Assembly: GCF_024362525.1 (NCBI RefSeq)
Contig: NZ_CP101458.1
Location: 1,426,001 to 1,490,000, forward strand
Reading direction: 5' to 3'
Length of the DNA stretch: 64,000 nucleotides
Source: Natrononativus amylolyticus
GTDB lineage: Archaea > Halobacteriota > Halobacteria > Halobacteriales > Natrialbaceae
The stretch's first letter is position 1; the number at the start of each line of letters is the position of its first letter. A program made the translations under genes and the position numbers. Below the pieces are notes generated by a model. That model saw only the letters and a program-made list of their open reading frames with translations. It did no database searches and was not told the DNA's origin. Of this stretch, positions 1-64,000 are shown in pieces.

Positions 1-560
1 CGCGCGAAGCGGGTCAGTTCCTCTGCGGTCTCGAGCGGTTCCTCGGGCTCGAAGTGGCCGTTGAACAGCGCCGCGATCTCCGCGCGAGACTTGTGCATCG
101 CCGGCCCGACGAGGTGACTCGGCGCCTCGTCTGCGACCTGGAGGACGAACTCGCCGAGATCCGTCTCCCAGACGTCGATCTCGCGGGACTCGAGGTGGTC
201 GTTGACCTCGATCTCCTCGGTGGTCATCGACTTGCTCTTGACGACGGAGTCGACGCCGCGGTCCGCGGCGACGGACTCGACGTACGCGTTCGCGTCGGCC
301 GCGTCGGCGGCCAGGTACACCGTTCCGCCGTTGTCCTCGACCGCCTCGGTGACGCGGTCGATCAGCTCGGGGAGTTGGGCGATCGCGTCCTCCTTGATCC
401 CCCGCGCCTCCGAGCGGAGTTCGTCGTAGGCCGGAAACGAGTCGATCGCGTCGTAGCGCTTCTCGTTGAGCAGGGAGGCGTTCGCCGAGACCGCGGGGCC
501 CTCGGTCTCGAGGATCGCTCGAATCCGCTCGGCGCGGCTCTCGTCTGCGTTCCGGCTCAT
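1..560 (-). CDS. LutB-like LUD-domain iron-sulfur protein (N-terminal part, cut by window edge)
   Basis: The minus strand is open from an ATG at 560 to the left edge, giving 186 codons without a stop. The product begins MSRNADESRAERIRAILETE. It contains the LUD-domain pattern KSKSMTTEEIEVNDHLE, then ETDLGEFVLQVADEAPSHLV and PAMHKSRAEIAALF, typical of LutB/YkgF. That family oxidises L-lactate to pyruvate with partner LutA and LutC type subunits; its C-terminal 4Fe-4S ferredoxin-like part would lie outside the window. The start overlaps the stop of the upstream LUD gene as ATGA, so the two are translationally coupled. The family call is firm. The substrate, lactate or another hydroxyacid, is inferred. 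Confidence 0.85.
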   Translation of the reverse strand, partial: MSRNADESRAERIRAILETEGPAVSANASLLNEKRYDAIDSFPAYDELRSEARGIKEDAIAQLPELIDRVTEAVEDNGGTVYLAADAADANAYVESVAADRGVDSVVKSKSMTTEEIEVNDHLESREIDVWETDLGEFVLQVADEAPSHLVGPAMHKSRAEIAALFNGHFEPEEPLETAEELTRFA

Positions 561-1066
561 CGGTCGGTCACCACGACGACGTGGACCTCGCGGGGGCCGT
601 GGACCCCCTCGACCAGTTCGCCCATGTCGGCGGTCGCGCTCACGCCGGTCGCGAACACGACGCTGTCGGTTCCGTCGGCGAACTCACCGGCGAGCCGGTC
701 GAACGCGCCGCCGAGGTCGTCGTAGACGTCGCTCTCGGCGACGACGGCGACGTGTTTCGGCGGGTAGAGGCTCACGGGTTCCTCGCCCGCCGACGTCGAC
801 GGGATCGCGAGCGTTCCGTACTCCGCGATCGCGAACCGGGCCGGCGTCACGCCCGTTCTCGCCGACGCGAGCGAGTCGGGGGTCGGATCGGTGTCGACGG
901 CCGTCGCCTCGAGCGCGCCCGGCGCGAACGGGAGCGGGGCGCCGACCGCGGGTTCGTCGATCACCCGCGCGACGTGGTCGGGGAGATCCGCGGCGGTCGC
1001 GGACGACGTGGTGACCGCGAGCGACTCGAGGGCCTCGGTCAATCGCTGTCGTGTCTGGCTGCCCAT
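557..1066 (-). CDS. LutC-like LUD-domain protein
   Basis: The 169-residue protein has the LUD (DUF162) fold signatures of LutC/YkgG: an N-terminal helical part, then TPARFAIAEYGTLAIPSTS and EEPVSLYPPKHVAVV, ending in a GVHGPREVHVVVVTD segment. LutC is the small subunit of the lactate-utilisation complex. The gene opens an operon running leftwards and overlaps the LutB-like gene by four bases (ATGA). The ATG at 1066 is the only early start and follows a 245-bp spacer shared with the divergent transporter gene. No iron-sulfur cysteines are present, as expected for this subunit. Cytoplasmic. Confidence 0.82.
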   Translation of the reverse strand: MGSQTRQRLTEALESLAVTTSSATAADLPDHVARVIDEPAVGAPLPFAPGALEATAVDTDPTPDSLASARTGVTPARFAIAEYGTLAIPSTSAGEEPVSLYPPKHVAVVAESDVYDDLGGAFDRLAGEFADGTDSVVFATGVSATADMGELVEGVHGPREVHVVVVTDR

Positions 1067-1311
1067 CTAGTACGGTGTTTGTGAGTCACACACCATACGT
1101 CCATCGTCGGGCGGTAGCGCTTGCCACCAGCCGCCCGCCGACCGCCGGCCGAAAGTACGTCGACGTAGAACGGTCCGTTCGCGGCGTGTCCTCGAGTGAC
1201 ATAGATTTACGTAGTGTTCGTGCTTCGGTTGGCGTGTCGCATGAGAAGAACTCACACGACGCGCCGACCGCTTCGACGAGTCCGGCCGAGTGCGGGCCGG
1301 GAGGAACGACC

Positions 1312-2652
1312 GTGACCGAACTGACGGACGAGGAACTCGAGTACCCCGCCGAATCGTGGACCGGATTCTTCAGGAACCACTTCGGGCCGTCGATGCTGTG
1401 GGCGCTGATCAGCATCGGCGGGAGCCACATCATCCTCGCACCCACGCTGGGAGGCTTCTTCGGCATCTTCGCGGTGTGGATCTTCCTGTTGATCTACGTC
1501 GCGAAGTACGGCGGCTGGGAACTGGGCATCCGGTACACCTACGGCGTCGGCGGCAACCCCGTCGAAGCCTACGGCGACCTCCCCGGACCGAAGAACTGGG
1601 CGATGTGGATCTCCGTGTTCATTTTTACCGTTCTCTACACGGGGATTACGGCCGCCGTCGGCTTCGGAACGGCCGCACTCGCAGCGGCGCTGACGCCGCT
1701 GGAGCCGCTGTCGGCGTACGTGATCCTGCTCGCCATCGCCGTCGTGCTCGTGCTGTTCTCGCGGTACGGCCTGCTCGAGAACATCCTCAAGGTGTTCACC
1801 GCGATTCTCGGCGGACTCATCGTCCTCGGCGTGCTGTTCGGGCCGCCGTCGACCGACGTGATCGCCGAGACTGCGACGGGGCTGCCCGAGGGGACCTCGC
1901 TCGCGCTGTTCGTCGGACTGTTCGCCGCCGCCGCCGGCTTCGCGCCAACTGGCCACAGCACCAGCATCCTGATCGGTAGCTGGTCGATGGCCAAGGACGA
2001 AGGGGCCCAGGCGCTTCGCAAGAAGGGAGTCGATCCCGACAACGAGCGCTACCACGACTACATCGCGGCCTGGATCAAGACCGGGCGCCGGGACTTCAAC
2101 ATCGGCTACGCGTTCAGTCTCGTGATCATGCTCAGCATGGTCGTTCTCGCGGCGAACGTCCTGTATCCGAACCCGCCGACCGACGAGAACCTCGCGTTCG
2201 TCCTCGGCGAGATCCTCAGCGACTCGTTCGGTCCGTGGTCGTTCTGGGCGATGCTCCTCTGCGCCTTCGCCGCGCTGTACTCGACGGTGATCACGCTCCT
2301 CGACGGCGCCTCGCGGGCGACGGCGGACATCCTGCCGCTGGCGCTCGAGAACGACGACCTCGACGGCGAGCGCATCCGCCGGTTCGTCGTCGTCGGAATA
2401 GGCATCGGGAGTCTGATCCCGATCGCCGTCATCGGCACCCTGCCGGTGACGCTCATCCTCTGGATCTCGGTGATCCTCGTCATCTTCGAGGTGTTCTTCT
2501 ACCCGGCGAACTGGTACGTCGTCGAGCGCCGCCTTCCCGAGGCGTTTCGGCCGTCGACGACGTGGAAGCTCTACTACGTGGTCACGATCGTTCTGGTCGT
2601 GATCTTCGCGATTATGGGCGCAGCCGAGGAGCTCGGAATCCTCGGCGCGTGA
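1312..2652 (+). CDS. Divergent Nramp-family membrane transporter
   Basis: An 11-helix membrane protein of 446 residues related to the Nramp divalent-metal transporters. The GTG at 1312 is preferred because GGAGG stands just upstream and the protein then begins TELTDEELEYPAESWTG, close to the first helix. The frame is open further upstream, but that stretch is not membrane-like. Canonical Nramps carry DPGN in helix 1 and MPH in helix 6. Here the matching places read GGSH (residues 36-39) and TGH (in GFAPTGHSTS). The metal-binding side chains are therefore changed, and the substrate cannot be read from the family. A TATA-like run lies near 1203. Single gene, divergent from the LUD operon. Confidence 0.75.
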   Translation: MTELTDEELEYPAESWTGFFRNHFGPSMLWALISIGGSHIILAPTLGGFFGIFAVWIFLLIYVAKYGGWELGIRYTYGVGGNPVEAYGDLPGPKNWAMWISVFIFTVLYTGITAAVGFGTAALAAALTPLEPLSAYVILLAIAVVLVLFSRYGLLENILKVFTAILGGLIVLGVLFGPPSTDVIAETATGLPEGTSLALFVGLFAAAAGFAPTGHSTSILIGSWSMAKDEGAQALRKKGVDPDNERYHDYIAAWIKTGRRDFNIGYAFSLVIMLSMVVLAANVLYPNPPTDENLAFVLGEILSDSFGPWSFWAMLLCAFAALYSTVITLLDGASRATADILPLALENDDLDGERIRRFVVVGIGIGSLIPIAVIGTLPVTLILWISVILVIFEVFFYPANWYVVERRLPEAFRPSTTWKLYYVVTIVLVVIFAIMGAAEELGILGA

Positions 2653-2693
2653 GCGCGGGGGCGACTCGAGTCTCCCGCGGAACGTCCATCTCG

Positions 2694-2757
2694 ACATATA
2701 ATGCACCGAGTTGTTCGTCCGAAAAGTCATGTTCCTGGAGTGTAAACGGAGGGGGTG
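2694..2757 (+). promoter_or_regulatory. Promoter and strong ribosome binding site for the salactin-neighbour membrane gene
   Basis: A TATA-like box, CATATAATG, lies at about 2694-2702. It would place transcription start near 2726, leaving a leader of about 30 bases that ends in GGAGGGGGTG directly before the ATG at 2758. An SD-led leader is the exception here, as most promoters in this window look leaderless. A GTG at 2755 is in frame but overlaps the SD. Confidence 0.5.
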
Positions 2758-3672
2758 ATGACTGCGGACTCGAACCCCGACGGGACCCTGTTCGACCTCT
2801 ACCGCCGCTATATCGGCGAACCGGAGAACCGGACGGACGTCTACGGCGGATTCGGACTGTTCGTCGGTGGAATCGCCCTCGCGCTCCTCGCGTTGACGCT
2901 GTTCGTCGTGGCGAATCGGTACGAGACGACCGCCGGGTCGCCCTACTGGTCGTGGGCGCAGGCTGCCTACGCGCTGGGAATGCTCTCCCTCCCGGTCACG
3001 ATGATCGGCGTCGTCACCCTCCTGCCTGCAGAGCGTCGCGTTCGCGGCGTCTCCGCGGCCGGCGTCGCCGTGACCGTCGGCGCCGTCGTCGGCTTCGTCG
3101 CGGCGTACCCCTCGAACTGGAACAACTACGGCGCCGACTACACCCTCGCGGTCGTCGGCGGCTACGCCCTCGGACTTGCAGCCGTCACCGCCGCGACCGG
3201 CGCCGCCCTCATCGCTCACTACCTCGATATGGCGCGGGCGGTCGAGGCGGTGCCCGCCGAGGAGGAGGCTGCGGCCGAATCCTACTCCGACGAGGAGATC
3301 CGCGACGACATCGACGCCGCGATGGAGGGCGTCGAACTCTCGTGGGGCGGCGTCGAGAAGACCGAGCACAAGCGGCTGAGCTTCTCCGAACACCAGTTCG
3401 ACGACGCCGACGTCAACGTCGAGGCGAAGACCACCCGCTCGAGCGGCGTCGACGCGCAGGTCGCCGGCCTCAAGGGATTGAAAGGCGGCGACACGAAGAC
3501 GGCGACCTCGAGTTCGACCGTCGACGATCAGACGGCGAAACTGAAGGAACTCAGAGAAAAACAGCGCCTCGAGGAGGTCGCGACAGCTGATTCCGGAGGA
3601 TTCGTCGCCAGCGCCAGGGTCCGCCTGAACGGCGTCGTAGAGGGGGTCCGAGCGGCGCTCAACCGACGGTAA
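2758..3672 (+). CDS. Haloarchaeal membrane protein with cytoplasmic tail (DUF7139-like), next to salactin
   Basis: The 304-residue protein has four to five hydrophobic segments in its first 160 residues. A long acidic, soluble tail follows, with AEEEAAAESYSDEEIRDDI, a low-complexity TKTATSSSTVDDQ stretch and a short basic C-terminal helix. I recognise it as the uncharacterised haloarchaeal family often found directly upstream of salactin; the DUF number is from memory. It ends 83 bases before the salactin gene on the same strand, although salactin has its own promoter. The conserved pairing suggests a membrane partner for the actin-like filament, but this is inference. No catalytic motif is visible. 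Confidence 0.65.
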   Translation: MTADSNPDGTLFDLYRRYIGEPENRTDVYGGFGLFVGGIALALLALTLFVVANRYETTAGSPYWSWAQAAYALGMLSLPVTMIGVVTLLPAERRVRGVSAAGVAVTVGAVVGFVAAYPSNWNNYGADYTLAVVGGYALGLAAVTAATGAALIAHYLDMARAVEAVPAEEEAAAESYSDEEIRDDIDAAMEGVELSWGGVEKTEHKRLSFSEHQFDDADVNVEAKTTRSSGVDAQVAGLKGLKGGDTKTATSSSTVDDQTAKLKELREKQRLEEVATADSGGFVASARVRLNGVVEGVRAALNRR

Positions 3673-3724
3673 TTCGTCCGGTCGTTCGGGACATCATATA
3701 TAGACAGTCCTATTTTTCACATAG

Positions 3725-3733
3725 TTTTATAAT
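3725..3733 (+). promoter_or_regulatory. TATA box for salactin
   Basis: The box TTTTATAAT is centred 27 bases before the ATG at 3756, which fits a leaderless transcript. The surrounding spacer is AT-rich compared with the genes. Confidence 0.65.
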
Positions 3734-3755
3734 CCGGTAGATACCTTGCCCGAAT

Positions 3756-4778
3756 ATGGCTAAGGGCCTAGACGTCGGCACGATGAACATCCTGTCGGCA
3801 CAACAGGACGGTAACGACACGGTATTCGTCCAGCAACGAAACTCATTCGTCGAGATCGAGTACTCGGATATGGCGGAGCAGATGCTCTCGCGGAGCGAAG
3901 TCCTCCACATTCGGAAGGACGACAAGGTGTACGTCGTCGGCGACGACGCGCTGAACTTCGCGAACATCTTCAACAAGGAGACCCGCCGCCCGATGAAACA
4001 CGGGATCCTCTCGGCCGACGAGAAGAGCGCGATCCCGATGATGAAGCTCATCATCGAGCAGGTCGTCGGCGAACCCGCCTATCCGGACGAGAAGCTGTAC
4101 TTCTCGACGCCCGCGGACCCGATCGACGACGATCTCTCGACGCTGTACCACCAGAAGACGATCGAGTCGTTCCTGAACGATATGGGCTACGACGCAGAAC
4201 CCATCAACGAGGGGATGTCCGTCGTCTACTCCGAACTCGCGGACAACAACTTCACCGGACTCGGCATCAGCTTCGGTGCGGGGATGACGAACGTCTGTCT
4301 CTCCTACTACGCGGTGCCGGTCATGAAGTTCTCCGTCGCCCGCGGCGGCGACTGGGTCGACGAGCAGGCCGCCCGCGCGACGGGCACGCCCGTCGACAAG
4401 GTCACCTCGATCAAGGAGAACGACTTCGAACTCGACTTCACGACGGACGTCGGCGGCGTCGAAGGGGCGCTGTCGATCTACTACGAGAACTTACTCGACT
4501 ACGTCATCGAGAACATCGTCGCGGAGGTCGACGAGGAGGACGTCGAGGAGGGTCTCGACGTGCCCGTCGTCGTCACCGGCGGCACCTCGAGCCCCAGCGG
4601 CTTCGAGGCGCTGTTCCGCGACCACCTGGAGGACGCGAACATTCCGTTCTCGATCAGCGGCGTCTCCCACGCCGGCGAGCCGCTGTACAGCGTCGCCCGG
4701 GGTGGCCTCGTCGCCGCCCGCTCGGACGAGGACGTCGAACACGAAGAAGAGGACGTCGAAGCGGCCGCCGCCGAGTAA
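3756..4778 (+). CDS. Salactin, haloarchaeal actin-like cytoskeletal protein
   Basis: The 340-residue protein has the actin/Hsp70 ATPase fold. A first phosphate loop, GLDVGTMN, lies at residues 4-11; a second, [12 protein letters not shown], is in the middle; and an adenosine-binding [10 protein letters not shown] lies near the C-terminus. Sequence and length match salactin, described in Halobacterium salinarum as a dynamically unstable filament that grows from the cell poles and is needed for proper chromosome distribution. The last 20 residues are an acidic tail ([16 protein letters not shown]). The gene follows a conserved membrane protein and has its own leaderless-type promoter. The family is confident; the cellular role is carried over from the studied homologue. 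Confidence 0.85.
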
Positions 4779-4793
4779 CCGAGCCGAACCCGC

Positions 4794-4799
4794 TTTTTT
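4794..4799 (+). terminator. T-run terminator after salactin
   Basis: Six Ts follow the salactin stop by about 15 bases, in the 52-bp gap before the convergent zinc-ribbon gene. Archaeal termination often uses such runs. Confidence 0.4.
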
Positions 4800-4830
4800 G
4801 CGTCGACGCCGACGGAGCCGCAGGCTCGAG

Positions 4831-5016
4831 TTACCGCTCGTAGAACCGCTCGAGCGCGTCCCGCCAGGACTCGAGTCTCGGCCGGTCGCTCTCGTGGTCG
4901 ACGGGGACGTCCGCGAAGCCACAGCGACCGCAGGCGATCGTTTCGACCTCGCCCAGCTCGAGTCGCTCGAGCGCGGAGCCACAGCGCGGGCAGTCGTCCA
5001 TAGTGGTATCTGTCAT
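4831..5016 (-). CDS. Small zinc-ribbon protein (61 aa)
   Basis: The protein has two CxxCG knuckles, CPRCGS at residues 9-14 and CGRCGF at 29-34, forming one zinc ribbon. A charged C-terminal helix, RPRLESWRDALERFYER, follows. Haloarchaea carry many such small zinc proteins of unknown role. A second ATG (MDDCPRCG) five codons downstream could be the true start. It is convergent with salactin and stands alone. No function is claimed beyond zinc binding. Confidence 0.7.
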   Translation of the reverse strand: MTDTTMDDCPRCGSALERLELGEVETIACGRCGFADVPVDHESDRPRLESWRDALERFYER

Positions 5017-5158
5017 CGAGCGTTCTTAACTGTATGCGGTTGCGTCACCGACGGGCGCGGTCGTCGTCCACTCGCTCGCTTTCGGGCCCTCGGCCGAGGG
5101 AGAATTACTACTAAGCATTTGCTAAAGCTTTTGTATGCGGCATGTGTATGGGTTCGTA

Positions 5159-5560
5159 ATGAGCGCGACTCTCCCCCCGAACGTGGACCGAACGATCGAA
5201 CGCTGTCGGCCCGAAGACGTCACGCCGGTCCGACTCGAGGCCGACGCCCTGGAGTCGACGGCGCCGGAGTACCTGCGGGATTTAAAGCGCGAGCTGAACC
5301 GCAACGGGCTGTTCCCCGCCGGGCTGACCGTCGACGCCTGCTTCGACGAGGACTGCTCGCTCGACACCCAGCGCGAGGTCGACCGGATCCGGTCGTACGT
5401 GCGCGCGGGTGCGTTCCTCGGCGTCGGTTCGGTGACCGTCGAGGCCGAGGAGGTGGCGAACCCCGAGAAGGTCCGTCCCGCGCTGGCGGCCTGCGCCGAG
5501 CGGGCCGACCGCGAGGGGCTCGCCCTCGAACTCGACGCACCCATTAGTCTCGAGTCCTGA
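5159..5560 (+). CDS. Haloarchaeal hypothetical protein upstream of a METTL5-type methyltransferase
   Basis: From the ATG at 5159 the product is 133 residues and starts MSATLPPNVDRTIERCRPED. An in-frame ATG at 5135 would add eight residues (MRHVYGFV) and is less likely because these resemble leader sequence. The protein is acidic and soluble, with no membrane segment and a few cysteines (CFDEDCS) that do not form a standard zinc site. The methyltransferase gene starts only ten bases after its stop, so the two are probably co-transcribed. I do not recognise the family. The coupling suggests a role near RNA modification, which is weak inference. Confidence 0.65.
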   Translation: MSATLPPNVDRTIERCRPEDVTPVRLEADALESTAPEYLRDLKRELNRNGLFPAGLTVDACFDEDCSLDTQREVDRIRSYVRAGAFLGVGSVTVEAEEVANPEKVRPALAACAERADREGLALELDAPISLES

Positions 5561-5570
5561 ACCACCCTCG

Positions 5571-6203
5571 ATGCCGTCACGGCGCACGATCGCCCGCCGC
5601 CTCGAGTCAGTCCGCGACTTCTCCGACCCGTCGGTTTCCTTAGAGCAGTATCTCACGCCGCCGGAGATCGCGGCTCACGTCTGTCACCTCGCCGCGATCC
5701 AGGGCGACCTCGAGCGCGTGGTCGATCTCGGCACGGGCACCGGAATGCTGGCGATCGGCGCCGCCCTCGCCGGCTCGACGTCGGTCGTCGGGGTCGACGT
5801 CGACGCGGACGCGCTCGCGCTGGCGCGGGAGAACGAACGCGCCGTCCTCGAGCGTCCCGAGATCGGCTGGCTCCGGGGAGACGCCACCCGGCTGCCGCTC
5901 TGTCCGGCGGACGGGATCACCGTGCTCTCGAATCCGCCGTTCGGCGCCCAGCGGGGCAACGAGGGCGCCGACCGGGCGTTCCTCGAGACAGCCGCCCGGG
6001 TCGCGACCGTCTCTTATACGATCCACAACGAGGGGAGCCAGGCGTTTCTCGAGTCCTTCGCGGCCGACCACGGCGGGGAGGTGACCCACGCCTTCCGCGC
6101 GGCGTTCCCGATCGAACGGCGCTTCGAGTTCCACACCGACGACTCCCGGACGCTCGCGGCCGAGGTCTTTCGCATCGAGTGGTCCGGCGATCGGCCGACG
6201 TAG
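5571..6203 (+). CDS. METTL5-family N6-adenine rRNA methyltransferase
   Basis: The 210-residue Rossmann methyltransferase has an SAM loop, DLGTGTG, at residues 52-58 and the N6-adenine signature NPPF at 121-124 followed by GAQRGN. It also has the N-terminal LEQYLTPPEIAAH typical of the METTL5 branch. Human METTL5 methylates one adenine of 18S rRNA; archaeal members are expected to act on the matching region of 16S rRNA. The length fits the family (about 200-210). It follows the hypothetical gene by ten bases. The fold and adenine chemistry are clear; the precise RNA site is inferred. Confidence 0.8.
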   Translation: MPSRRTIARRLESVRDFSDPSVSLEQYLTPPEIAAHVCHLAAIQGDLERVVDLGTGTGMLAIGAALAGSTSVVGVDVDADALALARENERAVLERPEIGWLRGDATRLPLCPADGITVLSNPPFGAQRGNEGADRAFLETAARVATVSYTIHNEGSQAFLESFAADHGGEVTHAFRAAFPIERRFEFHTDDSRTLAAEVFRIEWSGDRPT

Positions 6204-6230
6204 CGGAGCCGTGGCGACTCATCTCCCATT

Positions 6231-6251
6231 GCTGTTCACCGGGTGAACAGC
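6231..6251. promoter_or_regulatory. 21-bp perfect palindrome, operator-like
   Basis: GCTGTTCACC and GGTGAACAGC form a perfect inverted repeat around a single G. It lies 28 bases after the methyltransferase stop and about 230 bases before the flavin oxidoreductase gene. A related half-site, GTTCACC, recurs at 6307-6313. The 274-bp spacer holds no convincing gene. The repeat could be a dimeric repressor site or a hairpin terminator; no T-run follows, which favours an operator. Confidence 0.5.
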
Positions 6252-6477
6252 CGTCAGGGGGCGACAGATTTTCACGGGATAAGACGATGCAGGCCGCCAT
6301 CTAACAGTTCACCCATCCTTCCGCGTCGAGCTGCCCGGTGTGTCGACCCACCGATGGGGCAGACGAAACGGAGGGTCGAAACCACGAAGAGGAAGCCATG
6401 AAACCGCCGATTCACACCGATGTAGCGGCCAGAGAACCGTTTCCCGACCAGCTAACACGGCGATCCGACCGGGGCTC

Positions 6478-7902
6478 ATGAGTCGAACGACCCTCACTAC
6501 TCGAGACGGAGCCACGGCCTCGCTTCCGGCGGCGGCCCTCGAGTCGTTTAGCGAGCAGCTACGGGGCTCACTCCTCACGCCCGAAGACCCGGGCTACGAA
6601 GAATCGACGCGCACCTGGAACGGGATGATCGAGAAGACGCCCGCCCTCGTCGTCCGGCCGACGGGAACGGCCGACGTCGTAGCCGCCGTGAACTTCGCCC
6701 GCGAACACGACCTCTTGCTTTCGGTCAAGGGAGGCGGCCACAACATCGCCGGGACGGCGCTGGCCGACGGCGGGCTTACCGTCGACCTCTCCGGACTCCG
6801 CGGCGTCGTCGTCGATCCCGACGAGCGAACGGCCATCGCCCAGGGGGGCTGTCAGCTCGGCGACCTCGACCGGGAGACGCAGCTCCACGGGCTTGCGACC
6901 TCCTGTGGCTTCGTCTCGGAGGTCGGGCTGGCGGGGCTGACCCTCGGTGGCGGCTTCGGCTATCTGACCCGCCGGTTCGGCTGGACGGTCGACGACCTCC
7001 TCGCGGTCGAGATCGTTACCGCCGACGGCGAGGTCCGCCGCGCCAGCCGCGAGGAGCACCCCGATCTCTTCTGGGCGGTTCGCGGTGCCGGTCACAACTT
7101 CGGCGTCGTCACCTCGTTTACGTTCCGACTCCACGAGGTCGGGCCGACCGTCTACGGCGGGCTCATCGCCTGGCCGTTCGAGCGGGCCGCGGAGATCCTC
7201 GCGGCCTATCGAGAGCTCACCGCCACCGCGCCCAGGGAGCTCACGGCGTTTCTGCTCATGCGCCGGGCACCGCCGGCCCCGTTCGTCCCTGAAGCGTGGC
7301 ACGGCAGGCGGATCTGTGCGATGGCAGTTTGCTACAGCGGCGACCTGGCCGCCGTCGACGAGGCGCTGGCACCGATTCGGGCGCTTCCCGACCCCATCGT
7401 CGACGTGCTTCGAGAGCAGTCCTACACCGAGATCCAGTCCTACCTCGATGCGACCCAGCCGAAGGGGAACCACTACTACTGGAAGACCGAGTTCGCCGCC
7501 GAACTCGAGGACGACCTGCTGGCGACGATGCGGGAGTTAGCCGCGGACAACCCTATCCCGGGCGGCCAGTTGCTCTTCGCACACGTCGGCGGGGCGCTCA
7601 ACGAGCGCGACGCCGACGATGGGTCCGTCGGCAACCGAGACGCCCGATTCGTCTACGGCGCAGCGGGCATGTGGGAGCCGGACGACCCGGACGGCGAACG
7701 GTACCGCGAGTGGGTTCGCGATGCGTGGAAGGGGTTCCATCCCTTCTCGACGGGTAACTACATCAACTTTCAGACCGCCGACGAGAGCCGGGGGCGAATC
7801 GAAGAGACGTACGGACGCAACTACGACCGACTCCTCGAGGCCAAGGGGCGATACGACCCGGCCAACGTGTTCCGGGTGAATCGGAACCTCCAGCCGACGT
7901 GA
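6478..7902 (+). CDS. FAD-linked oxidoreductase, berberine-bridge-enzyme-like
   Basis: This 474-residue flavoprotein has a PCMH-type FAD-binding domain followed by a C-terminal BBE segment (YDPANVFRVNRNLQP). The GGGHN motif at residues 85-89 carries His88, the usual site of covalent 8-alpha flavin attachment. TLGGGFGYLTRRFG follows the pattern of sugar and alkaloid oxidases. Cys143 is not in the position used for a second covalent bond in true BBE, so single attachment is likely. The ATG at 6478 is chosen because upstream in-frame sequence is not protein-like. Typical substrates are oligosaccharides or other alcohols; the actual one is unknown. It is a single gene downstream of a palindromic operator-like site. 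Confidence 0.82.
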   Translation: MSRTTLTTRDGATASLPAAALESFSEQLRGSLLTPEDPGYEESTRTWNGMIEKTPALVVRPTGTADVVAAVNFAREHDLLLSVKGGGHNIAGTALADGGLTVDLSGLRGVVVDPDERTAIAQGGCQLGDLDRETQLHGLATSCGFVSEVGLAGLTLGGGFGYLTRRFGWTVDDLLAVEIVTADGEVRRASREEHPDLFWAVRGAGHNFGVVTSFTFRLHEVGPTVYGGLIAWPFERAAEILAAYRELTATAPRELTAFLLMRRAPPAPFVPEAWHGRRICAMAVCYSGDLAAVDEALAPIRALPDPIVDVLREQSYTEIQSYLDATQPKGNHYYWKTEFAAELEDDLLATMRELAADNPIPGGQLLFAHVGGALNERDADDGSVGNRDARFVYGAAGMWEPDDPDGERYREWVRDAWKGFHPFSTGNYINFQTADESRGRIEETYGRNYDRLLEAKGRYDPANVFRVNRNLQPT

Positions 7903-7981
7903 GCCGGTGCGGAGACGGTTCACCCTGACCCTCGACGCGGGGTCGAACGCGACACGGGCCGCTGTCCCCTCACCGCGACGA

Positions 7982-9817
7982 TCAGTCGTAGCTCTCCGCG
8001 CTCGCAACCTCGACTCGCGTGCCGTCGTGGATCGCGTAGATCGCGTCGTCGTCGTACTCGAGTGTCAGCCCGTTCGCGTCGACGCTCTCGTTTTCGGCGG
8101 GTAGATCGACCATCGCCTCCTCGCCGTCGGCCGATGTGACCGCGAGGCGGAACTCACCTCCCTCGGAGTGTACCGTCACGTTTCGATCGGCGATCGTCGG
8201 ATCGGCCTGCGATGCCTCGGACTCGTAGGCGAGCGACCGGTCGCCGTCGCCGACCCGTAGCCACACCTGGTAGACCGAGCTGTTGCCGGTCGCGGACCAG
8301 CCCTCGCGGTCGACGTGAACCGCCTCCCGCCAGCCGGGGCCGCCGACGTAGACGGTCGCGTCGCCGCTGTGTGCGAGCCGACTCGTCGTCGTCGCCTCCA
8401 TCCAGATGTTTCGGTCGGCGCTCGAGACGATGACGCCGCTGGACTCGAGGCTCGTCGCGTTCTCGAACGGGCCGGCCTCGATGACCGGGACGAGCTGGTT
8501 CTCGGTGCCGTCCGTGTACTCGACGGTGTAGTCGCCGGCGGTAACCGCGCGCTCGGAGGTGTGCTCGCCGTCGACGACGAACAGGTTGACCGGAATCGCC
8601 GGTCCGGAGATCAGCGCGACGACGAGGACCACGACGACCAGCGCCGACGCCCGCCGGCCGGGCCACCGGTTGCTCGAGGCGGCGCGCGACCGGCGCGTGC
8701 CGCCGGCGATCGCCGCGATCCGTTCGAAGCGATCCCCGTCGGCGTCCCCGCCAGCGCCGGCGGCACCGAGCGAGAGCGAGCGCGTCGAGGGGAGCGGGCG
8801 GGGACGCCGAACCGTCCCCGATCCAGCGTCGGCGGGGTATCCGCGAATGCGCTCGAGCCACCGGCCGGGTCGGGGCGGACCGAGCGGCCGGTCCGACGCC
8901 GTTACCGCGAGCGTGAGCACCACCGCGAGGGCCGTGACGACGACGACGCCGGGACCCTGCAGGAGGATGTAGACGTTCTCGCCGCCGAACCAGTAGATCG
9001 CCCACAGCGACTTCGAGAACGCAAAGAAGAGCAGCGCGATCCACAGCGCCAGCGGGTCGGGGCGGTAGCCGCGGCGGTGGAAGACGACCGCGGCGAGGAC
9101 GAACCCGAACAGGAAGCCGATCGCGTGTCCCTGGATGGCGATCGTCGCCCACGACGGCGGTCCCGGCGGGCTCGCGGTCGCCTCGTAGAACCGGATCGGC
9201 TGCTCGAGGGCGCGGTAGATCGTGAGGATCGTTCCGTGGGCGCCGAGCGTCGCGAGAACGGTCACGATCGGGTAGCGCACGATGGCGAACCCGGCGAACG
9301 CGAACACCACCCCGGAGAAGCCGATGACGGGGCCGACGGCGAACAGGCTGGTGAGCAGCCCGACCGCGATGACGACCAGCGGAAAGACAACCAGCGCCCG
9401 CACCCACGGGTTCGTCCGCCAGGACGGCGCCGATTCCCGCGACCGGGGGTAGTGACCCCACGCGTACTCGGCGATCGGTGCGACGACGAGTGCGCCGGTC
9501 AGGTTACCGATCAGGTGCCCCGAGTCGGCGTGGGAGAACGACGACGTCGCCATCCCGAGCGGCGAGAAGTACGACCAGGCCCGGTAGGGAATCGTGACCG
9601 GGTTCCGGAAGTCCGTGATGCCGTCCTGGACGAACAGGTAGACACAGAGGACGAAGGTACAGACGACGAGCGTTCCCCACGGCACGCCCCAGACGAGACG
9701 CGCCCGGAGCACGTCCCGCCAGCGCCGACTCGAGCGGTCGACGAGCCTGATCGCGCCGACCGACACGAGGACGGTCGCCACGATCACCAGCGCGAGCCCG
9801 CCAGTGAGCGACAGCAT
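7982..9817 (-). CDS. Rhomboid-family intramembrane serine protease with long extracytoplasmic extension
   Basis: From the ATG at 9817 the protein is 611 residues. Rhomboid signatures are SGHLIGN (residues 99-105), the catalytic GFSG with Ser168, and the catalytic His231 in GHAIGF. Several more helices follow. Around residue 410 a second membrane segment (SALVVVVLVVALISG) leads to a C-terminal domain of about 200 residues, rich in beta-strand and acidic residues, of unknown fold. Most rhomboids lack such a domain; it may bind substrates outside the cell. The upstream open frame to 9973 crosses the rpo11 promoter and is rejected. Divergent from rpo11. Confidence 0.8.
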   Translation of the reverse strand: MLSLTGGLALVIVATVLVSVGAIRLVDRSSRRWRDVLRARLVWGVPWGTLVVCTFVLCVYLFVQDGITDFRNPVTIPYRAWSYFSPLGMATSSFSHADSGHLIGNLTGALVVAPIAEYAWGHYPRSRESAPSWRTNPWVRALVVFPLVVIAVGLLTSLFAVGPVIGFSGVVFAFAGFAIVRYPIVTVLATLGAHGTILTIYRALEQPIRFYEATASPPGPPSWATIAIQGHAIGFLFGFVLAAVVFHRRGYRPDPLALWIALLFFAFSKSLWAIYWFGGENVYILLQGPGVVVVTALAVVLTLAVTASDRPLGPPRPGRWLERIRGYPADAGSGTVRRPRPLPSTRSLSLGAAGAGGDADGDRFERIAAIAGGTRRSRAASSNRWPGRRASALVVVVLVVALISGPAIPVNLFVVDGEHTSERAVTAGDYTVEYTDGTENQLVPVIEAGPFENATSLESSGVIVSSADRNIWMEATTTSRLAHSGDATVYVGGPGWREAVHVDREGWSATGNSSVYQVWLRVGDGDRSLAYESEASQADPTIADRNVTVHSEGGEFRLAVTSADGEEAMVDLPAENESVDANGLTLEYDDDAIYAIHDGTRVEVASAESYD

Positions 9818-9956
9818 GGTACGACCTACTCGCGGGATGGCATAGGGTTTACCAAAGGGAGCGACGACGCGGGCCTCGAGGGACGTCCGCGGTCTCTCGC
9901 CGGCCTCGAGGGGCGGCTTCGAAAGGTACAAGCGGCCGACGGACCCACGGAGATGT

Positions 9957-10241
9957 ATGGAGCTGCGGGTCACCGAGAGTAGCGATGACGAGCTATCGAT
10001 CGAAATCAGCGGCGAGGATCACACGTTCATGAACGTGCTCAAGGGCTCGCTGCTCGAACACGAGAACGTCGCCGCGGCGACGTACGACATGAACCCAGAG
10101 CAGTCGGGTGGGCAAACCGACCCGATCCTGACGATCAAAACCGAAGGCGGCGTCGCCCCGCTCGACGCCCTCGAGGAGGCCGCGATCAGCGTCCGCGAGA
10201 AGACGACCGCGTTCCGCGAGGCGTTCGAGGCGGCGGCCTAA
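9957..10241 (+). CDS. rpoL: DNA-directed RNA polymerase subunit L (Rpo11)
   Basis: The 94-residue protein has the Rpb11/AlphaNTD dimerisation fold. [18 protein letters not shown] is the strongly conserved segment that pairs with Rpo3 to nucleate polymerase assembly. Length is normal for the archaeal subunit. An ATG four bases upstream (9953) is out of frame. The gene stands alone, convergent with a zinc-ribbon gene: the two stop codons share the sequence CTAA, leaving no spacer for a terminator between them. Confidence 0.92.
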
Positions 10242-11059
10242 CAGGCGACGTAGTAGACGAACACGGACCCGTCCTCGCCGACGTGAACGTCGAGTCCCTC
10301 TGTCTGTCCCTCACCCGTGAGCAGCGACCGGTGTTCTTCGAGTAGCTCGTCGGCGAGGAACGCGGCGAGCGCGTCCTCGTCCTCGTACTCCTCGATTACC
10401 CCCGCGTCCGTCCGGACGTCGACCCCGGCAGCCCCGTCCGAACACGCGGGATCGAACTCGCCGAGGGGCGGCCGGTCCGCCGGCTCCGTCCCCTCGTCGT
10501 GGGCGATCACCAGCTGGCGGTTGCGGTACTCGGCGAACGCCGCGAGCCCGTCGTCGTAGCTCCGTGCCGAGACCTCCGCGGTCGTTCGCTCGGCCTCGAG
10601 GCGGTCGTGGACCGCCAGCTCCGTCGCTTCGAGGTCGATTCCCGACGCCTCCGTTCCCTCGCCGGGGGCGTCTGGCGGCGTCGGTGTGCCGACGCCCGGC
10701 AACACCGACAGCGGGACGAGTCCGGTCGCGAACAGGCCGACGACGACCACCAGAACGAGGATGACGGGCGAGTACGGTCTCGCTACCTCGAGCCAGCCCG
10801 GCACCTCGAGGTCGGTGTCGAGGTCCTCGTAGCGCTGCTCGCGTTTCTCGAGGTCGGGATTGCCGCAGCGAGAGCAGGGCGGGGAGTTCTTGACGTGCTG
10901 GCGGCCGCAGTTCGGACAGACCCAGATGTAGGCGGGTGCGGTGTCGACGGTCCCCGCCTCGCCGTCGGCGAGGCGTTCGAACCGCTCGTTCCCGCAGGTT
11001 TCACACGGCGGGTCGTTCCCCTCGTGGGTCCGACCGCACTGGGTACACCGCCAGGTCAC
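10238..11059 (-). CDS. Membrane protein with two zinc ribbons and a CAP-like domain
   Basis: The 273-residue protein starts with two zinc ribbons, [20 protein letters not shown] and [21 protein letters not shown] basic/acidic linker and one membrane helix ([19 protein letters not shown]) follow, at about residues 98-116. The remaining 150 residues resemble a degenerate CAP/SCP domain, with an opening helix, [19 protein letters not shown], and a terminal VFVYYVAC strand. The ribbons should face the cytoplasm and the CAP-like part the outside. Function is unknown; the domain call for the C-terminal half is moderate. Tail-to-tail overlap with rpo11 by four bases. Confidence 0.65.
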
Positions 11060-11168
11060 TGCTAGAACCGGGCGACCGAGCGGCTATAAGCGTACCTCAA
11101 TTCGTCCGCCCGCTCCGGGGACAGCCATACTCGAGCGACCGATCGTCGGATCGTCTTGTCCGACAGTG

Positions 11169-11885
11169 TCAGCCGTCGGCCGCGTCGGACTCCCACCCCT
11201 CGGTGAAGATCCGGTCGCCGTCGAACCCCGCCTCCGCGAGCAGTTCCTGCGTCTCGACGACCATCTCCGGAACGCCGCAGACGTAGGCGTCGGCCGCCGC
11301 GGGATCCTCGATCGGTTCGAGCGTCCCGGGGAGGTGGTCCTGGACGTGGCCGGTTCGGCCGCCCCAGTCGTTCTCGGCGTCAGAGAGGACGTACTCGACC
11401 GAGACGGTCGCGTTGCTCGCCCGGAGCTGCTCGAGGCTCTCCCTGAAGATGAGGTGTTCCTGATCCCGTTCGCCGAACACCAGGCGGGCGTTCCCCTCCC
11501 CGTCGCGGGCGTACTGGGTGAGCATCGGATACAGCGGCGTGATCCCGGTTCCCGTCGCGATGAAGACCGCATCTCTGGTGGGGTCTCTGAGGTGGAGGTT
11601 GCCGTCGACGGGCTCGAGTTCGATCTCGTCGCCGGGGCTCCGCTCGTGCATGTAGACCGAGGCGGTGCCGTCGTCGTAGCGCTTGATCGCGAGCACCAGA
11701 TTGTTCGTCCCCGGTTGCGCGATCGCCGTGTAGGGTCGGGTCACTTCCTCCCCGTCGCTCTCGAAGTGAATCGTCGTGTGCTGGCCCGGCTCGTACTCGA
11801 AGGTGTGACCGTCGACGACGAGCCGGAACAGCTTCACGTCGGGAGTCATCCGGTGGACGTCGGTGAGCGTGGCGGAAAGGGTCAC
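11169..11885 (-). CDS. Ferredoxin-NADP reductase-like flavoprotein
   Basis: The 238-residue protein has the FNR fold: FAD-binding RPYT at residues 50-53, NAD(P)-binding GTGITP at 112-117 and CGVP at 203-206, ending in a FTEGW segment. It transfers electrons between a nicotinamide cofactor and a one-electron carrier, probably a ferredoxin. The GTG at 11885 is chosen because the family starts near ATLTDVHRMTPDVK and a TATA-like CTATCTC lies about 25 bases upstream. The longer open frame runs into hisF and is rejected. There is no iron-sulfur domain, so a separate electron partner is needed. It lies downstream of hisF on the same strand. Confidence 0.82.
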   Translation of the reverse strand: MTLSATLTDVHRMTPDVKLFRLVVDGHTFEYEPGQHTTIHFESDGEEVTRPYTAIAQPGTNNLVLAIKRYDDGTASVYMHERSPGDEIELEPVDGNLHLRDPTRDAVFIATGTGITPLYPMLTQYARDGEGNARLVFGERDQEHLIFRESLEQLRASNATVSVEYVLSDAENDWGGRTGHVQDHLPGTLEPIEDPAAADAYVCGVPEMVVETQELLAEAGFDGDRIFTEGWESDAADG

Positions 11886-11997
11886 ACTCGAGCGCTCACC
11901 GGACAGCGAGATAGACGTGGGGCCGGCAGCTTCCTGTTCCGGTCGACTCGCGTGACCCGTCCGGTCGGCGACGGCGGCCGGCGGCTCGACGGAGGTA

Positions 11998-12813
11998 CTA
12001 ACGGCGTACCGGGACGTCTCGCTCCGCGAGGTAGGACTTGACGTCCGCGATCGAGTACTCGTCGAAGTGGAAGATCGAGGCCGCGAGACCGGCGTCGGCC
12101 TCGGCCTCGGTGAACACCTCGTACATGTCCTCGGGGCCGCCACAGCCCGAGGAGGCGATGACGGGCGTCTCCACGGCGTCACAGACGGCTTTCGTGAGGG
12201 GGACGTCGTAGCCGTCCTTGGTGCCGTCCTTGTCGATGGAGTTGACGAACAGTTCCCCCGCGCCGCGGGATTCGGCCTCCGTGGCCCACTCGAGGACGTC
12301 GATTCCGGTTCCCTCACGACCGCCCTTCTTGGTACACTCGAACCAGCAGGACTCGCCGTCGACCTCGACGTAGTGTTCCCCGCCCTCGTCGAACCGCCGT
12401 TTCGCGTCGACGCTGATCACGATACACTGGCTGCCAAAGGCGCGGGCACCCTCGGTGATGAGTTCGGGACGCTCGAGCGCGCCGGTGGTGATCGAGACTT
12501 TGTCCGCACCCGCCCGCAGGGTCTCCTTGATGTCGTCGGTGGTTCGAATGCCGCCACCGACGGTCAGCGGGATGAACACCTCGTCGGCGACCCGCGAGAC
12601 GACGTCGAGCATCGTCTCCCGGCCCTCTGCGCTCGCGGTGATGTCGAGGAAGACGAACTCGTCGGCGCCGGCCTCGTTGTACTCGCGGGCCATCTCGACG
12701 GGGTCGCCGGTGTACTCGAGGTCCTCGAAGTGGACGCCCGTGTACACCGCCGGGTTCCCGTCGTCGTCGATATCGACGTCGATACACGGGATGATGCGCT
12801 TTGTGAGCCCCAT
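11998..12813 (-). CDS. hisF: Imidazole glycerol phosphate synthase cyclase subunit HisF
   Basis: The 271-residue (beta/alpha)8 barrel has the catalytic aspartates Asp12 in CIDVD and Asp136 in ISVDAKR. Phosphate-binding loops include TVGGGIR and VIASSGCGG, and NSIDKDGT is also conserved. With the glutaminase HisH it forms imidazole glycerol phosphate and AICAR in histidine synthesis. The length is slightly above the bacterial norm because of acidic insertions such as DDDGN, usual for halophiles. No other his gene is adjacent, so the pathway is dispersed here. The start is the ATG at 12813 in MGLTKRIIPC. Confidence 0.95.
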   Translation of the reverse strand: MGLTKRIIPCIDVDIDDDGNPAVYTGVHFEDLEYTGDPVEMAREYNEAGADEFVFLDITASAEGRETMLDVVSRVADEVFIPLTVGGGIRTTDDIKETLRAGADKVSITTGALERPELITEGARAFGSQCIVISVDAKRRFDEGGEHYVEVDGESCWFECTKKGGREGTGIDVLEWATEAESRGAGELFVNSIDKDGTKDGYDVPLTKAVCDAVETPVIASSGCGGPEDMYEVFTEAEADAGLAASIFHFDEYSIADVKSYLAERDVPVRR

Positions 12814-12956
12814 GTTGTGTCTGTCTCGAGGGAGGGGGCGCGGGTAGTAAAGGAGTCCGAATCCGACGACAGCCCTGTCGGAAACCGCACGCTTTTACCG
12901 CCGATCGTGGTAGCGCGGGCTACCCGTGCCCGTCCACACGAGAGAGACTATCCCGG

Positions 12957-12966
12957 TACGTTTACC
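12957..12966 (+). promoter_or_regulatory. TATA box for the MgtE-like gene pair
   Basis: TACGTTTACC is centred about 28 bases before the ATG at 12990, fitting a leaderless transcript of the two-gene operon. The 176-bp spacer to divergent hisF holds no other feature I can see. Confidence 0.5.
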
Positions 12967-12989
12967 ATGGCTCTGAGACAGTCCGTAGT

Positions 12990-13559
12990 ATGAACTACCG
13001 CGAAGAGTTCTGGGGGATCTACCGCGAAGCGATCCCGATCCTGTTGCTCGCACTCGGCGGCGGTCTCTTCGCCGGGCTGGTTCTCGAGGGGCTGTTAGAG
13101 AGCGTCGAGCGCTTTCCCGGCCTGCTCGTGATGGTGCCGGTGTTCCTCGCCACCCGCGGTAACGTCTACGGCGCGCTCGGCGGGCGGATCTCGAGCGGGC
13201 TCCACCAAGGGCTGATCGAGCCGCGTTTCGAGTGGAACGAGCGGCTGGTCAACGCGGTCGCCGCCTCGTTCGTCAACGGCATCACCATCTCGATCGTCAT
13301 CGGCTTCCTCTCCTGGGGTGCGCTCCAGCTCCTCGACCGGAGTTCGGCGCACCTGTTCGAGCTCGTCGGGATCATGCTGCTCGCCGGGACGCTGACGTCG
13401 GTCGTGATGATCGTCGGCCTGCTCGCGTTGATCTTCGCGGGCTACAAGCTCGGCTACGACCCGGACAACCTGGTCGGCCCGATCGTCACCACGCTGGGCG
13501 ACATCTTCGGGATGCTGTTCCTGTTGATCGCCGTCCTCACGGTCGAGGTGATCGTCTGA
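12990..13559 (+). CDS. MgtE/SLC41-type cation transporter, first half-subunit
   Basis: The 189-residue protein has about five membrane helices and corresponds to the integral membrane domain of MgtE/SLC41 magnesium transporters. Conserved patterns include PVFLATRGNVYGALGGRISSGLH early and a TLGDIFGMLFLL segment in the last helix. Cytoplasmic N and CBS regulatory domains are absent. The stop overlaps the start of a second similar gene as TGATG. The pair probably assembles as a heterodimer equal to one MgtE membrane core. Divalent cation transport is the family role; magnesium is the likely but unproven ion. Confidence 0.78.
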   Translation: MNYREEFWGIYREAIPILLLALGGGLFAGLVLEGLLESVERFPGLLVMVPVFLATRGNVYGALGGRISSGLHQGLIEPRFEWNERLVNAVAASFVNGITISIVIGFLSWGALQLLDRSSAHLFELVGIMLLAGTLTSVVMIVGLLALIFAGYKLGYDPDNLVGPIVTTLGDIFGMLFLLIAVLTVEVIV

Positions 13560-14137
13560 TGCAGGTACCGCAGGGCTCGCTCGGAACCTGGTCGGCAAAA
13601 CGCATCGTCGCGAACATGCTCCCCCTGCTGGTGGTGCTCTCGATCATCGTCCTCTGGGCGGGACTCACGCTCGAGGACGCAGAGGAGATGCTCAACGAGT
13701 ACGGGCTGCTCGCGGTGATGGTGCCGGCGATGGTCGACATGGGCGGCAACCTGGGGGCGATCCTGAGCTCGCGGCTCACGACGCGACTCCACCTAGGGAT
13801 GACCGACTTCGACCGCCGCGACCAGGCGCTGTGGGGGAACGTGCTGGCGATCCTGGCGCTCGCGTTCACGATCTTTACCGCCCTCGCCCTCGGTACCTGG
13901 GCGCTCGGCCAGGTCATCGGCGGCGCGCTCGCGCTGTCGACGCTGCTCGTGATCTCGCTCGTCAGCGGGATGTCGATCGCCGTCATCGCGATCGTCTTCA
14001 GCTTCTCGGCGACGTACGCCTCTTACCGCCTCGGGATCGATCCCGACGACACGACGATCCCCATCGTGACCAACGTCGTGGACGTCTTCGGGATGGTCAT
14101 CTTCATCGGGATCTCCGCCTGGATGCTCGGCTTCTGA
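13559..14137 (+). CDS. MgtE/SLC41-type cation transporter, second half-subunit
   Basis: This 192-residue paralogue of the preceding gene starts at the ATG overlapping its stop (13559). It has five hydrophobic helices, with MVPAMVDMGGNLGAILSSRL matching the first-gene motif PVFLATRGNVYGALGGRIS, and TNVVDVFGMVIFIG near the end. The acidic DMGGN in place of TRGN may place a carboxylate in the ion path. No CBS domain is present. Translational coupling indicates matched amounts of the two halves. The function as divalent-cation transporter is by family. Confidence 0.78.
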   Translation: MQVPQGSLGTWSAKRIVANMLPLLVVLSIIVLWAGLTLEDAEEMLNEYGLLAVMVPAMVDMGGNLGAILSSRLTTRLHLGMTDFDRRDQALWGNVLAILALAFTIFTALALGTWALGQVIGGALALSTLLVISLVSGMSIAVIAIVFSFSATYASYRLGIDPDDTTIPIVTNVVDVFGMVIFIGISAWMLGF

Positions 14138-14193
14138 CCGACACGCCGCCGCGGGTAGGAGGGCTTAAGTTCTCGACTCCGGAACCACCACGT

Positions 14194-14376
14194 ATGGCAG
14201 ACGACACCGAACCCGCCCAGGACCACGACTCGGCCGCAGACGTCGGACACGACCTCGAGGCCGAGCGGACGACCGCCCCGATGAGCGAGTACACGACCCG
14301 CGACGTCGGCATCGGCGCCGTCGTCACCCTCGTGGGACTGCTGATCGCCTTCGGTATTCCGCTGCTGGCGTTCTAA
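14194..14376 (+). CDS. Short haloarchaeal single-span membrane protein (60 aa, DUF7550-like)
   Basis: The product begins with an acidic, disordered half (MADDTEPAQDHDSAADV) and ends with one membrane helix (IGAVVTLVGLLIAFGIPLLAF). It is preceded by a TATA-like GCTTAAGTTC centred about 27 bases upstream, fitting a leaderless mRNA. I recognise it as a small conserved haloarchaeal family; the DUF number is from memory. Function unknown. It ends 15 bases from the convergent ribbon-helix-helix gene. Confidence 0.65.
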   Translation: MADDTEPAQDHDSAADVGHDLEAERTTAPMSEYTTRDVGIGAVVTLVGLLIAFGIPLLAF

Positions 14377-14391
14377 AAAGGGAGAGTCGCG

Positions 14392-14604
14392 TTAGAAGAC
14401 GTACTCGTCGTCGTGGCCCATCATTCCGTCGTCTTCGAGGCCGGGCTCTTCTTCGTCCATCGGGCCGCTCGTCTTGTACGCCTTGATCCCCGTCGACAGG
14501 AGATCTTCGATCGCCTCCTCTCGGTTGACGAACTCGCCGCGCTCGACCATCTGGGCGATCTGCATCTCGAGGTGCTCGGGTATCGTGATCTCTACTTTCG
14601 GCAT
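14392..14604 (-). CDS. Ribbon-helix-helix (CopG-like) regulator (70 aa)
   Basis: The N-terminal 45 residues form a ribbon-helix-helix: strand KVEITIPEH, helix LEMQIAQMVERG, turn FVNREEAI and helix EDLLSTGIKAY. A disordered acidic tail (MDEEEPGLEDDGMMGHDD) follows. RHH proteins bind DNA as dimers through the ribbon. A TATA box (minus-strand CTTAAATACC) lies near 14629-14637, about 28 bases before the ATG, indicating leaderless expression. No toxin gene is adjacent, so an antitoxin role is not supported. The target is unknown. Confidence 0.78.
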   Translation of the reverse strand: MPKVEITIPEHLEMQIAQMVERGEFVNREEAIEDLLSTGIKAYKTSGPMDEEEPGLEDDGMMGHDDEYVF

Positions 14605-14742
14605 CTGATTCGGCTTTCGGCGAGGGGGTATTTAAGTTTGACGGGCGCGAACACGCCCGGAAACGGCGCGTCGTGTCCCGAAAAAGCGACGACCGCTCGA
14701 GGGTGTCGCCGGGATGGAGGCGGGAGTGTCGAACCGCGGGCG

Positions 14743-15039
14743 TTACTTGTTGCCCATCACGGAGTCGATCGCGTTTCGCAGCGTCGTGCCTGGCTGGGTC
14801 AGCATGCGGATCTGGCGCTGCATCCGACGCTGGTTGAAGTAGCTCGCGAACGCGAGGATCGTCGGCGGCCAGAGGCCGACGAACAGCCCCCGCTGGCGGT
14901 CACCGCGGACGAAGAAGTAGTACCACGAGAGGCCGACGGACGCCGCCGCGGCGAGCACCGCCGGGCCCAGTGCTTCCTGTCCCATTTGCTGTGCCTGTTT
15001 GGGCATCTGCTCTTCCTGTTGGGTTTGCTTTATCGCCAT
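14743..15039 (-). CDS. Small haloarchaeal membrane-associated protein (98 aa)
   Basis: Starting at the ATG at 15039 the protein reads MAIKQTQQEEQMPKQAQQMG. Two hydrophobic stretches follow (LGPAVLAAAASVGLSWYYFF and GLFVGLWPPTILAFASYF), then a basic C-terminal part, QRRMQRQIRMLTQPG. An in-frame GTG three codons upstream is possible. I recognise it only as a conserved hypothetical of halophiles. Two short membrane helices flanking a charged loop are the main visible trait. The 203 bp between it and the next gene show no further feature. Confidence 0.6.
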   Translation of the reverse strand: MAIKQTQQEEQMPKQAQQMGQEALGPAVLAAAASVGLSWYYFFVRGDRQRGLFVGLWPPTILAFASYFNQRRMQRQIRMLTQPGTTLRNAIDSVMGNK

Positions 15040-15251
15040 GCGATCCACTCGACTACGAGACGCTACTTCCGTATGGCGAGCGTTTCGATCGGTAGCTCGA
15101 TGTTACCCCTCGTCCGAACCGTTCCGGACCGTTTCGATCCGCTCGCGGTCCGGGAAATCGCACCGTACCCGGATCGAACGGACCGACCGTAAAGAGCGCC
15201 ACCGCGGACGAGAGCGGTACACATACGGTCGCGCGGGTCCGACCGTCGAGC

Positions 15252-15842
15252 ATGAAGGACGTCACGGACCTCTACCGGGAGTTCGGCGACGACCGGCTGC
15301 CGCCGGGCCAGCGCGAAACCTCGAAGTTCCCCGTCCTCTCGAAGAGCGGCACGCCGGCGTGGGACCCCGAGACGTGGGAGTTTACCGTCACCGGCGCCGT
15401 CGAGGAGGAGCTCTCGTTCACTTGGGAGGAGTTCCGAGCGCTTCCGAGCGAAACGCAGCGACAGGACTTTCACTGCGTCACCGGCTGGAGCAAGTTCGAC
15501 TGCGCGTTCACGGGCGTGCCGTTTCCCGAACTCGCCGAGCGGGCCGGCGTCGCAGACGACGCGGTCCACGTCATGTTCTCCGCGCTCGACGACTACACGA
15601 CCGACCTGCCGCTCGAGGACTGCCTGCGTGAGGAGGTGCTGTTCGCGTGGGCGTTCGACGGCGAGGCGCTCGCGCGCGAACACGGCGGCCCGCTTCGGGT
15701 CGTCACGCCCCACAGGTACGCCTACAAGGGCGCGAAGTGGGTCGACGGCGTCGAGTTCCTCACCGAACCCGAACTCGGCTACTGGGAGCGCCGCGGCTAC
15801 TCGGAGACCGCCGATCCCTGGCGCGAGGAACGATATAGTTAG
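15252..15842 (+). CDS. Sulfite-oxidase-like molybdopterin protein
   Basis: The 196-residue protein is a single Mo-cofactor domain of the sulfite oxidase/YedY class. The likely Mo-ligand Cys75 lies in DFHCVTGWS. FPVLSKSGTPAWDPETWEF opens the domain, and GGPLRVVTPHRYAYKGAKW is a typical cofactor-binding stretch. No Tat signal is visible, so it is probably cytoplasmic. No heme or dimerisation domain is present. Family members act on sulfite or oxidised methionine; the substrate here is unknown. The promoter of menF overlaps its end. Confidence 0.82.
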   Translation: MKDVTDLYREFGDDRLPPGQRETSKFPVLSKSGTPAWDPETWEFTVTGAVEEELSFTWEEFRALPSETQRQDFHCVTGWSKFDCAFTGVPFPELAERAGVADDAVHVMFSALDDYTTDLPLEDCLREEVLFAWAFDGEALAREHGGPLRVVTPHRYAYKGAKWVDGVEFLTEPELGYWERRGYSETADPWREERYS

Positions 15843-15874
15843 GCTGAAGACCGCCCCGTCCCGAACTGTGTTCG

Positions 15875-17206
15875 ATGGAGCGATCGTCGGGCGGTCGAGG
15901 GGAGACGGCGAACGTATCGGTCAGCGGCGCCGACCTGGTCGGCCGGAGTTGCGAACTCGAGGACGTCTCCTTCGGCGCCGTCCTCGAGGCCGCCGGCGGC
16001 TCGCGCGTGCAGTGGACCACCCCCGACGGCCTCGAGATCGTCGGCTGCGGCGCCGCCGCCAGCTTCGACGCGACGGGGCCGGCGCGCTGTCGTCGGGTCC
16101 GCGAGGCAGCTCGCCGGACCTTCGCGGACGTCGACCACGACGGCCCTCGCGTCGCCCGCCCGCGGGCGTTCGGCGGCCTCGCCTTTCACGACGGCCACGA
16201 ACCCGTCCCGCCCTGGGGCGGCTTCGACGCCGCGTCGTTCGTCGTCCCGAGCGCCCTCGTCGTCCGCGACGATTCGAGCACCTGGCTGACGGTCGTCGGC
16301 GACGAGAGCGACGTCGACGACCGCACTGAGCGATGGCGGGATCGGCTGGCCGCGCTGCCGGCGATGCGCCCGAGCGGCTCCCGCCCGGGCGTCGTCGCGA
16401 CCCGACGGACGACGAGCCGCGAGGAGTGGGCCGACCAGGTGGAGACCGCCCTCGAGCGCATCGCCGGCGGCGACCTCGAGAAGGTCGTTCTCGCGCAGGC
16501 GCTGTCGGTCGACCTCGAGGAGACACTCGACGTGCCGGCGACGCTCGAGCGGCTCCGCCGGCACTACCCCAACTGCTACCGGTTCCTGCTCGATCACAGC
16601 GCCGGCGGCACGTTCTTCGGGACGCCGCCCGAGCGCCTCGTCGCGAAACGCGGCGGTCGGGTCGAGACGGAGGCGCTCGCGGGCTCGGTTCCCCGCGGCG
16701 AGACCCCCGAGGCCGACGACGAGTACGTCGAGCGGATGGTCGACAGCGAGAAGTTCCAGCGCGAGCACGGCCTCGTCGTCGACTCGATCCGCCGCCAGCT
16801 GGAGTCGTTCGACGCGACGGTCACCGTCGCCGAGCAGACGATCCGCCGGCTGGCGACGATCCAGCACCTCCGGACGCCGATCGAGGCGGAACTCGAGCGC
16901 GAGACCCACGTGCTCGAACTCGTGGAGGCGCTCCACCCGACGCCAGCCGTCGGCGGCGTGCCGCCGCAGGCCGCCTGGGAGACGATCCGGAGCGTCGAGA
17001 CGTTCGACCGCGGCTGGTACGCCGCGCCGGTCGGCTGGTTCGACGCCGCGGGCGACGGCGAGTTCGCCGTCGGCATCCGCTCGGGCGTCGCGACCGGCGA
17101 CCGGGTGACGCTGTTCGCCGGCAACGGTATCGTCGCCGACAGCGACCCCACAGAGGAGTGGGAGGAGGTACAGCTGAAGTTCCGGCCGATCCTCGACGAG
17201 CTATGA
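15875..17206 (+). CDS. menF: Isochorismate synthase MenF
   Basis: The 443-residue chorismate-utilising enzyme has its conserved region in the second half: the helix EWADQVETALERIAGGDLEK, then TPPERLVAKRGGRVETEALA with GSVPRGETPEADD, and PHLRTPIEAEL-type residues before HPTPAVGGVP. It converts chorismate to isochorismate, the first menaquinone step. A TATA-like GATATAGTT at 15832-15840 lies inside the end of the preceding gene. The stop overlaps the menD start (ATGA), so F and D form an operon. The N-terminal third is less conserved, as usual. Confidence 0.9.
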   Translation: MERSSGGRGETANVSVSGADLVGRSCELEDVSFGAVLEAAGGSRVQWTTPDGLEIVGCGAAASFDATGPARCRRVREAARRTFADVDHDGPRVARPRAFGGLAFHDGHEPVPPWGGFDAASFVVPSALVVRDDSSTWLTVVGDESDVDDRTERWRDRLAALPAMRPSGSRPGVVATRRTTSREEWADQVETALERIAGGDLEKVVLAQALSVDLEETLDVPATLERLRRHYPNCYRFLLDHSAGGTFFGTPPERLVAKRGGRVETEALAGSVPRGETPEADDEYVERMVDSEKFQREHGLVVDSIRRQLESFDATVTVAEQTIRRLATIQHLRTPIEAELERETHVLELVEALHPTPAVGGVPPQAAWETIRSVETFDRGWYAAPVGWFDAAGDGEFAVGIRSGVATGDRVTLFAGNGIVADSDPTEEWEEVQLKFRPILDEL

Positions 17207-18969
17207 CGGTTCCGAACCGGGCGACGCTGTGGGGTCGGATCCTCGCCGACGAACTCTCGAAGGGCGGGCTCGAGGCGGTCTGTCTCGCCCCGGGGAGCCG
17301 ATCGACGCCGCTTTCGGTCGCGTTCGCCCGTCACCCGGACATCCGGGTCTTTTCACACCTCGACGAGCGCTCGGCGGCGTACTTCGCGCTCGGCCGGGCG
17401 CGACGGACCGGGGAGCCGACGGCGCTCGTCTGCACCTCGGGGACGGCCGCAGCGAACTTTCACCCGGCCGTACTGGAGGCCGACCGCGGGCGGGTTCCCC
17501 TGCTCGTGCTCACCGCCGACCGGCCGCCCGAACTGCGCGACAGCGGCGCGAACCAGACCGTCGACCAGGTGAAGCTGTACGGAGGGACGGTCCGGTGGTA
17601 CGCCGACCTGCCGGAGCCCGAGGCCGACGAGCGGAAGGTCAGGTCGTTGCGAACGACGGCCGCCCGCGCGCTGGCCGAGACGACGGGGACGCCGGCGGGG
17701 CCGGTTCACCTCAACTGCCCGTTCCGCAAGCCCCTCGAGCCGACCCCCGTACCCGGCGACGTCCCCGAGGCGTTCCGCGAGACGCTCGCCGGTGAGGGGC
17801 GGGAGGGACCGTTCGTCGAGACGGCGGCGGGCCGGTCGGTGGTCGACAAGGGGATTCGAGCGCGGCTCTCGAGGGTGCTCGAGGGCGCCGAGCGGCCGCT
17901 GCTGGTCGCCGGCCCGGCGGACCCGGCTGGCGAGCGTCCCGACCCCGAGCGCGTGGGTGCACTCGCGCGCGCGGTGGACGCGCCGGTACTGGCCGACCCG
18001 CTGTCGGAACTCCGGTTCGGCCCGCACGTCGGGGACGAGGGGGTCGTCTGCGGCGGGTACGACGCCTACGTCGGGACCCTTCCGGAGCCGGACGTCGTCC
18101 TGCGGTGGGGGGCGTCCCCGACCTCGAAACCCCTGCGCCAGGCCCTGCGGGACGCCGACTGTCGCCAGTTCCTGCTCGATCCCGCCGGGCAGTGGCGCGA
18201 GGCGACGTTTACCGCGACGGACCTGCTCGCGGCCGACCCCGGCCCGCTGCTCGAGGCCCTCGCCGCCGACCTGGCGGGCGCGACGGGGGGCGACGGGGAG
18301 TGGCTCGAGCGGGTTCGCGACGCCGAGGCGCGCCACTGGGAGCGCCGCGACGGGGCGCTCGAACCGGCGGCCCTCGAGTCCGACCCCTTCGAGGGGTCGG
18401 TGCTCGCCACCGCGTTCGAGGCGGCGCCCGATCCGGCGACGATCTTCGTCTCGAACAGCATGCCGATCCGGGACGCGGATCGGTTCGCCCGGCCCCGGTC
18501 GGCCGCGCTGTCGGTTCTGGCGAACCGCGGGACGAGCGGGATCGACGGAATCGTCAGCACGGCCCTGGGCGCGGGGAGTGCGACGGACGATCCGCTCGTC
18601 CTCGTCACCGGCGACCTCGCCTACTACCACGACATGAACGGGCTGCTCGCGCTCGAGCGCTGCGGGGTCGACGCGACGGTCGTCCTGATCAACAACGACG
18701 GCGGCGGCATCTTCCACATGCTCCCCATCGAGGACCACGATCCCCCCTTCACCGGCCAGTTCAAGACGCCCCACGGGCTCGACTTCGAGCCGACCGGGGC
18801 GCTGTACGACCTCGAGTTCGAGCGGGTCGACCGCTCCGACTTCGAAGCCGCCTACCGCGACTCCGTGGGGCGGGCGGGGACGCAAGTGCTCGAGGTGAGG
18901 TTCGACGCCGAATCCAGTCACCGCGTACGCGAGGGGTTCGTCCACGAAGACGTCGACCCCGACGCCTGA
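17203..18969 (+). CDS. menD: SEPHCHC synthase MenD (ThDP-dependent)
   Basis: The 588-residue protein starts at the ATG overlapping menF's stop. It has the ThDP fold: an N-terminal domain with CLAPGSRSTPLSVAFARHPD and a conserved Glu in HLDERSAAYFALG, then LVCTSGTAAANFHPAVLEA. The C-terminal domain has VTGDLAYYHDMNGLLALER with metal-binding GD and NNDGGGIFHMLP. It condenses isochorismate with 2-oxoglutarate to the MenD product. Length fits the family. The large open frame beginning upstream at 16333 in the same frame is a shadow over menF. Transcription probably ends before the amidohydrolase, which has its own TATA-like box. Confidence 0.92.
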   Translation: MTVPNRATLWGRILADELSKGGLEAVCLAPGSRSTPLSVAFARHPDIRVFSHLDERSAAYFALGRARRTGEPTALVCTSGTAAANFHPAVLEADRGRVPLLVLTADRPPELRDSGANQTVDQVKLYGGTVRWYADLPEPEADERKVRSLRTTAARALAETTGTPAGPVHLNCPFRKPLEPTPVPGDVPEAFRETLAGEGREGPFVETAAGRSVVDKGIRARLSRVLEGAERPLLVAGPADPAGERPDPERVGALARAVDAPVLADPLSELRFGPHVGDEGVVCGGYDAYVGTLPEPDVVLRWGASPTSKPLRQALRDADCRQFLLDPAGQWREATFTATDLLAADPGPLLEALAADLAGATGGDGEWLERVRDAEARHWERRDGALEPAALESDPFEGSVLATAFEAAPDPATIFVSNSMPIRDADRFARPRSAALSVLANRGTSGIDGIVSTALGAGSATDDPLVLVTGDLAYYHDMNGLLALERCGVDATVVLINNDGGGIFHMLPIEDHDPPFTGQFKTPHGLDFEPTGALYDLEFERVDRSDFEAAYRDSVGRAGTQVLEVRFDAESSHRVREGFVHEDVDPDA

Positions 18970-19049
18970 CAGGCGCATCGGCCGGCGACGGAAACCGTTC
19001 GGATTGCTGAGATACGATGACTTTTGAGGCGACCGCGTGAGCCTCGAGT

Positions 19050-20459
19050 ATGGATCTCGCAATCGTCGATACGCTCGCGCTGACGATGCGCAACGACGGA
19101 CTCGGAGCGCTCGAGAACGCCACGATCGGCGTCGAGGACGGAGAGATCGCGTACGTCGGCACCGCCGAGTCGTTCGACGGCGACCCCGACCGTACCGTCG
19201 ACGGCGCCGGGACGCTGACGCTACCGGGGCTGGTGAACGTCCACGCGCACACGGGGTTGACGCTGCTTCGCGGCGGCGCCCAGGACGTCCCCGAGATCGA
19301 GTGGATGAACCGCGCGCTCGGCCCGCTCGCCGAGACGATGGGCGACGACGACCACGTCGCGGGCGCCAGACTCGGCGTCCTCGAGGCGCTGCTCTCGGGG
19401 GTGACCACGATGGGTGAGTACGCGGCGAACGTCTCCCGGCTCGTCGAGGAGGTGTACGAGCCGATGGGCGTCCGGGTCGTCGCGACGGAGACGATCAACG
19501 CGGTCGCGGAGTCGACGGGCGACCTCGGTCCGGACGACCCGTATCCGCTCGATCCGGTGAAGGGGGAGGACGCACTCGAGCGAAACGAGGCGCTGTTCGA
19601 GGAGTACGCCGACCACGATCGGGTGTCCGCCATGTACGGCCCGCAGGCGCTCGACATGGTGTCGCCGGAGCTGCTCGCGGAGATCCGCAGCCGCGCCGAA
19701 CGCCACGACCGGGGCGTCCACATGCACGTCGCCCAGGGCGACCGCGAACGCCGCCAGATCGAGGCCCGCTACGGCGACGGCGAGACGACCGTGAGCGTCC
19801 TCGAGGAGCTGGGGCTCGTCTCCGATCGGCTGCTGGCGGCTCACCTCCACGGGGCGAGCGCGGCCGAGCGCCGGCGGCTGGCCGACGCGGGGGTTCGGAT
19901 GGCCGCCTGCCCGAGTTCGATCGCGGCCATCGACGGGATCACGCCGCCGCTGTGTGCGTTCCGCGAGGCCGGCGGCACCGTCGGAATCGGAACCGACCAG
20001 GCGCCCGGCCCGGGCGGCCACGACTTCCTGCGCGAACTGCGGACGACGGCGCTGCTCTCGAAGACCGACCGGGCCGATCCGACGGCGTTCCCCGCCCGGG
20101 AGGCGCTTCGCGTCGCGACGATCGAGGGCGCGCGGGCGCTCGGAATCGACGACGAAGTCGGCTCGCTCGAGGTCGGCAAACGGGCGGACGTCGCGGTGCT
20201 CGACCTCGAGACGCCGTCGACGGCGCCCGTCGTCTCCGAGCCGTTGCGGACGGCGATTCCGAACGTTGTCTACGGCGCGAACGCGGGCCTCGTCGGGACG
20301 GTGCTGGTCGGCGGAGACGTCGTCGTCGAGGACGGAGCCGTGACGACGGTCGACGAGGAGGGCGTTCTCGAGAAAGCGACCGCGCGGGCAGAGGCGGTGT
20401 TCTCGAGGGCGGCCGCGGACTGGCGGGCAGCCGACTCCCGACTCGTCGACCGGCAATAG
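19050..20459 (+). CDS. Amidohydrolase of the ATZ/TRZ (MTA/SAH deaminase-like) group
   Basis: This 469-residue metal-dependent hydrolase has the HxH pair His65/His67 in VNVHAHTG, and HMHVAQGDRERR and AAHLHGAS for the next ligands. GIGTDQAPG gives the catalytic Asp, and a C-terminal KRADVAVLDLET strand follows. The closest named groups are 5'-methylthioadenosine/S-adenosylhomocysteine deaminases and chlorohydrolases. It sits between menD and menB on the same strand. A TATA-like ACTTTTGAG about 26 bases upstream suggests its own leaderless transcript. No step of the classical menaquinone route needs it, so the link is positional only. Confidence 0.8.
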   Translation: MDLAIVDTLALTMRNDGLGALENATIGVEDGEIAYVGTAESFDGDPDRTVDGAGTLTLPGLVNVHAHTGLTLLRGGAQDVPEIEWMNRALGPLAETMGDDDHVAGARLGVLEALLSGVTTMGEYAANVSRLVEEVYEPMGVRVVATETINAVAESTGDLGPDDPYPLDPVKGEDALERNEALFEEYADHDRVSAMYGPQALDMVSPELLAEIRSRAERHDRGVHMHVAQGDRERRQIEARYGDGETTVSVLEELGLVSDRLLAAHLHGASAAERRRLADAGVRMAACPSSIAAIDGITPPLCAFREAGGTVGIGTDQAPGPGGHDFLRELRTTALLSKTDRADPTAFPAREALRVATIEGARALGIDDEVGSLEVGKRADVAVLDLETPSTAPVVSEPLRTAIPNVVYGANAGLVGTVLVGGDVVVEDGAVTTVDEEGVLEKATARAEAVFSRAAADWRAADSRLVDRQ

Positions 20460-20529
20460 TCGGGTTCTGTGAGTATCTTCTAAATTTATATTCAGTATTT
20501 GTGGGTATTGGAGTCATGCAAGATCAACG

Positions 20530-20539
20530 CTTAAATAAA
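20530..20539 (+). promoter_or_regulatory. TATA box for the acidic-repeat lipoprotein
   Basis: CTTAAATAAA is centred about 30 bases before the ATG at 20564. The preceding 70 bases are notably AT-rich (TTCTAAATTTATATTCAG). Confidence 0.5.
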
Positions 20540-20563
20540 GGTTCGTGGTACACCCGAGGTGCT

Positions 20564-20968
20564 ATGGTTCGAAAAACCCGCCGCCGTTTCCTCGGAATGG
20601 CAGGAGCGACTGCGCTGACCGTTGCCGTTGCCGGTTGCGGTGACAACGGCGACGACGACGTCGTAGACGACGACGGAATGGACGACGGTGTGGATGACGA
20701 CGGTATGGACGATGATGGCGTCGACGACGACGGCATGGACGACGACGAAGACGACGGCGTCGGTGAAGACGACGAAGACAACGGCATGGACGACGACGAA
20801 GACGACGGCGTCGGCGAAGACGACGAAGACAACGGCATGGACGACGACGAAGACGACGGCGTCGGCGAAGACGACGAAGACGACGGCCTCGACGACGACG
20901 ACGAGGACAACGTCACCGACGACGAAGACAACGGCATGGACGACGACGAAGACGACGACGGCGTCTAA
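20564..20968 (+). CDS. Tat-exported lipoprotein with acidic tandem repeats
   Basis: The 134-residue protein starts MVRKTRRRFLGMAGATALTV, a twin-arginine signal, and continues into a lipobox VAGC. The mature part is almost only Asp, Glu, Gly, Asn and Met: aspartate-rich blocks broken by VG, NG or GM. It contains three 17-residue tandem repeats of the type MDDDEDDGVGEDDEDNG. It should be folded before export and lipid-anchored outside the cell. Such a chain is expected to be disordered and strongly cation-binding. No catalytic domain is present. It lies alone between the amidohydrolase and menB. Function unknown; export and anchoring are well supported. Confidence 0.8.
   Translation: MVRKTRRRFLGMAGATALTVAVAGCGDNGDDDVVDDDGMDDGVDDDGMDDDGVDDDGMDDDEDDGVGEDDEDNGMDDDEDDGVGEDDEDNGMDDDEDDGVGEDDEDDGLDDDDEDNVTDDEDNGMDDDEDDDGV
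20735..20887 (+). repeat. Three 51-bp tandem repeats inside the acidic lipoprotein gene
   Basis: Units start at the ATG codons at 20735, 20786 and 20837, exactly 51 bases apart, and differ at very few positions, mostly silent. A degenerate fourth copy follows. The period is a multiple of three, so copy-number change keeps the frame. Confidence 0.85.
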
Positions 20969-21070
20969 TCGGTAGCCAGCCGTCCACGCGTACCGTGATT
21001 TTTTCGCGCAACCGACCGACCAGCGGTGCCGACGGGAACCTATTTGAGCGTCAGGTCCGGAGCCTCGAGC

Positions 21071-21958
21071 ATGGTCTCTGACCTCTTCGACCCCGACCGG
21101 TGGGAGCCGGTCGAGGGGTTCGACTTTCGCGATCTCACCTACCACCGGGCGGTCGATTCGGGTACCGTCAGGATCGCATTCGACCGGCCGGCGGTTCGCA
21201 ACGCGTTCCGGCCCGGAACGGTAGACGAACTGTACGACGCGCTCGACCACGCGAAACGCCAGACCGACGTCGGCTGCGTGTTGCTGACCGGCAACGGCCC
21301 CTCACCGAAAGACGGCGGCTGGGCGTTCTGTTCGGGCGGCGACCAGTCGATCCGGGGCGAAGCAGGTTACGAGTACGAGGGGAACGAGGAACGCGCCTCG
21401 GAAGCCGGACGGCTCCACATCCTCGAGGTCCAGCGGCTCATCCGTCACATCCCGAAGATCGTGGTCTGCGTGGTACCGGGGTGGGCCGTCGGCGGCGGCC
21501 ACTCGCTGCACGTGGTCTGTGATCTCACGCTCGCGAGCGAGGAGCACGCGAAGTTCCTCCAGACCGACCCCGACGTGGGCAGCTACGACGCCGGCTTCGG
21601 CTCGGCCTACCTCGCCCGCCAGATCGGCCAGAAGAAAGCGAGGGAGGTGTTCTTCCTCGGGAAGACCTACTCCGCCGCGGAAGCCGCGGAGATGGGCATG
21701 GTCAACGAGGTCGTCCCCCACGACGACCTCGAGGAGGTCGCCCTCGAGTGGGGCCACGAGATCAACGCGAAGAGCCCGAACGCGATGCGGATGCTCAAGT
21801 ACGCGTTCAACATGGCCGACGACGGCTTCGTCGGCCAGCAGGTGTTCGCCGGCGAGGCCACCCGGCTGGGCTACATGACCGACGAGGCCCAGGAGGGTCG
21901 GGACGCGTTCAACGAGGGGCGCGAGCCGGACTTCTCGGAGTACCCCTGGCACTACTGA
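21071..21958 (+). CDS. menB: 1,4-dihydroxy-2-naphthoyl-CoA synthase MenB
   Basis: The 295-residue crotonase-fold enzyme has FDRPAVRNAFRPGTVDEL, the oxyanion-hole segments GWAFCSGGDQS and VPGWAVGGGHSLHVVCDL, and the MenB-typical FLQTDPDVGSYDAGFGSAY stretch. The C-terminal EGREPDFSEYPWHY matches the bacterial enzyme's end. It closes the second ring of the naphthoquinone. A TATA-like CTATTTGAG at 21040-21048 places its start on a leaderless transcript. A long inverted repeat begins one base after its stop and separates it from menA. Confidence 0.94.
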   Translation: MVSDLFDPDRWEPVEGFDFRDLTYHRAVDSGTVRIAFDRPAVRNAFRPGTVDELYDALDHAKRQTDVGCVLLTGNGPSPKDGGWAFCSGGDQSIRGEAGYEYEGNEERASEAGRLHILEVQRLIRHIPKIVVCVVPGWAVGGGHSLHVVCDLTLASEEHAKFLQTDPDVGSYDAGFGSAYLARQIGQKKAREVFFLGKTYSAAEAAEMGMVNEVVPHDDLEEVALEWGHEINAKSPNAMRMLKYAFNMADDGFVGQQVFAGEATRLGYMTDEAQEGRDAFNEGREPDFSEYPWHY

Positions 21959-22066
21959 TACTGTCGGACAGAACTACTCGAAGATCGATCGCTCGAACTC
22001 GGCCGTCTTCAGTGATGACGGCCGAACTATCGCGATCGACTTCTCATTGACTTCTATCCGACAGTA
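21959..22066. repeat. 108-bp near-perfect inverted repeat (MITE-like element or structured RNA)
   Basis: The left arm (21959-22007) and right arm (22017-22066) are reverse complements at most positions. Both ends read TACTGTCGGA/C-T-AGAA and both inner ends read TCGGCCGTC, around a nine-base loop, TTCAGTGAT. No frame inside looks coding and no transposase is present. It fills most of the menB-menA gap. It could be a miniature inverted-repeat element, a strong terminator or a folded RNA. Confidence 0.75.
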
Positions 22067-22172
22067 CGACGACCCAGAGCGCGCTCGGGCCGAGTCGTTC
22101 CCGGCGAACGAACTGTTGATCTCGGCAGTGTAATGCCAACGTTGACACTCCCCCGTGTTGGAGACTCGAGTA

Positions 22173-23108
22173 ATGACGACGGCAGAGGTCTCACGGACGA
22201 GGGCGTGGCTCATGGCCGCGCGGCCGCAGACGCTGCCCGCAGCCGCGGCGCCCGTCATCGTCGGCACGGGGCTCGCGGTCCACGAGGGGGTACTCGCGCC
22301 GCTGCCGGCGCTGATGGCGTTCGTCGGCGCCGCACTGATTCAGATCGGGACCAACTTCGCGAACGACTACTACGACGCGGTGAAGGGGGCGGATACCGAC
22401 GACCGGGAGGGCTTCACTCGAGTCACCCAGTCCGGACTCATTCCGCCCGAACGGGTCAAACTCGCCACGATCGTCACCTTCGGACTGGCGATCCTCTCGG
22501 GCACGTATCTGGTCTACGTCGGCGGCGTCCCGATCCTCGTGATCGGGCTCGTGAGCGTTCTCTGTGGCTGGGCCTACACCGGCGGCCCCTACCCGCTGGG
22601 CTATCACGGACTGGGCGATCCCTTCGTCTTCGTCTTCTTCGGCATCGTCGCCGTGATGGGCACGTTCTACGTCCAGGCGGCGTCGGTTCTCGCGGAGCCA
22701 CTCACGACGACGGTTCCGCCCGGGACCGTCACGCTCGAGGCGTTCGCCGCGAGTCTCCCGGTCGCCGGACTCTCGACCGCAATCCTCGTCGTGAACAACG
22801 TGCGCGATCGGGAAACCGACGCCCGGACGGGCAAACACACCCTCGCGGTTCGCCTCGGCTACCGGGCGAGTCGCCTCGAGTTTACCGCCCTGCTCGTGCT
22901 CGCGTATTGCACGCCGGCGTGGTTCTGGCTCGCGACCGACGCCGGGCCGGCGGTCCTCCTCCCGCTGCTCTCGCTGCCGTACGCCGCGTTGATCGCACGC
23001 ACCGTCTGGACGCGCACCGACGGCGCCGCGTTGAACCCGGCACTCGAGCAGACCGGCAAGCTGCTGGCACTGTTCGCGGTGCTGTTCGCACTCGGGCTGG
23101 TGGTGTGA
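22173..23108 (+). CDS. menA: 1,4-dihydroxy-2-naphthoate polyprenyltransferase MenA
   Basis: The 311-residue UbiA-family membrane enzyme has about eight to nine helices. The first aspartate motif lies in [17 protein letters not shown] (residues 61-77). The second prenyl-diphosphate motif is [34 protein letters not shown] is the typical N-terminal helix. It joins the polyprenyl chain to DHNA, giving demethylmenaquinone in the membrane. The ATG at 22173 is preferred over in-frame upstream GTG/TTG codons. Its stop overlaps the menC start as TGATG, beginning the coupled A-C-E operon. Confidence 0.92.
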
Positions 23109-24211
23109 TGGGCCGAGATCCAAACTCCGACTCGAGCGCGGACGTCGACCGCGACGCGCTCGAGTTCGAGTACCGGTCGTTCAGCCTGCCGCTGTGTCGG
23201 CCCCTCGAGACTGCCCACGGGACGATCGACGGGCGCGACGGCGTGCTCGTTCGCGTCACCAACCGCAACGACGGGACGGCGGGGGTGGGGGAGGCGACGC
23301 CGCTCGCCGGCTGGACGGAGTCGCTCGCCGACTGCGAGGGCGCCCTCGAGCGAGCGGCCGCCGCGATCGGCGACGGCGGCGGGCCGGAGGCGGCGCTCGC
23401 GGCAGTCGACGGGGCTGTCTCGGCACGCCACGCCGTCTCCCTGGCGTTTGCGGACTTCGCGGCAAAACGGGAGGCCAAACCGCTGTACCGCCTGCTCGGA
23501 CAGCCGATGCGGGTGGGGCGGGTTCCGGTGAACGCGACCGTCAGCGACGGGACACCCGAGGAGAGCGCGGCCGACGCCGCCGCGGCCGTCGGGCGCGGCT
23601 TCGACTGCTGTAAGCTCAAAGTCGGCGTCCGTGACCTCGAGACCGACCTCGAGCGCGTCCGTCGGGTTCGCGAGGCGGTGGGGCCGACCGTCGAGCTTCG
23701 CGCCGACGCCAACGGCGCGTGGACCATCGACCAGGCGGAGACCGCCGTCGAGGCGTTCGCCAACCCCGACTGCCGCGTCTCGGTGCTCGAACAACCGCTT
23801 CCCGCCGGGGCGCTCGAGGGCCACGCCGCCCTCCGGGGCCGCGGCGTTTCGATCGCCCTCGACGAGGGGTTGCTCGAGCACGGCGTCGACGAGATCTGCC
23901 GCGTCGGGGCGGCCGACGCCGTCGTGTTGAAACCGATGGCCCTCGGCGGGGTCGACGTCGCCCGGGAGGTCGCCGCCTGGGTCGTCGAGTTCGACCTCGA
24001 GCCGATCGTGACGACGACGATCGATGGCGTCGTCGCCCGGACCGGAGCGGTCCACCTGGCGGCGGCGATTCCGGACGTTCCCGCCTGCGGACTGGCGACG
24101 GGCAGCCTGCTCGCCGCGGACCTCGGTCGGGACCCCGTGCTGTTCGAGAAGGGGGCCGCGGTCGTCCCACAAGCGAAGGGTCTTGGCGTTTCGGACGTGT
24201 GGAACGGGTAA
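23108..24211 (+). CDS. menC: o-succinylbenzoate synthase MenC
   Basis: The 367-residue enolase-superfamily enzyme has the catalytic lysine in CCKLKVGVRD. Metal ligands Asp, Glu and Asp lie in ELRADANGAW, VLEQPLPAG and IALDEGLLE, and the second lysine lies in VVLKPMALGG. It dehydrates SHCHC to o-succinylbenzoate. The first 20 residues ([16 protein letters not shown]) are an acidic halophilic extension. The gene overlaps menA and menE by one base at each end, so translation of the three is coupled. Confidence 0.9.
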   Translation: MGRDPNSDSSADVDRDALEFEYRSFSLPLCRPLETAHGTIDGRDGVLVRVTNRNDGTAGVGEATPLAGWTESLADCEGALERAAAAIGDGGGPEAALAAVDGAVSARHAVSLAFADFAAKREAKPLYRLLGQPMRVGRVPVNATVSDGTPEESAADAAAAVGRGFDCCKLKVGVRDLETDLERVRRVREAVGPTVELRADANGAWTIDQAETAVEAFANPDCRVSVLEQPLPAGALEGHAALRGRGVSIALDEGLLEHGVDEICRVGAADAVVLKPMALGGVDVAREVAAWVVEFDLEPIVTTTIDGVVARTGAVHLAAAIPDVPACGLATGSLLAADLGRDPVLFEKGAAVVPQAKGLGVSDVWNG

Positions 24212-25761
24212 TGCGAGCGCCGGTCGACTGGCCGACTGCGGACCTGCTGACGCACCGATCGCGGGCGACTCCCGAGCGAACGGCGATCGTCGACGCCGAC
24301 ACGGACGACGCGTGGACGTGCCGCGAGTTCAGCCGGCGAGCCGACGACGCGGCGATCGGCCTCGAGCGCCGGGGGGCCGACGGGCGGGTCGGGTTCTTAC
24401 TCGAGGCCGGCCTCGAGTTCGCGGCCGCCTTCTTCGGCGCGATGCGGCTCGGAACGACCGTCGTACCGCTCAACCTCGCCGAGACCGCGAGCGAGCTCGA
24501 GGCGAAGGTGGACGGGCTCGACCTCGACGGACTCGTCTGCGAGCCCGACACGGAGGGGCTCGCGGTCGACCTCGCGAACGGTGCCACGCTCGAACGCGCC
24601 CCCGTCCTCTCGACGGGCGAGCCGAGCGCCGACGCCGTCGAGTCGCTGTACGGAGCGGTGAGCGGCCGGGGGGTGTCGCCGGTCGCCCTCGAGCGCGGGG
24701 ACACCCAGCTGATCCTGTTTACCTCCGGCACCTCGGGCGAGCCGAAGGCCGTCCGCCTGACCGTTGGCAACCTGGTCGCCAGCGCGACCGCCTCGGCGTT
24801 TCGTCTCGGCGTCCTCCCCGAGGACCGCTGGCTCTGCTGTCTCCCGATGTACCACATGGGCGGGCTCGCGCCGGTTGTCCGAAGCGCCCTCTACGGGACG
24901 ACCGCCGTCGTCCAGCGGGAGTTCGACGCCGAGGCGACCGCGCGCGTTCTCGACGAGTACGAGGTTACGGGCGTCTCGCTCGTCCCGACGATGCTGAAAC
25001 GCCTGCTCGAGGCCGGCTGGTCGGCCCCCGTTCGCCTCCGGTTCGTCCTGCTGGGCGGCGCGCCCGCCTCGAGCGACCTGCTGGACCGCTGTCGCCGCCG
25101 CGGCGTCCCGGCGCACCCGACGTACGGGATGACGGAGACGGCCTCCCAGATTGCGACGGCGACGCCCGCGCAGGCGGCGACCCACGAGGGAACCGTGGGC
25201 CAGCCGCTCGTGTGTACCGACGTCACCGTCGTGGGCGAGGACGGGACGCCCGTCGGAGCCGGCGAGACGGGCGAACTCGTCGTCTCGGGGCCGACGGTGA
25301 CGCCGGGGTACCTCGAGGCCGACCGGACGGAGGCGGCGTTCGGCGAGTACGGCCTCCACACCGGCGACGTCGGCTACCGGGACGCGGACGGCAGGCTGTG
25401 GGTGTTGAACCGCCGCTCGGACCGGATCATCACCGGCGGCGAGAACGTCGATCCGGGCGAGGTCGTCGACGTCCTGCGGAGTCACCCGCTCGTCGAGGCG
25501 GCCGCAGTCGTCGGGCTCCCCGACGACGAGTGGGGCGAGCGCGTCGCCGCGCTGGTCGTTCTCGAGGCAGGTACCGGAGACGAATCGCCGGCGCTGGAGG
25601 CGCTCCGGGATCACTGGCGCGAGCGGCTGGCGGGGTTCAAGCGGCCGAAGACGATTGCCGTCGCCGAGGGCCTCCCGCGAACCGCGTCGGGGACGGTCGA
25701 CCGCGAGGCGGTCCGTGACGTCCTCCGGGAGCGGGGCATCGACGCGGGGACGCTCGGATAG
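24211..25761 (+). CDS. menE: o-succinylbenzoate-CoA ligase MenE
   Basis: The 516-residue ANL-family ligase has the P-loop LFTSGTSGEPKAV at residues 169-181, the adenine motif HPTYGMTETASQ and LHTGDVGYRDADG. The hinge is followed by NRRSDRIITGGENVDP, and the C-terminal lysine lies in RTASGTVDRE, where the usual Gly-Lys is GT. The usual catalytic lysine near LPRTASGK is thus replaced by threonine, which deserves a check of activity. It activates o-succinylbenzoate for MenB. Last gene of the men operon; the next gene has a 57-bp gap. Confidence 0.87.
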   Translation: MRAPVDWPTADLLTHRSRATPERTAIVDADTDDAWTCREFSRRADDAAIGLERRGADGRVGFLLEAGLEFAAAFFGAMRLGTTVVPLNLAETASELEAKVDGLDLDGLVCEPDTEGLAVDLANGATLERAPVLSTGEPSADAVESLYGAVSGRGVSPVALERGDTQLILFTSGTSGEPKAVRLTVGNLVASATASAFRLGVLPEDRWLCCLPMYHMGGLAPVVRSALYGTTAVVQREFDAEATARVLDEYEVTGVSLVPTMLKRLLEAGWSAPVRLRFVLLGGAPASSDLLDRCRRRGVPAHPTYGMTETASQIATATPAQAATHEGTVGQPLVCTDVTVVGEDGTPVGAGETGELVVSGPTVTPGYLEADRTEAAFGEYGLHTGDVGYRDADGRLWVLNRRSDRIITGGENVDPGEVVDVLRSHPLVEAAAVVGLPDDEWGERVAALVVLEAGTGDESPALEALRDHWRERLAGFKRPKTIAVAEGLPRTASGTVDREAVRDVLRERGIDAGTLG

Positions 25762-25818
25762 GTCGCGTCCGGGACGACCCGCAGCAGGTTGAAACCCCTG
25801 GAACACCATACTCGAGTC

Positions 25819-26562
25819 GTGTGCACCCTTACGCTCGCCTGGCAGGTCTTCGAGGACGCACCGGTCGCGGTCGCGGCCAACCGTGACGAGGCGCTCGACC
25901 GACCCGCCGGCCCGCCCGACGTCTACCGCGCCTCGCCGCTCGTGATCGCGCCACACGACGTCGAGGCCGGCGGCACCTGGATCGGCGTGAACGAACACGG
26001 CGTGTTCGCGGGCATCACGAACCGCTGGACCGAGCGCGACCTCGCCGGGGAGCGCTCGCGCGGCCTGCTCGTCGCCGACGTTCTCGAGACGACGTCCGCG
26101 GCCGACGCCGCGGCTCACGTCGAGCGGACGACGAGCGAGCACGAGTACGAGGGGTTCAACCTCGTGGTCGCCGACGCCGAGGACGCGATTCACCTGGGGT
26201 GGGACGGATCGCTGTCACGGACCGCGTTCGATCCCGGCGTCCACGTCGTCGTCAACGTCGGCTTCGACGAGACGTTCGCGCTGCCGGCGGAGCGTCGCGA
26301 CCTCGGCGAACGACAGGCCGAGAGCGCGCGGGCGGTCCGGGAGGCGCTCGAGCCCCGCGACGACGAGCGCGTCGAGGGGTGGCTCGAGCGCGCGGGGACC
26401 GTCCTCGGCGATCACGAGTACGGCGTCTGCATCCACGGCGACGGCTACGGGACGCGGTCGTCGTCGCTGCTCGCGGTCGGCGAGCGGACCCGCTACGAGT
26501 TCGCCGACGGTCCGCCCTGTCGCACCGCCTACGAGCCGGTCGGGATCGAAGGGCAGTTTTAA
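25819..26562 (+). CDS. NRDE-family protein (TANGO2-like)
   Basis: From the GTG at 25819 the product starts MCTLTLAWQVF, the normal family start with Cys2, and has the defining NRDE motif in VAANRDEALDRPA. It also has GGTWIGVNEHGVFAGITNR, and ends with a RSSSLLAVGE segment. The 247-residue length fits. The fold resembles N-terminal-nucleophile hydrolases, and Cys2 would be the nucleophile after Met removal. The eukaryotic homologue TANGO2 is linked to lipid or heme handling; the archaeal role is unknown. The longer frame from 25789 is rejected because it would bury Cys2. Confidence 0.85.
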   Translation: MCTLTLAWQVFEDAPVAVAANRDEALDRPAGPPDVYRASPLVIAPHDVEAGGTWIGVNEHGVFAGITNRWTERDLAGERSRGLLVADVLETTSAADAAAHVERTTSEHEYEGFNLVVADAEDAIHLGWDGSLSRTAFDPGVHVVVNVGFDETFALPAERRDLGERQAESARAVREALEPRDDERVEGWLERAGTVLGDHEYGVCIHGDGYGTRSSSLLAVGERTRYEFADGPPCRTAYEPVGIEGQF

Positions 26563-26637
26563 GCGGATTGCGGTACGTTATCCGGGTATGGACGCACTCC
26601 TGCCAGGAGCGAGTAGCACGGTCGAGAGGTGGTCGCC

Positions 26638-26994
26638 GTGAGCGCCTCACCCCCTGTCGCCGAGTCGGAACTTACCGAGGACGAGCTGGCGGGTCTCGAA
26701 CTCGTTCGCGAGACGGGCGGGATTCACCAGAGCGACTTCTGGAAGGAACTCGACGTCTCCTCGCGCAAGGGAAGCCGGATCGTCGAGTCGCTCGTCGAGA
26801 AGCAACTCGTCAACCGCGAGCAGGCGGTGTACCAGGGTCACAACACCTACTACATCTCGCCGACGGCTCGCGATCTCGATTTCACGCTGCTGATGGCCGG
26901 GGACATGCTCTCGCCGTTTATCGGCGAGGAGGAGGTCGACCCCAACAGCGACGCCTTCTCCCAGTGGATCATGAACCTGGCCTACCAGGAGTAA
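26638..26994 (+). CDS. Winged-helix DNA-binding protein (118 aa)
   Basis: The protein carries a MarR/Lrp-like helix-turn-helix: LTEDELAGLELVRETGGIHQ, then SDFWKELDVSSRKGSRIVES and a wing, LVEKQLVNREQAVYQGHNTY. A short C-terminal part (MLSPFIGEEEVDPNSDAF) follows. I recognise the widespread haloarchaeal regulator family that ends in an acidic tail. The GTG at 26638 follows GAGAGGTGG, a usable SD; a GTG at 26629 is an alternative. The operator is unknown. It lies before the convergent gatA. Confidence 0.78.
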   Translation: MSASPPVAESELTEDELAGLELVRETGGIHQSDFWKELDVSSRKGSRIVESLVEKQLVNREQAVYQGHNTYYISPTARDLDFTLLMAGDMLSPFIGEEEVDPNSDAFSQWIMNLAYQE

Positions 26995-27033
26995 CGGCGG
27001 TTCACAGTTCGATTTTCGGCGGACGGGTACTCG

Positions 27034-28305
27034 CTACTCGAGCGCGCTCGCCGCCCGGACGATCGCCTCCTCGCCGAAGGCAGGGCCGATGAACTGCAGT
27101 CCGACGGGGAGGCCGTCGGTCTCGCCGGCGGGAACCGAGATCGCCGGCAGGTCGGCGAGGTTCACCGGCACCGTGTTGGCGTCTGCGAGGTACATTTTGA
27201 GGGGGTCCTCGAGGCTCTCGCCGAGTTCGAACGGCGGTACGGGCATCGTCGGCGACGCGAGGACGTCGACCTCGGACAGCGCTTCGTCGAAGTCCTGTTT
27301 CACCCACGCGCGGGCGTCCTGGGCCTTCTTGTAGTACTTGTCGTGGTAGCCCGCCGAGAGCGCGTAGGTTCCGAGCAGGATGCGCCGTTTGACCTCGTCG
27401 CCGAACCCCTCCTCACGAGTGCGCCCGAACGCGTCGTTCCAGTTGCCGCCAGCCTCCTCGGCGGTGTGACCGTAGCGAACCCCGTCGAACCGGGCGAGGT
27501 TCGAGGAGGCTTCCGACATCGCGATCACGTAGTAGGCCTCGACGGCGTGTCCGACGGAGGGGAGACTGACCTCGTGATGTTCGGCGCCCTGGGACTCGAG
27601 GTCGGCGACGGCGTCCCAGAACGTTTCGACGACGCCCTCGTCGGCGCCGGAGAGCAGTTCGGTCGGAACGCCGATCCGCAGCCCGTCGACGTCGCCGTCG
27701 GCCGCGGCGGCGTACTCGGCGTCGTCGACCGCCTCTCGAGACGTGCCGTCACGGTCGTCGCTGCCGGCGATCACCTCGAGCAGTTCGGCGGCCTCCTCGA
27801 CGGTGGGCGCGAGCGGGCCGATCTGTTCCAAGCTGTTGGCGTAGGCGACGAGTCCGTACCGGGAGACCAGCCCGTACGTTGGCTTGATGCCGACCACGCC
27901 ACAGAACGCGGCGGGACAGCGGATCGAGCCGCCGGTGTCCGAGCCGAGCGCCAGGTCGGCCTCGCCGGCGGCGACGGCCGCCGCGGAGCCACCGGACGAC
28001 CCGCCGGGAACTCGCCCCGGGGCGGCCGGGTTGTCGACCGGACCGAAGTGGGAGGTCTCGTTGGTCGTCCCCATCCCGAACTCGTCCATGTTGGCCTTCC
28101 CGACGATGGTCGCCCCGGCGTCTTTGAGGCGCTCGACGACGGTCGCGTCGTACGGCGGGACGTACTCGGCGAGCATCTTCGAGCCGCAGGTCGTCCGGAC
28201 GCCGGCCGTCGAGATGTTGTCCTTGACCGCGACGGTTCGTCCCGCGAGCGGTCCGTCGTCGTCGCCCTCGATCGTCTCCTCGGTGATGAAGATGTTCGCC
28301 GACAT
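27034..28305 (-). CDS. gatA: Glutamyl/aspartyl-tRNA amidotransferase subunit A
   Basis: The 423-residue amidase-signature enzyme has the catalytic lysine in VAVKDNIST, the cis-serine in PGGSSGGSAAAVA and the nucleophile serine in GSDTGGSIRCPA. It releases ammonia from glutamine for transamidation of misacylated Asp-tRNA or Glu-tRNA. The ATG at 28305 is two bases after the gatC stop, so C and A form an operon. The open frame extends upstream through gatC and is rejected. The GatB partner is not in the window. The length is slightly short of bacterial GatA (about 480), as is common in haloarchaea. Confidence 0.93.
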   Translation of the reverse strand: MSANIFITEETIEGDDDGPLAGRTVAVKDNISTAGVRTTCGSKMLAEYVPPYDATVVERLKDAGATIVGKANMDEFGMGTTNETSHFGPVDNPAAPGRVPGGSSGGSAAAVAAGEADLALGSDTGGSIRCPAAFCGVVGIKPTYGLVSRYGLVAYANSLEQIGPLAPTVEEAAELLEVIAGSDDRDGTSREAVDDAEYAAAADGDVDGLRIGVPTELLSGADEGVVETFWDAVADLESQGAEHHEVSLPSVGHAVEAYYVIAMSEASSNLARFDGVRYGHTAEEAGGNWNDAFGRTREEGFGDEVKRRILLGTYALSAGYHDKYYKKAQDARAWVKQDFDEALSEVDVLASPTMPVPPFELGESLEDPLKMYLADANTVPVNLADLPAISVPAGETDGLPVGLQFIGPAFGEEAIVRAASALE

Positions 28306-28307
28306 GG

Positions 28308-28580
28308 TCAGGACACGTTCGGCCCTTTGAAGTAGCCGTCCTCGGTCTCCGGGGCGTTTCGCAGCGCCTCGTCGAGACACGGTCGCGTCTCGTCCGGACG
28401 CATCACGTTCACCAGGTCGACCTCGCGGTCGACCGCCGGCACCTCGTCTAGCGTCTCGAAGTACTCGAGGATGTCCGCGAACTGGGCGGCGAACCGGTCG
28501 ACCTCCTCCTCGGTGAGGTCGACCCGGGCCAGCGCCGCGACGTGGCGGACTTCCTCGGGGTTGACGGCGTCGTCGCTCAT
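28308..28580 (-). CDS. gatC: Glutamyl/aspartyl-tRNA amidotransferase subunit C
   Basis: The 90-residue protein shows the GatC pattern: EEVRHVAALARVDLTEEEVD, AQFADILEYFETLDEV and a C-terminal APETEDGYFKGPNV that packs at the GatA/GatB interface. It stabilises the amidotransferase. The ATG at 28580 is preceded by a TATA-like CCCTTACTC (minus strand, near 28607), so the operon starts here, probably leaderless. Confidence 0.92.
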   Translation of the reverse strand: MSDDAVNPEEVRHVAALARVDLTEEEVDRFAAQFADILEYFETLDEVPAVDREVDLVNVMRPDETRPCLDEALRNAPETEDGYFKGPNVS

Positions 28581-28710
28581 ATGCTCTCCCACCGGCCTGC
28601 GGGGAGTAAGGGTTTCGATACCGTCGGCGGAGCCGAACTGCCGATATCCACGAACGGGGGATATACAGCTTCTACGCACGTTTCAGAAGTTCGTATCGTC
28701 TGTAAGGCAC

Positions 28711-28720
28711 AGTATTTAAG
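28711..28720 (+). promoter_or_regulatory. TATA box for tfb
   Basis: AGTATTTAAG is a canonical haloarchaeal TATA box. It predicts a start near 28742 and an untranslated leader of about 40 bases before the ATG at 28783, unlike the leaderless genes nearby. Confidence 0.6.
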
Positions 28721-28782
28721 TGCAGTTCTGCCGTGTGTAGAAACACGCTAGAGTTTTCCGGCGCACCCCACGCACCAGACCC

Positions 28783-29763
28783 ATGACAGATTCCCCCATC
28801 CGAACTCGGACGAGCCAGCGGCGCACCACAGAGGCGGTGGAGTCGTCCGAGTCGAGCGAGCGGTCGACGGTTCGTTGTCCGGAGTGTGACGGCCGGTTGG
28901 TAAACGACGCAGAGCACGGAGAAACCGTCTGTGAGGACTGCGGGCTCGTCGTCGACGAGGGCGAGATCGACCGCGGGCCGGAGTGGCGCGCGTTCGATTC
29001 GGCCGAGAAGGACGAGAAGAGCCGCGTCGGCGCCCCCACCACGAACATGATGCACGATCAGGGGCTCTCGACGAACATCGGCTGGCAGGACAAAGACGCC
29101 TACGGCAAGGCGTTGAGTTCGCGCCAGCGACAGAAGATGCAGCGTCTCCGCACCTGGAACGAGCGCTTTCGCACCCGCGACAGCAAAGAGCGCAACCTCA
29201 AGCAGGCCCTCGGCGAGATCGACCGCATGGCCAGCGCCCTGGGACTGCCCAAGAACGTCCGCGAGACCGCGAGCGTGATCTACCGCCGGGCGCTCGAGGA
29301 CGACCTCCTGCCGGGGCGGTCGATCGAGGGCGTCGCGACGGCGTCGCTGTACGCCGCCGCCCGCCAGGCCGGCACCCCCCGCAGCTTAGACGAGATCGCC
29401 GCCGTCAGCCGCGTCGAGAAGGACGAGATCGCCCGCACCTACCGCTACGTGATCCGCGAACTCGGCCTCGAGGTCAAACCGGCCGACCCCGAGAGCTACG
29501 TCCCGCGCTTCGCGAGCGACCTCGACCTCTCCGACGAGACCGAGCGGCGGGCACGCGGCCTGTTGAAGACGGCCAAGGAGACCGGCGTTCACTCGGGTAA
29601 ATCTCCCGTCGGGCTGGCCGCGGCGGCCGTCTACGCCGCGGCGCTGCTCACCAACGAGAAGGTCACCCAGAACGACGTCAGCGAGGTCGCCAACATCTCC
29701 GAAGTGACGATCCGCAACCGGTATCACGAACTGCTCGAGGCCGAGGAAGGCGCACTCGCCTGA
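28783..29763 (+). CDS. tfb: Transcription initiation factor IIB (TFB)
   Basis: The 326-residue factor has an N-terminal zinc ribbon with Cys32, Cys35, Cys50 and Cys53, and a B-reader region (DRGPEWRAF). Two cyclin-like repeats start near LKQALGEIDRMASALGLP and DLSDETERRARGLLKTAK. The C-terminal helix-turn-helix that reads the BRE is in TQNDVSEVANISEVTIRNRY. It recruits RNA polymerase to TBP-bound promoters. Haloarchaea have several TFBs, so this one may serve a subset of promoters; a number cannot be assigned from sequence alone. Confidence 0.95.
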   Translation: MTDSPIRTRTSQRRTTEAVESSESSERSTVRCPECDGRLVNDAEHGETVCEDCGLVVDEGEIDRGPEWRAFDSAEKDEKSRVGAPTTNMMHDQGLSTNIGWQDKDAYGKALSSRQRQKMQRLRTWNERFRTRDSKERNLKQALGEIDRMASALGLPKNVRETASVIYRRALEDDLLPGRSIEGVATASLYAAARQAGTPRSLDEIAAVSRVEKDEIARTYRYVIRELGLEVKPADPESYVPRFASDLDLSDETERRARGLLKTAKETGVHSGKSPVGLAAAAVYAAALLTNEKVTQNDVSEVANISEVTIRNRYHELLEAEEGALA

Positions 29764-29848
29764 GACGCCGCTGTATCGAGTTCCTGGCGCAGCCAGAGGG
29801 CGGTATAGGCGCAGCATAACCAAGCCCTACGTTCTCGATTTCGAGCAT

Positions 29849-29977
29849 ATGGAATGCGACAACTGTGCCGGGACGGACGGGATCGCGTACACGCTCACGA
29901 CCTACGTCGAACACGATCCGGACGAGCGGATCGACCTCCACTTCTGCTCGACGAACTGCCTCCGAGTCTGGACCTGA
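29849..29977 (+). CDS. 42-residue zinc-finger microprotein
   Basis: ATG at 29849 to TGA at 29977 encodes MECDNCAGTDGIAYTLTTYV and a second half with HFCSTNCLRVW. Four cysteines (CDNC and CSTNC) make a single treble-clef or zinc-finger-like site. I recognise a widespread haloarchaeal family of this size (DUF7576-like, from memory). It ends one base from the stop of the convergent asparagine-synthase-like gene. Such microproteins are often missed by length cut-offs. Function unknown. Confidence 0.7.
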   Translation: MECDNCAGTDGIAYTLTTYVEHDPDERIDLHFCSTNCLRVWT

Positions 29978-31069
29978 CTACCGGGGACGCGTCTCGAGCA
30001 GCGACTCGACGTACCGGGTGACGTGGTCGTCCATCCGGCGTTTGTACCCCGCCTGTCGGGCCAGCCGATCCAGTTCGCGGGCGACCAGGCTGCCGTACTG
30101 GACGGCCTTTTTCTCTCGCATCGCGACCGGCTCGGGCAGGTACTCCGTCGCAACCTCCCGGAGCGCTCGCTTTCGACGGGTTTCGTCGGCGAGCAGCGCC
30201 GTCGGCAGGCGAAGCGCCGCCGTCACCACCGCGTCGTGAAGCAGCGGGGCGACGGGGTCGACGCCGCCCGCCTCGACGGCCAGCACGTCCCTCGGTAGCT
30301 GTTCGGGGAGGGTTCGAATCTGCTCGCGGACCGCCCCGCGAACGGTGTCGGCTTCGACGCGGTGGTCGAGGTGGACCACCTTCTCGTAGCCGCCGAACAG
30401 TTCGTCGGCGCCCTGGCCGACCGCGAGCCGATCGAAGCCGTCGGCGGCGACGGCCTCGCTGACGAGATACAGCGGGAGCGCGATCTGGACGTCCATCGCG
30501 TTCGTCCGGCCGATCGCCCGGGCGACCGCGGGGGCCGCGCGCTCGAGGTCTGCCGGCTCGAGGTCGACGACGGTGAGCTCGCGGCCCATCGCCTCGGCGG
30601 CGGAGCGGGCGGCCTCGACGTCGTGACTGTCGGGGAAGCCGACGACGTACAGCGGCGCGTCGAGCAGTTCGCCCACCAGCGCCGAGTCGACGCCGCCGGA
30701 GAAGGCGACGGCGACGTCGCCGCCGTCGCGGGTCGCGTCGACCGCCGTTCGGATCGCGCCGTCGACGGCCTCGAGGGCCGCGTCCCGGTCCGCTTCCGGC
30801 TCGGGGTCGGGAAGATGCCAGCGCTTCGCCGTCCCCGCTGCGTCGCGAACGGCGCCGGCGGGGAACGGGGACGGGTTCTCGAGGGCGGTCGGACGAAACG
30901 CCCACTCGACACCTGCGGCCTCCCGGTCGACGAACAGCGGAACCCGCCCGAGAACGTCGCGGACGAGCCGCCCGTCGAGTTCGCCGGCGAAACCCGCCGT
31001 TCCGGGAAATGGGTCGCCGGTTTCGAGCGCCCGACGGACGACCGTCTCGTCAGCCCCGCGGAGCGTCAT
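29978..31069 (-). CDS. Asparagine-synthase-like PP-loop protein lacking the glutaminase domain
   Basis: The 363-residue protein has the ATP pyrophosphatase loop SGGVDS at residues 124-129 and the substrate-side GQGADELFGGYEK, both hallmarks of the asparagine synthase C-terminal domain. The first 90 residues match only the end of a class II glutamine amidotransferase domain (VRDVLGRVPLFVD). The N-terminal catalytic cysteine is missing, so any amide nitrogen must come from ammonia or another subunit. The start overlaps the upstream PHP gene's stop (ATGA). The true substrate may not be aspartate. Confidence 0.8.
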   Translation of the reverse strand: MTLRGADETVVRRALETGDPFPGTAGFAGELDGRLVRDVLGRVPLFVDREAAGVEWAFRPTALENPSPFPAGAVRDAAGTAKRWHLPDPEPEADRDAALEAVDGAIRTAVDATRDGGDVAVAFSGGVDSALVGELLDAPLYVVGFPDSHDVEAARSAAEAMGRELTVVDLEPADLERAAPAVARAIGRTNAMDVQIALPLYLVSEAVAADGFDRLAVGQGADELFGGYEKVVHLDHRVEADTVRGAVREQIRTLPEQLPRDVLAVEAGGVDPVAPLLHDAVVTAALRLPTALLADETRRKRALREVATEYLPEPVAMREKKAVQYGSLVARELDRLARQAGYKRRMDDHVTRYVESLLETRPR

Positions 31070-31752
31070 CCGAGCAGCTCCGCGAGCCGGCTCTTCACGC
31101 GGCGTTTCGCGCCGCCGGCGGCCTGCCGGAAGCTGATCCGCCAGGGCGTGCGTTTGCCCTCGACGGAGGTCTCGCCGGCGGCGATCGCCTCGAGGATGGC
31201 GTCTGCGCTGCGTTCGGTCGCGCCGACGCGGGTGACCGCCTGACCGACCATCTCGCTGATGTGGGCGTCACTTCCCGCGGTCATCGGCAGGTCGTGAGCG
31301 CGGGCGAAGCGCTCGGCCTGGCGGTTGGCCCGGCCGGTGAGCAACCGGGAGTTGTACACTTCGATCGCGTCGGCCTCGGCGAGCTGTTCGCGGGTGATCC
31401 GGGTCATCACGCCGTGGCGCGACTCCTGGAACGGGTGGGGAACGACGGCGATGCCGCCCTGGGCTCGGATCGCTTCCAGGGTCGACTCGTAGGAGAGTCC
31501 CGGCGGAACCGCCTCCTCGACGCCGAGACCGAGGACGTGGCCGGCCTTGCTCGAGATCTCGATCCCCGGAACGCCGACCAGCCCGTAGTCGGATGCTCGC
31601 TCGACGAGCTCGAGGCTCGCGTCGATCTCGTCGTGATCGGTGATGGCGACCGCGTCGAGGCCGACGGCCGCGGCCTGTTCGAGGATGAGTTCGACCGGGT
31701 CGCGGCCGTCGTAGGAGAGCGACGAGTGGACGTGGAGTTCGACCGACAGCAC
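31066..31752 (-). CDS. PHP-domain phosphoesterase
   Basis: From the GTG at 31752 the 228-residue protein begins VLSVELHVHSSLSYDGRDPV, giving the metal motif HVH (His7, His9). AITDHDEIDASL, PGIEISSKAGHVLGLG, VVPHPFQ and TAGSDAHISEM supply the other ligands. PHP proteins are di- or trinuclear metal phosphoesterases acting on nucleotides, histidinol phosphate or sugar phosphates. GAAGGAGAG precedes the start and a TATA-like CTTTTTATCC lies near 31773-31782. It is coupled to the asparagine-synthase-like gene by ATGA, which suggests a shared pathway not yet known. Confidence 0.82.
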   Translation of the reverse strand: MLSVELHVHSSLSYDGRDPVELILEQAAAVGLDAVAITDHDEIDASLELVERASDYGLVGVPGIEISSKAGHVLGLGVEEAVPPGLSYESTLEAIRAQGGIAVVPHPFQESRHGVMTRITREQLAEADAIEVYNSRLLTGRANRQAERFARAHDLPMTAGSDAHISEMVGQAVTRVGATERSADAILEAIAAGETSVEGKRTPWRISFRQAAGGAKRRVKSRLAELLG

Positions 31753-31882
31753 GGGCTCTCCTTCGATCGGCCGGATAAAAAGGGCCTCGATACCGCGCCC
31801 GTGAGCAGGTCCTGACGGTCGCTCTGGAAGACCCGTTGAACTGTACACCGGAGCGGATTATATTTCAGATATTATGTGGTCC

Positions 31883-31890
31883 AATATATT
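31883..31890 (+). promoter_or_regulatory. TATA box for the beta-helix Tat protein
   Basis: AATATATT is centred 29 bases before the ATG at 31916, which decides that start over the ATG at 31874 lying upstream of the box. Confidence 0.55.
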
Positions 31891-31915
31891 GGTGTCCGGC
31901 GCGGCGACTGCACTG

Positions 31916-33052
31916 ATGGCTGCACGGCATACTTCCAGAACGCACAGCGAACAGAGCCGCCGAACCCTCCTGCGGAGACTCGGTCTCACCGGTGTCGGGC
32001 TGGCTACCGTTGCGACGGCCGCCTCCGCCGCCGGGGACGACTCGAGCGGGGCGGACGATTCGCTCGGAGGCGATGACTCGGCTGAACAGGACGGCTCGAG
32101 CGAGACCGATACGTCAGACTCGACGGACGCCGAGACGCCGACCGAGATCGACTCGTGTACGGTGATCGACGAACCCGGCGAGTACGAACTCGTCGCCGAC
32201 CTCGCGCCGGTCGAACTCGAGCAGCCGGGCTGTATCGTCATCGACGCCGACGACGTCACGCTTCGAGGGAACGGACACACGATCGACCTGAGCGACACCG
32301 CCTACGAGGGAGACTTCCGGTACCCCGACCCCAGTTGCATCGTCGTCAACCCGTGGGATCGGGGAGACGAGATGGTCTGGGAGACCGCGGTCGAAAACGT
32401 CGAGGTCCGCGGCGCCCGCGCGGGAATCCTCTCGAGGTTGAACAACGGCGGGAGCTACACCGGAATCACCGCGGTCGATAACGTCGACGGTTTCAGGTTC
32501 TACGTCGACGGCGGGCTGCTCGAGGACTGCGTTCTCGCGGACAACTACCGGGGAATCGTCCTGGACGGAAATCCGGACATCTGGGGCGGATCGAACGCGT
32601 CGATCACCGGCTGTACGCTGCAGCGAAACGAGAACGCGGGTCTCCGGGTAGGCCACGAGGGTAGCGCCGACGTGACGGCCAGTCGCATCGTCGAGAACGG
32701 CGTCGGAATCTCGCTGTCTGCCTTCAACGCGGGAGCCACCGTCGAGGGGAGCCACATCTGTCGCAACGATGAGTACGGCGTCGAGGCTGGATCTGACCCG
32801 GGGTACGAAGACGAGTGGGAGCCGGAACCGCCGAGACAGGCCGAGGTTCTGGCGACCGGAAACTACTGGGGTGCGGCCACCGGTCCCGCCAGTTTCGGTG
32901 ACCCCGACGAGGCCTTCACCGACCCCGAGACCAGTCGACCGGCCGACGGCGACGGCGACGCCATCTCGGAGGGGCTCGAGGACGGCGTGAGCAACGTCCG
33001 GTTCGATCCGTTCGCGGAATCGCCGATCGGAGGCGTCGGCGCCCAGCGGTAG
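31916..33052 (+). CDS. Tat-exported right-handed parallel beta-helix protein
   Basis: The 378-residue protein has a twin-arginine signal (SRRTLLRRLGLTGVGLATVA) ending near AASAAG, and then an acidic Ser/Asp-rich linker. A repeating beta-helix of the NosD/pectate-lyase type follows: VTLRGNGHTIDL, VENVEVRGARAGILS, LEDCVLADNYRGIVLDG and SITGCTLQRNENAGLRVG. The end, ATGNYWGAATGPASFGDPD, is the usual periplasmic copper-binding NosD-like closing motif. It is probably a secreted carbohydrate-binding or lyase-like surface protein. No catalytic residues can be assigned. Single gene. Confidence 0.8.
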   Translation: MAARHTSRTHSEQSRRTLLRRLGLTGVGLATVATAASAAGDDSSGADDSLGGDDSAEQDGSSETDTSDSTDAETPTEIDSCTVIDEPGEYELVADLAPVELEQPGCIVIDADDVTLRGNGHTIDLSDTAYEGDFRYPDPSCIVVNPWDRGDEMVWETAVENVEVRGARAGILSRLNNGGSYTGITAVDNVDGFRFYVDGGLLEDCVLADNYRGIVLDGNPDIWGGSNASITGCTLQRNENAGLRVGHEGSADVTASRIVENGVGISLSAFNAGATVEGSHICRNDEYGVEAGSDPGYEDEWEPEPPRQAEVLATGNYWGAATGPASFGDPDEAFTDPETSRPADGDGDAISEGLEDGVSNVRFDPFAESPIGGVGAQR

Positions 33053-33067
33053 TATTCGAACCCCGTC

Positions 33068-34168
33068 CTACTCGAGGCTCACCCACTCGCCGCGCTCGTC
33101 GCTCGCTGCGATCGCCGCGAGGATCCGCTGGGCAGCGAGGCCGTCCTCGAAGCTGGGCTCGAACTCGCCGTCCGACTCGACAGCCGAGAGGAACTCGTAG
33201 TTCTCGTGGACGAACGTGTGCTCCCAGCCGATGACGTGCCCCGGCGGCCACCAGTGGTCGACGTAGGGGTCGTTCTCGTCGGTGACGAGGATCGTCTCGT
33301 AGCCCCGGTCGCCCTCCCGGAGGAGTTCGAGTTCGTTCAGGCGCTCGAGCGAAAAGCGCAGGCTCCCCTCCGATCCCTGGATCTCGATCGTGTGGTCGTT
33401 CTTGTGTCCCGTGGCGAAGCGGGAGGCCTCGAGCGTGCCGATCGCACCGCTCTCGAGTTCGATCTGGGCGGTGTAGGCGTCGTCGACGGTGACGGGGCGG
33501 GTCTCGTCTCCCCCTTCGACGGGGCGCTCGTCGACGAACGTCTTCAGCTGGCCGCTGACGCGGTCGACCTCGCCGGCGAGAAAGCGCACGAGGTCGACGG
33601 TGTGCGCGCCGAGGTCGCCGAGTGCGCCCGAGCCGGCCATCTCCTCATCGTTTCGCCAGGACCACGGCGCCTCGGGGTCGACGAGCCAGTCCTGCAGGTA
33701 GCGGCCCCGGACGTGGTGGATCTCGCCGAGTTCGCCCCGCTCGAGCAGTTCCTTCGCGTACTGGATCGCGGGGACGAACCGGTAGTTGAACGCACAGCCG
33801 CTGGGAACGTCGGCGCTCCGTGCGGCCGCGGCCATCTCTTCGGCCGACTCGAGCGTCGGCGCGAGCGGCTTCTCGCAGAAGACCGGCGTGCCGGCCTCGA
33901 GGGCGGCGATCGAGGGTTCTGCGTGGACGTGGTTCGGTCCGAGGTTGTAGAAGGCGTCGACGTCGTCGATCACGTCGCGCCAGTCGGTCGCCGTCGACTC
34001 GAACCCGAGCCGGTCGGCGGCCTCGGCCAGCGCCTCCTCGTCCCGGCCGACGAGGACGCTCCGTTCGACCGCGGGCGCGTCCGGGAAGAACATCGGGAGC
34101 CGGGCGAGCGCGTTCGCGTGGGCTTTGCCCATGAAGCGATACCCCAGTACACCGACGTCGAGGGTCAT
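33068..34168 (-). CDS. Gfo/Idh/MocA-family oxidoreductase
   Basis: The 366-residue protein has an N-terminal Rossmann domain starting LDVGVLGYRFMGKAHANAL. The family EKP motif is in PVFCEKPLAPTLES, and the substrate domain has GSGALGDLGAHTVDLVRF, whose histidine is the usual catalytic group. It is an NAD(P)-dependent dehydrogenase, most often of sugars or inositols; the substrate is not evident. The first glycine motif reads GYRFMGKAH instead of GxGxxG, a known variation. Convergent with the beta-helix gene, 15 bp apart. Confidence 0.87.
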   Translation of the reverse strand: MTLDVGVLGYRFMGKAHANALARLPMFFPDAPAVERSVLVGRDEEALAEAADRLGFESTATDWRDVIDDVDAFYNLGPNHVHAEPSIAALEAGTPVFCEKPLAPTLESAEEMAAAARSADVPSGCAFNYRFVPAIQYAKELLERGELGEIHHVRGRYLQDWLVDPEAPWSWRNDEEMAGSGALGDLGAHTVDLVRFLAGEVDRVSGQLKTFVDERPVEGGDETRPVTVDDAYTAQIELESGAIGTLEASRFATGHKNDHTIEIQGSEGSLRFSLERLNELELLREGDRGYETILVTDENDPYVDHWWPPGHVIGWEHTFVHENYEFLSAVESDGEFEPSFEDGLAAQRILAAIAASDERGEWVSLE

Positions 34169-34232
34169 ACGGGGACGTTCACCCGGACGGTAGTTAGCGT
34201 TTGGTGGTTCGGCGTCTAGAAGGACAGGTGGT

Positions 34233-34268
34233 AGTCACCGCCTGGCGTCTCGAGTACGCCAGCCCTAC
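34233..34268. other. Two adjacent short hairpins in the 237-bp spacer
   Basis: CTGGCGT/ACGCCAG around CTCGAGT is followed at once by AGCCC/GGGCT around TAC. Both stems are perfect. They lie between the divergent oxidoreductase and PGF-CTERM genes. I see nothing else in the spacer; they may be regulatory or RNA structures. Confidence 0.35.
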
Positions 34269-34405
34269 GGGCTGTACGTCGATCATAGCTACGTAGCGGC
34301 TGCTGGTACCGGCCGGTAGACAGGTCGGATTCGCCGGCGGCGGCCGGAGTAAAGCCCTCTCTACCGTATTCCCGACGGCGGACCGAGCCTCACCCCCTTC
34401 AATCC

Positions 34406-35266
34406 ATGTCAACGCAGCGAACGTCGATTCGAAACCGCGTTCTGGTTATCGTCACACTGTGTACTCTCCTCACCGGCCCGGTCGCCGTGGTGTCGGCGTC
34501 CGGCGGGGCGCTCGCCGACGACGCGAACGCGACGGAAGAGCCGTACCTCGAGGACGTGCCCGAGGAGGGCGACGAGTACTTCGAGATGGAAGATCCAGAC
34601 GGCGAGTGGATCAGCTACCTCAACCCGCGGGACTGGTACCGCGACCCGATGGCCGGCGACGGCTCCGGGAAGATCTGCGTCACCCTGCTGAACGAAGAGG
34701 GCGAGTTCATCGTCGGCGAGACCGTCCCCGAGACGACCGCCACGATCGACACCGGCGACCCCCTCGACTGGCACCCCGACGCGAACCCGGTGGTCGTCGA
34801 GTTCCCGCTGACGGAGCACTACGACCGGCCGCTGGACGCCGACCAGTTCGGGACGACCGACGACAGTCCCCAGGGTGACGGCTCCCTCGATTCACACTGC
34901 GTCGAGTGGCACGGCCTCGAGGACGACGCCACGATCGAGTACACCGACGTCGAGATAGCGGGCGAGCACGCCGACAGAATCGAGGTCGTCGGCTACGTCC
35001 AGCAGGCCAACGAGGCGTGGGACACCGACGTCGATCCGCTCGAGGACGCGGTTCCCTACGAGGAAGTCGGCGGCTGGAGCTACCAGACGGAGGACTCGCA
35101 CGGACAGGTCGTGGTCGTCCTGCAGCTACAGTCGGGTGACGGCGACCGGTCACAGCCCGCGGGCGAAACGAGTTTCGCCGATCGAATGCCGGGTTTCGGC
35201 CCGCTCGCTGCACTCGCCGCGGTGGGAGTCGCGCTGATCGGCGCACTCGCCCGGCGCCGTCGCTGA
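34406..35266 (+). CDS. PGF-CTERM-anchored surface protein
   Basis: The 286-residue protein has a Sec signal (RVLVIVTLCTLLTGPVAVVS) cleaved near SASGGALA. An acidic extracellular region contains two cysteines (ICVTLL, HCVEWHG). The end, MPGFGPLAALAAVGVALIGA plus ARRRR, is a complete PGF-CTERM tripartite signal: PGF, membrane helix, basic tail. Archaeosortase A is known to process such tails and attach a lipid. The exposed domain is not one I recognise. Likely a cell-surface protein; partner and role unknown. Confidence 0.85.
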   Translation: MSTQRTSIRNRVLVIVTLCTLLTGPVAVVSASGGALADDANATEEPYLEDVPEEGDEYFEMEDPDGEWISYLNPRDWYRDPMAGDGSGKICVTLLNEEGEFIVGETVPETTATIDTGDPLDWHPDANPVVVEFPLTEHYDRPLDADQFGTTDDSPQGDGSLDSHCVEWHGLEDDATIEYTDVEIAGEHADRIEVVGYVQQANEAWDTDVDPLEDAVPYEEVGGWSYQTEDSHGQVVVVLQLQSGDGDRSQPAGETSFADRMPGFGPLAALAAVGVALIGALARRRR

Positions 35267-35309
35267 GTCGCCAGCGTCCGCGAAAACGAGCGACGCCGTC
35301 GCGGCCGGA

Positions 35310-36383
35310 TCAGTCGTCCGCCGGTGCGGGCGCGCCGCGCTCGACGTCGATCTCGCCCGCGTCGAGGTCTTCCTCGACGTTTCGGGCGGCTTCGACCATG
35401 TTCGCCATCTTGCCGTAGGCGACCTCCCGCGGCAGGAGCTTCAGTCCGCAGTCCGGCGAGACGACGAGCTGTTCGGGCGGGACGACCTCGAGCCCTTTCT
35501 TGATGTTCCGCTCGATCTGCTCGACGGACTCGACCTCGGCGACGTGGGCGTCGGTGACGCCGAGCGCGAGGTCCTTGGTGAACGCGGGGTCTGTGAACAC
35601 GTCGAGCTGGTCGTAGTCGCCGTTGGCGAGTTCGAGGTCGAACTCGTCGACGGGGAACTCGAGGATCTCGGGGTAGATCCGGGAGTAGTCGCCGTAGCAG
35701 ACGTGGAGCCCGACGCGGACCTCTTCCGGAATATCGTCGACGATGCGCTCGAGACAGCCGCCGACGATGGCGTGGTCGTCGGGGGTGGTCGCGAGGGCGG
35801 GTTCGTCGATCTGGATGTAGCGCGCGCCGGCCTCGACGAGCTTCTCGATCTCCTCGTTGACCAGGTCGGCGAGGTCGTAGGCGAGCGCCTCGGTGTCCTC
35901 GTAGGCCTCGTTGAACGACCAGTTCGCGAGCGTGTACGGACCCGTAATGGGGACCTTGACCGGCCGGTCGCTCGCCTCGGCGGTGAACTCGTACTCCTCG
36001 ACGAGCCACGTTTCGTCGTAGGCGACTTCGCTCACGACGCTGGGTTTGTCGAAGTAGTTGTGTCCCCACACCTTCACCGGGCCGTTGAACTCGTAGCCGT
36101 CGATCCGGTGGGCGAAGTACTCGACCATCTCCGTTCGGCGCATCTCGCCGTCGACGACCACGTCGAGGCCGGCGCGTTCGTGTTCGGCCGTGATGAGCCT
36201 CGAGGCGTCGTCCGTCGCCTCCCGCCAATCGCCCTCGTCGAACTCGTGGTCGGGGTCCTCGTACAGCTCCTTCGCCCGGTTGAGCCACTTGGGTTTGGGG
36301 TAGGAGCCGACGACGGTCGTCAGCAGGAAGTGCTCGTTCTCGTGATCGGCGGGTCGGAACTGGTCTTTGTTCTCGTTCGTCAT
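35310..36383 (-). CDS. Cobalamin-independent methionine synthase, catalytic (C-terminal) half
   Basis: The 357-residue TIM barrel matches the MetE C-terminal domain. VVGSYPKPKWLNRAK opens it, zinc ligands His and Cys lie in GLHVCYGDYS, and the last Cys is in VVSPDCGLKLLPREVA. ITGPYTLANWSF and IQIDEPALATTP are substrate-binding strands. It transfers a methyl group to homocysteine. It starts four bases inside the end of the partner gene (ATGA). The methyl donor may be a folate or, as in other archaeal core-MetE families, something else; sequence alone does not tell. The C-terminal tail is acidic. Confidence 0.87.
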   Translation of the reverse strand: MTNENKDQFRPADHENEHFLLTTVVGSYPKPKWLNRAKELYEDPDHEFDEGDWREATDDASRLITAEHERAGLDVVVDGEMRRTEMVEYFAHRIDGYEFNGPVKVWGHNYFDKPSVVSEVAYDETWLVEEYEFTAEASDRPVKVPITGPYTLANWSFNEAYEDTEALAYDLADLVNEEIEKLVEAGARYIQIDEPALATTPDDHAIVGGCLERIVDDIPEEVRVGLHVCYGDYSRIYPEILEFPVDEFDLELANGDYDQLDVFTDPAFTKDLALGVTDAHVAEVESVEQIERNIKKGLEVVPPEQLVVSPDCGLKLLPREVAYGKMANMVEAARNVEEDLDAGEIDVERGAPAPADD

Positions 36384-37381
36384 ACGGTGTTCACCTCGGT
36401 GAGCGCCGCGGCGTCGGCGAGCGCCTCGAGTTTGGCCTCGAACTTGCTGTACGGCAGGTAGAACGTCTCGGTGTTGGTCGTCAGGTAGGCAGTGTCGAAC
36501 TCGGCGGCCGGCAGCTGGTCGAACACCCAGTCGGCGCGGTCGCGGATCGCCTCCGGATCCTCGACCAGCGTGTTCTGACCGTCGGCCAGTCCGAGCGCGA
36601 TGTCGCCCTTCGTGCCGTACTCCTGGATGTTGTACAGGTTCTCGTCCTGGTTCGCGACGAAGTCGAAGCCGACCGCCTCGAACGCGGCGTCGAGCAGGTG
36701 GGCGTACACCTTCTCCTCTATGGCGCCCCAGTAGGTGTGGACGACCACGTCGGCGTCCGTGGCGGCCGCGACGGCGTCGATCGCCTCGCTGGCGCGCTCG
36801 TCGAGTCCGTCTCCCGGCGGGCTCTCGACCAGCGAGGGCTCGAGGAGGAACAGCGTCTCGTGGTCCGGGAAGGCCTCGAGTTCGCCCGCGAGGAACTCCG
36901 CGATCGCCGCGAGGAAGTCGGCTTCGTCGCCGTAGTGCTCGTCGGTCGCCAGATCCGCGAGCGAGTACGGGCCGGGAAGCACCGCCTGGAGGGGTGCGTC
37001 GGATCCAGCGGCGGCCGTCTCGAGTTCCCGCGCGACGTCACCCGAAAAGTCGAGGTCGCCGGAGACGACCGGCTCCCGGTAGAAGTTGTTGTTGTCGTAG
37101 TACCGGACGATGCCGCGGGTCTCGACGGCGTCGTGGACGGCCAGCGGGTGTGCGAGCATGTCGTCCCAGCGAAGCTGGCCCTCGGCGATTCGGTCGAGGC
37201 CGACCGCGTGCTGAGTGTCGATCACCTCGGCGCGCGCCTCGTCGTAGACGCCGGTGATCGCCTCGCCCTCGTCGCCGCTGACGAGATCGTGTTTCTGGTG
37301 GCCTTTCAGGCCCGAAAGATCGTCTTTTGCCCAGTCCGGAAGCGGGAACAGCCCGGGCGTGGTCGAAACGTACTCGGTCAT
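36380..37381 (-). CDS. MetE-like N-terminal half protein
   Basis: The 333-residue barrel resembles the other half of MetE: TTPGLFPLPDWAKDDLSGLK at the start, AVLPGPYSLADLA, LFLLEPSLVESPP, VVHTYWGAIEEKVYAHLLD and IALGLADGQNTLVED. The HTYWG strand stands where HVCYG is in the catalytic half, so the zinc cysteine is absent. The two genes thus mirror the duplicated domains of bacterial MetE as separate chains. A TATA box (minus-strand TAAATATTAAG) lies at 37410-37420, near 30 bases from the ATG, so the operon starts here. Confidence 0.83.
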   Translation of the reverse strand: MTEYVSTTPGLFPLPDWAKDDLSGLKGHQKHDLVSGDEGEAITGVYDEARAEVIDTQHAVGLDRIAEGQLRWDDMLAHPLAVHDAVETRGIVRYYDNNNFYREPVVSGDLDFSGDVARELETAAAGSDAPLQAVLPGPYSLADLATDEHYGDEADFLAAIAEFLAGELEAFPDHETLFLLEPSLVESPPGDGLDERASEAIDAVAAATDADVVVHTYWGAIEEKVYAHLLDAAFEAVGFDFVANQDENLYNIQEYGTKGDIALGLADGQNTLVEDPEAIRDRADWVFDQLPAAEFDTAYLTTNTETFYLPYSKFEAKLEALADAAALTEVNTV

Positions 37382-37409
37382 GCGTACGCCGGGCTAGGCT
37401 ATGCCGACG

Positions 37410-37420
37410 CTTAATATTTA
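37410..37420 (-). promoter_or_regulatory. TATA box for the split metE operon
   Basis: Minus-strand TAAATATTAAG, centred 34 bases from the ATG at 37381, predicts a leader of only a few bases. No riboswitch-like structure fits in so short a leader. Confidence 0.55.
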
Positions 37421-37501
37421 CCATATCCAGAAATGCATTACAGTAATCCCTATCGGGCCGATTCGAGCCGCCAGGTAGAAGCGAGTCGCCGGTCGGACCG
37501 T

Positions 37502-38881
37502 CTATCGCTGCCGTTCGGCGTCGGCCCGTTCTTCCATCATGTTCGCGGCCGTCTCCGCCCACCCACCCCAGCGGAAGCCGACCCCGACGACGACGGCCCA
37601 GCAGACGTACGACAACACGATTCCCGCGTAGACGCCGGGCAGACCGTAGCCCAGTACGATTCCTGCGACGTAGGAGACGCCGAGCATGACCGCGAACGCG
37701 CCGACGAACCGGGCGTAAAACGGCGTTCTGGTGTCGCCGGCACCTCGCAGCGCGCCGGCGAGCGGGAAGAAGATCCCGAAGAAGAGCATCGAGACGCCAA
37801 ACACGCGGGTGAACTCCGCCGCGTAGCCGATCGTCGTCGGGTCCTGCGTGAAGATCCGCGCCAGGGGGTCGGCGGCGACGAACAGGACGACGCCACAGAA
37901 CCCTAGAGTGATGACCCCGAGTGCGAGGATGGCGTGACCGGCGAACCGCGCCCCGTCGGGATCCCCCTCGCCCAGCGTCTGTCCGACGATGATGCTCGAG
38001 GCGGTGCCGAACGAGCGGTACAGCGGCCCGGTGAGTTGCTGGTAGATCCGCCGGCCGATGTGGTAGGCCGCGTTCACCTCGGTACCGAACAACAACAGGA
38101 GAGCGTTGAACGGGAAGTTCGCTACCGACGTGCTCATCCCCTCGGCGAAGTTCGGGACGCTCACTGCGACGAGTTGGCGAGCGATCGTGGCGTCGGTCGA
38201 GGGGACCAGCGACGGTCGCGTTCGCTCGTGGGCGATCGCGCCAACGATGGCGACGGCTTCGAACGTTCGGCTCACGGCGGTCGCGATTCCGACACCGACG
38301 ATGCCCAGCCCCGGGGCGATCCAGATCCCCAGCCCCAGAACGACGGTCAGCACGATGTTGAGCGCGTTCGCGCCGCCGTTGACGACCATCGGGGTCCGCG
38401 TATCCCCGGTTCCCTGTAGCGAACGGGCACCGACGATGCCGACGATCCGCATCGGTGCGGCGGCGAAGACGAGCGTCAGGTAGAGCCCACCCAGCCGAAC
38501 GACCTCCGACTCCGCTCCGAGGGCAGCGATGAGTAGCGGACCGGCCAGCAGCCCGAGGAGGACGAACGGAATCCCACAGCAGAAACCGATCGCCAGCGCC
38601 TGCGTGATGGCTGCATCGCGGGTTCGCTCCGCACCGCGACCGGTGTCCTGGCTCGAGAGCGCGATCGCACCCGTGCCGAGGCCGAGACCGACCCGCAGCG
38701 GGATCTGGGCGTAGAGATCGGCGAGACCGACCGCGGCGACCGCTGCCGGCGAGAACAGTCCGGTAACGACGATATCGACGGTCCGCATCAGCGTGTTGAG
38801 CGTCTGCTGGACGGCGATCGGCCAGCCGAGCGAGACCGTCCGCCGCCAGATACCGAGCAGCTGCCCTCGAGAACCGGTCAT
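37502..38881 (-). CDS. MATE-family multidrug/solute exporter
   Basis: The 459-residue membrane protein has about 12 helices. It shows the MATE halves starting GWPIAVQQTLNTLMRTVD and VSVPNFAEGMSTSVANFPFN, with the paired loops ARSLQGTGDTRTPMVVNG and AGALRGAGDTRTPFYARF. Such exporters use a sodium or proton gradient; the ion is not certain from sequence. The ATG at 38881 opens the MTGSRGQLLGIWRR segment just before the first helix. The longer upstream open frame to 39217 overlaps hemK2 and is rejected. It is a single gene. Confidence 0.88.
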   Translation of the reverse strand: MTGSRGQLLGIWRRTVSLGWPIAVQQTLNTLMRTVDIVVTGLFSPAAVAAVGLADLYAQIPLRVGLGLGTGAIALSSQDTGRGAERTRDAAITQALAIGFCCGIPFVLLGLLAGPLLIAALGAESEVVRLGGLYLTLVFAAAPMRIVGIVGARSLQGTGDTRTPMVVNGGANALNIVLTVVLGLGIWIAPGLGIVGVGIATAVSRTFEAVAIVGAIAHERTRPSLVPSTDATIARQLVAVSVPNFAEGMSTSVANFPFNALLLLFGTEVNAAYHIGRRIYQQLTGPLYRSFGTASSIIVGQTLGEGDPDGARFAGHAILALGVITLGFCGVVLFVAADPLARIFTQDPTTIGYAAEFTRVFGVSMLFFGIFFPLAGALRGAGDTRTPFYARFVGAFAVMLGVSYVAGIVLGYGLPGVYAGIVLSYVCWAVVVGVGFRWGGWAETAANMMEERADAERQR

Positions 38882-38973
38882 CCGTCTCCTCGGATGGATA
38901 GCATGGATAACAGGGTACCGGAAGGAGTGGTTGTTTCCTGTTGCCAGTACCGCCATCGGGGGAGACCCCGTCG

Positions 38974-39546
38974 TTAGCGGAACAACTCGAGGATCGTCAG
39001 CGTCTCGAAGGGAAACGACTCGTCGGCGACGGCGGCCGCGCTGAACCCCGCTTCGCCCGCGCGGTCGACGACGGTTTCGACGCCGGTGAGGCTGCTCACC
39101 AGCAGGAGGACGACGCCGTCGGGGGCGAGGACCCGGCCGACGGTCTCGAGGAACGGCTCGATCACCGCGCGGCCGTCCTCGCCGCCCGAGAGCGCCCGCT
39201 CCATCCAGTCGTCCCACTCGTGGTCGGGGTCGGTCGGCAGGTACGGCGGGTTGAAGACGACGGCGTCGAAGCTGTCATCGGCGAACGGCGAGACGAGATC
39301 GGCACGAACCGCCTCGAGGCCGCGGTCGCGCGCCTGCTGGGTCGCATGAGGGTTGACGTCCGCGGCGACGACGCGGGCGGCCGTTTCGCTCGCGATCCGC
39401 TCTGCGACGTAGCCCGACCCGGTGCCGACCTCGAGGACGGTCTCTCGTCCTGCTAGCCGATCGCAGGCGGTCTCCGCGAGCAGCCGGGAGTCCTCGGCGG
39501 GCTGGTAGACGTCGGTTTCGAGCCCGCGGCGTTCTGCGAGGTCCAT
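38974..39546 (-). CDS. HemK2/PrmC-like N5-glutamine methyltransferase
   Basis: The 190-residue Rossmann methyltransferase has the SAM loop EVGTGSGYVAE (residues 39-49) and NPPY at 99-102, the glutamine/adenine-amide signature. The N-terminal DVYQPAEDSRLLAE is typical of the archaeal/eukaryotic HemK2 branch. HemK2 methylates the GGQ glutamine of release factor aRF1/eRF1, usually with the small zinc protein Trm112. Its start abuts the mscS stop with no spacing, so it is the last gene of the L21e-Rpo4 cluster. Confidence 0.85.
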   Translation of the reverse strand: MDLAERRGLETDVYQPAEDSRLLAETACDRLAGRETVLEVGTGSGYVAERIASETAARVVAADVNPHATQQARDRGLEAVRADLVSPFADDSFDAVVFNPPYLPTDPDHEWDDWMERALSGGEDGRAVIEPFLETVGRVLAPDGVVLLLVSSLTGVETVVDRAGEAGFSAAAVADESFPFETLTILELFR

Positions 39547-40719
39547 CTACTCGTCCTCCGGGGTTGCGCCGGGCATCTCGGTTTCGGTCTCGTCCGCGTC
39601 GGCCGCGCTCGCCCGCCGGTCCGGCGGGGAGCCGTCCCGGATGCGAACCCCCTCCGTCTCCGGTCGACCCGAGAGTTCGCGCTGGGGGTACGGGATCTTG
39701 ATCGCCCCGTCGTCGAAGGCGGATTTGACGGCGTGAATCGCCGCGGTCCGCGCGTTCGTCTCCCGGCGCGCGCTCGGCTTGTCGATCCAGAACCGAAGCC
39801 CCAGAACCACCGCCGAATCGCCGAACTCCTTCGTCACGACCTGTGGGGACGGAACGGCCATCGGTTCGTCGAGATCCTCGATGCACTCGAGCGCGAGGTC
39901 GCCGGCTTCCTCGAGGTCCGTCTCGTAGTCGACGCCGACGTCGATCTCGACGCGCAGGCGTCCGCGCCGCGAGCGGTTGGTGACGACGCTCGAGCCGATG
40001 ACGTCGTTCGGGATCATGATGTACTCGCCGTCGAACGACTGGATGCGGGTGTTGAAGACGGAGATATCGGTGACGATCCCCTCCTCGTCTTCGACCTCGA
40101 TCCAGTCGCCGATCTCGAACGGCCGCGAGAACATCAGGACGAAGCCCGCGATCACCGACCCCAGCGTCTGATTGGCGGCCATCCCGAGGACGATCCCGAG
40201 GAAGCCGGCGCCGACGAGCAATCCGCCGAGGTCGTCGACCCAGATGCCGAGGATGACGAACAGCGCGACGAACCAGATCAGCACCTGCGAGAGCCGGTGG
40301 GAGATCTCGAGCTGGTGGTCGGTCACCGCCGACGAGGAGCTGAGGACGTCGTGCAGGATCCGCTGGACGACGCGGGTGACGATGTACGTGCTCACGACGA
40401 TGACGAACGAGAAGATCACCAGCGCGATGGTCTCGCCGCCGAGTTCCTGGTCGGCGTACAGTTCCTGCACCTCACCGGTCTGACCCCACACGCCGAGGAT
40501 GACGGCGATCGAGAACAGGGCCGTCGCGAGCAGCCCGACCGTCGTCACGATGTCGGCGTACAGCGGGCGCGTTCGCTCGTTGAGCCACCGCTGGAGGTCC
40601 CGGTAAGAGAGCAACGCGAACAGCAACACGCCGACCGCCGCGATCGTCACGGCGAGTCGCTGGTTCGTCGCCGGGAACCGTTCGGCCAGCCAGTCGAGTC
40701 CGATCAGTACCTCGTACAT
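39547..40719 (-). CDS. mscS: MscS-family mechanosensitive channel
   Basis: The 390-residue protein has five N-terminal helices, and then the pore helix and beta domain core: GLVLGMAANQTLGSVIAGFV-type sequence, then FSRPFEIGDWIEVEDEEGIV and IPNDVIGSSVVTNRSRRGR. The channel opens under membrane tension and releases solutes at osmotic downshock. An acidic disordered tail of about 45 residues (ASAADADETETEMPGATPED) is a halophilic extension. It abuts hemK2 (no gap) and follows rsmA by 105 bp. The symbol marks the family only. Confidence 0.87.
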   Translation of the reverse strand: MYEVLIGLDWLAERFPATNQRLAVTIAAVGVLLFALLSYRDLQRWLNERTRPLYADIVTTVGLLATALFSIAVILGVWGQTGEVQELYADQELGGETIALVIFSFVIVVSTYIVTRVVQRILHDVLSSSSAVTDHQLEISHRLSQVLIWFVALFVILGIWVDDLGGLLVGAGFLGIVLGMAANQTLGSVIAGFVLMFSRPFEIGDWIEVEDEEGIVTDISVFNTRIQSFDGEYIMIPNDVIGSSVVTNRSRRGRLRVEIDVGVDYETDLEEAGDLALECIEDLDEPMAVPSPQVVTKEFGDSAVVLGLRFWIDKPSARRETNARTAAIHAVKSAFDDGAIKIPYPQRELSGRPETEGVRIRDGSPPDRRASAADADETETEMPGATPEDE

Positions 40720-40824
40720 CTGTCTCGGCTCCTCACCGTATCACTGCCTCGAGCGTCCCGTACTTTTCGGTCCCGGTTTCCACTCGCGGACCGCCGATCC
40801 GTCTCGAGTCCGCCGCCCATCCGC

Positions 40825-41664
40825 TCATCCGTCCTCCGGACGCCCGACGTCGGCGGCGAGCCCGGCGAGCGCCGCGAACTCTCGCGGGCTAACGGCACCG
40901 GCGCGTTTTCTCAGGAGGTCGTCGTCCGCAGCGTCGACGACGGCGTCGGGGTCTTCGAGCCCCGAGATGTGAGCCGTGTTCCGGATCGCGTTGCGCATCG
41001 TCTTGCGCCGCTGGGTGAACAGCGCCTTGACGAACCGGAGGAAGAACGCCTCGTCGTCGACCTCGTAGTCGGGGTCGCGCGGGATCGCCCGGACGACCGC
41101 GCTCCGTACCGCCGGCGGCGGCGAGAACGCTTCCTTCGGGATCGACTCGACGATCTCGACGTCCGCGTAGTGCTGGGTCGACACCGACAGCCGCCCGTAC
41201 TCGGGGGTACCGGGCTCGGCGACCATTCGCTCGGCGAACTCCTGCTGGAACATCAACACGAGCGGGCGCTTTTCCGGGAGCAAGCGAAAGGTGATCTCGC
41301 TCGAGACGCCGTACGGAAGGTTCGAGACGGAGGCCGTAAAGTCGGGGAGGTCGACCTCGAGGGCGTCGCCCTCGAGCACCGTCAGTCGTCCGTCGTCGAT
41401 CTCCTCGACGAACTCCTCGCGGAGGAACTCGGCGAGGACGGCGTCGCGCTCGACGACAGTCACCCGGTCGCCCACCGCGAGCAGTCGGTCGGTCAGCGCA
41501 CCGGTTCCGCCGCCGATCTCGAGCAGGTGGCTCGAGTCGGCGTCGCTTTCCGTAAGGTAGGTCGGCAGTCGGTCGAGGACCCGATCGTCGACCAGAAAGT
41601 GTTGATCGCGGTCCGGATCGCCCCGCACGCCGGCGCGGGCGATCAGCCCGTCTGGATCTCTCAT
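40825..41664 (-). CDS. rsmA: 16S rRNA dimethyladenosine transferase RsmA/KsgA
   Basis: The 279-residue methyltransferase has the N-terminal DQHFLVDDRVLDRL, the SAM loop EIGGGTGALT (residues 49-58), and the catalytic NLPYGV at 115-120. The helical C-terminal domain has PPPAVRSAVV and LFTQRRKTMRNAI. It dimethylates two adjacent adenines in the 3' hairpin of 16S rRNA late in small-subunit assembly. In archaea it is usually next to DUF655, rpo4 and L21e, as here. Confidence 0.93.
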   Translation of the reverse strand: MRDPDGLIARAGVRGDPDRDQHFLVDDRVLDRLPTYLTESDADSSHLLEIGGGTGALTDRLLAVGDRVTVVERDAVLAEFLREEFVEEIDDGRLTVLEGDALEVDLPDFTASVSNLPYGVSSEITFRLLPEKRPLVLMFQQEFAERMVAEPGTPEYGRLSVSTQHYADVEIVESIPKEAFSPPPAVRSAVVRAIPRDPDYEVDDEAFFLRFVKALFTQRRKTMRNAIRNTAHISGLEDPDAVVDAADDDLLRKRAGAVSPREFAALAGLAADVGRPEDG

Positions 41665-41757
41665 TGCCGCGGGTTCGGCCGCGAGGAGTGTAAACGCACC
41701 GCCTCGGCACCGCGGGGTGTCTGTGGCGGCGCGCCGCGTCCGTCGGCCGACCCGGCG

Positions 41758-42348
41758 TCAGGCCTGCTGATCGCGCCGCCCGACGAACGTCCGGTACTTC
41801 AGGTCGTCGTCGCGGAGTTCCTCGAGGATGCGCTGGACGAGCACGTCGTCGGGGTCGTGCAGTCCCGAGACGCGCTCCTCGAGCTCCTCGAAGCTCTCGA
41901 AGGGCTTGCGCTTTCGTTCGTCGAGGATGCCGTTTCGCAGCTTCTTGCCGATCCCGGGGAGGAGGTTGAGCTGGTGGAGCCGGAGGGTGATCGGCTGGGC
42001 CTCGTTGTAGAAGTCGACGAACCGCTCCTCGTCCTCTTCGACCAGGTCGCCCACGACGTACTCGAGTTCCGACTGGGCGCCCGACGTGAGGCCCTCGTAG
42101 GCGACGGTGTGGCACTCGTCGACGACGTCTCGCTCGTCGGCCGGGTCGACGACGACGCGGTTGCCGATCGTCACCCGCTCGTCGGGATCGAAGGCGATCT
42201 CGTAGAGCTGGAAGTCCTCGAGACCGAGCGCGTAGCCGGCCGGGGATTTCTGGTACTGCGGCCGGCCGTCGTCCGACAGCCCGTGGGGCAAGTAATCCAG
42301 CACGACCGCGCGGCGAACAGTCGTCTCGTCGGTGTCGACGTCACTCAT
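41758..42348 (-). CDS. DUF655-family nucleic-acid-binding protein
   Basis: The 196-residue protein is a DUF655 member, found almost always between rpo4 and rsmA in archaea. It has an OB-like N-terminal part (AVVLDYLPHG, VTIGNRVVVDP), and then helix-hairpin-helix segments, RLHQLNLLPGIGKKLRNGIL and a second one following. The HhH pair suggests RNA or DNA binding, consistent with a link to translation or RNA modification. Exact function is unknown. The start is the ATG at 42348; 45 bp separate it from rpo4. Confidence 0.85.
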   Translation of the reverse strand: MSDVDTDETTVRRAVVLDYLPHGLSDDGRPQYQKSPAGYALGLEDFQLYEIAFDPDERVTIGNRVVVDPADERDVVDECHTVAYEGLTSGAQSELEYVVGDLVEEDEERFVDFYNEAQPITLRLHQLNLLPGIGKKLRNGILDERKRKPFESFEELEERVSGLHDPDDVLVQRILEELRDDDLKYRTFVGRRDQQA

Positions 42349-42393
42349 TGTTTCTGGGTACGGTAACGGCGTACTTAAAGAGTCTGCCCGCTC

Positions 42394-42750
42394 TCAGGCG
42401 TACTGCGAGACGACGTTGAGGATCTCGTCCAGTTCCTCACCCGAGAGGGTGTAGCGCTGCTGGGCGTACACCGACCGGAGTTCGTCTCTGTCCTGGGGGA
42501 GGAGGTTCGTGATCTTGTAGGCGGTCGGCTCGTCGACTTTCTCGAGTTCCTGCAAGTCGTCGACGAGCGCCTGTGCGTCCTCGGGGTCGAGGACGGTAAA
42601 CCGGTTGACGTGCTCGATCGCACGCGCGAGCTCGTAGCGCAGCTCTCGCTCCTCGTCGAGCGCGCGCTCGGCCTCGATGTCGGCGAGCAGTTCCTTCGTC
42701 TCCGAGACCGTCAGGAACTCCTCGTCGACGATCTCTTTGAAGATCGTCAT
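42394..42750 (-). CDS. rpoF: RNA polymerase subunit Rpo4 (RpoF)
   Basis: The 118-residue protein matches archaeal Rpb4: EFLTVSETKELLADIEAERA, a helical middle, and a C-terminal HRDC-like part with ITNLLPQDRDELRSVYAQQR. With Rpo7 it forms the polymerase stalk. The ATG at 42750 is one base after the L21e stop, so the two genes are co-transcribed and probably coupled. The length is normal. Confidence 0.93.
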   Translation of the reverse strand: MTIFKEIVDEEFLTVSETKELLADIEAERALDEERELRYELARAIEHVNRFTVLDPEDAQALVDDLQELEKVDEPTAYKITNLLPQDRDELRSVYAQQRYTLSGEELDEILNVVSQYA

Positions 42751-42751
42751 C

Positions 42752-43063
42752 CTACCGGTCCAGGTTCGATTTCTCGTTCTGGCCGCGCAGGTGGGCCGCG
42801 GTCACGATCAGCGTCTTCTCCTTGCCGCGGTCGCTGATGGCGACCTTGAACGCGTCGCCCTGTTTCCCGACGACTTCGCCGGTCTGACCGTCGAATCGCG
42901 GGTGGTAGCGTCCCTTGGGGACGCTCGGGTCGATCTTGAGGTGGACTTTCTGTCCGACGTCGTACTCCTGAATCGCGCGCTGCGGCGGGGAGGTCCCGCG
43001 CTCTCGAGGTTTGTTCGCGAGCTTTTTGCGGGTTCCCTGACGAGGTCCGTTCGAGTTCGGCAT
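42752..43063 (-). CDS. rpl21e: Ribosomal protein L21e
   Basis: The 103-residue protein contains [20 protein letters not shown], the L21e N-terminal basic segment, and an SH3-like core, [20 protein letters not shown] with [16 protein letters not shown]. First gene of the L21e-rpo4-DUF655-rsmA-mscS-hemK2 run. A TATA box (minus-strand TTTTATAACC, 43091-43100) puts transcription start within a few bases of the ATG at 43063. Confidence 0.93.
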
Positions 43064-43090
43064 AGTCGTACGACGCAGTTGTTCGGTGAC

Positions 43091-43100
43091 GGTTATAAAA
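43091..43100 (-). promoter_or_regulatory. TATA box for the L21e operon
   Basis: Minus-strand TTTTATAACC is centred about 32 bases before the start codon. The rest of the 288-bp gap to the next gene is AT-richer than average and shows no other gene. Confidence 0.6.
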
Positions 43101-43351
43101 CGCACGTCTTGTCTCTCCGCCTGCTGACTGCGACACAGTCGCAATCGGTTCGGCGTGTTCGTCTGCGTCGAACCAGCGGGGTGAGTACGGTGCTACTCGA
43201 ATGGATGTGGGTTATTCGCCATCGTCTCTGGACGTGTCCCTGATGAAATAATCGATTGAAGGGCTCGCTGATCTGGACAGTTCACGAGTAGAATCAGCAT
43301 CGTGCGCGGGGAAGTCAGTCGGGATGACTGGCTATAGATCGAGTGGGTAGA

Positions 43352-43831
43352 TCAATCCTGATTGACTTCGATCATTTCGTCAGAGCACTGTTCAGGCTGG
43401 GTGCCGACAAGGTGTTCATGGAATCCGTTCGGGTCGAGTCGAATCCGCACAGACAAACAGTCCGGATACTCGTGCTGGGCGGGATCTGTCGTGAGCCAGT
43501 CGGAGTCACCTTCGACGCGAGAAGAAACGCTCCACTGCCCCTTCTCATCCGGCCACGTCCGTTCGGGAACGATCCCTCCCATCTCTCTTTCCGATTCATC
43601 GTACGCTTCGATCTCGAACGTGTCGTCGAGGACGGTCTCTTCTTCCCACTCTACCTGCATGTCGACCGTCAGTGGGTTGTCGTAACGACTCCCAATATCG
43701 ACAATCCCGAGGAACGTCTCGTCATCCGAGTCACTTCCACCAGTGAGACGACTGGTACAACCAGCTAATCCCACGGGCATTGCCGCCAAAACCGTGCGAC
43801 GCGGCACGCTTGAGCTATTATTATCATCCAT
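43352..43831 (-). CDS. Tat lipoprotein of an AT-rich island
   Basis: The 159-residue protein begins MDDNNSSSVPRRTVLAAMPV and continues GLAGCTSR, a twin-arginine signal with lipobox. A cysteine is the lipid site. The mature domain is beta-rich (DIGSRYDNPLTVDMQVEWEE) and matches the style of many haloarchaeal lipoproteins with immunoglobulin-like folds, but I do not recognise a family. The base composition is clearly lower in GC and codon choice is more relaxed than neighbours, suggesting transfer. It lies 22 bp downstream of a truncated gene on the same strand. Confidence 0.72.
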   Translation of the reverse strand: MDDNNSSSVPRRTVLAAMPVGLAGCTSRLTGGSDSDDETFLGIVDIGSRYDNPLTVDMQVEWEEETVLDDTFEIEAYDESEREMGGIVPERTWPDEKGQWSVSSRVEGDSDWLTTDPAQHEYPDCLSVRIRLDPNGFHEHLVGTQPEQCSDEMIEVNQD

Positions 43832-43853
43832 GTGATCAAAAGTTGGTGATCTG

Positions 43854-44505
43854 CTACTTTATAACTCCTCCGCTTACCCTTGGGTTGAGGGAGATGTAGA
43901 AGGGACCGTCTCGATCCTCAATCTCTTCGGCCGATCTCCAGGGGTGCTCCTCGGCCGTGACTTTCAGGAAGTTTTCCGATCGGTTGAGATAGTCCATATA
44001 TTCATCAGTACCGGGCTGCGGTTTGTCATCCGTCTCTGGGCAAGGCTCTCCTGGTTCACACCCACCCCCACCGTTGGGGTCGGCATCGACTTGATTCCAG
44101 AAGGAAATCTCGGGGAAGCCCCCGCCCATATCTTGACCGGTCTTCTGTGTTGCGTGGATATGAGCTGTTGTTTCACCTTCGAAAGATTCCATCGTGAAGC
44201 GGCAGAAGTTCGATGCTTCGCATGGTAAATCGCTTGTGTACGTCCACCCAAACGTCTGGGTGTTGCCATCATCACTCTGCTCGCTTCCTGCCATTGAAGC
44301 TAATGCAACCGCAGCCGAGAATCCGAAGCTCAATTTTGACGACGCGAGCCCTAGTGCGAGGCTTACTGCCGTGAAGGCTAAGTCTTCGAACGGATGGTCA
44401 TCATCGTCTGGCTCGTATGGCCAGACTCCCAACCTCCCTGGCTGATTGACGGCGATTATGTTCGCCGAGCCGGAATCTTGATTCTGGAGTTCGATATTTT
44501 GCCCC
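43854..44505 (-). pseudogene. Truncated haloarchaeal secreted/surface protein gene (5' end missing)
   Basis: Reading the minus strand, an open frame continues upstream of the TTG at 44432 to a TAA just beyond 44515, without any ATG or GTG start. The last 192 residues contain one hydrophobic segment (SLALGLASSKLSFGFSAAVA), cysteine-bearing loops (CEASNFCRFTMESF, GCEPGEPCPETD) and a FYISLNPRVSGG end. Coding-like upstream sequence (NIELQNQDSGSANIIAVNQP) suggests a missing N-terminus with a signal peptide. A TTG start at 44432 cannot be excluded. Composition is AT-rich like the next gene. I do not recognise the family. Confidence 0.55.
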
Positions 44506-44578
44506 GCTATGTTCGGATATTACCTACGTCACAGACGGGAAGGCAAACGTAACCTACCTCCACGTTGTCGCCCCGAGT

Positions 44579-45748
44579 ATGGACGACCACGACAGCGAGT
44601 ACCGGATCGAGACCCGGTCGATTCACGCCGGCCAGGAACCAGACGAGGAAACGGGCGCGCTGATGACCCCCATCCACGCCAACTCGACGTACGAACAGGA
44701 CGCCCCCGGCGACCACCGGGGCTACGAGTACTCGAGGACCGGCAACCCCACCCGAACCGACCTCGAGGCGAACCTCGCCTCCCTCGAGAACGCCGAGTAC
44801 GGCCGCTGTTTCTCGAGCGGTATGGGCTCGATCAACACCGTCTGTAACCTCCTCGAGTCCGGTGATCACGTCGTCACGGGCAACGATGTCTACGGCGGCA
44901 CCCACCGCATCTTCACCCAGGTGTACGAACAGTACGACGTCGAGTTCACGTTCGTCGATATGACCGACCTCGAGGCGATCGAGGCGGCCTTTCGAGATAA
45001 TACGAAACTGCTCTGGCTCGAGACGCCCACGAACCCACTGATGTCGATCGTCGACATCGAGGGGGCGGCCGAGATCGCCCACGCGCACGACGCGATCTGT
45101 GCCATCGACAATACGTTCGCGACGCCGTACCTCCAGCGGCCGCTCGACCTCGGCGCGGACGTCGTGAGCCACTCGCTGACGAAGTACCTCGGTGGCCACT
45201 CCGACGTCGTCGGCGGCGCCCTGCTGACCAACGACGAGGAACTGGACGAGCGCTTCGGCTTCTACCAGAACTCGGTGGGTGCGACGCCCGGCCCCTTCGA
45301 CTGCTTCCTCGTCCTCCGGGGCACGAAGACCCTCCCCGTCCGGATGGACCGCCACTGCGAGAACGCCCGCGCGATCGCGACCTGGCTCGACGATCACCGC
45401 GACGTCGAGCGGGTGTACTACCCCGGCCTCGAGTCACATTCGGGCCACGAAATCGCCGCCGAGCAGATGGACGACTTCGGCGGGATGTTGAGCTTCGAAC
45501 TCGACGGTACGCTCGAGCAGGCGTCCACCGTGGTCGAAGAGACTGACGTGTTCACGCTCGCGGAGAGTCTCGGCGGCGTCGAGAGCCTGATCGAACAGCC
45601 GGCGCCGATGACCCACGCCGCGATCCCCCGCGAGGAGCGCATCGAGGCGGGACTCACCGACAGCCTCATCCGGGTCAGCGTCGGCATCGAGCACCGGGAC
45701 GATCTGATCGGCGACCTCGAGCGAGCGATCGACGCGGCACTCGCGTGA
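44579..45748 (+). CDS. Cystathionine gamma-synthase/lyase (PLP-dependent)
   Basis: The 389-residue enzyme is of the Cys/Met metabolism PLP family. SIHAGQEPDEETGALMTPIH opens it, YEYSRTGNPTRTDLE supplies the phosphate-binding Tyr-Arg, and Lys202 in SHSLTKYLGGHSD forms the Schiff base. SLGGVESLIEQPAPMTHAAI is the C-terminal signature. It could join O-acylhomoserine with cysteine or cleave cystathionine; the two cannot be told apart here. A single gene on the right edge of the AT-rich island. Composition returns to normal. Confidence 0.88.
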   Translation: MDDHDSEYRIETRSIHAGQEPDEETGALMTPIHANSTYEQDAPGDHRGYEYSRTGNPTRTDLEANLASLENAEYGRCFSSGMGSINTVCNLLESGDHVVTGNDVYGGTHRIFTQVYEQYDVEFTFVDMTDLEAIEAAFRDNTKLLWLETPTNPLMSIVDIEGAAEIAHAHDAICAIDNTFATPYLQRPLDLGADVVSHSLTKYLGGHSDVVGGALLTNDEELDERFGFYQNSVGATPGPFDCFLVLRGTKTLPVRMDRHCENARAIATWLDDHRDVERVYYPGLESHSGHEIAAEQMDDFGGMLSFELDGTLEQASTVVEETDVFTLAESLGGVESLIEQPAPMTHAAIPREERIEAGLTDSLIRVSVGIEHRDDLIGDLERAIDAALA

Positions 45749-45759
45749 GTCGGCCGGCA

Positions 45760-46122
45760 CTACGAGAGTGACGTCCCGTCCTCGTCTTCTTCGGCCACCT
45801 CGAGGTACTTCTCCACGAGTTCGAAGTACGTCGACGCCGAGACGTCTCCCTGCCGCTCGTCGTACTCGAGGAGTTTCGCGTCGTGGAGCATCGGGAGATC
45901 GTTGTGGTGCAACCGGATCGAAACGCGTTCGATCCGTTCTTCGGGGACGTTGTCGGGCGGATCGTTCGTTTCGCGGGCGACGATCGCGACAGCCAGTTCG
46001 CGAACGTCGACGTGGTCCCGGTCACGAAGCTCGTAGAGCACGTACCGGCGTCGCCTCTGCGCGAGCAGGCCGAACAGCTCGTCGAGTGAGAGTGGACCCG
46101 AATCGCTGTCAGTGTGAATCAT
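45760..46122 (-). CDS. DUF7344-type winged-helix regulator (120 aa)
   Basis: The protein contains a helix-turn-helix with the haloarchaeal pattern SLDELFGLLAQRRRRYVLYE LRD, then VDVRELAVAIVARE and IRLHHNDLPMLHDAKLLEYD. This is the family of small regulators seen beside many surface and membrane genes. An inverted repeat encloses its TATA region, consistent with autoregulation. The ATG at 46122 is chosen; upstream in-frame sequence is low-quality. It converges on the cystathionine gene with 11 bp between. Target unknown. Confidence 0.75.
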   Translation of the reverse strand: MIHTDSDSGPLSLDELFGLLAQRRRRYVLYELRDRDHVDVRELAVAIVARETNDPPDNVPEERIERVSIRLHHNDLPMLHDAKLLEYDERQGDVSASTYFELVEKYLEVAEEDEDGTSLS

Positions 46123-46178
46123 CGGTAGTGTTCTCGTCCCGGTCGACAGGACTCGTCGTTTTCGAGCGAGTGTTGTAC

Positions 46179-46201
46179 CCGTCAACGATAAACCTTGACG
46201 G
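46179..46201 (-). promoter_or_regulatory. Inverted repeat around the TATA box of the DUF7344 gene
   Basis: CCGTCAA and TTGACGG are perfect reverse complements separated by CGATAAACC, which on the minus strand gives the TATA-like GGTTTATCG. A protein bound here would block TBP. Confidence 0.45.
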
Positions 46202-46304
46202 TAGGTTCCGCAATGGTGGGAGTCAGCACTGCCGCTGGGGTGTGCGATGACAGTAGATTCCGCGGTGGCGGTCGGGTCGGCGGTGACGGTGGACGCCGCC
46301 GATA

Positions 46305-46610
46305 TCACTGTGTCGGCTCGATGAGCAGTGATCCGTCTCGTTCGATCGAGACGCGGCAGTCCGCGACGGTGATTTCGATCGGTCCGTCGATTTCGATCGA
46401 TTCGTCGCACCGCGCCGCGTACAGCGCTTCGATGAGTTCCGGATCCGTTTGTGAATACAGCGGCGTCATCTCCAGGGGATCGATCCCCGAGATTCGCGCT
46501 ACTGCCGAAATGATATCGACACTCACCGATTCGGTCATCGGAGGGTGCAGGACGTACGATCCCGTCCCCGGATCGTACTCGAGGCTTGGGTTAGCTGTAT
46601 CGGGAGTCAT
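46305..46610 (-). CDS. HalOD1 output-domain protein (101 aa)
   Basis: The protein has the Halobacterial output domain 1 pattern: TESVSVDIISAVARISGIDP, LEMTPLYSQTDPELIEALY and SIEIDGPIEITVADCRVSIE with a closing RDGSLLIEP. Stand-alone HalOD1 proteins are abundant in haloarchaea and are thought to be signalling outputs. The ATG at 46610 is favoured over the longer frame from 46643. A TATA-like box (minus-strand GCTATAAAC) lies near 46706-46714. Function unknown. Confidence 0.78.
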   Translation of the reverse strand: MTPDTANPSLEYDPGTGSYVLHPPMTESVSVDIISAVARISGIDPLEMTPLYSQTDPELIEALYAARCDESIEIDGPIEITVADCRVSIERDGSLLIEPTQ

Positions 46611-46833
46611 CGTTTGAAGCCGTACCCCGGATCGAGCGGCCACAATTTCTCACTCTCCGTCGTTCTGTGTCCGACAGCCGCCGTCCGAGTACACCACGTG
46701 GTTCCCTTCGTTCGTGTTTATAGCTACCTCTGACATCGATGGTGTCCCCCGAAACACTCCCAATGGAGACAGAAGTTTGACGTCCGGGGTCTATCTCACT
46801 TCTGAGATCGAACCCATCAGTGAAACTCGCGGC

Positions 46834-47637
46834 TCAGTCGCTCGTTCCGGCGACGGGCCGGGACTCCGCGAGGTGTCGTTCGTACAGGGAACTCGCCCAG
46901 TCGATCGCGTTCGGATCGTCCGTCTCCACGAAGACGCGTGCGATGCCGTTCTCGTCGTGTGCCGCCATCCCGATTCTGTCGTCGAAGAGAAACAGTTCGA
47001 ACGGCACGTCCGGGTGGACGTGGACGTGAAACCGACCGGTCTCGAACGCCTCGAGCGCCTCGCGTTCGTACTCCTCGAGAACGATGTCGATGATCTCCTC
47101 GTCGAACACGGCTTCGATCTCCATGCCGTCGAGCATCTCGCGATGGGCGACGTCGACGTAGAACGGAGAGATAACGGTCGAGAGGATACCCAGCGTGTCC
47201 GAGCTTTGGATCAGTTCGATGATTCGCCGAACGGAGAAGTGTGGCTGACGGGGCTGGGGCAGGATCACGTCGGCCTCGCTGAAGTGCTGGACCGGAACGT
47301 CGTCGACGTCGACCAGGTTTAAAAACGGCTCGAGTGAGAGCGCGGAGCCGACGCGGTTCCTGTACGCCTGCGTCTCGTCGGCGACGAACTCCCCGACACC
47401 GGTGAGTTCGTACTTCCCGTTCGACTGCTGGAGCAGGTTGAGTTCCAGCAGGGTGTTCGTCGCCCGGTGAACCGTCGACCGCGAGATGTCGAGCGAGTCC
47501 TCCAGGTCGCCGGCGTCGGCCGGCGCCGACCGAAGCTCCGCGAGGAGCGCAGCCCTCCGTACCGACTCCATGAGAACCTCGTGAGTGGAGGCGTTCGGGC
47601 CGACAGCCATTTCGGGTTCCGATTCGTGGTCAGGCAT
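46834..47637 (-). CDS. FilR1-type winged-helix transcriptional regulator
   Basis: The 267-residue protein has an N-terminal winged helix (RRAALLAELRSAPADAGDLE, LDISRSTVHRATNTLLELNL) and a C-terminal FilR1-like (methanogenesis-regulatory) domain with SADVILPQP-type and HVHPDVPFELFLFDD segments. FilR1 regulators sense small molecules, and many haloarchaeal copies act locally. It lies 29 bp downstream of the terpene-synthase-like gene on the same strand, so they are probably co-transcribed. The ligand is unknown. Confidence 0.78.
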   Translation of the reverse strand: MPDHESEPEMAVGPNASTHEVLMESVRRAALLAELRSAPADAGDLEDSLDISRSTVHRATNTLLELNLLQQSNGKYELTGVGEFVADETQAYRNRVGSALSLEPFLNLVDVDDVPVQHFSEADVILPQPRQPHFSVRRIIELIQSSDTLGILSTVISPFYVDVAHREMLDGMEIEAVFDEEIIDIVLEEYEREALEAFETGRFHVHVHPDVPFELFLFDDRIGMAAHDENGIARVFVETDDPNAIDWASSLYERHLAESRPVAGTSD

Positions 47638-47666
47638 GATTTCTGTCGTGTGCTATACCGGAACGA

Positions 47667-48656
47667 CTACTTCAGCCCCTCGCTGGCGAGGTGATACTCG
47701 AAGACGGTTTCAAATCCGTTCAGATACGCGGGGACGTCGACCGTCTCTATCTCGGGGGCGAGTCGCTTCGCAACCCTGTACTCGTGGTGCCACTGCCTGA
47801 AGAACCGCGACACGACGTCGTGTTCTTCGATCGCCTGTGAGACGACGGCGACGTGCTCCTCGGACGGGTCTCGCTGAATCGCTCGAAGGTCGTCGATCGA
47901 CACCAGATCGCGCTCCAGCGCCGAGATGACGACAGCGGAACTGCAGTCCCCCTCCGTGAGTTCCCGCCGCCAGGTCGTGATCCAGTTACCGATGCGAGCC
48001 AACCGCTGGGCGTGGGTTACCAGCCGTCGCAGGGTCGAGAGATCGCTCCTGTCGAACGCCGGCGCGAAGAGGAGGTCGATATCGGCGTAGACGAACACCA
48101 TCATGTTGTTGACGTCGTAGCGACAGAGTTCGTATTCGGAGACGAGGTCGAGGTGCTGGTTCGCGAGCGCGGAGTACTCGATCGCGGTGACGACCTGTTT
48201 CAGGTCGAACGACAGTATCTCGTCGAACTCCGAGAGACGTGGACTCCCCCCGATCGTTTCGGAAAACGCCGCCCAGGTCTCTTGGAGGAACGCGAGCAAC
48301 TCCGGTCGGACGCCGTCGCGATCCAGGTTCGCCGTCTGGTGGTCGAACGGGATTTTCGCCGCCTCCTCGAGCGTCTCGCGGTCGCCGTCCCGTTCGGCGA
48401 CGTCGTCGACGACCGCGACGAAGATGGAGGCGAACAGTTTGGCATCATGAGTCTGTCGAACGTGGAGCGGTTCGACGCAAGAGAGCCTGAACTCGGGAAA
48501 CAATCGAGAGAGCCACCGCCAGAGGTACCTGTCTCGGCCGTCGACGATTCGGTCGTAGTCGTCGACCAGTGAGACGACCGAATCGGGGAGTTCTCGTTCA
48601 CGAACAGCTAGGGATGGGTCCTCGTCGACGTCGGACCACCGACCCTCGTAACTCAT
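47667..48656 (-). CDS. Class I terpene-synthase-like protein
   Basis: The 329-residue, mostly helical protein shows the class I terpene cyclase motif set at the right spacing. An aspartate-rich DDVAERD lies at residues 84-90, Arg179 is followed by Asp181 (CRYD), and an NSE-type triad N-x3-T-x3-E lies at 224-232 (NWITTWRRE) followed by LTEGD. Bacterial terpene synthases have nearly the same length and place the phosphate-sensing Arg about 46 residues before the NSE Asn; here it is 45. In them the motifs bind three magnesium ions and the diphosphate of farnesyl or geranyl substrates. A TATA-like CTAAATTTG lies about 33 bases before the ATG at 48656. Fold and motifs are inferred by eye; the product is unknown. 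A divergent squalene/phytoene-like enzyme is the alternative. Confidence 0.62.
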   Translation of the reverse strand: MSYEGRWSDVDEDPSLAVRERELPDSVVSLVDDYDRIVDGRDRYLWRWLSRLFPEFRLSCVEPLHVRQTHDAKLFASIFVAVVDDVAERDGDRETLEEAAKIPFDHQTANLDRDGVRPELLAFLQETWAAFSETIGGSPRLSEFDEILSFDLKQVVTAIEYSALANQHLDLVSEYELCRYDVNNMMVFVYADIDLLFAPAFDRSDLSTLRRLVTHAQRLARIGNWITTWRRELTEGDCSSAVVISALERDLVSIDDLRAIQRDPSEEHVAVVSQAIEEHDVVSRFFRQWHHEYRVAKRLAPEIETVDVPAYLNGFETVFEYHLASEGLK

Positions 48657-48897
48657 CGAATAGCCCACGATTGGCGAGACGCAAATTTAGGTGTATCGCC
48701 GCGTCGACCCGCAGCACCCGTATCAGGTTCCGGCCCCCTCTCGAGACGGGTGTCAAGAAACTCGCACATCTGCTTCTCCAAGACTCGCAATCCCGTGTTC
48801 CGAGACGAAACGCCCGTCGCGCAGTGCTATCCGACACGGACGAAGAATCGACGGATTCTCGCGGTACGGACGGGCAAACCGCCCGTTCGGCGGAAAA

Positions 48898-49164
48898 CTA
48901 GATTCGACCGACGTTCTCGACGCCGACGCTTTCGACGCCCTCTACCTCCGAGAACGTCTCCTCGACGCCCTCGGTTCCGCCGGAGCCGTCGGGGACGATC
49001 ACGGTCGGGTAGAGCGCGACGAGACCGAACGCGACGTTCTCGCGCTCGACGCCGTTGATCTTCGCACCCTCGGGGAGCGCGCTCTCGAGACGCTCCTGGA
49101 GTTCATCCAGGTCGACGTCCGGACTCTGCGGCATGACCTTGATTTTGGCAGCTACTTTTCCCAT
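48898..49164 (-). CDS. ef1B: Translation elongation factor aEF-1beta
   Basis: The 88-residue protein matches archaeal aEF-1beta: [39 protein letters not shown] and a C-terminal [15 protein letters not shown]. It promotes nucleotide exchange on aEF-1A. The ATG at 49164 is two bases downstream of the zinc-protein stop on the same strand, so both are expressed together, a conserved arrangement in haloarchaea. The 241 bp to the left contain only the promoter region of the terpene-synthase-like gene. Confidence 0.92.
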
Positions 49165-49166
49165 GG

Positions 49167-49346
49167 TTATGGACCGGTGAACCCACAGTCGGGACACTCA
49201 TAGAGGTTGCTCTGCTTGCGACACTTCGCACAGCGGTAGATCTGTTTCCCGCAGTCGGGACACTTGAACGCGGCCGCGTTCGTCCCCGCGATGTTGATCC
49301 CGCAGGAGATGCAGGAACGCGAGCCGTGGTCGTCCGTCGTACTCAT
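49167..49346 (-). CDS. HVO_2753-family zinc-finger protein (59 aa)
   Basis: The small protein has four CxxC pairs: CISCGI, CPDCGK, CAKCRKQ and CPDCGF, making two zinc sites. It is of the same size and order as the Haloferax HVO_2753 protein, which is always next to aEF-1beta and was linked to swarming and biofilm formation. The start is the ATG at 49346 ([16 protein letters not shown]). Confidence 0.87.
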
Positions 49347-49436
49347 ACACCCACGTTCCGTCCGGGCGCTTTTAACCGTTGTCTTTCCAGGGTCGACAGT
49401 GCACCCGTCTCGCACACCCCACGTCGTCGAGTGTAC

Positions 49437-49688
49437 TCAGGGACCGCCGTCGTCGAGGTCGATCCCCTGTTCGTCGGCGAGTTCGTCCGCCCGCTCGGTG
49501 ATTCGATCCAGCGCCCGGTGCTGCCCCGGCTGGCCGTACACTTCGTCGAGGATCGGCTCGCCCGACCCGGAGACGCGGTCGTCGTTCCCGGTCGGTTTCG
49601 AGGAGTCGCGATCGGTCCGATCGCTCGAGTCGGTGTCTCCCTCGGCTCCTACCAGTCGGCGAACGATCCGCCCCAAGCGTTCGATCAC
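49437..49688 (-). CDS. Small acidic/basic hypothetical protein (83 aa)
   Basis: A GTG at 49688 starts a protein with a basic amphipathic helix (IERLGRIVRRLVG), a hydrophilic disordered middle (DTDSSDRTDRDSSKPTGNDD) and a C-terminal helix, RALDRITERADELADEQG. No known motif. Between it and the permease gene lie 54 bp. Codon use is like the neighbours, but the lack of an ATG makes the gene less secure. Confidence 0.5.
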   Translation of the reverse strand: MIERLGRIVRRLVGAEGDTDSSDRTDRDSSKPTGNDDRVSGSGEPILDEVYGQPGQHRALDRITERADELADEQGIDLDDGGP

Positions 49689-49742
49689 GGGTTGCTCACC
49701 CGAAGTTACGTCGGATCGAGTATAGTTGTTGTCACCGCGGCG

Positions 49743-51011
49743 TCATCCGAACAGCAACGGCCCGATCAGGACCCCCATCAGGTGAACGCGACGGGCGCGC
49801 AGCCGAACCGGGACCATCCCGACCGCAGCGGCAACGGCGAAGACGACGATTCCGAGGGGACCCGTAAACAGGTACGAGAGGACGAGCAGGAGTCCGAGTA
49901 CGACCGCGGAGATCTTCCAGTAGGCGACCCTTCCGACGAGTGTGAGATACCGATCCCCGACGAGGATCACGAGGACGAAGCCGACGACGCCGGCGAGAAC
50001 CACGCTCGAGACGAGAACGGGTAGCTCGAGCGGCGCGTTCGCGCTCTCGAAGGCGACCATCACGCCCGTTCGCGGCTGACCGATGGCGACGAGCGCGAAC
50101 AGCGCGAAGATGGTGTTCGCCGTATCGACCCCGCTCGTCGCGACGATGTAGCTCCGGTTGTCGGGACCGACCGAGCCGGTCGGGATGAACAGCAGCACCG
50201 CCACGGCGGCGATCGCCGCCGAGATCCCGGGAATGTAGCCGACGACGGCGCCCGCGAGCGCACCGGCGACCGCCGTCGCGAGCAACAGCGGGCGCGACAT
50301 CCTGATCGTACCGCCCTCCTGGGGCGGCACGCCGCCGCCGCGGATCGCGTCGACGAGGACGGGAGCGCCGAACAGCCCCGCGAACAGCGGCGCGAGCATC
50401 CCGCCTGCCTCGAGCGGCGCGTCCGGCGAGAGATCGAGGGTGAGCGAGCCCAGCACGGCGGCGAGCCCGAACGAGAGCAGGCCGGCGAACCGGCGCTCCC
50501 AGGTGTACTCGGAGGCGACGAGGCCGAGCACGACCAGCGCAAGGACCACCGAGAGATTCGACCTGATCGTCGGGTACGCGGCCGTTACCGCCCACGTGAT
50601 CGGAATCGCGAGCGGAACTGCGGCGACCACCGCCAGGATACTCCCGACCGCCGAGAGGCGGATCGCCTCGTGACCGCGGCCCTCGAGAACCAGCTGGTGG
50701 CCGGGCAGGGCGGTGACTGCCATCTCCGCGTCTGGAACCCCGAGCGCCATCGCCGGAACGGCGTTCAGGAAGGTGTGAACGACGCCCGCAGAGAGCATGG
50801 CGACGCCGACGAACAGCGGCGGGCCGGGAACGGCGGGGGCGACCCCCGCCAGCAACAGCGCGAAATTGTTCGCGTGGAGGCCGGGAACCAACCCGCTCAG
50901 CGAACCCAGCGCCGCCCCGGCGGCGACCCAGGCCAGGAGGTGCAGGGAAAACGCGGGATCGGCGGCGAACTCGAGGGCGGAGACGACCATCGAGGGGTCT
51001 GGCCGCCCCAT
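49743..51011 (-). CDS. TctA-like (DUF112) membrane permease
   Basis: The 422-residue membrane protein has about 11 helices. It shows the archaeal DUF112 branch of the tripartite tricarboxylate transporter family: SLSGLVPGLHANNFALLLAG early, and VGYIPGISAAIAAVAVLLF in the second half as the paired loop. Bacterial TctA works with a binding protein and a small subunit, neither of which is next to this gene; archaeal members often stand alone. Substrate unknown. The start at 51011 is not certain; the ATG at 50990 (MVVSALEF) is an alternative. Confidence 0.78.
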   Translation of the reverse strand: MGRPDPSMVVSALEFAADPAFSLHLLAWVAAGAALGSLSGLVPGLHANNFALLLAGVAPAVPGPPLFVGVAMLSAGVVHTFLNAVPAMALGVPDAEMAVTALPGHQLVLEGRGHEAIRLSAVGSILAVVAAVPLAIPITWAVTAAYPTIRSNLSVVLALVVLGLVASEYTWERRFAGLLSFGLAAVLGSLTLDLSPDAPLEAGGMLAPLFAGLFGAPVLVDAIRGGGVPPQEGGTIRMSRPLLLATAVAGALAGAVVGYIPGISAAIAAVAVLLFIPTGSVGPDNRSYIVATSGVDTANTIFALFALVAIGQPRTGVMVAFESANAPLELPVLVSSVVLAGVVGFVLVILVGDRYLTLVGRVAYWKISAVVLGLLLVLSYLFTGPLGIVVFAVAAAVGMVPVRLRARRVHLMGVLIGPLLFG

Positions 51012-51034
51012 CCGACTTCAACGTTCGCTCGAGG

Positions 51035-51080
51035 GGGAGTCCGTTTTCGAGCGTCGCCTGAGGGGAGTTCGTTTTCGAGC
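51035..51080. repeat. Two short direct repeats in the spacer before rpl12's end
   Basis: GGGAGTCCGTTTTCGAGC at 51035 and GGGAGTTCGTTTTCGAGC at 51063 are 28 bp apart. They contain T-runs and may help termination of the L12 transcript or of the permease promoter. The 191-bp spacer holds no gene. Confidence 0.4.
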
Positions 51081-51202
51081 CGCGCTCGAGAGTGGCCGTT
51101 TGAGCCGTGCTCGAGATGAGTGCTCCGTCCACCGCCGAGAGCCGGTGCTCGAGACGCGGCGTCGAAAGAACGGAAGATGTGTCGAAATCGTCGCGTTGCG
51201 GC

Positions 51203-51541
51203 TCAGCCGAAGAGTTCGCCGAGGCCCTCGCCGCCGGCGCTGTCGTCCTCGTCGTCCTCGTCGTCGTCCGTCGTGTCCGGAACGTCGCTGGTTTCTTCGG
51301 CTTCCTCCTCGCCCTCGTCACCGCCCGCGGCTGCGCCGCCTGCGGCGGCACCGGCAGCGGGGACGGCGGCGGCCTCGGAGACCGCCTCGTCGATGTCGAC
51401 GTCCTCGAGCGCGGCGACGAGCGCCTTGACGCGGGACTCCTCGACGTCGACGCCGGCGGCCTCGAGGACGCCGGTCAGGTTGTCTTCGTTGATCTCTTCG
51501 TCCGTCTCGTTCAGGATGAGTGCTGCGTATACGTATTCCAT
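51203..51541 (-). CDS. rpl12: Ribosomal protein L12 (P1/P2-type stalk protein)
   Basis: The 112-residue protein starts [20 protein letters not shown] and has the Ala/Gly-rich hinge ([15 protein letters not shown]). An acidic tail ends [12 protein letters not shown], the peptide that recruits translation factors. Several copies bind L10 as dimers. It lies 15 bp downstream of the L10 gene in the L1-L10-L12 operon. Confidence 0.94.
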
Positions 51542-51556
51542 TGTTGTCTACCTCGA

Positions 51557-52588
51557 TTAGCCGAACATCGCACCGAGACCTGCCGCGCCGTCTTCGTCGT
51601 CTTCGTCGTCTTCGTCGTCGTCCGCGTCGGCTGCGTCGGTCTCGTCTTCGTCAGTCGATTCGTCCGCGTCGGGCTCGGCTGCGGGGGCAGCGGGCGCCTC
51701 GACGCCCTGGAGTTCTTCCGGGAGTGCCTCCTCGTCGTCGATTTGAGCGGCGAGCGCACGGAGCTGTGCGTCGGCCCTGCTGACGAGGTCGGGCATGAGC
51801 TCTTCGTCCTCGATGGCGGCCTGCAGGCCGAGGCTCTTGGCCTCGCCCGTGGCCTTCGCGATGAGCGTCGGCATCGTCGCCGCGGTCGGGAAGCTCGCGT
51901 TGACGGCGAGGTTCCGGGCGCGTGCGGCGGCCGTCGCCACGTCGCTCTCGTAGGCCTCGACGTCGATGTCGAGGTCCGCGGGGTCGAAGAGGACGCCCTC
52001 GGAGTACACCGCGCGGAGGTCGAGTCCGACCTCCTTCGGCTCGATGCCGAGCTCGTTGAGGACGTTCGCCAGGTCCTGGGAGACTTCCTCGCCGGCGTCT
52101 AACACCTGCGAATCCTCCATGACCTGAATCGAGCCGTCCTCGATCCGGGCGTTGGCGCCGATCTGCTGGAGTTCGCCGACGAACGGCCCCGGGTCGACGC
52201 CCGTGTCCCCTTCGGGGATCACGATGTCGTTGGGGGCGATTTCGCCCGCGCCGATCGGAGCCGGCGTCTTCGACGCCTCGAGTTCCTTGTACAGCGCGAA
52301 CGGGTTGTCGTTCGTGGCGATGATGCCGACCTGTCCCTCGACTTCCTCGACGAGGTCGTCGAGGCCGGCGTCGGAGAGCGCGCGAACCTGCAGCGTGTTG
52401 CGGCTCACGCGCAAGCGAGCGATGTCGTGGAGCTCGCGGCGCATGTCCTGGAGCTGCTTGCTCGGAATGCCGGTGATACCGACGATGCCGATGCTCTCGT
52501 ACTCCTCGATGAGGGCCTCGAGTTCGCCGACCTCCTCCTTTTTCCACTGGGGAAGGTTCTCGGTCTTGCGTTCTGCTTCGGCGCTCAT
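51557..52588 (-). CDS. rpl10: Ribosomal protein L10 (P0)
   Basis: The 343-residue archaeal P0/L10 has its RNA-binding N-terminal domain ([34 protein letters not shown]). An insertion domain ([20 protein letters not shown]) and the helices that bind L12 dimers follow. An acidic tail ends AGLGAMFG, like L12's tail. It anchors the stalk to 23S rRNA. One base separates it from the L1 stop, indicating coupling. Confidence 0.94.
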
Positions 52589-52589
52589 C

Positions 52590-53222
52590 TCAGGCCACCT
52601 CCACGGACGGGCCCATCGTCGTCTTCACGTAGACGGAGTCGATGTTCTGTGGCCCTTTTTCCAGGTCCGCGTGCAGACGGCGGAGGATGACGTCGATGTT
52701 GTCGGCGATCTCCTCCGCGTTCATGTCTTCGGCGCCCACGCGCGTGTGGAACGTCCGACGGTCGCGCGAGCGGATCTGCACGGTGTTCTTGAGTCTGTTG
52801 ACGGTCTCGACGACGTCGTCGTCGGGACTGAGGGGGTCCGGCATCTTCCCCCGGGGACCGAGAATGGTACCCAGGTGCCGGGCGATATCTTGCATCATCG
52901 CCTCCTCGGCGATGAAGAAGTCCGTCTCGTCTGCGAGGTCTTTGGCCTCGTCGTCGTCCAGATCGGCCACGTCACTGCTCGAGAGCACCTGGTCCGCGAC
53001 CTCTTCGGCGCGGACGGCGGTTTCTCCCTCTGCAATGACGATAATCTGTGTCTCCTGGCCGGTTCCGGACGGCAGGACGACGGACTCGTCGACACGGTTC
53101 GACGGTTCGTTGAGGTCGAGATCGCGCAGGTTGATCGCGAGGTCCACCGTCTCGGTAAAGTTCCGTTCGGGCGCGTCCTCGAGTGCGCGAGTGACCGCTG
53201 TTTCGATTTCCGAATCTGCCAT
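52590..53222 (-). CDS. rpl1: Ribosomal protein L1
   Basis: The 210-residue protein has the two-domain L1 fold: [40 protein letters not shown], and domain II with [20 protein letters not shown] and [13 protein letters not shown]. It binds 23S rRNA and, in archaea, represses its own operon by binding the mRNA leader. GGAGG stands before the ATG at 53222. A TATA box (minus-strand GGGTTTAAG, 53310-53318) gives a leader of about 65 bases. Unlike in bacteria, L11 is transcribed separately. Confidence 0.94.
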
Positions 53223-53267
53223 CGTTCACCTCCGTAGTACGCAGGGTTGCTCCTACGGGTCAGTGAA

Positions 53268-53283
53268 ACAGGCATCCGCCTGT
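53268..53283 (-). promoter_or_regulatory. Leader hairpin of the L1 operon, candidate L1 binding site
   Basis: On the minus strand ACAGGC and GCCTGT pair perfectly around GGAT, close to the predicted 5' end of the mRNA. Archaeal L1 autoregulation uses a leader element resembling its 23S site, with a G-rich loop near a GGAUGC-like run. The position and sequence fit but binding is not shown. Confidence 0.5.
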
Positions 53284-53486
53284 CTCCTTTGAACGGAGTG
53301 TCATGGCGAACTTAAACCCGTCGAAGCAGTCGCTCGTGTGTCAGTCGGTTTCCCGGTCGGACGCCAGTTGCGCATTTTCTGGCCGACCGTGCAGTTGTCC
53401 ACCTCCGGACGGCCACGACGCTCGAGGCGTTCGAACTCTCGCTGTAGACCGTACTCTCGAGCGGAAAGGGCGTACCCGAAGCGGCA

Positions 53487-53540
53487 CCCTCTCGAGTGAG
53501 ACGAAAGCGGCGCCCCCTCTCGAGTGAGATAAAAACGGCG
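53487..53540. repeat. Two 26-bp direct repeats before the amphi-Trp gene's end
   Basis: CCCTCTCGAGTGAGACGAAA-type sequence at 53487 and CCCTCTCGAGTGAGATAAAA at 53515 are 28 bases apart with four mismatches; both continue into CGGCG. The 321-bp gap otherwise contains only the L1 promoter and leader. Confidence 0.6.
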
Positions 53541-53543
53541 TCG

Positions 53544-53813
53544 CTACCGCTCGGGGAGGGGTTCCTCGTCGTCGCCGCGCATCCACTCGAGTTCGAACTC
53601 GATGCTCCGTTCGACGCCCCCGTCGTCGGATTCGTCCTCGATTTCGACCTCGAACTCGATCGTCTCCGGCGGGTTGACGACGACGGTGTCGTCGCCGACG
53701 GCGAACTCGATCTCGTCGTCGCCCCTGAGGTTCTCGGCGAACGCCTCGAGGTGGTCTGCGATCTCTGCACGGCTCAGGTCCTGTTCGTACTCGAGTTCGG
53801 TTTCTTCGGACAT
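53544..53813 (-). CDS. Amphi-Trp domain protein (89 aa)
   Basis: The small acidic protein has the amphi-Trp pattern: ELEYEQDLSRAEIADHLEAF, LRGDDEIEFAVGDDTVVVNP and a final strand with ERSIEFELEWMRGDD. The domain is found alone or fused to membrane parts in archaea and some bacteria; its function is unknown. It stands between L1 and L11 on the same strand, an insertion in the ribosomal gene order. Confidence 0.78.
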   Translation of the reverse strand: MSEETELEYEQDLSRAEIADHLEAFAENLRGDDEIEFAVGDDTVVVNPPETIEFEVEIEDESDDGGVERSIEFELEWMRGDDEEPLPER

Positions 53814-53940
53814 ACGACCGACAGTACACCGTACGGCTCCCTAAAGCTATACCCGGAAACTGAGGTCGTCGACTTCGGCGAGTAACCACCCGCGATTAGT
53901 CACCGAAATACATTTCTAATATAGATTCTATGTTACAGAT

Positions 53941-54537
53941 ATGCGGCCACTAACGTTATATTTGATGGGGAGCGACCCGACTGGATCGCCGGTCACCCAT
54001 CGGGGACTGGTAGAAGGGTATCAGGGGCTCTCGACGCCCGAAACGATGGTTGTACACGGGTTGGCAACGCTCGTTCTCGGGGCGCTGGTCCTTGGCTTGC
54101 TTCCGGGGTACGGAACGAACACGCTCGGGGTCTCGCGGCGGAGTCCGATAATCTCCCTCTGTATCGGTCTCCCCGGTGCGACGGTCCTGGTCGGACTGCT
54201 CGCGACGGGCGTGTTGATCAGCGGAACGAACCTCGGCGTCTTCTTCGGAATGCCTCTCGTCGTCCTCACGGTGACGCTGTTACCGGCCTGGACCGCGCTC
54301 GGTTACATCGCGTTCGGTGCCGCCATCGCACACCGGATCGGCGTCGAAGCGCTGTGGGCGTGGGTCGTCGCTGGCGCCGCGTTGAGCGCGCTCTTCACGG
54401 CGGTCCCCGTCGTCTTCCTCGCGGCGACTTCGCTCGCGGCCGCCGTCGGCGTCGGTGCCGGCGTTCGCGGGTTGATCGGCGGCGGTGGACTCGGCTACCG
54501 GGAGGAGCGGGTGGTTCCGCCGGCTGAAAAGGTCTGA
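53941..54537 (+). CDS. Haloarchaeal membrane protein of unknown function (198 aa)
   Basis: The protein has five hydrophobic helices (for example TMVVHGLATLVLGALVLGLL, PGATVLVGLLATGVLI and WVVAGAALSALFTAVPVVFL). Short basic loops and a C-terminal tail follow (GYREERVVPPAEKV). The ATG at 53941 lies in an AT-rich stretch with TATA-like TTCTAATATAG about 25 bases upstream, suggesting leaderless expression. It is inserted on the opposite strand between L1 and L11. I do not recognise the family. Confidence 0.65.
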   Translation: MRPLTLYLMGSDPTGSPVTHRGLVEGYQGLSTPETMVVHGLATLVLGALVLGLLPGYGTNTLGVSRRSPIISLCIGLPGATVLVGLLATGVLISGTNLGVFFGMPLVVLTVTLLPAWTALGYIAFGAAIAHRIGVEALWAWVVAGAALSALFTAVPVVFLAATSLAAAVGVGAGVRGLIGGGGLGYREERVVPPAEKV

Positions 54538-54638
54538 TACTGCGGTCGTTTTCGCTCTGGCTCTGCTCGAGTCTCGAGAGTACCGACTCCCGTCGGGCGT
54601 CGATACCGTCGAAAAGTGGTCGAGAGGAACTTCGAAGC

Positions 54639-55115
54639 TTACTCGGCGAGGGCGTCGTCGTACTCGCCGTCGTCGACTTTCGCCTTGAACTCGCGGGCGT
54701 CGACGCCCTCGATGGTGACGCCCATCGAGGCGCAGGTGCCGACGACTTCCTTGGCCGCGTTCTTCGTGTCGTAGGCGAGCAGGTCCGGCTTCTTCTGTTC
54801 GGCGATCTTCTTGACCTGGTCGATCGAGAGGTCGGCGACGAAGTCCTTCTGGGGCTCGCCGCTCCCGGTGTCGAAACCGGCCTCGTCCTTGACGAGCGCG
54901 GCCGTCGGCGGAACACCGACGTCGATGCTGTAGGAGCCGTCGTCCTCGTAGTCGACGGTGACCGGTACTTCGGTGCCGTCGAACGCGGCGGTCTGTTCGT
55001 TGATGTCGTTGACGACCGCCTGCACGTCGACGGGCGTCGGTCCGAGCTCGGGGCCGAGCGGCGGGCCAGGATTGGCCTGCCCGCCCGGGACGAGCACTTC
55101 GATGGTTCCAGCCAT
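54639..55115 (-). CDS. rpl11: Ribosomal protein L11
   Basis: The 158-residue protein begins AGTIEVLVPGGQANPGPPLG, the conserved N-terminal domain that contacts the GTPase centre. The RNA-binding C-terminal domain has VKKIAEQKKPDLLAYDTKNA and EVVGTCASMGVTIEG. It forms the stalk base with L10. The gene is monocistronic here, separated from L1 by two unrelated genes and about 1.4 kb. Confidence 0.94.
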   Translation of the reverse strand: MAGTIEVLVPGGQANPGPPLGPELGPTPVDVQAVVNDINEQTAAFDGTEVPVTVDYEDDGSYSIDVGVPPTAALVKDEAGFDTGSGEPQKDFVADLSIDQVKKIAEQKKPDLLAYDTKNAAKEVVGTCASMGVTIEGVDAREFKAKVDDGEYDDALAE

Positions 55116-55252
55116 ATCTCACAGAACCCGCGCGCGAGTTTTAAGGGTTGCTTTTTCGGGCAGTCGACGGGAGTCGACGACGACGGCGGTTTTCCCGCCG
55201 GTGACGGACGTGCGGCCGGCGTCGAACGCTCGTGCGTTGCCGTCGCGTCGAC

Positions 55253-55555
55253 CTACCGAACGCTCGTGTCCCGCCACTCGGCGAACGGCTCGAGGACGTG
55301 GTCCTCGTCGAAGCGCTCGATGCACGGGACGTCGTGCGGGTGGATCTCCCGGACCCGGTCGACCAGGTCGGGGTACGCCTCGGCGGTCGTCTTCGCCAGG
55401 AGGAGCGCCTCCTCGTCGCGGTGGATCTCGCCCTCCCACCGGTACGTCGATTTCGTTGGAAGCCGATTGACGCAGGCGGCGAGTCGTTCCTCGAGAAGCG
55501 TCTCGACCAGCGTCTCGGCTGCCTCCGGCGGGGTCGTGATGTACACAGTCGGCAT
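55253..55555 (-). CDS. cutA: CutA1-family divalent-ion tolerance protein
   Basis: The 100-residue protein matches CutA1: PTVYITTPPEAAETLVETLL, LAACVNRLPTKSTYRWEGEI, and HPHDVPCIERF. It folds like PII and forms trimers; a copper-tolerance link in E. coli is debated, and the archaeal role is unknown. It lies next to the left origin box pair. Confidence 0.9.
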   Translation of the reverse strand: MPTVYITTPPEAAETLVETLLEERLAACVNRLPTKSTYRWEGEIHRDEEALLLAKTTAEAYPDLVDRVREIHPHDVPCIERFDEDHVLEPFAEWRDTSVR

Positions 55556-55670
55556 GGTATCGGCCGGGACTACGGGCCGGCAGCAAAAAAGCGTGGACGG
55601 CCACCGCCGGAGCGGGTCCGTGGCGACGGCCGAGGCTCTGCGAAGGTGATGCGGATGGATCTCCCGACCC

Positions 55671-55697
55671 CTCCCACCCCACCGTGTCGAGTGTTTC
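55671..55697 (+). repeat. Origin recognition box, left copy 1
   Basis: CCCACCCCACCGTGTCGAGT, with flanking CT and GTTTC, is the haloarchaeal ORB with its C/G-string. It lies downstream of orc1/cdc6, in the same orientation as the next copy. Confidence 0.85.
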
Positions 55698-55790
55698 TCC
55701 GGTGAGAGAGTCGGGGTCCGAGCTGGATTCGTTCCCCGAGGAAGTGTGCCACGTCGAATCGTCCTGCCGCCTCGAGCGAGCTACGCCGGA

Positions 55791-55818
55791 CCCTCCCACC
55801 CCACCGTGTCGAGTGTTC
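55791..55818 (+). repeat. Origin recognition box, left copy 2
   Basis: CCCACCCCACCGTGTCGAGT is repeated here 120 bp after copy 1, identical through 22 bases. The 323-bp cutA-orc1 spacer holds only these two boxes. Confidence 0.85.
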
Positions 55819-55878
55819 GGGAGAACGGAGACGAGGAGAGAGAAAGAGTGCCGCGAATAGAGAGAGCCGCGAAGGGAG

Positions 55879-57105
55879 TCAGTGGAGACCGCGGCGCTTC
55901 GCGGTCCGAACCGCGTCGACCGAGAGATCCACGTCGTCGAGGCCGTCGACGACGTCGAGTGCGAGTTCGAGGGTGACGTCGAGGTCGTACTCGTAGTACT
56001 GACCACCCGAACGACCGTGGTTTCTCGTGTACCGCTTCAGAATGCCTTGCATCGCGAGGTCGGCGAGGTGGTCGTGCATTCGCCGGCGGACGAGCGGTTT
56101 CGTTCCGAACCGCTCTGCGATCTCGGAGTACTGAGGGTAGATTTCGCGGACTCGAGCCGGCGTCTCCTCTTCGATCGCGAGGCTGAGTGCGGCGGCGAGC
56201 GAGAGGTGGCCGTGGCGGGTGAGCTCCATCATCCCCTGTCTGATCTGGCCGCGCTCGAGGGCCTGCTGGGCGTCTCGAACGTGCGTTTCGGTGATCGTCG
56301 TCTCGTCCTCCGAGCGGGTGATGTCGCCCGCTTTGTAGAGCAGATCGAGCGCCTGACGCGCGCTGCCGGTGTCCTGGGCGGCGAGCGCGGCACACAGCGA
56401 GAGGACGTTATCGCCGTAGGCGGCGTCGTATAGCGCGTTCCCGGCGCGCTGCTCGAGGATCGCCTGTAGCTCCCCGGCGGTGTACGGCGGGAAGTGAACT
56501 TCCTCCTCGCAGAGGGTGTCTTTGACCTTCGGCGAGAGGCTGTCGTGGAAGCTGAGGTCGTTGCTGATGCCGATGATCCCGGGTTTGACGTCCGAGAGGT
56601 AGCCGTTCGCTCGCGCCCGCGGGAGTTCGTAGAGGATGCCGTCGTCGTTGCCGATGTGATCGATCTCGTCCAGGACGATGAGGACCGTGCCGCCGATCGA
56701 CTCGAGTTCGTCGTACAGCATGTCGAAGATCGTCTGCCGGGGGTAGCCGGTGGTGCTGATCTGCCGTCCCGGCGGGCGGAGTTCGTTGACGAGGTTGGCC
56801 GCGACCTGGTACGACGATGAGAGGTTGTTGCAGTTCAGCCAGACGACCGTGAGCTCGACGTCGTCGTAGGCGTCGACGTCGCGCTCGAGGTGCGAGAGGA
56901 GATAGCGCGTTACGGCGGTCTTTCCGACGCCCGCCTTGCCGTATAAAAAGAGATTTCGCGGCTGTGCGCCGTTGATCACGGGCTGGAGGGTCGCCATGTA
57001 GGCGTCGATCTCCTCGTCTCGCTCCTGGATGGACTCCGGCTGGTAGTCCTCCCGCAGGACGTCCTCGTCGGAGAAGATCGACGTGTCCCGATCGAAGAGC
57101 GGCAT
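55879..57105 (-). CDS. orc1: Orc1/Cdc6 replication initiator
   Basis: The 408-residue AAA+ protein has Walker A GKAGVGKT at residues 56-63, Walker [11 protein letters not shown], and sensor motifs in [10 protein letters not shown] and [14 protein letters not shown]-terminal winged helix includes [20 protein letters not shown]. It binds the ORB sequences on either side and loads the helicase at the origin. The start at 57105 ([11 protein letters not shown]) is preferred; the longer frame includes promoter DNA. A TATA box (minus-strand TTTTATATATT, 57128-57138) about 27 bases upstream predicts a leaderless mRNA, with a partial ORB just upstream for likely autoregulation. Confidence 0.93.
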
Positions 57106-57182
57106 GTGTTCCACTCGGACGTCAACAATATATAAAACCACCGTGTCGTGTGTGTCATGTGTTCCGATATGATGGGCGTCCA

Positions 57183-57206
57183 CCCACCCCACTCTGTCGA
57201 GTGTTC
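57183..57206 (+). repeat. Origin recognition box, upstream of orc1
   Basis: CACCCCACTCTGTCGAGTGT differs from the consensus by one or two bases (CTCTG for CCGTG). Same orientation as the left boxes. Confidence 0.8.
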
Positions 57207-57480
57207 CTATCGGTACACTGTGGGTGTCTCGTGGTGTTTCCGGTAGGGCCGTAATGGTGTTTCGGTTTCGCGTCTCGAGCCATGCGAACCGACCTAGAAA
57301 CGAACCGAATCAGATTGATGAACAGAAACCAATTCATCTCCAGAAAACAGATCGTCGAGATACGGAATGTCGAGATACGGAATACTGTGCCGCACTGTGA
57401 AATACTGTGACGCATGACGGACTGTGAAGGTAAACGAACGGAATCGTAGCTGATCTTTGTCCTCCGGTGCCCGTCGCAAG

Positions 57481-57500
57481 AACACTGGACGCGGTGGGGT
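57481..57500 (-). repeat. Origin recognition box, divergent copy
   Basis: AACACTGGACGCGGTGGGGT matches the reverse-oriented box with two changes inside the core. It starts the right-hand cluster. Confidence 0.7.
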
Positions 57501-57538
57501 CTCGGTGTGCGCTACGGCCCCGACGGGTGGTCTCGTAC

Positions 57539-57560
57539 AAACACTCGACACGGTGGGGTG
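57539..57560 (-). repeat. Origin recognition box, right copy
   Basis: ACACTCGACACGGTGGGGTG is a perfect box in reverse orientation, 40 bp beyond the divergent copy. Confidence 0.85.
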
Positions 57561-57621
57561 AGTGGGTAGAGTGAAAGGAGGGGAGTGAGGGGATTCGCTA
57601 CCGCCCCCGTCGGACCCGCCA

Positions 57622-57652
57622 CCAGAACACTCGACACGGTGGGGTGGGGAGG
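57622..57652 (-). repeat. Origin recognition box, right-most copy
   Basis: ACACTCGACACGGTGGGGTG with an extended G-string (GGGGAGGG) marks the outer right edge of the origin. Confidence 0.85.
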
Positions 57653-57730
57653 GATCGCAACCCCCTCACACGGCGGAGTGGATCATCACAGACGACTGAA
57701 TTACGAGATCAGGGTCACGGACTCGTCAGA

Positions 57731-57792
57731 AAACTTGTGATGGGTCGAGACGCACGGCGAGAAACTTGTGACGGGTCGAGACGCACGGCGAA
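57731..57792. repeat. 31-bp tandem duplication next to the HEWD gene
   Basis: Two 31-bp units starting AAACTTGTGATGGGTCGAGA (57731) and AAACTTGTGACGGGTCGAGA (57762) differ at one or two positions. They lie just downstream of the HEWD-family gene, within 80 bp of the origin edge. Confidence 0.8.
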
Positions 57793-57805
57793 CTCGAGAC
57801 GGTTT

Positions 57806-57991
57806 TCAGGAGCCGTCGATCGGGTTGAACGTGCCGTTGATGTCCCACTCGTGGATACAGTGGGCGTTTCCGGTTAGCTTCCGATCGTCCTCTCGAGCGA
57901 TCTGCCAGGCGTCGAGTTGCTCGTCCCAGCGTTCGGTTCGGCCGCATCGCTCGCAGACGCGGGTAGTCGGCTTGTGAAGTCGTACACTCAT
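57806..57991 (-). CDS. HEWD-family small zinc protein (61 aa)
   Basis: The protein has a CxxC pair (CERCGRTERWDEQLDAW), one more cysteine in HCIHEWDINGTFNP, and the HEWD signature that names the family, seen near haloarchaeal origins. It is cytoplasmic and probably binds zinc. A TATA box (minus-strand TTATATGTG, 58013-58021) lies 26 bases before the ATG. Function unknown. It follows pckA on the same strand, 172 bp away. Confidence 0.75.
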   Translation of the reverse strand: MSVRLHKPTTRVCERCGRTERWDEQLDAWQIAREDDRKLTGNAHCIHEWDINGTFNPIDGS

Positions 57992-58163
57992 TGCCGGGTA
58001 TGTGAACTACACACATATAACGGTGTTCCTGCTCGGCAAACTCTGCCGTGGACACGGGCGCGTTTCGGACCGAACGACCAGTTCTTCGGCTCAGATCAAA
58101 CGACCCGGTCTGGTGCTGGTGATCAGTTCTTCGGAGCCGATTGACGGTGGCGACTCCGTTCGC

Positions 58164-59675
58164 TCAGTACACCGCGTCCCTGATCTCGGGATCGAGCCGG
58201 TCGAACGACTCGAGGTACTCCCGTCGCTCGCGCCGGAGTGTCGCGGCGGCATTGTCGTAGTCGTCGACGTGGTCGGGGACGGCGTACTGGTCGATGTCGA
58301 TTCCCGGAACGCTCGCGGGAATCGTCAGCCCGGTTCGTTCGTCGCGTGTCCACTCGATGGTGCCGCGAGCGGCCTCCGTGAGGATCGTCACGGACTCCCT
58401 GACGCCGACGTCATTCGACTCGTCGCCGAGGTAGCCGGTATTGATGACGTAGCAGTCGACGTCGAGCGCCGCGATGAGATCGCGGAAGGCGTTCCCCTCC
58501 TCACCCTGCGGGCCGACGATGAACGGGTTCGTGCCGACGACGCGGATCGACTCGCCGGCGCGCTCCGGGTCGCCGGCGCTCGTCTCGATCGACTCGCCGA
58601 GCATGAACGCGACCGCCGCCTGCTCCTCGTCGAGTTTCGCGACCGGCGGCATCAGCGGGTTCCGCGTGATGAAAAACACCTGATCGACCCGATCGAGGTC
58701 GATCTCGGGATCGGCGCTCTCGAGTTCGTCGCGCTGGACGATCGCCCGCGAGTTCGCGGTGTACCGATCCGAATCGAAGTCGACCGAGCCGTCGGCGTCG
58801 ACGTCGACGTTCTCGAGGATCGCGGAGTCGGCGGTCGCCGCGCGGTAGAGGCCGGGCTGTTCGTCCTCGGAGAGGCCGATGGTCTTGATGAACAGTCCCT
58901 GCCCCTCGCTGCCGGCGACGGAGCCGTCGGGCAACAGCGCGCAGACGTCGTCCTGCAGCATGACCGCGTCTTCGGGCTCCTCGAGCCAGCAGCCGTGTGA
59001 GGTAAGCGTCGATTTCCCGGTCGCCGAGAGCCCCATGAACAGCTGGCCGACGATTCGCATCTCGCCGTCGCCGTCTCGGACGCGAACGCGCTTGCTGCCG
59101 GCGTGCAGGCCGAGCCCGCCGAGTTGCTTCACCCGGTACATGAACAGCCTGAGGAAGGACTTCTTCGCCTCGCCGGTGTAGTCGCTGCCGAGGACGGCCG
59201 TGAACCCGTCGTCGGGGAGGACGCGAATCGCGGTCTCGTCGTGATCGGGGAGCTGGATCGTGTACAGGTCGGGCTCTCGCCCGTCGGTCGGTTCGAACAG
59301 GTTCGCCCAGGCGAGGGCGATCCGGGCGTACTCGACGGGAACGAACAGCCGACAGCAGAACGTCGCATCGGGGTGGCGGCCCATCAGGCGGTCCATACAG
59401 AGCATCTCGCGCTCGGACGCCGTGTCGACGGCCCGGTCGACGATTGCGTAATCGTCGGGACCGAACTCGTCGTCGATGTCGTTTTTCGTCAGATCCGCGC
59501 TGCGCGAGCGGAACTCGCTGACGTACGACGGCGACCCGAACTCGGTCTTCGTCTCGTCGGGCGTCGCGAGTTCGCGCAACTCCGCGAGCGACGGATTGTG
59601 ACGGACGTTCGGTGCGCGCGCTGGATCGGGAAGCCGGCGGACCGGTGAGGGGGGCTCCGTCCCGGTTTCGGACAT
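58164..59675 (-). CDS. pckA: Phosphoenolpyruvate carboxykinase (ATP)
   Basis: The 503-residue enzyme has the ATP-type PEPCK signatures: the P-loop GLSATGKST at residues 215-223, VMLQDDVCALLPDGSVAGSE with metal ligands, YTANSRAIVQRDELES, and VDQVFFITRNPLMPPVAKLD. It makes PEP from oxaloacetate in gluconeogenesis. An unusual GYLGDESNDVGVRESVTIL segment replaces the common C-terminal loop, as in other haloarchaea. A TATA-like GTTTATGTATC (minus strand, 59700-59711) precedes the ATG at 59675 by about 30 bases. Confidence 0.92.
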   Translation of the reverse strand: MSETGTEPPSPVRRLPDPARAPNVRHNPSLAELRELATPDETKTEFGSPSYVSEFRSRSADLTKNDIDDEFGPDDYAIVDRAVDTASEREMLCMDRLMGRHPDATFCCRLFVPVEYARIALAWANLFEPTDGREPDLYTIQLPDHDETAIRVLPDDGFTAVLGSDYTGEAKKSFLRLFMYRVKQLGGLGLHAGSKRVRVRDGDGEMRIVGQLFMGLSATGKSTLTSHGCWLEEPEDAVMLQDDVCALLPDGSVAGSEGQGLFIKTIGLSEDEQPGLYRAATADSAILENVDVDADGSVDFDSDRYTANSRAIVQRDELESADPEIDLDRVDQVFFITRNPLMPPVAKLDEEQAAVAFMLGESIETSAGDPERAGESIRVVGTNPFIVGPQGEEGNAFRDLIAALDVDCYVINTGYLGDESNDVGVRESVTILTEAARGTIEWTRDERTGLTIPASVPGIDIDQYAVPDHVDDYDNAAATLRRERREYLESFDRLDPEIRDAVY

Positions 59676-59699
59676 ACAGTGGACCCACCATCACCCTGA

Positions 59700-59711
59700 T
59701 ACATAAACCCG
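59700..59711 (-). promoter_or_regulatory. TATA box for pckA
   Basis: Minus-strand GGTTTATGTATC is centred about 30 bases before the ATG at 59675, fitting a leaderless or near-leaderless transcript. Confidence 0.55.
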
Positions 59712-59875
59712 AGTGATCCTCGCCTGCGTGCGCGCCGATTTAATCACCACCCTACCTGCGTATGGTGATTCGTAAACGCTCGAGTGGGGGTGCTTAACGG
59801 AAAAACGACGTCCGATATAGTACTCGGATTGTAGATAACTACTGAAATTTACTCGACCCGGAAAGAACGTTGTGC

Positions 59876-60008
59876 GCCGACAGTAACGCCAGTACACCGT
59901 GCCGACAGTAACGCCAGTAACCCCGTTTCATCGCGCCGATAGCGCATCGATCCACTGGTCCGTAGCACATCGGCCCACTGGTCCTTAGCGTATCGATCCG
60001 CGGGTCCG
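59876..60008. repeat. Short tandem repeats in the pckA-EthD spacer
   Basis: GCCGACAGTAACGCCAGTA occurs at 59876 and 59901 (25-bp period). It is followed by three 23-bp units starting TAGCGCATCGATCCACTGGT (59940), TAGCACATCGGCCCACTGGT (59963) and TAGCGTATCGATCCGCGGGT (59986). This fills much of the 407-bp spacer, which has no gene. The DNA looks non-coding and could be an array of protein-binding sites. Confidence 0.8.
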
Positions 60009-60082
60009 TTCGAAGCCGCTCCGTGGCAATTCTTGCGAACCGACAGAGCAAAGAACCGGCCCGAAGACCCCACGGACGAGCC

Positions 60083-60406
60083 ATGATCAAGTTCGTCAAC
60101 GTGCTGGTTCGCAGGGAGGGGCTGAGCCACGAGGAGTTCGTCGAGCGCTGGACGGGCGATCACGCCGAACTGGCTTCGGAACTTCCGGGACTCCGAAGGT
60201 ACACGACGTCGGTTCCGACCGATCCCGAACAGTCGAGTCACGACGGGATCGTCGAGCTGTACTTCGACGACATGGGCGCTCTCGGCGCCGCATTCGAGTC
60301 CGACGCCGGCCAGGCCGTCCAGGACGACGCCGCCGAGTTCGTGGACATGGAACGCAGCGAACGGCTGATCGTCGAGGAGACGGTTCAGCTCGACGAGACA
60401 GTATGA
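60083..60406 (+). CDS. EthD-family small protein (107 aa)
   Basis: The protein matches the EthD ferredoxin-like fold: MIKFVNVLVRREGLSHEEFV, RWTGDHAELASELPGLRRYT, and HDGIVELYFDDMGALGAAF. EthD proteins are dimeric alpha-beta barrels; some help degrade ethers, others act as isomerases or carriers. The stop overlaps the start of the ThDP enzyme gene as ATGA, so the two are co-translated. The role is likely set by the partner. Confidence 0.82.
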   Translation: MIKFVNVLVRREGLSHEEFVERWTGDHAELASELPGLRRYTTSVPTDPEQSSHDGIVELYFDDMGALGAAFESDAGQAVQDDAAEFVDMERSERLIVEETVQLDETV

Positions 60407-62193
60407 GCGACGACCGCGACGCAAACGACGGCCGTGACCCAGCAGACGACCCGCCAGCCACCGGTCGCACGACCGCCGATCGGATCCTCGAGACGATCGA
60501 GGCGCTCGAGGTCGAGTACGTCTTCGGCTACCCGGGCGGGCGCGCGATCGAGTTGTTCGAATCGATCGGCCACGGCGAAACCGACGTCTCCGTAATCCGT
60601 CCGCGCGACGAGCGCGAAGCGAGCGTGATGGCCGAGGCGTACGGCCGGATGACCGGCTCCCCCGCCGTGCTCGCCGGTCAGGGACCCTGGATCGGCAGCC
60701 TCGGCGCGATCGGACAGATGGAGGCCCGACTGGGGTCCTCGCCGATGGTCGTCCTCACCGAAGCCTCCGAGCGCGGGGACTACTCGACGCTCGCACCCTA
60801 CCAGCAGTCCCGCGGGGATTACGGCGGGCTCTCGCTCCCGAAGATCCTCGACGGAATCACCAAGGAGTGGTGGTTTCCCCGAACCCCCACCGAAACCGTT
60901 CGCAGCGTCCAGCTCGCGTTCAAGCACGCGACCGCCGGCCGCAACGGTCCCTGCGCGGTGATCCTCGACGGGAACGCCGTCACGGACTCATTTCCCGACG
61001 AGTCGACCCCCGCCGTCTGGGACGACGGAAAGCAGGTGCGAAACTGGGAGTCGAAGCCGACCGACGGCGACGTCGAGGCGGCCCACGACGCCCTCGTGGC
61101 GGCCGACCGGCCGGTGATCCTCGCCGGAAACGGCGTTCACGCCGCCGAGGCCTACGACGAACTCGAGGCCGCCGCCGAGACCTACGACGCGGTCGTCGCG
61201 ACCTCCTACCTCGGGAAGTCGACGATTCCGGAGACCCACGAGCGCGCCGCCGGCGTCATCGGTTCGTTCGGCCACGAGGGGGCCAACCGGGTCGTCAGCG
61301 AGGCCGACGTCCTGCTGGTCGTCGGCTGTCGGCTGAACCCGATGGACTCGAACTGGCAGGCGGAGTCGTTCATCCGCCCCGACGAGCAGACGATCCTCCA
61401 CGCCGACGTCGACTCGCGTAACGCGGGCTGGGTCTACCCCGCCGACGTTGGCCTGATCGGCGACGCTCGAGAAACGCTCGCCGCCCTCGTCGCCGCGGCC
61501 GGGGAGGCGGACGGCGAGGTCGACGGATCGAGGACCGGCGCCGGCGAAAACGGCTGGGCGCTCGAGCGCGCCGCGACCGCCCGCGAGGACTTCTCGGTTC
61601 CGGAGTGTGAGTCCGACGACGTGCCGATCAAACCACAGCGAGTCTGTAAGGCCGTCGAGGCGGTCCTCGACGAGAACACCGTCGTCACGGCCGACTCCGG
61701 AAACAACCGCTTCTGGCTGCTCAACTACCTCCAGACTCGCGACACCGGAAGCTACTACGGCAGCGGCGGCGTCGGCGCGATGGGCTGGGCCGCCCCCGCA
61801 GCCGTCACCGCGGCCCTGCTCGGCAACGACGCCATCTGCGTGGCGGGCGACGGCGGCTTCGCCATGACGATGACCGCCCTCGAGACGGCCGTCGACTGCG
61901 GCGTCGCGCCCGCGTTCGTCGTCATGAACGACACCTCGCTCGGGATGGTCCGGCAGATGGACGAGGGAATGCCCGGCACGGAGTTCCACGACACCGACTT
62001 CGTCGGCGTCGCGCGGGCGCTCGGCGGCGACGGCGTCAGAGTCGACGACCCCGCGGACCTCGAGGGAGCCGTCCGCGACGCGAAGGCGGCCGACGTGCCG
62101 ACGGTCGTCGACGTCCGGATCGACCGCGAGGAGGACATGGCCGAGACGCTCTCCTCGTCGTTCTACGACGCAGTCGGCGGACTCCACGAGTGA
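60403..62193 (+). CDS. ThDP-dependent enzyme of the acetolactate synthase family
   Basis: The 596-residue protein has the three ThDP domains. The N-terminal domain has EYVFGYPGGRAIELFESIG and RDEREASVMAEAYGRMTG, whose Glu activates the cofactor. A central FAD/nucleotide-like domain (VILAGNGVHAAEAYDELEAA) follows. The C-terminal ThDP-binding domain has the metal motif GDGGFAMTMTALETAV and ending MNDTSLG. The active-site loops differ from IlvB, so the substrate may be another 2-oxoacid, as in benzoylformate or sulfopyruvate decarboxylases. No regulatory small subunit is nearby. Coupled to the EthD gene. Confidence 0.83.
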   Translation: MSDDRDANDGRDPADDPPATGRTTADRILETIEALEVEYVFGYPGGRAIELFESIGHGETDVSVIRPRDEREASVMAEAYGRMTGSPAVLAGQGPWIGSLGAIGQMEARLGSSPMVVLTEASERGDYSTLAPYQQSRGDYGGLSLPKILDGITKEWWFPRTPTETVRSVQLAFKHATAGRNGPCAVILDGNAVTDSFPDESTPAVWDDGKQVRNWESKPTDGDVEAAHDALVAADRPVILAGNGVHAAEAYDELEAAAETYDAVVATSYLGKSTIPETHERAAGVIGSFGHEGANRVVSEADVLLVVGCRLNPMDSNWQAESFIRPDEQTILHADVDSRNAGWVYPADVGLIGDARETLAALVAAAGEADGEVDGSRTGAGENGWALERAATAREDFSVPECESDDVPIKPQRVCKAVEAVLDENTVVTADSGNNRFWLLNYLQTRDTGSYYGSGGVGAMGWAAPAAVTAALLGNDAICVAGDGGFAMTMTALETAVDCGVAPAFVVMNDTSLGMVRQMDEGMPGTEFHDTDFVGVARALGGDGVRVDDPADLEGAVRDAKAADVPTVVDVRIDREEDMAETLSSSFYDAVGGLHE

Positions 62194-62369
62194 TCGCCGA
62201 CGAGTCGCCGGCGATCACTGGTGATTTACGAGTAATCACTGGGCGCAGCCGAGCGACTGGCGAGCGGTCGCCACCCGCTGGCGACGTCTCGCTCGCCGAC
62301 TCCGGGCGTGACGACCCGAACCGTCGCGGAACGTTTCGCAACCGAGCAACGAAATAAACGATACGCACG

Positions 62370-62378
62370 ACTTTAACC
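62370..62378 (+). promoter_or_regulatory. TATA box for the MOSC gene
   Basis: ACTTTAACC is centred 27 bases before the ATG at 62401, which decides that start over in-frame upstream codons. The transcript would be leaderless. Confidence 0.55.
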
Positions 62379-62400
62379 GTCGACTGCGATTGTGCGTCCG

Positions 62401-63228
62401 ATGCCCCACCTCGAGTCGATACTGGTTCACCCGATCAAGTCGCTCGACGCGGCTGCCGTCGACGCCGCGAAGATCGGCGAGAACGGCGGTCTCGAGTGGG
62501 ACCGACGGTACGCGATCGTCGACGAGAACGGCGGGTACGTCAACGGAAAGCGCGAGCAGCGGATCCACCGCCTGCGCGCCGAGTTCGACCTCGAGCGAGA
62601 AACCATCGCGATCCGGGACGACGGCTCGTCCGGGGCTTCGCCGCGCGAGCGGGAGCTGTCGGCGCGGACGTTCCACCTCGAACTCGACCGCCGGGCGCTC
62701 GAGTCGTACCTCACCGAGTTCTTCGAGTATCCCGTGACGCTGGTTCGCGAGGAGGAAGGTGGATTTCCGGACGACACGGCGGCGGCTGGACCGACGGTTA
62801 TCTCGAGGGGGACCCTCGAGGCGGTCGCCGACTGGTTCGACGGGATCGATCCAACGGAGATGCGTCGACGGCTCCGGCCCAACCTCGTCGTCGACGGCCC
62901 CGCCTTCTGGGAGGACCGACTGTACGACGAACCCGGGCGGGTCGTTCCGTTCGGGACCGACGCGACGACGCTCCACGGCGTCAACCCCTGCCAGCGCTGC
63001 GTCGTTCCGACTCGAGATCCCGACACCGGCGAGGTGACGCCCGACTTTCGCGAGCGGTTCGTCGACCGCCGCGAGGCGACGCTCCCGGAGTGGGCGGGCG
63101 ACGCCTGGTTCGACCACTACTTCCGGCTGATGGTCAACACGCGGGTGCCCGAGTCGTCGTGGGGCGAGCGCCTCGAGACGGGCGATCGGCTCACTGTCGG
63201 CGACCCGATGGCCGATCCGTCGGGCTGA
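62401..63228 (+). CDS. MOSC-domain protein
   Basis: The 275-residue protein has an N-terminal beta-barrel (LVHPIKSLDAAAVDAAKIGE, WDRRYAIVDENGGYVNGKRE) and a MOSC core, with the conserved cysteines Cys197 and Cys200 in NPCQRCVVPTRDPDTGE. MOSC proteins carry sulfur or molybdenum cofactor; mARC enzymes reduce N-hydroxylated compounds. The last strand (GERLETGDRLTVGDP) completes the fold. Haloarchaeal copies are usually alone, as here. Substrate unknown. Confidence 0.85.
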   Translation: MPHLESILVHPIKSLDAAAVDAAKIGENGGLEWDRRYAIVDENGGYVNGKREQRIHRLRAEFDLERETIAIRDDGSSGASPRERELSARTFHLELDRRALESYLTEFFEYPVTLVREEEGGFPDDTAAAGPTVISRGTLEAVADWFDGIDPTEMRRRLRPNLVVDGPAFWEDRLYDEPGRVVPFGTDATTLHGVNPCQRCVVPTRDPDTGEVTPDFRERFVDRREATLPEWAGDAWFDHYFRLMVNTRVPESSWGERLETGDRLTVGDPMADPSG

Positions 63229-63254
63229 CGCGGATCGAGGGCAACTCTCGCCGC

Positions 63255-63845
63255 TCAGCCGACGGTCTGCGTCTCCGCGTCGAGGGCCGTCGCCGTGTAG
63301 TAGGCGGTCTCCCCGGGAACGACCACCCCGAGTTCGACCGCTGCCTGTTCGTCGGCGTCGAACCCGAGTTCGTCGGTCGCGATCTGCTCGAGTTCGGCGC
63401 CAGACTCGTCGTAGAACGCGGCGACGACGACCACCCGACGCGCCCGCCCGCCGTTGACGACGGTCGCGACGAGTTCGACGGGCTCGCCGCGAACGGCCCG
63501 AATCGCCGACTCGTCTTCCGTTTCGGTCCGAACGGTGGCGTCGATGACCGCGAGGTCCTCGTCGGTGTCGGAGACGGCCTCGCGGTAGATCCGAATCCGG
63601 TTGCGGATCGCCTCGAGCCGACGGGCGTGGTCGCCCTCGACCTGTTCCTGGGCGCGCAACAGCAGGCTCTCGACGTCGTCGAGTAGCGACGCCTGTGTTG
63701 CCGCCTCGCGGACCTCGAACCTCGCGAGGTCTTCGCGGGCCTGTTCGATGGCGACGGCCGGATCGCCGCCGACGTCTGCCTGGATCGCCTCGAGGTCGTC
63801 GTCGACGCGGAGCACTGCCGGAAGCGAAGCGGTGGCGTTCGACAT
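63255..63845 (-). CDS. Haloarchaeal protein with helical and CARDB-like parts (196 aa)
   Basis: The first 100 residues are helical and acidic (EQAREDLARFEVREAATQAS, ARRLEAIRNRIRIYREAVSD), probably a coiled-coil, and resemble DUF7553 (from memory). The second half has beta-strand pairs (EPVELVATVVNGGRARRVVV, ETAYYTATALDAET) like the CARDB fold of secreted proteins, but no signal peptide is present. It is divergent from the cut-off gene at the right edge. Function unknown. Confidence 0.62.
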   Translation of the reverse strand: MSNATASLPAVLRVDDDLEAIQADVGGDPAVAIEQAREDLARFEVREAATQASLLDDVESLLLRAQEQVEGDHARRLEAIRNRIRIYREAVSDTDEDLAVIDATVRTETEDESAIRAVRGEPVELVATVVNGGRARRVVVVAAFYDESGAELEQIATDELGFDADEQAAVELGVVVPGETAYYTATALDAETQTVG

Positions 63846-63961
63846 GGCGTACTCGAGGTTCGACGGACGGAGGGGTGAACGTTGACCTTGCAGCGACCCC
63901 CGGTCGCGGCGGCCACCCGTTTCAGGAACGCTTTTGCCGTTCTGCCGGGACGTTCGTGATA

Positions 63962-64000
63962 ATGTCTGTCGATAACTCCACGGTACTCGTTACTGGCGGG
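63962..64000 (+). CDS. NAD(P)-binding Rossmann protein, N-terminal fragment (cut by edge)
   Basis: The 13 codons seen, MSVDNSTVLVTGG, are the usual start of an NAD-dependent epimerase/dehydratase or short-chain dehydrogenase (TGG opening the dinucleotide loop). The rest of the gene is outside the window, so the family stays open. Confidence 0.55.
   Translation, partial: MSVDNSTVLVTGG

Follow-up and report, generated by a model that had tools for sequence, protein, structure and literature searches.

A terpene-synthase-like gene family of archaea that mostly lies near signalling genes and encodes putative class I terpenoid synthases

Introduction

Archaea are built on isoprenoids, and the described proteins closest to the haloarchaeal gene considered here are the bacterial class I terpene synthases (PF19086; T-muurolol synthase, hydropyrene synthase and Sat1646/Stt4548 among them), with which it shares the alpha fold and the length. 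Class I terpene synthase motifs have been defined previously (PMC10563020, PMC7192455, PMC9543850). The bacterial enzymes carry DDxx(D/E) and NxxxTxxxE in this order, together with a sensor Arg, an effector Gly and a C-terminal Arg-Tyr pair, and their genes adjoin P450 and prenyl-synthase genes. Trans-prenyl diphosphate synthases (PF00348) also have the alpha fold and are marked by two DDxxD motifs, whereas the archaeal family combines DDxxE with an N-T-E triad.

Canonical terpene synthases of the same superfamily and host class as the archaeal family occur on plasmids of the hyphal haloarchaea Actinarchaeum and Halocatena. The Actinarchaeum halophilum plasmid (NZ_CP071308.1; L135/L155, positions 6305-12007 of L135) encodes two of them back to back, scoring 169 and 164 bits against PF19086, each with an N-terminal extension (one is annotated as SRPBCC family) and its own polyprenyl synthase, and the pair is bordered by transposase and integrase genes. 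This locus, in an archaeon that grows as hyphae, is a genuine haloarchaeal terpene cluster. A third such terpene synthase, annotated 'SRPBCC family protein' and again paired with a polyprenyl synthase, was found on a Halocatena marina plasmid (NZ_CP110250.1; L145, 3512-5896). These canonical synthases differ from the family described here in their N-terminal SRPBCC-type extension, their NDxxSxxxE motif and the adjoining polyprenyl synthases, and they look to have been acquired laterally.

The signalling side of the comparison concerns the Bat and HalOD1 proteins of haloarchaea (PMC5847659), which are recurrent neighbours of the family and have no homology to it. HalOD1 is an output domain of unassigned function with more than 2,000 sequences (PMC5847659), and the control of cell shape in Haloferax volcanii involves one such protein, DdfA (PMC10869688). 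A literature search that left subscription journals and preprints largely uncovered returned no description of a class I terpene synthase family in archaea, priority being uncertain because of that coverage, nor of a HalOD1 or Bat protein linked to a terpene-synthase-like gene; automated 'terpene' clusters have been reported for Halomicroarcula genomes. Here we describe a new, previously unannotated archaeal family, found in Halobacteria and several methanogen groups, that is enriched beside signalling genes.

Results and Discussion

The gene and its product

Within the window (the whole stretch of 64,000 nucleotides that was analysed), the terpene-synthase-like gene occupies 47667..48656 on the minus strand, with the CDS at 47670-48656 and the stop codon at 47667-47669, and encodes a protein of 329 aa that ends in YHLASEGLK. 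Reading frame and length agree with those reported by an earlier, sequence-only reading of this DNA. Translation starts at ATG48656 (329 codons, then stop), and an in-frame GTG at 48668 would lengthen the protein by 4 residues. A TATA-like TAAATTT (48684-48690, minus strand), found by eye about 31 bases 5' of ATG48656, would fit this start and a nearly leaderless transcript. Family members in public records on haloarchaeal plasmids were named 'hypothetical protein' in all six of the annotated records.

Fold and profile comparison

The sequence-only reading had taken the product for a class I terpene-synthase-like protein and had named a Pfam search and a structure comparison as checks. Against PF19086 (Terpene_syn_C_2) the window protein scored 18.6 bits (E 0.0017), a match over nearly the whole profile (4-179 of 199) that lies below the curated cut-off of 23.7 bits, while about 30 relatives exceed it (35 bits, for example) and the Actinarchaeum canonical synthases reach 164-170 bits. 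The profile was matched by 41 of 45 aligned relatives (best 2.3e-8), and among 194 genomes from the class Halobacteria 29 held a match above the cut-off, one of them through two canonical synthases. The AlphaFold2 model of the window protein, built from a 45-sequence alignment, is all-helical (pLDDT 93.9, pTM 0.91), and its top Foldseek matches were solely alpha terpenoid-synthase folds (probability 1.00, with a modest TM of 0.5-0.6), a mixture of prenyltransferases and terpene synthases that included T-muurolol synthase. The fold expected by the earlier reading was recovered. The model of a methanogen relative (pLDDT 91.5) matched almost exclusively terpene synthases in the PDB, the best being bacterial Sat1646 (TM 0.65/0.71, rmsd 3.8).

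Most of the top Foldseek matches of the window model were FPP/GGPP synthases, as would be expected of a prenyltransferase or prenyl diphosphate synthase in which this fold serves to couple isoprenoid units or to prenylate another acceptor. We regard this reading as very improbable, as the second motif is N-x3-T-x3-E, the second DDxxD of PF00348 synthases being absent from the window protein, and the methanogen branch matches terpene synthases in structure. Pfam scans of the window protein and its relatives gave no PF00348 match, and hhalign aligned just 57 columns of the family with prenyl diphosphate synthases, none of them within a motif. In comparison, 275 columns were aligned with 12 canonical synthases (E 1.6e-5, probability 79%) with both metal motifs in register, and 271 columns when methanogens were added to the family profile. 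At the level of sequence profiles, the comparison favours bacterial terpene synthases over prenyl-diphosphate synthases as likely kin of the family.

Metal-binding motifs and missing recognition residues

The predicted first metal-binding site is the aspartate-rich stretch D84 D85 V A E88 R D90 (48387..48407, minus strand), where predicted helix 63-89 ends; the second, a triad of the NSE/DTE type with the sequence N224 W I T T228 W R R E232 (47961..47987, minus strand), falls in predicted helix 203-234. The positions of these helices in the model agree with an arrangement in which the two motifs face a single cavity. Residues 179-185 (RYDVNNM; 48102..48122, minus strand) lie at a predicted helix break that resembles the G1/G2 break of terpene synthases. 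Motifs, motif order, motif helices and G-type break are shared with the bacterial enzymes. All of the residues singled out by the sequence-only reading (DDVAERD at 84-90, R179, D181 and N224-x3-T228-x3-E232) were found where it placed them, and its numbering mirrors that of selinadiene synthase, in which the sensor and effector residues are R178, D181 and G182 (PMC9018054).

Among 96 relatives D84, D85, N224 and E232 showed no variation wherever they were aligned, position 88 was E or D and position 228 was T or S; R210, R221, R231, D151, D194, D237 and W229 were also invariant. The DD, N, T and E residues remained invariant in an alignment extending to Methanosarcina at 16-23% identity. Judged from these alignments, the motif set of the 47667-48656 protein is not a product of chance, because its metal residues are invariant or nearly so in the 96 relatives. 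Single-sequence searches of the PDB with the window protein gave no match, and profile matches were weak and for the most part short; such weak single-sequence scores might be expected of an unrelated all-helical protein whose motifs and fold are alike by coincidence. We consider this extremely improbable in view of the invariance across the family, the relatives above the Pfam cut-off, the two confident models and the profile alignment.

The remaining recognition features gave a different outcome. Position 179 is R in 36 of the 96 relatives, T in 32 and H in 9, and D181 is kept in 68; Y180, D181, N184 and M185 are mostly conserved. In the profile alignment the RR of the canonical synthases falls opposite D181/V182 and their effector Gly opposite M185, so that neither a conserved Arg pyrophosphate sensor nor an effector triad was found (R179 in 36/96, no Gly, D181 in 68/96). 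The earlier reading therefore holds for the presence of Arg179 and Asp181 in the sequence and not for Arg179 as a conserved sensor; its class I identity stands on Pfam matches in relatives, the alpha fold and the metal motifs. All 12 canonical proteins carry an Arg-Tyr pair near the C-terminus, which is absent here. The residue after N224 is Trp, replacing the Asp of (N,D)D(L,I,V)x(S,T)xxxE found in bacterial class I synthases; the Asp there is no metal ligand, and the ligands N224, T/S228 and E232 of the triad are kept, as is DDxx(D/E) with D84/D85 invariant and E or D at 88. Two of four recognition features are therefore retained, both of them Mg2+ ligands, and judged by these the protein would act in the manner of a class I synthase. 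Because neither the sensor Arg with its effector triad nor the Arg-Tyr pair was recovered, we name the protein 'terpene-synthase-like', a variant and not a canonical member. With this family the terpene synthases would gain a branch without the sensor Arg, a residue thought to be general.

Predicted activity

We think it probable, on the basis of motifs, profiles and models, that the product of the window gene is a class I terpenoid synthase belonging to this previously unannotated archaeal family, and we infer its putative catalysis, substrate, regulation and product as follows. D84/D85/E88 and N224/T228/E232 would together hold a cluster of Mg2+ ions, to which a C15-C25 prenyl diphosphate would bind through its diphosphate group and there be ionised. 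The helical cavity would then steer the resulting cation towards a terpene, a hydrocarbon or an alcohol, of cyclic or linear form. Conserved residues elsewhere in the protein, R221, R231, R41 or R210 for example, may stand in for the sensor Arg. The substrate could be supplied by the cell's three polyprenyl diphosphate synthases; the genome holds three PF00348 genes, none of them near the window gene.

The missing effector Arg and Arg-Tyr pair could also mean poorer closure of the active site, and the protein could then be a linear-product or hydrolytic enzyme that converts a prenyl diphosphate to a prenyl alcohol or alkene and is not a cyclase. This appears distinctly unlikely to us, and ordinary class I synthases also give linear products.

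Genomic neighbourhood and association with signalling genes

In the window, the terpene-synthase-like gene is followed 29 bases downstream by a gene for a FilR1-type regulator (HVO_A0261_N and FilR1_middle; 46834..47637, minus strand; Pfam E 6.5e-30 and 1.2e-21), its probable operon partner, and then by a gene for a stand-alone HalOD1 (halobacterial output domain 1) protein of 77 aa (46305..46538, minus strand, ATG46538; PF18545 E 3.1e-17; genome C1:1472314-1472535). A gene for a DUF7344 protein (45760-46122, minus strand; E 5.6e-21) adjoins that for HalOD1. The order of terpene-synthase-like gene and FilR1-type regulator was also found in Halorussus and at loci L043 and L053, and the window gene, which the tree places as sister to the Natrialbaceae block with L053 as its neighbour, keeps the HalOD1/FilR1 arrangement of L053. 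In Natrialbaceae the gene is flanked by a metallo-beta-lactamase-fold gene on one side and cystathionine gamma-synthase on the other, its place is conserved near cystathionine gamma-synthase, L21e and Rpb4, and EF1-beta is also near in several loci, the window among them. A recent mobile gene was rejected for Natrialbaceae given this constant place beside housekeeping genes.

Elsewhere, as in the window, the neighbours are HalOD1 single-domain proteins, PAS-GAF-BAT-HTH_10 (Bat-type) regulators, PAS histidine kinases or FilR1-type regulators. Genes within 3.5 kb of 114 distinct members (near; 787 kb) were compared with those farther out (far; 728 kb), using models that were seeded with neighbours and counts that are not independent of descent. 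HalOD1 was found 39 times near and 4 times far (binomial p 6e-8), Bat-type regulators 35 and 6 times (p 7e-6) and PAS histidine kinases 38 and 7 times (p 5e-6). FilR1-type regulators, with 9 near and 6 far around the same 114 members, showed no significant enrichment and were rejected as generally enriched neighbours, though the ordered trio recurs in 6 loci. As the models had been seeded with neighbours, an independent yardstick was needed for HalOD1: Pfam identified 28 HalOD1 in the window's genome, which corresponds to 5.5 expected per 787 kb against the 39 observed. After thinning to 86 sequences of less than 88% identity, 54 had a signalling neighbour, and the HalOD1 linkage underwent at least 9 changes on the tree. 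The arrangements are several: terpene-synthase-like gene, FilR1-type regulator and HalOD1 in this order at 6 distinct loci, the window included; HalOD1 and Bat genes running divergently from the terpene-synthase-like gene (HalOD1<Bat< >TPS) at 6 loci; Bat and HalOD1 both upstream and in the same orientation at 5, with Bat>HalOD1>TPS among them; and Bat and HalOD1 downstream (TPS>Bat>HalOD1) at 3. A PAS histidine kinase lay within 3.5 kb in all four Methanosarcina-side members of the tree.

In this the family differs from the bacterial synthases and their P450 and prenyl-synthase neighbours. A biosynthetic cluster was rejected, since neither a P450 nor a prenyl synthase recurs as a neighbour, and no tailoring genes were found near the window gene. 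Close to the homologue in Halobellus limi lies a protein with squalene-oxidase repeats, which was rejected as a class II cyclase: no DxDD was seen in its sequence, and sulfatase, AglF and sugar-nucleotide genes surround it.

That HalOD1, Bat-type regulators and PAS kinases recur beside the family, variously arranged and in methanogens too, can also be interpreted as the mark of a protein of class I fold that serves its PAS/GAF/HalOD1 neighbours as prenyl-diphosphate sensor or binding partner, keeps the diphosphate and metal site and has little or no cyclase turnover; the missing sensor Arg and Arg-Tyr pair and the lack of a biosynthetic cluster are in line with this. We regard it as unlikely, as all Mg2+-binding residues persist at 16-23% identity, where drift would be expected of a pure binder, and motif decay, possible as it is, is rare and was seen in one degenerate methanogen copy.

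The most likely reading is that the window protein is a class I terpene synthase, active and under the control of a sensor, and it may be a source of new terpenes, as the earlier reading proposed. The adjacent regulator, of the FilR1 type here and a Bat-type PAS-GAF-HTH_10 regulator or PAS kinase in relatives, probably governs its expression, so that the product would probably be condition-dependent in role and not part of a biosynthetic cluster. The sensor and regulator neighbourhood of the family suggests a regulated or signalling terpenoid, and the linkage provides a testable handle on an open question of archaeal signalling. Neither the archaea-wide family nor its link to sensors figures in the sequence-only reading. 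A further and quite doubtful step would be a signalling module, extending from Methanosarcina to haloarchaea, in which the enzyme's terpenoid is sensed by the adjacent PAS/GAF regulator or PAS kinase with HalOD1 in the output path; if true, it would amount to a terpenoid messenger or autoinducer system.

Distribution of the family

A family member was present in 62 of 199 related genomes, and a scan of 84,980 species genomes gave 92 loci, nearly all from Halobacteria among the 80 listed. Genera with members include cultured type strains (Haloarcula, Natrinema and Haloferax marinum). A phylum-wide search placed members outside Halobacteria in Methanohalobium-like genomes, in another group that resembles methanogens (L164-L167) and in Methanosarcina (L171 included), where 11 of 31 genomes possess the family, a few of these as fragments. 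A match in a bacterial MAG (L128) clusters with Methanohalobium in the tree and may be misbinned. A viral origin or spread was rejected after the window protein found no match in a single scan of viral contigs.

Loci L170 and L169 (genome G499) and the Methanosarcina loci L186, L189 and L191-L192 hold broken or shortened copies, and such copies in some methanogen genomes suggest frequent loss. The methanogen-side relative at L173 (5198-5980, minus strand) has lost both metal motifs and is a degenerate or repurposed member. Two tandem family copies were found in one genome (G083) at L039 4826-7208.
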